A DNA stretch of 12,844 nt from Pseudomonadota bacterium (lineage in GTDB: Bacteria > Pseudomonadota > Gammaproteobacteria > Burkholderiales > Gallionellaceae): positions 1-12,844 of the forward strand of contig JAJXTL010000077.1 in assembly GCA_021783855.1 (NCBI GenBank), written 5' to 3'. Position numbers and translations under genes: made by a program. How positions within the stretch are numbered: the stretch's first letter is position 1; each line of letters opens with the position of its first letter. This document shows, piece after piece, positions 1 to 12,844 of this stretch. The notes under the pieces are model-generated. The model had not been told where the DNA came from, did no database searches, and was given only the letters and a program-made list of their open reading frames with translations.

Positions 1-3
1 TGA

Positions 4-174
4 TTGACGGTAATCGCGGAGGGAGTGGAGACTATCGAACAACTGATCTATCTGCGCACAATACAATGCGATGAAATACAAGGCTACCTGTTCAGCCGCC
101 CGGTCCCCGGTGAAGAAATGACGCGCCTGTTACAAAGCGGTTGCAGCCTGAACCTGTCTGCGGAGGCATGGTGA
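4..174 (+). pseudogene. 3' end of an EAL-domain (c-di-GMP phosphodiesterase type) gene, frame closed at the window edge
   Basis: The frame from base 4 to the TGA at 172-174 encodes 56 residues. They contain two hallmarks of the C-terminal part of EAL domains: VIAEGVET near the start, and QGYLFSRPV about 30 residues later. EAL domains hydrolyse c-di-GMP. The catalytic EAL motif itself would lie upstream, outside the window. The codon directly before this frame (bases 1-3) is TGA. EAL proteins normally have a glycine there ([11 protein letters not shown]), so a GGA-to-TGA change would explain it. Seen as it stands, the gene is interrupted 57 codons before its end. If the window begins at a contig edge, the stop could be a sequence error, and the entry would then be the tail of an intact gene. 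The domain identity is secure; pseudogene status is tentative. Confidence 0.6.
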
Positions 175-298
175 ACAACGAGAATTCGCGTGACTGCCAT
201 TGCCTAAGCGCCGGGCAAAGAATTTACAACGTCGAAGCGTGCGCGCCTCACCCTGATCCACTTGAAACCGGCTTTGGCCGCTCACGCAGGAGGAACCT
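175..298. other. Intergenic region before the signalling operon
   Basis: This 124-base gap separates the EAL gene end from the GAF kinase. It is the most likely place for the operon promoter, because every later junction up to 10612 is 80 bases or shorter. I see no convincing sigma-70 promoter. A weak pair, TTGCCT at 200-205 and TTTACA at 223-228 with 17-base spacing, is the best I can find. I see no terminator hairpin after the EAL stop, so read-through from upstream is also possible. Confidence 0.4.
288..293 (+). promoter_or_regulatory. Ribosome binding site fixing the GTG start at 299
   Basis: A perfect AGGAGG lies 5 bases upstream of a GTG codon. No other in-frame start nearby is as well placed, so the GAF kinase is taken to begin with GTG at 299. 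The same 5-base spacing recurs at several other genes in this operon. Confidence 0.8.
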
Positions 299-1720
299 GT
301 GTCTCTGAATAAACTGAAACAACTGAGCTGGGTTTATGACCTGAATCTCATGGGGCTGGCTTCGGCTGACGTGGAGGACGGTTCGTCCATTTATCAGCGC
401 ATTCTGCAGCATATCGTGAACGGATTCGAGGCGGACAGCGGCTCACTCGCTTTGCTGGATAAAGATGGGAAATATATGACCATCGTTGCCGGAATCGATC
501 TGCCGACTGGCGTTATTGGCCTGCAAATCGCACCGGGAGAAGGTGTGCTTGGCTGGGTGCTGAAGGAAAACACGCCGTTGTTGCTGAACGGTGATGCCTC
601 CAGCGATACTCGGTTTCAGCGGAATCGAGAAAGGCAAGGCCAAGCCGCCAATACCTCTGCGATGTGCTGGCCGTTGAAAACCGAAGAAGGTGCCATCGGT
701 GGGGTTTCCGTGAATCGTTGCATAGGTGCGTCGGTCGGCATGAATCGAACCGGCGACAAACCGCCATTCACTGAGTCTGAGTTGGAAATAGGCATGGCCT
801 TGCTGGGTATGGTCAGCCTGGCTTTGAGCAACATCCGGTTGCATAGCGAGCAGCGGCAACGGCTGATCGAATTGCAGCAACTTAACCAGCAACTGAAAGA
901 CGCCCAAAATCACCTGCTGCAATCGGATAAGATGGCTTCCATCGGCCAGCTTGCAGCGGGCGTGGCGCACGAGATCAACAACCCGATAGGTTATGTTTAT
1001 TCCAATCTGGGTACACTGGAAAAATATGTACAGGACACCTTTGCCATCCTGGCAATGTACGAGCAGGCGGAGGGTTCGATCAGCGACCCTGAGGTACGTG
1101 GCAGACTCAAGGCGGCACGAGATAAACTGGACATTGCGTTTCTCAAGGAAGATTTGCGCGATTTAATGAGTGAATCGAAAGACGGCATCACCCGGGTCAA
1201 AAATATCGTACAGAACCTGAAGGACTTTTCGCACGCGGATGCCGCCGATGAATGGCATAGCTCCGATCTGCATATTGGCCTTGAAAGTACGCTGAACATC
1301 GTCAACAACGAAATCAAGTACAAGGCGGACGTAGTCAGAGAGTATGGAGAGCTGCCTGAGATTGTATGTCTGCCCTCGCAACTCAATCAGGTGTTCATGA
1401 ATCTGCTGGTCAATGCGGCACATGCAATCGAGGAGCGCGGTAAAATTACAATACGCACCGGACGGCAAGCTGATGAGGTGTGGGTGGAGATCGCCGATAC
1501 CGGCAAGGGAATTTCTCAGGAGCACATGAAAAAAATCTTCGATCCGTTTTTCACCACCAAACCCGTCGGCAAGGGCACGGGTCTGGGGCTGTCGCTCTCC
1601 TACGGCATTATCGAGAAACATCAGGGCAGGATCGAAGTACAAAGCGAAATTGGCCGTGGCACGACTTTCCGTGTGTGGTTGCCGGTCAGGCAGCCTGAAC
1701 AGACAGGAAACGGGACGTAA
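299..1720 (+). CDS. GAF-domain sensor histidine kinase
   Basis: The protein has 473 residues and no membrane segment or signal peptide, so it should be cytosolic. Residues about 20-182 form a GAF sensor domain, followed by a short coiled coil (183-209). The dimerisation/phosphoacceptor region follows, with the H-box [13 protein letters not shown] (His224). The E-x-x-N just after the histidine (EINN) is the kind of motif that supports phosphatase as well as kinase activity. The ATPase domain has the N-box (N368, N372), G1 box DTGKG (400-404), F-box FDPFF (414-418) and G2 box GKGTGLG (424-430). All catalytic boxes look intact. There is no receiver or HPt domain, so it must pass phosphate to a separate protein; the receiver of the next gene is the nearest candidate. 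Its ligand is unknown. Cys123 and Cys141 lie in the GAF domain, but I cannot assign a cofactor. The 765-bp core is repeated in two downstream kinases. Confidence 0.92.
   Translation: MSLNKLKQLSWVYDLNLMGLASADVEDGSSIYQRILQHIVNGFEADSGSLALLDKDGKYMTIVAGIDLPTGVIGLQIAPGEGVLGWVLKENTPLLLNGDASSDTRFQRNRERQGQAANTSAMCWPLKTEEGAIGGVSVNRCIGASVGMNRTGDKPPFTESELEIGMALLGMVSLALSNIRLHSEQRQRLIELQQLNQQLKDAQNHLLQSDKMASIGQLAAGVAHEINNPIGYVYSNLGTLEKYVQDTFAILAMYEQAEGSISDPEVRGRLKAARDKLDIAFLKEDLRDLMSESKDGITRVKNIVQNLKDFSHADAADEWHSSDLHIGLESTLNIVNNEIKYKADVVREYGELPEIVCLPSQLNQVFMNLLVNAAHAIEERGKITIRTGRQADEVWVEIADTGKGISQEHMKKIFDPFFTTKPVGKGTGLGLSLSYGIIEKHQGRIEVQSEIGRGTTFRVWLPVRQPEQTGNGT
929..1693 (+). repeat. Kinase-core paralogous repeat, copy 1 of 3
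   Basis: This 765-bp segment runs from the KMA before the H-box to the LPVRQ at the end of the ATPase domain. It aligns without any gap to 3512-4276 and 5659-6423. By eye, copies 1 and 3 differ at about 45 of 255 residues. Some DNA blocks are identical in all three copies, for example GATCCGTTTTTCACCACCAA at 1541-1560. It is a coding duplication, not a mobile element. Confidence 0.85.
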
Positions 1721-1733
1721 TGAACAATTATTT

Positions 1734-1739
1734 AAAGGA
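1734..1739 (+). promoter_or_regulatory. Ribosome binding site deciding the start at 1745
   Basis: AAAGGA ends right at the first in-frame ATG (1739), which is too close for initiation there. It lies 5 bases from the second ATG (1745), the same spacing as other genes in this operon. A third ATG at 1751 with GGGA upstream remains possible. Confidence 0.55.
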
Positions 1740-1744
1740 TGGGA

Positions 1745-3067
1745 ATGCAGATGAACGAGGCCGCTGAAACCCCGGAGATTCCGGCGACGATACTGTTTGT
1801 CGATGATGAGGCGAACATACTGTCATCGTTGAAACGTTTGTTTCGTCCTTTCGGTTATCGGATATTTACCGCGGAGGGCGGTGCGCAAGGATTGGAGATA
1901 CTGGCGCAGGAGAGCATCGATCTGGTGGTGTCCGATATGCGCATGCCGGAAATGAATGGCGCGCAATTCCTGGAAAAAGTTCGTGAACGGTGGCCCCAGA
2001 CGGTGCGCATCCTGTTGACCGGGTATGCCGAGATCGGTGCGACCATCGATGCCATCAACAAGGGGCAGATTTATCGCTACGTAGCCAAACCCTGGGAAGA
2101 CAACGATATCGCGCTGACTGTCAAACATGCCTTGCAGCAGAAAATGCTGGAACGCGAAAAACAGCGACTGGAGGTATTAACGCACAGACAGAATGAGGAA
2201 CTGAAGGATTTGAACGCACATCTTGAAGAAAAGGTGTTGGCGCGCACCAACGCATTGAACGAGACCATGCAATCCCTTGACGTGGCTCACGAGAAGTTGA
2301 AGAAAAGTTTTATTACCTCGGTGCGTGTTTTCTCCAATTTGATCGAGATGCGCAATCCGAGCAAGGCCGGGCATTCACGCCGTGTCGCCGAGCTTGCCCG
2401 CACGCTTGCGCAGAACATGGGCATGAGTGCTGCGGAAGTGCAGGATGTCTTTATTGCCGGTTTATTGCTCGATGTCGGCAAGATCGGCCTGCCGGATCGA
2501 CTGCTGGACAAGCCGTTTTCCAGTCTGACTTTCGATGAGCGCGCCGAGGTAGTCAAATATCCGGTCAAGGGTGAAATGGCTCTGATGGCGCTGGAGCAAC
2601 TGCAAGGTGCAGCCAAATTGATCCGCTGCCACCGCGAACGCTTCGATGGAACCGGCTACCCGGAACATTTGCCCGGCCTGTCCATACCGCTGGGCGCGCG
2701 CATTCTTGCCGTTGTCGAGGATTACGATACCGCCTTGATGGGCTCCAGTCACGCCAGGCCCATGAAGTTGGCGCAAGCACAGATCCTGATTCAGGACGGC
2801 AGAGCTAATCGTTACGATCCGGCGGTGCTGGATGCCTTTCTGGATGAGGTGAGCAAAGCCGGCACTGCGGTGGAGAGCAGCACTGAACTGTTGTTGCGTT
2901 CCACTCAAGCGAAACCGGGTATGATGCTTTCGCGAGACTTGATGACCCATACCGGTGAGATGTTGCTGGCTAAAGGGCATGTATTGGACGAAAAGATTAT
3001 TGAACAGATCAGAGGGTTCGAACGCATGGATGGTCATCCGCTCACGCTTAACGTCCATGTCGGCTGA
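1745..3067 (+). CDS. Response regulator: REC plus degenerate HD-GYP domain
   Basis: About 440 residues if started at the ATG at 1745, 24 bases after the GAF kinase; numbering below uses this start. Residues 15-125 are a complete receiver: acidic pair D20/D21, phosphoacceptor D64 (VSDMRMP), T92 and K115 (AKPW). A long coiled-coil linker (about 129-188) leads to an HD-GYP-type domain (about 190-350). The layout GHSRRV / GLLLDVGKIGLPD / CHRERFDGTGYP is clear. Intact HD-GYP enzymes hydrolyse c-di-GMP with a metal centre. Here several expected ligands are changed: the His of the HD pair is Leu242, the His of the HP motif is Tyr272, the second His of HHE is Arg297, and the metal Asp of the D-x-Y-D segment is Glu325. 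H210, D243 and H296 remain. I infer little or no phosphodiesterase activity and a role as a phosphorylation-driven binding or scaffold protein. The last 60 residues form a small extra domain (KPGMMLSRDL onward) that I recognise only as a common tail in such regulators. Confidence 0.85.
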   Translation: MQMNEAAETPEIPATILFVDDEANILSSLKRLFRPFGYRIFTAEGGAQGLEILAQESIDLVVSDMRMPEMNGAQFLEKVRERWPQTVRILLTGYAEIGATIDAINKGQIYRYVAKPWEDNDIALTVKHALQQKMLEREKQRLEVLTHRQNEELKDLNAHLEEKVLARTNALNETMQSLDVAHEKLKKSFITSVRVFSNLIEMRNPSKAGHSRRVAELARTLAQNMGMSAAEVQDVFIAGLLLDVGKIGLPDRLLDKPFSSLTFDERAEVVKYPVKGEMALMALEQLQGAAKLIRCHRERFDGTGYPEHLPGLSIPLGARILAVVEDYDTALMGSSHARPMKLAQAQILIQDGRANRYDPAVLDAFLDEVSKAGTAVESSTELLLRSTQAKPGMMLSRDLMTHTGEMLLAKGHVLDEKIIEQIRGFERMDGHPLTLNVHVG

Positions 3068-3092
3068 AAGACAATATCGGCGAGCAAAGCAA

Positions 3093-3110
3093 TTTTTTCC
3101 GGAGAAAAAA
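3093..3110 (+). promoter_or_regulatory. Small hairpin with the ribosome binding site in its loop
   Basis: The bases TTTTTTC (3093-3099) can pair with GAAAAAA (3104-3110). The four-base loop CGGA and the closing G hold the GGAG ribosome binding site (3101-3104). The last A is the first base of the ATG start. The stem is almost entirely A-U, so it would be weak. It may modulate translation of the REC-kinase or be chance. It is not a good terminator because no U-run follows the stem. Confidence 0.3.
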
Positions 3111-4348
3111 TGAAGATTTTTCTGGTTGATGATTCTCGTACCGTTGCGGCCGTCATGGTGCCGCGTTTGACATCATTTGGTCACGATGTAAGTGTTCTCG
3201 AAAATGGCCGGCTGGCATTCGAAAAATTTTGCGAATCGCCACCCGATCTGATATTGATGGACATTGAGATGCCGACCATGAACGGTTATGAGGCAACCAA
3301 GCGAATTCGCGCCTTTGAGGCGGCACAGCAATTGGCATGGACCCCAGTGATATTCCTGACAGCTTCTGACTCGGCGGAAAACATGGTAATGGCGATTGAT
3401 GCCGGCGGCGATGACTTTCTGCCAAAAAATTTATCGGAAAATGTCCTGCGCGCAAAAATGAAGGCTCTGGTGCGAATTTCCGAAATGAGAGGACAATTGC
3501 AACAAGCAGAAAAGATGGCCACGATAGGTCGGTTGGCGGCGGGCGTGGCACACGAAATCAACAACCCGATCGGTTACGTCTATTCCAATCTGGGTACGCT
3601 GGAGAAATATGTGCAGGATACCTTCTGTATGCTCAACCTGTACGAACAGACTGAACCAGAAATCGCCGATGCCGGCGTGCGTGAAAAACTCATGGAAGCC
3701 AGAAATAAGCTGGACATTGCTTTTCTCAAAGAAGACCTTCGCGCCTTGCTAGAAGAGTCCAGGGAAGGAATCACGCGAGTCAAGACTATCGTGCAGAATC
3801 TGAAAGATTTTTCGCACGTAGATGTCAACGATGAATGGCACTTCACCGATCTGCATAACGATATCGAAAGCACACTGAATATCGTCCACAACGAAATCAG
3901 GAACAAGGCGGATGTGGTCAGGGAATACGGTGAGTTGCCTGAAGTTGAGTGCCTGTCTTCGCAACTCAATCAGGTGTTCATGAACCTGCTGGTAAATGCC
4001 GCACATGCAATCGAGAAGCGCGGTACGATCACCATACGCACCGGACGAGAGGGTGATGAAGTGTGGGTGGAGATTGCCGATACCGGCAAGGGAATTCCCG
4101 TGGAAAATCTGAAGAAAATCTTCGATCCGTTTTTCACCACCAAATCCATCGGTAAGGGTACAGGACTGGGACTGTCGCTTTCCTATGGCATTATCCAGAG
4201 ACATCACGGCAGGATCGAAGTGCAAAGCGAGATGGGTATAAGAACATCGTTCAAGGTGTGGCTACCAGTAAAACATACTGATAGTCCCCCACCTGATCCG
4301 AATGGGGATAGTGCATTGCTGTCTGGGGCACGGGAAGTTTCTATGTAA
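3110..4348 (+). CDS. REC-histidine kinase (receiver at the N terminus)
   Basis: A 412-residue cytosolic protein. Residues 1-120 are a receiver with acidic pair D7/D8, phosphoacceptor D51 (LMDIEMP), T84 and K106. A short helix (123-134) connects it directly to the kinase core: H-box His148 in [14 protein letters not shown]-box NLLVNA, G1 box DTGKG at 324-328, FDPFFTT and GKGTGLG. Kinases with a receiver as input usually sense the phosphorylation state of a partner kinase, so this protein could couple the other kinases of the cluster to one another. It starts at ATG 3110, with GGAG 5 bases upstream and 42 bases after the HD-GYP regulator. Its kinase core is a gapless paralogue of those in the GAF and Cache kinases. 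The C-terminal tail of about 20 residues is low in recognisable features. Domain calls are secure; the partner is inference. Confidence 0.92.
3512..4276 (+). repeat. Kinase-core paralogous repeat, copy 2 of 3
   Basis: This 765-bp segment is homologous to 929-1693 and 5659-6423 with no insertion or deletion. It is the copy attached to the N-terminal receiver. The sequence upstream of the KMA codons shares no obvious similarity with the other two genes, so the duplication unit ends close to the start of the phosphoacceptor helix. Confidence 0.83.
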
Positions 4349-4401
4349 TACCATGTCAGAAAAATATCTCATGAACTACTTTTACTTTGCCAGCCTATTT
4401 T

Positions 4402-4408
4402 AGGAGGT
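4402..4408 (+). promoter_or_regulatory. Strong ribosome binding site for the Cache kinase
   Basis: AGGAGGT sits 5 bases before the ATG at 4414. It is the best Shine-Dalgarno match in the window and fixes this start over the out-of-frame ATG at 4410. The 65-base gap before the gene shows no clear promoter or terminator. Confidence 0.8.
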
Positions 4409-4413
4409 AATGC

Positions 4414-6432
4414 ATGCGTTTTTCTGATCTGAAGATCAAGTGGAAGATCATCCTTGCCGCAGGCATGTTCATTCCGATATCGATCGGGCTAATTATTTAT
4501 GTTTTTAACCAGATATATGTTCTGGAGGTCAGGACAGCACTTAATGGCCTGATGAGTTTTACAGACGCCAAGCAACAGGGGGTAATCCGGTTTATCGGCG
4601 CAAATGAAAAGTTAGCCCGGCAACTGGCGCTGCTGGTTAGCCAGGCCCCGCCAGAAGTGTCCAGAAATTACTTCGCTGAAATTGTCGCCACAGATGTATT
4701 CAAGCCAGAAGCACATCCGTTCATGAAGGAAATCGAAGCGGGCGTGCGGCATATTCCGACCTGGCGGACCTACCACGCCATCGACTATGTCGACAACGGC
4801 GTCATCGTAATCTCATCGGATCCTTCCCGTGTAGGGCGCCGGATGGATAAGGTTCCCGATCTTCAACACGGATATTCCGATGTGTATCTGGACGGCGATA
4901 TACCGGTTTTCACTTTTGGCGCACCAAGCGGACATGGCATGGTGTATATCCATGCCGATGCCAGAATGCTCACCAACATCGTGAACGGCGAGATCGGCAA
5001 TCTGGAGGCGGGTATGGGCGCCTTCTATCTGGCCGGCGTGGGCAAAACTTTTGACTACTATCTCGTGAACAAGGACAACCTCCTGATAACCGAATCAAGA
5101 GTCTTTCCCGATGCGCTCCTGAAGCGTCGTGGCAGTGAATTCCCGTGGAAGGCTACCCAACAGAAACTGGGCATTGTCTGCAACGCACAGGGCGTTTATA
5201 CCACCAACGCAGGAAGCGTCACCGGATGTCGTGAAGCAATGGGATTTTATCAAGGTGTCAGCGGCAAGCTCATGCTGGGTGCATCAATGCCGTTCTACGA
5301 TTCCGGATGGACGCTGGTGGTTGAACAGGAAGCGGATGAATTGCTGATGCCCCTCACCACGCTGCGCCACAGCATGTTCGGGTTCATTATCGTGGCAGGT
5401 CTGGCATCCTTTCTGATATTTATTGTCATCATCAACCGCTACATTTCCAACCCGATCAGCCAACTCATTAACTCCATCGGGACGATAAAACAAACCGGTG
5501 ATCTATCGCATCAGGCGAATATAAGCGGCAATGATGAGATTGGACAGACAGCGAAGGCTTTTAATGCCATGGTGAGCACGCTGCATGCCGAGAAAGAGCG
5601 TCAACAGTTACTCAACAAGTATTTGAAAGAAGCACAAGATCAGTTACTTCAATCTGAGAAGATGGCCTCGATCGGCCAACTGGCGGCAGGTGTTGCACAC
5701 GAAATCAACAACCCGATCGGCTATGTCTACTCCAATCTGGGCACGCTGGAAAAATATGTGCTGGATACCTTTGGGCTGCTCGACCTGTATGAACAGGCGG
5801 AGGTCACAATCAGGGATACTGCTGTGCGGACGAAGCTTAAAGAGGCAAGAAGTACGCTGGATATTGCATATCTCAAGGAAGACCTGCGCGCATTGATGTG
5901 TGAGTCCAAAGACGGCATCACGCGCGTCAAAAATATCGTGCAGAACCTGAAGGACTTCTCCCATGTGGACGCCTCGGACGAATGGCATTTTGCCGACCTG
6001 CATAAGGGGATAGACAGCACGCTGAACATCGTCAACAACGAGATCAAATACAAGGCGGATGTGGTCAAGGAGTACGGCGAGCTGCCGGAAGTGGAATGCC
6101 TGTCCTCGCAACTCAACCAGGTCTTCATGAACCTGTTGGTGAACGCATCTCATGCAATCGAGGGGCGGGGCACCATCACCATCCGTACCGGGCTGCAAGG
6201 CGACGAAGTGTGGGTGGAAATCGTCGATACAGGCAAGGGGATTTCCACAGAAAACCTGAAGAAAATCTTCGATCCGTTTTTCACCACCAAACCCATCGGC
6301 ACGGGCACAGGGTTGGGTTTGTCGCTCTCTTACGGCATTATCCAGAAACATCACGGCAGGATCGAAGTGCAGAGCGAAATTGATAAAGGTACGACTTTTC
6401 GAGTGTGCTTGCCTGTAAGACAGCCATCATAA
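4414..6432 (+). CDS. Membrane sensor histidine kinase: periplasmic Cache-like domain, HAMP, kinase core
   Basis: A 672-residue inner-membrane kinase. Transmembrane segment 1 spans about residues 11-31 and segment 2 about 319-343. Between them is a periplasmic domain of about 285 residues, whose size and features (the [12 protein letters not shown] helix, the SSDPSRVG strand, the late [16 protein letters not shown] segment) fit a double-Cache sensor of small molecules. A HAMP domain (about 341-393, with NPISQL and NDEIGQ) and a coiled coil lead into the kinase core. The H-box has His429, followed by N-box NLLVNA, DTGKG at 605-609, FDPFFTT and GTGTGLG. The catalytic residues look intact. Two cysteines in the sensor domain (256 and 272) are close enough to form a disulfide. 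This is the only member of the cluster that can read signals outside the cytoplasm. Its ligand is unknown, and the exact Cache subclass needs structural comparison. Confidence 0.9.
5659..6423 (+). repeat. Kinase-core paralogous repeat, copy 3 of 3
   Basis: A 765-bp core, gapless against copies 1 (929-1693) and 2 (3512-4276), here fused to a Cache-HAMP sensor. Conservation is highest in the H-box, the [18 protein letters not shown] helix, the N-box and the G boxes. It is lowest in the segment after the first helix, which often carries partner specificity. Confidence 0.83.
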
Positions 6433-6512
6433 TGGGCGTGTCCCCACTCGCGCTTGACATTCATGCCTGAAGAGTAACGCTGTGTTATGAATTTATTAAT
6501 CAAGAAAGAACC

Positions 6513-7178
6513 ATGGCTGAACTCGACGAAACAGCGCGCAAACTAACCATCAAGCTGGTCTATTATGGGCCTGCCATGAGCGGTAAAACCACCAATCTGA
6601 TTGGTTTGCATGATCTGCTGTCCCCTGACTTGAAAGGCGAACTGATGACGCTGGAAACGCAGAATGACAGGACGCTGTTCTTCGATCTGTTACCACTGGG
6701 TTTTCGCACGCCGACCGGCTGGCTGGTCAAATTCAAGCTCTATACGGTTCCTGGACAAGTGGTGCATGATGCGACGCGCAAGGCCGTTCTGTCGCGTGCA
6801 GACGGCGTGGTCTTCGTGGCGGATTCGCAACGCTCGCAAGGTGTCAACAATGCCGAGTCTTTCCAGAATCTGGAAGAGAACGTGCGCCGCGTCGGTCTGG
6901 ATTTCGAGACGCTGCCTCTGGTGGTGCAATTCAATAAACGCGACCTGTCCAATGTGCTGTCTGAGGATGAGATAGGGGAACGCTGGTCTGCCGCCCCCTG
7001 GCCGCTGGTGATGGCGTCCGCACTGACGGGCATCGGCGTGCGTGAAACGTTCGTCAAATTGCTGGAAGCGGTCTACCCGGCTCTGGACAGGAATTTCTCC
7101 CTGCACCAGACGCTGGGCACGGATGCCCGGTCTTTTATCAATGCCGCCACAGGAGAGCCGCTTGGAAATCCACGCTAG
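6513..7178 (+). CDS. mglA: MglA-type small Ras-like GTPase
   Basis: A 221-residue cytosolic GTPase of the MglA family, which sets cell polarity and controls type IV pilus or gliding motors by switching between GTP and GDP forms. The P-loop is GPAMSGKTT (19-27). Switch I contains NDRTLFFDLLP with Arg53, and switch II contains TVPGQ with Gln82. The base-specificity motif is NKRD (141-144), and an SALTG segment follows (169-173). Arg53 and Gln82 occupy the positions known to matter for GTP hydrolysis in Myxococcus MglA. P-loop position 21 is Ala instead of the Gly of the Myxococcus protein. No MglB/Roadblock gene is present in the window. The start at 6513 has only a purine-rich AAGAAAGAA upstream, so translation may be modest. 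The last codons overlap the following kinase gene, so the two are probably translated together and act together. Confidence 0.9.
   Translation: MAELDETARKLTIKLVYYGPAMSGKTTNLIGLHDLLSPDLKGELMTLETQNDRTLFFDLLPLGFRTPTGWLVKFKLYTVPGQVVHDATRKAVLSRADGVVFVADSQRSQGVNNAESFQNLEENVRRVGLDFETLPLVVQFNKRDLSNVLSEDEIGERWSAAPWPLVMASALTGIGVRETFVKLLEAVYPALDRNFSLHQTLGTDARSFINAATGEPLGNPR
7151..7155 (+). promoter_or_regulatory. Ribosome binding site deciding the TTG start at 7162, inside mglA
   Basis: AGGAG lies 6 bases before TTG at 7162, inside the last codons of the GTPase gene. The more upstream in-frame starts (ATG 7042 and ATG 7141) have no Shine-Dalgarno and would add residues encoded only in the overlap. The arrangement suggests translational coupling. 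Confidence 0.6.
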
Positions 7179-8391
7179 AGGGTATGACCGCGCATTGAGT
7201 CTGCGCGAATTGCTGTCCGGTGTCGTGCCGGGCAAATTGTCTGCCGCATTGACTGTACTGCTGGGCGCGCCGGCCAGGGTCATATCCGCCGATGGCACCT
7301 GGGTGATGGGCGACGCTCCCGCGTTAGTGGCGACCGCGAGGCGGCTGCCGCTGCTCCACGATCTGGAAACCGCGGGCTTCCTTGAAACGACTGCCGCAGA
7401 TGAGGGGCGGGTGCGCGCCGTCGCAATCATACTGGAATCGTTGATGCGTTCCGGAGCCCGTTACTTCATGGCGTCCGAAATGCATATCGAAGTGGTGAAA
7501 ACGGACTTTGAAGAATTGCAGCGCAGACATGAGGCGTTGACGGCATCCGAGGCGCGTTACAAGGCTCTGTCAGCGCATCTGGAAGAACGCGTCAAAGAGC
7601 AGGTGAATACCATCGAGTCCGCCCGCCGCCAGCTTTATCAGGCCGAGAAACTGGCCTCGGTCGGGCAACTGGCGGCCGGCGTGGCGCACGAGATCAACAA
7701 TCCGATCGGTTTCATCCGCAGCAATCTGAGCACGGCGCAGTCCTATGTGCAGAAATTCCAGCATGTGGCTGAGCAAGTCAAATCCAGCGGCGACGCCGCA
7801 CTGGCCATTGCATGGCAGTCTGCCGACCTCGATTTCGTGCTGGAAGATTTTCCGTCCCTGTTGCAGGAAAGTGTAAACGGCGCCGACCGGGTGGCACGCA
7901 TCGTGTCGGATCTCAAAGGCTTTTCCAATGTGGATCAGGCCGAAGAAGAAATCGTCGATCTCAACGAAAATATCCGCTCTGCCTGCAATGTGGCTGCCAA
8001 CCAGATCAGCAGCCGAGCCGATCTGAAACTTGAGCTGGGCGAATTGCCAAAATTACGCTGCCAGGCCGGTCATCTGAGTCAGGTATTCCTCAATCTGTTG
8101 CTCAATGCGGCGCACGCGATGAAACAACGCGGCGAAATCAGCATCCTGAGCGGCGTCGAAAACAGTCAAATCGTTATTCGCTTCAAGGATACCGGGTGCG
8201 GCATACCGCCCGATATTTTGCCGCGCATTTTCGATCCGTTTTTCACCACTAACGACGTGGGCGCAGGTACCGGACTGGGATTGACGGTGAGTCGCGACAT
8301 CATCCTGGCGCATGGCGGCAGTATCGAAGCGAACAGCACAACCGATGCAGGTACCACCTTTACCATCCATTTGCCCATAAGGAATACTTAA
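7162..8391 (+). CDS. Histidine kinase with an unassigned N-terminal domain, overlapping the MglA gene
   Basis: About 409 residues from the TTG start (numbering from there); it overlaps the GTPase gene by 17 bases. Residues 1-105 form a domain I cannot name. The pattern (a helix, then GAPARVISADGTWVMGD as two strands, LPLLHDLETAGFLET, then a long helix ending RYFMASEMH) would fit a reduced GAF, PAS or Roadblock-like fold. A coiled coil follows (about 107-160). The kinase core has His176 in [14 protein letters not shown], an N-box (N311, N315), DTGCG (343-347), FDPFFTT (357-363) and GAGTGLG (367-373). This core belongs to the same family as the three upstream kinases but is clearly more diverged and is not part of the 765-bp repeat set. 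The gene sits between the GTPase and the REC-ATPase, with a single base before the latter. That suggests it connects MglA state to phosphorylation of the ATPase. It has no membrane segment. Confidence 0.88.
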   Translation: MEIHARGYDRALSLRELLSGVVPGKLSAALTVLLGAPARVISADGTWVMGDAPALVATARRLPLLHDLETAGFLETTAADEGRVRAVAIILESLMRSGARYFMASEMHIEVVKTDFEELQRRHEALTASEARYKALSAHLEERVKEQVNTIESARRQLYQAEKLASVGQLAAGVAHEINNPIGFIRSNLSTAQSYVQKFQHVAEQVKSSGDAALAIAWQSADLDFVLEDFPSLLQESVNGADRVARIVSDLKGFSNVDQAEEEIVDLNENIRSACNVAANQISSRADLKLELGELPKLRCQAGHLSQVFLNLLLNAAHAMKQRGEISILSGVENSQIVIRFKDTGCGIPPDILPRIFDPFFTTNDVGAGTGLGLTVSRDIILAHGGSIEANSTTDAGTTFTIHLPIRNT

Positions 8392-8392
8392 C

Positions 8393-10612
8393 ATGGCCGG
8401 TTACGCATCCCTGTTCACCGGCGCCGCACCGACCGAGAAAGTCCCTGAACGCCCGGTCAGCTACCGCATCCTGCTGGTGGACGATGAACCGAATGTGCTC
8501 AAGGCCTTGCAGCGTGTGTTCCGCCAGGAAAACTATGCAGTCCTGACCGCATCCGGCGGGCAGGAGGCGCTGGCCTTGTTAAGCCGTGAACCATTCCACC
8601 TGATGATCTCCGATTACATGATGCCCGGCATGACGGGGGCCGAATTGCTGCGGCAGGTCAAGGCGATCAAACCCGAGATCATCCGCATCATGCTGACGGG
8701 CCACGCCGACACAAGCGCCGTGATGGGCGCCATCAACGAAGGCGCGGTATATAAATTCATCCTGAAGCCGTGGAACGACGATGACCTGCGCGTGACCGTG
8801 GCGCTTGCGCTGGAACAATACGACCTGATCCAGAAAAACAAGACGCTGCAACAGGACAACGCGCAGAAATCAAAAGAGATCAGTGCGCTTGCCAAGCTGA
8901 CGGTCAGCAACCGCAGCCAGCTGGCTATCATGTTGAACAAGAAAAATCTGTTGAACAGCCAGCAGGTACAGGAGTTGTATCGTCTGCAACAACAGCGTAA
9001 GGAACCCCTGATCAAGCTGCTGCTGGAGCGCGATTGGGTGTCTGAGAAAACCATACACGACATACTGCGCAAAGAATTGCTGATAGAAGAGGTATCGCTG
9101 GCGGAATTTCAGATCGATACTGCCGTCGCCGCGCTGATCCCGCGCAGCTTCTGCGAGCGTCAACTGGTCGTCCCGTTGCGGCTGGAAGGAAAACGCTTGC
9201 TGCTGGCATTGGCCGATCCGCTGGATATCGGGCTGCTCGACGACTTGCGCTTCGTCTCCGGACTGGAGATACAGCCGGTCATTTCCGGCGTGGCTGCTAT
9301 CCGAGCAAAACTGGCGGCGATGTACGGCAGCGACGTCGATTTCAAGGATCTGGAAACGCTGGTTTCCGGCCCCGACCCTTACGAGGGCATCGAGGTCGTC
9401 ATCGAGGAAGAGGACAACCAGTCGCTGGAGGAACTGCTGCGCGACACCAACGAGCCGCCGGCAATCCGCCTGGTCAACGCAGTGATCATTGAGGCGGTCA
9501 GGCTCGGCGCCAGCGACATCCACATCCAGCCGCGCACCAAGAGCGTGATGGTGCGTTACCGCATCGACGGCGTGCTGGTGGACAAAATCCAGATTCCGTC
9601 TCAATTGCTTCAATCGCTGGTATCGCGCCTGAAGGTAATGGCGGAGATGGATATCAGCGAACGGCGGCGCCCGCAGGACGGACGCATCACCGTCAAGACG
9701 CCGATGCGCATCGTCGATCTGCGCATATCCACTCTGCCCACCATCAACGGCGAGAAAGTGGTGATGCGCATCCTCGACCGCAATTCGGCCATCGTAGGTC
9801 TGGACGGACTGGGATTTTCACCAAGTGACTTGCAGAAAATCCTTAACATGGTGGACAAGCCGCAGGGACTTGTTCTGACCACCGGCCCCACCGGCAGCGG
9901 CAAAACAACGACGCTCTACGCGCTGCTGCAACACAACGCCTCGCCCACCAAGAACTATGTCACGATCGAAGACCCGGTGGAGTACTACATGGATCAGGCA
10001 GGCCAGGTACTGATCAAGGAGAAGATCGGCCTGACCTTTCCGGTGGTGCTGCGCACCATTCTGCGCCAGGACCCGGACGTGATATTGCTTGGCGAGATAC
10101 GCGATTTCGAGACGGCGGAAGTCGCGTTTCACGCGGCGCTGACGGGGCACCTGGTGTTCTCGACGCTGCACACCAACTCGGCGGTGGCGACGCTTTCCCG
10201 TCTGTTCGATCTGGGGCTTAAACCTTACGTGGTCGCCACCGCATTGGAGGGCATCGTGGCACAGCGTCTGACCCGGAAAATATGCGAGCATTGCCGCGAG
10301 CCGGTTTCCCCTGCACCCGAACTGTTGGCAAGGCTGGGGCCGCTGTTCACGCAGTCCACTATAACCGCCTTTAAGGGCAGTGGCTGCGATCGCTGCAACG
10401 GCAGCGGCTACAAGGGGCGCATCGGCTTGTATGAAGTGCTGGTTCTTAACGACCTGATGCGGCATCTCATCAACAGCGGTGCCACCATCATGGATATCAC
10501 CAATTACGCGCGCGAGATGGGCACCTCGACGCTGCTCGAAGATGGTCGCAACAAGGTCAATCAGGGCGTGACCACGCTTGACGAATTGCTGCGCGTGCTG
10601 GGGCCGCAGTAG
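8393..10612 (+). CDS. Receiver-MshEN-like-PilB/GspE fusion: phosphorylation-controlled assembly ATPase
   Basis: A 739-residue cytosolic protein. Residues 24-140 are a full receiver (D30/D31, phosphoacceptor D74 in ISDYMMP, T102, K125 in LKPW). A coiled helix follows. Residues about 170-312 form an N-terminal domain of the GspE/PilB/MshE type, with two 24-residue MshEN-like motifs (176-199 and 205-228) separated by five residues. The C-terminal half is a type II secretion/type IV pilus hexameric ATPase. It has Walker A GPTGSGKTTT (498-507), Asp box TIEDPVEY (524-531), Walker B region DPDVILLGEIRD with Glu568, His box TGHLVFSTLHTN (584-595), and a four-cysteine zinc site C631/C634/C665/C668. 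All ATPase motifs are intact, so it should power pilus extension or secretion-fibre assembly. A receiver on such an ATPase is unusual. It starts 1 base after the kinase stop, with AAGGAA 8 bases upstream. No pilin, PilC or PilT genes are present in the window. Confidence 0.93.
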   Translation: MAGYASLFTGAAPTEKVPERPVSYRILLVDDEPNVLKALQRVFRQENYAVLTASGGQEALALLSREPFHLMISDYMMPGMTGAELLRQVKAIKPEIIRIMLTGHADTSAVMGAINEGAVYKFILKPWNDDDLRVTVALALEQYDLIQKNKTLQQDNAQKSKEISALAKLTVSNRSQLAIMLNKKNLLNSQQVQELYRLQQQRKEPLIKLLLERDWVSEKTIHDILRKELLIEEVSLAEFQIDTAVAALIPRSFCERQLVVPLRLEGKRLLLALADPLDIGLLDDLRFVSGLEIQPVISGVAAIRAKLAAMYGSDVDFKDLETLVSGPDPYEGIEVVIEEEDNQSLEELLRDTNEPPAIRLVNAVIIEAVRLGASDIHIQPRTKSVMVRYRIDGVLVDKIQIPSQLLQSLVSRLKVMAEMDISERRRPQDGRITVKTPMRIVDLRISTLPTINGEKVVMRILDRNSAIVGLDGLGFSPSDLQKILNMVDKPQGLVLTTGPTGSGKTTTLYALLQHNASPTKNYVTIEDPVEYYMDQAGQVLIKEKIGLTFPVVLRTILRQDPDVILLGEIRDFETAEVAFHAALTGHLVFSTLHTNSAVATLSRLFDLGLKPYVVATALEGIVAQRLTRKICEHCREPVSPAPELLARLGPLFTQSTITAFKGSGCDRCNGSGYKGRIGLYEVLVLNDLMRHLINSGATIMDITNYAREMGTSTLLEDGRNKVNQGVTTLDELLRVLGPQ

Positions 10613-10659
10613 GCGACATTCCAGCAGCATTTTCCAAAAAACAAGGCCTGACCAGTCTT
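10613..10659. other. Short gap between convergent genes
   Basis: The 47 bases between the REC-ATPase stop and the DUF2844 stop should end transcription from both sides. I cannot see a stable GC-rich hairpin with a T-run. TTTTCCAAAAAA at 10631-10640 and its flanks is only a weak A-T palindrome. Termination may be Rho-dependent. Confidence 0.35.
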
Positions 10660-11184
10660 CTATCGAATATCCTGCACCGCAATGCCTGCGGGGAGCGCGC
10701 TCGGCAGGTAAGCACGCCCAGCGAAGCTGCGCGGACGCCCACCCGATTCCACAACCAGATCTGCCTCGTGCTGATTGACGAACCGATGACCGGCGTATAC
10801 CTGCCCGGATTGGCGAGCAATCATCTTATCGAAATGCGGCCCCATGAGCTGTCGAAGATCGGGCTTGAAGGGACCGGACCAGGCAACGGCAAACACCACG
10901 CCCGCTATGGAGACATATTGCCGGACCATCGTGCCGGTAGGCAAAGTTGTTTCATAAACGATGTAGCTACCGTTCGATGACGGGGTTTGGCGGACCGCAT
11001 GATATGCCTTCATGCGTACCCGATCCGTCTCAATGCTGGCGCCATCACCGCCGAGTGACGCATGAGCCGCAACGACATAACATGCCATGAACAGTGTCAC
11101 CACCCATGTAACGAGATAACGCTGCGTGGCATTTGTCCTATTGGCCTGCGTAATTACCGTCAAAGCGTGAGTATGGAAGTGCAT
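10660..11184 (-). CDS. DUF2844 family exported protein
   Basis: A 174-residue protein with an unusually long N-terminal region. A hydrophobic segment (about 24-40) ends in AHA followed by SLGGDGASIETDRV, so a signal peptidase I cut after residue 42 is likely and the mature protein is periplasmic or secreted. The mature part carries the pattern I associate with DUF2844: ASLGG at its start, LPTGTMVRQYVS, then GVVFAVAWSGPFKPDLRQLMG. The family has no known biochemical function that I can state. The ATG at 11184 is preferred over more upstream starts because GAGGAT lies just before it on the - strand and the residues upstream do not resemble a signal peptide. It lies 79 bases downstream of the DUF3443 gene, on the same strand, so the two are probably co-transcribed. 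Confidence 0.8.
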   Translation of the reverse strand: MHFHTHALTVITQANRTNATQRYLVTWVVTLFMACYVVAAHASLGGDGASIETDRVRMKAYHAVRQTPSSNGSYIVYETTLPTGTMVRQYVSIAGVVFAVAWSGPFKPDLRQLMGPHFDKMIARQSGQVYAGHRFVNQHEADLVVESGGRPRSFAGRAYLPSALPAGIAVQDIR

Positions 11185-11187
11185 ATT

Positions 11188-11193
11188 ATCCTC
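11188..11193 (-). promoter_or_regulatory. Ribosome binding site for the DUF2844 gene
   Basis: Read on the - strand, GAGGAT lies 3 bases before the ATG at 11184 (5 bases if only the GAGG core is counted). It decides this start over the longer open frame that reaches into the end of the DUF3443 gene. Confidence 0.6.
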
Positions 11194-11263
11194 ATGAGTT
11201 AATGATTCGGTAAAATTCTTCCAGCGTAGCAGCGGGATGCTTATCGCAAATGCCGTGCCTTTA

Positions 11264-12565
11264 TCAGTACGCAAAGTAAGGCCCGGGAGTGCCAGTGCCT
11301 GGCGTACTCATGCCCGAGATAGCCGTAAATACAGAGCGACCGAAAAAGAAGGGCAGGCCCCAATCAAATTGATTGCTTATATTCGGGCCGGCGATATTTG
11401 CTGCAACAATATTTTGACCAAGGTTGTCGGCACCGACTATGCTGAAGTTTACAGGGGGGCCGCTGGGACTCCCGGTTGCTGCGGCATTGATGGCACTCTG
11501 ACTCATCGGCGATGGAATCGGGCAGTAAGCCCATGTAGTAACAGAGCATACAGGGATGCTGCTGTCTTGAAAAAACAGGCCATTCGATCCACTGTCGATG
11601 AAACTGCCGGACATCAGCACATTCTTGAATGTGGTTCTGAAGTTGCCATATAAATCGGTTGCATACGGGACGGCTGAGCCAAGCGCGTTGTTTACCTCGG
11701 TGCCGATGCCGAAAATAAGAGAGCCGGTGAGGCTGGCGGCGCCGGCATTTGAAACCGCAGGCAATTGAATCAACACACCGTTGTTGTCCTGAGCAAAGAG
11801 GGCTACAGGATTTTTGACGACCTGCGCGGCAGTTACCGTCGATCCTGTGCAACCGGTCGAGGTGCAAGTGTAATAGGCGGCAGCGACTGGCTGTATCAGG
11901 CATTGATCGCAGTCATTCGTAAAAAGTCCAACACCCAGAATTCCCTTGGCGCCAAGCAGAGCCGCAGTATTCTGGATAGTACCGGAGCTGGAACAATCGC
12001 TGGGAACAGCCGTTACCCCGCCAGGTTGATCCCCTATGTCCTGGATGGGAACAGATCGCGCGACTTCACCGCCAAGGTAAATATCTGCGAGCAGCACTGA
12101 ACCCCAAGTCGCGCCGACCCCGAAAACTTCGCATTCGCCAATCGCATTGCCACTTTGGGTAACCGCCGGCAGGGACAGGTTGGAATATAGCGTGGAATTC
12201 AGAAGCCGCAGCCCGGATGAACCGGTATCCAACAACACATGATCGATTGTCTGGCAGGCGGCATTGGCTCCCGCGGTACCTGGAGTGCAGACCGTGACCG
12301 AGACGTAGGGTACATTGATTTCACTCACGCCCGGCACTGGGCCTGCATCGATTACAATGGGCATAACATTTCCAGTAGTTGTCGGGTGCGGTATCAACGT
12401 GCCGGGGCCGCTACGAGAGTAAGATGCGCTCTGGGTCTGGGTCTGAGTCTGAGTGGCAGATGTGTTTGCGGCGCTGCCGCCACCACCCCCGCATGCTGCC
12501 GCCAGCACCGTAATTATCGCTAGCAGGATATGCGTGCCGAAGGAAAATTTATGTTTAGAATTCAT
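11264..12565 (-). CDS. DUF3443 family lipoprotein, aspartic-protease-like
   Basis: A 433-residue protein from the ATG at 12565. The N terminus is a lipoprotein signal: hydrophobic residues 12-24, then Cys25 in LAAAC followed by five glycines, so it is probably anchored in the outer membrane or the periplasmic face of the inner membrane. A low-complexity linker with four Thr-Gln pairs (39-46) follows. The body has the pattern I know from DUF3443. It includes VLLDTGSSGLRLL (Asp113), GILGVG (208-213) and FIDSGSNGLFF (Asp324), which resemble the two catalytic Asp-Thr/Ser-Gly loops and the hydrophobic-Gly element of pepsin-like proteases. Ten cysteines besides Cys25 suggest disulfides in an oxidising compartment. 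Whether it cleaves anything is unknown. The start at 12565 has only a weak GGA upstream; a TTG at 12577 would add four residues but sits against GGAG with no spacing. It leads a two-gene unit with DUF2844. Confidence 0.82.
   Translation of the reverse strand: MNSKHKFSFGTHILLAIITVLAAACGGGGGSAANTSATQTQTQTQSASYSRSGPGTLIPHPTTTGNVMPIVIDAGPVPGVSEINVPYVSVTVCTPGTAGANAACQTIDHVLLDTGSSGLRLLNSTLYSNLSLPAVTQSGNAIGECEVFGVGATWGSVLLADIYLGGEVARSVPIQDIGDQPGGVTAVPSDCSSSGTIQNTAALLGAKGILGVGLFTNDCDQCLIQPVAAAYYTCTSTGCTGSTVTAAQVVKNPVALFAQDNNGVLIQLPAVSNAGAASLTGSLIFGIGTEVNNALGSAVPYATDLYGNFRTTFKNVLMSGSFIDSGSNGLFFQDSSIPVCSVTTWAYCPIPSPMSQSAINAAATGSPSGPPVNFSIVGADNLGQNIVAANIAGPNISNQFDWGLPFFFGRSVFTAISGMSTPGTGTPGPYFAY
12431..12454 (+). 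repeat. Four tandem hexamers encoding Thr-Gln repeats
   Basis: CTGGGT twice followed by CTGAGT twice. On the - strand they encode four Thr-Gln pairs in the linker just after the lipid anchor of the DUF3443 protein. The six-base unit keeps the frame, so slippage would change linker length and not switch the gene off. Confidence 0.8.
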
Positions 12566-12591
12566 GGGTGGATCCAACTCCGAAGTGCAAA
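12565..12591 (+). repeat. IS30-type terminal-repeat-like sequence at the DUF3443 start
   Basis: These 27 bases match the IS30-type end at 12737-12763 at 20 of 27 positions, in the same orientation, 172 bases apart. The outermost TGGG and the inner AAGTGCAAA blocks are identical. It overlaps the DUF3443 start codon and leader. It could be a relic end of a lost IS30 copy, or an end-like target site of the kind IS30 elements prefer. Confidence 0.45.
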
Positions 12592-12736
12592 TTTTGCAGG
12601 TGAGTTTGGCTGGTAAACTGCGTTAAAACTGGAGCCATTTAAACAATCCAGGCATTTAGCACACATTATTATTCCAAACTTTTCCCATACCGACATGAAG
12701 TCGCAATATTTACGAGCGGCATTGGCTTTGTAAGGC
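12592..12736. other. Intergenic stretch between the DUF3443 leader and the IS30 end
   Basis: These 145 bases are visibly richer in A and T than the flanking genes. They should hold the DUF3443 promoter on the - strand. An AATAAT-like -10 candidate occurs within 12660-12680 (read on the - strand), but I find no convincing -35 partner. No gene is supported: an open frame through this stretch on the - strand has no family resemblance. Confidence 0.35.
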
Positions 12737-12763
12737 TGGGCGGTTTCAAGCACCAAGTGCAAA
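12737..12763 (-). repeat. Terminal inverted repeat of the IS30 element (transposase-3' side)
   Basis: On the - strand, TTTGCACTTGGTGCTTGAAA followed by CCGCCCA overlaps the transposase stop codon (TGA within CTTGAAA). Its position at the transposase end and its similarity in layout to IS30-family ends support this call. Only one end is visible. Confidence 0.6.
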
Positions 12764-12844
12764 AAGTGCTGCGTGATGTAGCTTAAAGTCAAAAGCGTCT
12801 GGCATGAACAGTTCTACCGGACATTTGAAACCGAGTGACTTGCG
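12746..12844 (-). CDS. IS30-family transposase, C-terminal 32 residues (partial)
   Basis: Read from the window edge on the - strand, the frame gives RKSLGFKCPVELFMPDAF and then DFKLHHAALFALGA before a TGA. This is the characteristic C terminus of a common IS30 transposase subgroup (family pattern: RPRKSLG-x-K-x-P-x-ELF). The catalytic DDE domain lies beyond the edge, so I cannot tell whether the element is intact. It is too short to be recognised by length-based gene finding. Confidence 0.82.
   Translation of the reverse strand, partial: RKSLGFKCPVELFMPDAFDFKLHHAALFALGA

Follow-up and report, generated by a model that had tools for sequence, protein, structure and literature searches.

The conserved part of this locus is a three-gene core, made up of a Group 1 MglA GTPase, the histidine kinase HK6 with its N-terminal domain N6 (the N6-kinase), and a PilB-type ATPase with a fused receiver (REC-PilB). 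The three are inherited together as adjacent genes, with the catalytic residues kept in all of them, and this shared inheritance as neighbours hints at a compact device that controls surface pili in some environmental bacteria. The interpretation given here, which we hold to be somewhat better than an even bet, is that the three genes form a module controlling a pilus extension motor that is regulated by phosphorylation, with plug-in accessory sensors.

The window (the whole stretch of DNA analysed, 12,844 nucleotides) carries seven collinear ORFs on the forward strand (299–10612; Table 1). ORF and profile annotation bears out this arrangement, given in a preliminary description, along with its count of four kinases and three receivers, and profile searches found no match to a C-terminal receiver or HPt on any of the four kinases. 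The same description called the circuit self-contained, which is doubtful, because domain annotation of the window recognises the ATPase as the only pilus-machine gene and recognises no Roadblock-type GAP gene. In the nearest relative (locus L001), the equivalent of the truncated upstream gene encodes a REC-GGDEF-EAL protein of 605 aa (L001:5252-7066; Pfam). The start of HK6 is most likely the TTG at 7162, with an AGGAG at 7151–7155, and overlaps the end of mglA. Long ORFs in L005, L012 and L041 were considered as HK6-REC-PilB fusions and rejected, as the frames overlap.

Table 1. Genes of the window in order of position
Feature	Position	Strand	Basis or remark
EAL-type protein tail, upstream gene	1..174	+	sequence; equivalent L001 gene is REC-GGDEF-EAL
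GAF histidine kinase HK1, 473 aa, accessory	299..1720	+	ORF and domain profiles
Receiver + HD-GYP protein, NosR family, 442 aa (gene 2)	1739..3067	+	domain and family profiles
REC-kinase HK3, 412 aa (gene 3)	3110..4348	+	in segment missing from L001
HAMP-kinase HK4, 672 aa (gene 4)	4414..6432	+	in same L001-missing segment as gene 3
MglA-family GTPase, Group 1 hallmarks, 221 aa, core gene	6513..7178	+	profiles, conserved residues
HK6: N6 domain, DHp and CA kinase core, about 409 aa, core gene	7162..8391	+	start inferred
REC-PilB: receiver, MshEN-like region and T2SSE ATPase, 739 aa, core gene	8393..10612	+	profiles, conserved residues

Across 274 genomes of the class, MglA, the N6-kinase and REC-PilB occur in the same six, each family in all of these, and the trio is adjacent in 6/6 N6 loci. 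A survey of 320 genomes of the order places MglA and the N6-kinase in the same 24, adjacent in 24/24, with N6 adjacent to REC-PilB in 23/24. REC-PilB is found in these 24 and in six more (30/320). The additional genomes (6/30) gave no MglA or N6-kinase match; four of them represent a pilin-linked side branch, to which a second REC-PilB copy in genome G693 also belongs, one lacks the receiver, and in the sixth the match begins 1.2 kb from a contig end. These genome searches scored the top candidates from a permissive initial pass, and misses are possible; the survey alignments are subsets (A2, A3 and A4, with 29, 28 and 26 rows). In the first scan, all loci that reach past mglA (43/43) have the N6-kinase and the REC-PilB receiver, and L044, which has neither HK6 nor the ATPase, is at a contig end. 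In the smallest sets (L029, L030, L031 and L032, the left flank of L031 being just 1.0 kb), HK6 is the sole family kinase counted and REC-PilB the sole receiver. Farther downstream, on the opposite strand, L030 and L032 match receivers and kinases weakly (22-45 bits). In genome G060, a divergent or partial MglA lies near family kinases and a REC-HD-GYP gene, and the contig pieces examined match neither N6 nor REC-PilB; another GspE-type ATPase and a PilT/PilU-like ORF are about 9 kb off. In a plasmid search no record covered 80% of REC-PilB, and the best 5000 records contain only matches of <60% identity.

Co-occurrence in other genomes, on which the preliminary description had staked its seven-gene circuit, therefore holds for MglA, HK6 and REC-PilB and fails for the full set: genes 3 and 4 are missing from L001, and the REC-HD-GYP gene and the other kinases are common yet dispensable. 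Positions 2-3068 of the window align to L001 6897-9962 at 90%, while the 3.4 kb holding genes 3 and 4 is missing from this closest relative. This missing segment, and an accessory content that differs among relatives, are what one would expect if signalling genes had clustered here by chance, without joint function. For the core, such an explanation is contradicted by carrier genome sets that match and by adjacency in two surveys, and for the locus as a whole it is scarcely credible; for genes 3 and 4 it may hold. Pairwise distances of MglA, N6, the HK6 core, the ATPase receiver (REC7) and T2SSE also correlate (r 0.66-0.86 over the 30 loci with every part, L001 and L023 being dropped), which common ancestry alone could produce. 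Tree agreement does not set the core apart, T2SSE agreeing with HD-GYP at r 0.86 and with HK6 at 0.84.

HK1, HK3 and HK4 are accessories to the core, and two of them (HK3 and HK4) are the kinases missing from L001. Their kinase cores share 76-82% mutual identity and 46-48% with that of HK6, so the single kinase-core family proposed earlier is indeed a set of four relatives, but one composed of three recent copies and one older kinase. The best match of the four is to the NCBI family T2SS_HK (NF038348), with 372, 347, 375 and 273 bits, all below the cut-off of 450. A GAF1-matching kinase is present in 18/43 of the first loci, several of which are cut. The Cache-HAMP assignment of gene 4 stands for HAMP and is unsupported for Cache, with no Pfam Cache match even at E<=10; its N-terminal sensor region has no Pfam sensor match, and no solved chain matches it by sequence at E<=1.

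The third core gene keeps the catalytic residues of both a receiver and a motor. Asp74 does sit in the ATPase receiver, as first described, and is kept in 40/40 aligned sequences, as are D30, D31, T102 and K125. In the ATPase, K504, E568, H593, E526 and the four Cys are present in 40/40 and D527 in 37/40; we take these to be Walker A (K504), Walker B (E568), the His box (H593), the Asp box (E526/D527) and the tetracysteine. REC-PilB thus has the Walker A/B, Asp box, His box and tetracysteine of a PilB/GspE extension ATPase in the wider sense. It scores 576.5 bits against type IVa PilB (TIGR02538, cut-off 675.65) and 541.2 bits against GspE (TIGR02533, cut-off 630.25), and since both cut-offs are missed, sequence does not settle which machine it serves. 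In a tree from which three duplicate rows were dropped, it forms a clade apart from canonical PilB.

The MshEN-like region of REC-PilB, as aligned by eye, has Q176 in 39/40 (R in 1) and P205 in 36/40 (S in 4) at the sites of the motif arginines. The c-di-GMP receptor motif of MshEN is given as RLGxx... with Arg in the portion of PMC10333796 that deals with it, and on this alignment REC-PilB has lost the arginines of both repeats. As a PilB-type ATPase, it would appear to have swapped c-di-GMP control for phosphorylation control.

A pilus role of REC-PilB is supported indirectly: among solved proteins, those closest to it in sequence are PilB, the T4aP protein PilO is encoded in 24/24 host genomes tested, and in the side branch a type IV pilin gene is upstream in 4/4 loci long enough to show it. 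Its machine may instead be a different one of the T2SSE/T2SSF kind, whether type II secretion or a pseudopilus, under otherwise the same control logic, an alternative judged unlikely. The closeness of the GspE and PilB profiles (541 vs 576 bits), the best match of the kinase cores to T2SS_HK, albeit below cut-off, and hosts with several T2SSE (24 genomes) and T2SSF (9 genomes) paralogues speak for it, while PilB as both top profile and top solved relative, together with the adjoining type IV pilin genes of the side branch, speaks against. No gsp genes were noticed by the core, which is a weak point because T2SSE was the sole gsp query. The idea that REC-PilB displaced canonical PilB in Gallionellaceae originated from four genomes (G001-G004) that keep pilC-pilD and have no pilB in its usual place, G001-G003 belonging to the same family as G002 and G004 to Nitrosomonadales. 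In a survey of 100 Gallionellaceae genomes, PilB exceeds the cut-off in 0/100, and most have no recognisable REC-PilB among the candidates scored (<=12 per genome). At E <= 1e-158 it is recognisable only in G002 and G003; in G001 a contig end truncates the copy, and a few further matches (frames of 701-833 aa) were unassigned to a class. The loss of PilB is family-wide, and displacement by REC-PilB is therefore unsupported as a rule.

Gene 2, earlier described as a receiver, is one, and also has an HD-GYP domain (HD_5, 133 bits) that was left out; it scores 567.8 bits against the NosR family (NF053512), over the cut-off of 400. The HD and HHE metal ligands of an active HD-GYP phosphodiesterase are degenerate in it (L244, Y274 and R299; the window reads LD, Y274 and HRE). 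Its relatives mostly keep the ligands, with His at 244 in 29/37, Asp in 31/37 and the second His of HHE in 30/37. The gene 2 receiver (REC2) and REC7 are 43% identical. This likeness, the NosR-level score, and the phosphorylation by NosK of NosR, a REC-HD-GYP protein whose motif is degenerate as in gene 2 (PMC12570481, in the part concerned with this pair), would fit kinases whose sole targets are the REC-HD-GYP protein and c-di-GMP, leaving the ATPase receiver as an unphosphorylated docking module. Such an arrangement is quite improbable, as D30, D31, D74, T102 and K125 are in 40/40, unlike a pseudo-receiver, and no REC-HD-GYP gene was counted in L029-L032 (with L031 short on its left flank).

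The MglA protein has the Group 1 features set out in the relevant part of PMC4316618, namely an Arg finger beside the conserved Thr of G2 (R53 beside T54, 45/45) and TVPGQ in G3 (T78VPGQ82, 45/45), and its G4 motif N141KRD144 is likewise in 45/45. Its profile matches the MglA proteins of M. xanthus and T. thermophilus at 183-191 bits. The MglB-type domain Robl_LC7 (PF03259) was not found in 19/24 host genomes; in the other five (5/24) it is never on the cluster contig, a nearby MglB being typical, not defining, of an MglA-MglB pair. The N6 domain has a predicted GAF/Roadblock-like fold and occurs, in both surveys, only in genomes with this MglA and beside it (24/24 and 6/6). Comparison with Roadblock by sequence (hhalign, hmmsearch) gave nothing useful, the Roadblock set being six sequences with one in the wrong frame, and a fold search with the whole HK6 model is uninformative on N6, the 50 matches listed being mostly histidine kinases.

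These observations permit the tentative proposal that a small GTPase gates a phosphorelay: N6 would replace MglB as the partner of MglA, the GTP state would set how active HK6 is as a kinase or phosphatase, and direct phosphorylation of the receiver fused to the motor would be the output. If the proposal is true, the three genes make up an entire unit that controls a molecular motor in space. Nearly as probable as not is that N6 is an ordinary GAF-like sensor of a small ligand, and that the genes are neighbours since MglA places, and HK6 switches, the same ATPase. The coupling of N6 to MglA is tighter than a free-standing sensor needs, which counts against this, as does the finding of no Robl_LC7 protein in 19/24 hosts.

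In the control module favoured here, REC-PilB would usually be a second extension motor beside canonical PilB. HK6 is predicted to autophosphorylate on the His of HEINNP, and would phosphorylate Asp74 of REC-PilB or dephosphorylate it via the HExxN motif. The state of Asp74 would decide whether the ATPase is active at the base of a type IVa pilus encoded elsewhere. MglA-GTP could give place or timing by binding HK6 N6 and/or the ATPase, and would fill the role that MglA-SgmX plays towards PilB in Myxococcus. For the other kinases (GAF, REC and HAMP), the main target is probably the REC-HD-GYP protein, joined in relatives by a small receiver protein; some cross-talk to REC-PilB is possible.

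No description of the trio or of a receiver-fused PilB was recognised in open-licence papers, most subscription papers being outside that scope, and a paper on Gallionellaceae genomes (PMC10734462) gives 0 text matches for pili, pilus, twitching, motility and PilB. Among known systems, the c-di-GMP motors (MshE, and PilB with FimX) share a regulated PilB/GspE-type ATPase, in MshE via the N-terminal domain (PMC10333796, same portion), whereas REC-PilB has lost the arginines of both motif repeats and carries a fused receiver instead. The nitric-oxide system NosP-NosK-NosR has, in the excerpted account of PMC12570481, a HEINN kinase that lacks a recognised sensor in its N-terminal region, and a partner of REC-HD-GYP type that is degenerate there as it is here (NF053512 over cut-off); in contrast, no window gene has a FIST-domain match, and MglA and REC-PilB are added. 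The actinobacterial conservon (CvnA kinase, CvnB Roadblock, CvnC, CvnD GTPase) also combines a histidine kinase with an MglA-family GTPase, which, according to the passages concerned of PMC4316618, is of Group 2 and accompanied by CvnB and CvnC. Here the GTPase is of Group 1, the third gene encodes a motor ATPase, and no Roadblock gene is on the cluster contig.

The MglA-SgmX-FrzS system of Myxococcus xanthus has, like the present locus, an MglA GTPase of Group 1 together with an extension ATPase of the PilB type. In the sections of PMC11580455 and PMC7519303 that treat it, MglA-GTP recruits PilB via SgmX, and in that of PMC7519303 PilB itself gives no two-hybrid signal with MglA; RomR and FrzS are among the response regulators there reported to interact with MglA (also PMC4316618, in part). 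The present genes differ in forming one conserved cluster, with the receiver fused to the ATPase and a kinase gene between MglA and the ATPase, and general annotation of the window picked out no gene resembling SgmX or RomR. They differ also in the hosts, since 19/24 of these MglA-carrying genomes yield no MglB in a Robl_LC7 search, which adds to the interest of the case. With three genes and a receiver on the motor, whether the kinase phosphorylates the motor, and whether MglA-GTP alters this, become testable with three purified proteins. In Myxococcus the polarity GTPase reaches the pilus motor through adaptor proteins, as those sections describe (PMC7519303, PMC11580455), while here the receiver is on the motor itself.

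The preliminary description had noted seven collinear genes, and this is borne out: all lie on the plus strand (table). The distances between successive genes before mglA are 18, 42, 65 and 80 bp, and the next gene encodes the kinase HK6, recognized by its own N-terminal domain (N6). A single base separates the HK6 stop codon from the ATG of the receiver-fused PilB-type ATPase (REC-PilB). Judged by MglA identity, the nearest relatives are L001 (97%), a Gallionella locus (L002, 88%) and a Candidatus Ferrigenium locus (L003, 86%), all from metagenome genomes and all included in one family sample.

Features of the window and of related loci (L numbers)
Feature	Sequence	Position	Strand	Remark
GAF-kinase, REC-HD-GYP, REC-kinase, HAMP-kinase, MglA, HK6, REC-MshEN-T2SSE	window	299–10612	+	gene order
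EAL protein tail	window	upstream of GAF-kinase		L001 equivalent is REC-GGDEF-EAL
Segment with genes 3 and 4	window	about 3069–6450		3.4 kb, absent from L001
Segment ends	window	3045–3068, 6451–6474		both align to one 24-base stretch of L001
Probable HK6 start (TTG)	window	7162	+	within 3' end of mglA
DUF2844 and DUF3443, adjoining genes	window	10660–12577	minus	convergent to cluster
Small receiver protein	L006	9360–10022
Double-receiver protein	L028	11927–12889		between HK6 and REC-PilB genes
Stand-alone EAL-YkuI_C protein	L030	8672–9841		upstream of mglA, Methylomonas
T2SSE protein, 542 aa	L166	6286–7914		no receiver; genome G439

A protein search with residues 1–360 of the window ATPase matched 1610 proteins, and all 120 matches listed carry receiver, MshEN and T2SSE domains. 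Scanning genome contigs for MglA found 90 relatives, of which 80 loci were kept: L001–L044 have MglA identities of 61–97%, the other 36 of 51% or less. Record titles place the former in beta- or gammaproteobacterial groups or give only Proteobacteria, the exception being L022 (Candidatus Polarisedimenticolaceae). The contig of L044 ends inside mglA. In all of the other 43 loci, mglA has an N6-type kinase and the REC-PilB receiver in its vicinity; 39/44 loci contain the T2SSE domain, and contig ends truncate the remainder. In L043 the genes for the kinase and the ATPase diverge from mglA; L028 has a further receiver gene (table).

As the scan started from MglA, fixed sets of genomes were then searched with a separate profile for each of the three families. 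Among 274 genomes of the class, N6, MglA (at least 361 bits) and REC-PilB (at least 276 bits) were each found in six, and the six genomes are identical; in 6/6 the genes for MglA and the N6-kinase and the receiver-MshEN portion of the ATPase gene are neighbours. The next REC-PilB match scored 96 bits; for MglA there was a partial protein in G060 (232 bits) and six others of 68 bits or less. Among 320 genomes of the order, the MglA and N6 sets are the same 24 genomes (adjacent in 24/24), and both are contained in the REC-PilB set of 30 (adjacent in 23/24, G693 being split over contigs). Full independence of the surveys cannot be claimed, as the order belongs to the class and the query alignments include rows from some of these genomes. 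The lack of co-occurrence that would have refuted the preliminary interpretation was not seen for MglA, the N6-kinase and REC-PilB. The preliminary description stands overall but needs correction: there are four kinase genes in the window, but one is a core kinase (HK6) and three are variable. Its interpretation, partly supported, narrows to a three-gene core of MglA, HK6 and REC-PilB.

Six genomes of the order sample have REC-PilB but neither MglA nor N6. The proteins of G545, G579, G608 and G666 group with a second copy from G693 in a single side branch within the REC-PilB clade (support 1.0), and these loci (L161–L165) are without a nearby MglA or N6-kinase gene. In 4/4 loci reaching far enough upstream (L161–L164), a gene for a type IV pilin (N_methyl plus Pilin) precedes REC-PilB; the gene between the two encodes a TPR protein in all three loci scanned, and L161 also has a transposase gene there. 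The protein of G439 is a T2SSE relative of REC-PilB without receiver (table), in a genome without MglA or N6 match. In G646 the REC-PilB match starts 1.2 kb from the contig end, beyond which N6 and mglA would fall.

Accessory genes were counted in the 31 loci that extend 3 kb or more to the left of mglA and 4 kb or more to its right. An additional kinase of the HK1 (GAF-kinase) family occurs in 28, REC-HD-GYP in 25 and a small receiver protein in 23, while three loci have none. With the thresholds used, HK6 is the sole family kinase and REC-PilB the sole receiver counted in L029–L032 (the left flank of L031 is short, and L030 and L032 have weak kinase and receiver matches further downstream), a hint that HK6 serves REC-PilB. 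The small receiver protein, present in 31/43 loci, is absent from the window and was not found in L001–L004; its conserved C-terminal tail reads, by eye, approximately PGITxVxWGxDGSVILD or PGITKVxWGxDGSVILD. In L001, L003 and L004, mglA directly follows the REC-HD-GYP gene. One stretch of 24 bases in L001, located where that gene ends, is matched by both ends of the 3.4-kb segment, so the segment may have been inserted by duplication. The kinase cores of HK1, HK3 and HK4 (genes 1, 3 and 4) are 76–82% identical to one another. On contig 130 of G060 (L101–L103), family kinases and REC-HD-GYP accompany an MglA that is divergent or partial; about 9 kb off lie a PilT/PilU-like ORF and an ATPase of the GspE type that bears an RLG-type motif.

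MglA residues G19, G24, K25 and T26 (P-loop), the Arg finger R53 beside T54, TVPGQ and NKRD are conserved in 45/45 sequences, and the protein bears the signature of Group 1 MglA as outlined in PMC4316618. That source describes Group 1 neighbourhoods as highly variable and MglB as coupled to 404/488 MglA-clade sequences. A search for the MglB-type family PF03259, which gave matches in control genomes such as Thermus, found it in 5/24 host genomes, never on the cluster contig. In REC-PilB, D30, D31, D74, T102, K125, Walker A K504, Walker B E568, His-box H593 and four cysteines are conserved in 40/40; its MshEN-like repeats, placed by eye, keep their spacing and have lost the motif arginines. The window HD-GYP lacks metal ligands that most aligned relatives retain and is therefore probably not an active phosphodiesterase.

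The type IVa pilus protein PilO was found in all 24 host genomes tested. As PilB also exceeds its cut-off in 20/24, REC-PilB is usually an additional motor, and it forms its own clade (support 0.70–0.77, long branch). In G001–G004 (L143–L146), pilC-pilD occupy the place of pilBCD, with pilB missing between its usual neighbours. Replacement of canonical PilB by REC-PilB is nonetheless unproven, since PilB over the TIGR02538 cut-off was found in 0/100 genomes of the family sample of G002, most without recognizable REC-PilB.

Most likely, HK6 would set the phosphorylation of Asp74 and so extension by REC-PilB, MglA would supply place or timing, and the accessory kinases would act on REC-HD-GYP and the small receiver. 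The data establish gene content, co-inheritance and the conservation of residues; each of these molecular interactions is inferred from them. Cross-talk between kinases and receivers is plausible, because the receivers of genes 2 and 7 are 43% identical and the HEINNPIG region is common to the kinases. Protein distances of the core parts correlate (r 0.66–0.86), but correlations with HD-GYP are equally high (up to 0.86) and thus give no pairing. Searches of a library of open-licence papers yielded no recognized description of the core trio. In Myxococcus, SgmX mediates the action of MglA-GTP on PilB, and no direct contact was detected (PMC7519303); here the intermediate could be HK6. The locus would join MglA control of pilus motors with two-component control, both of them elements already known.
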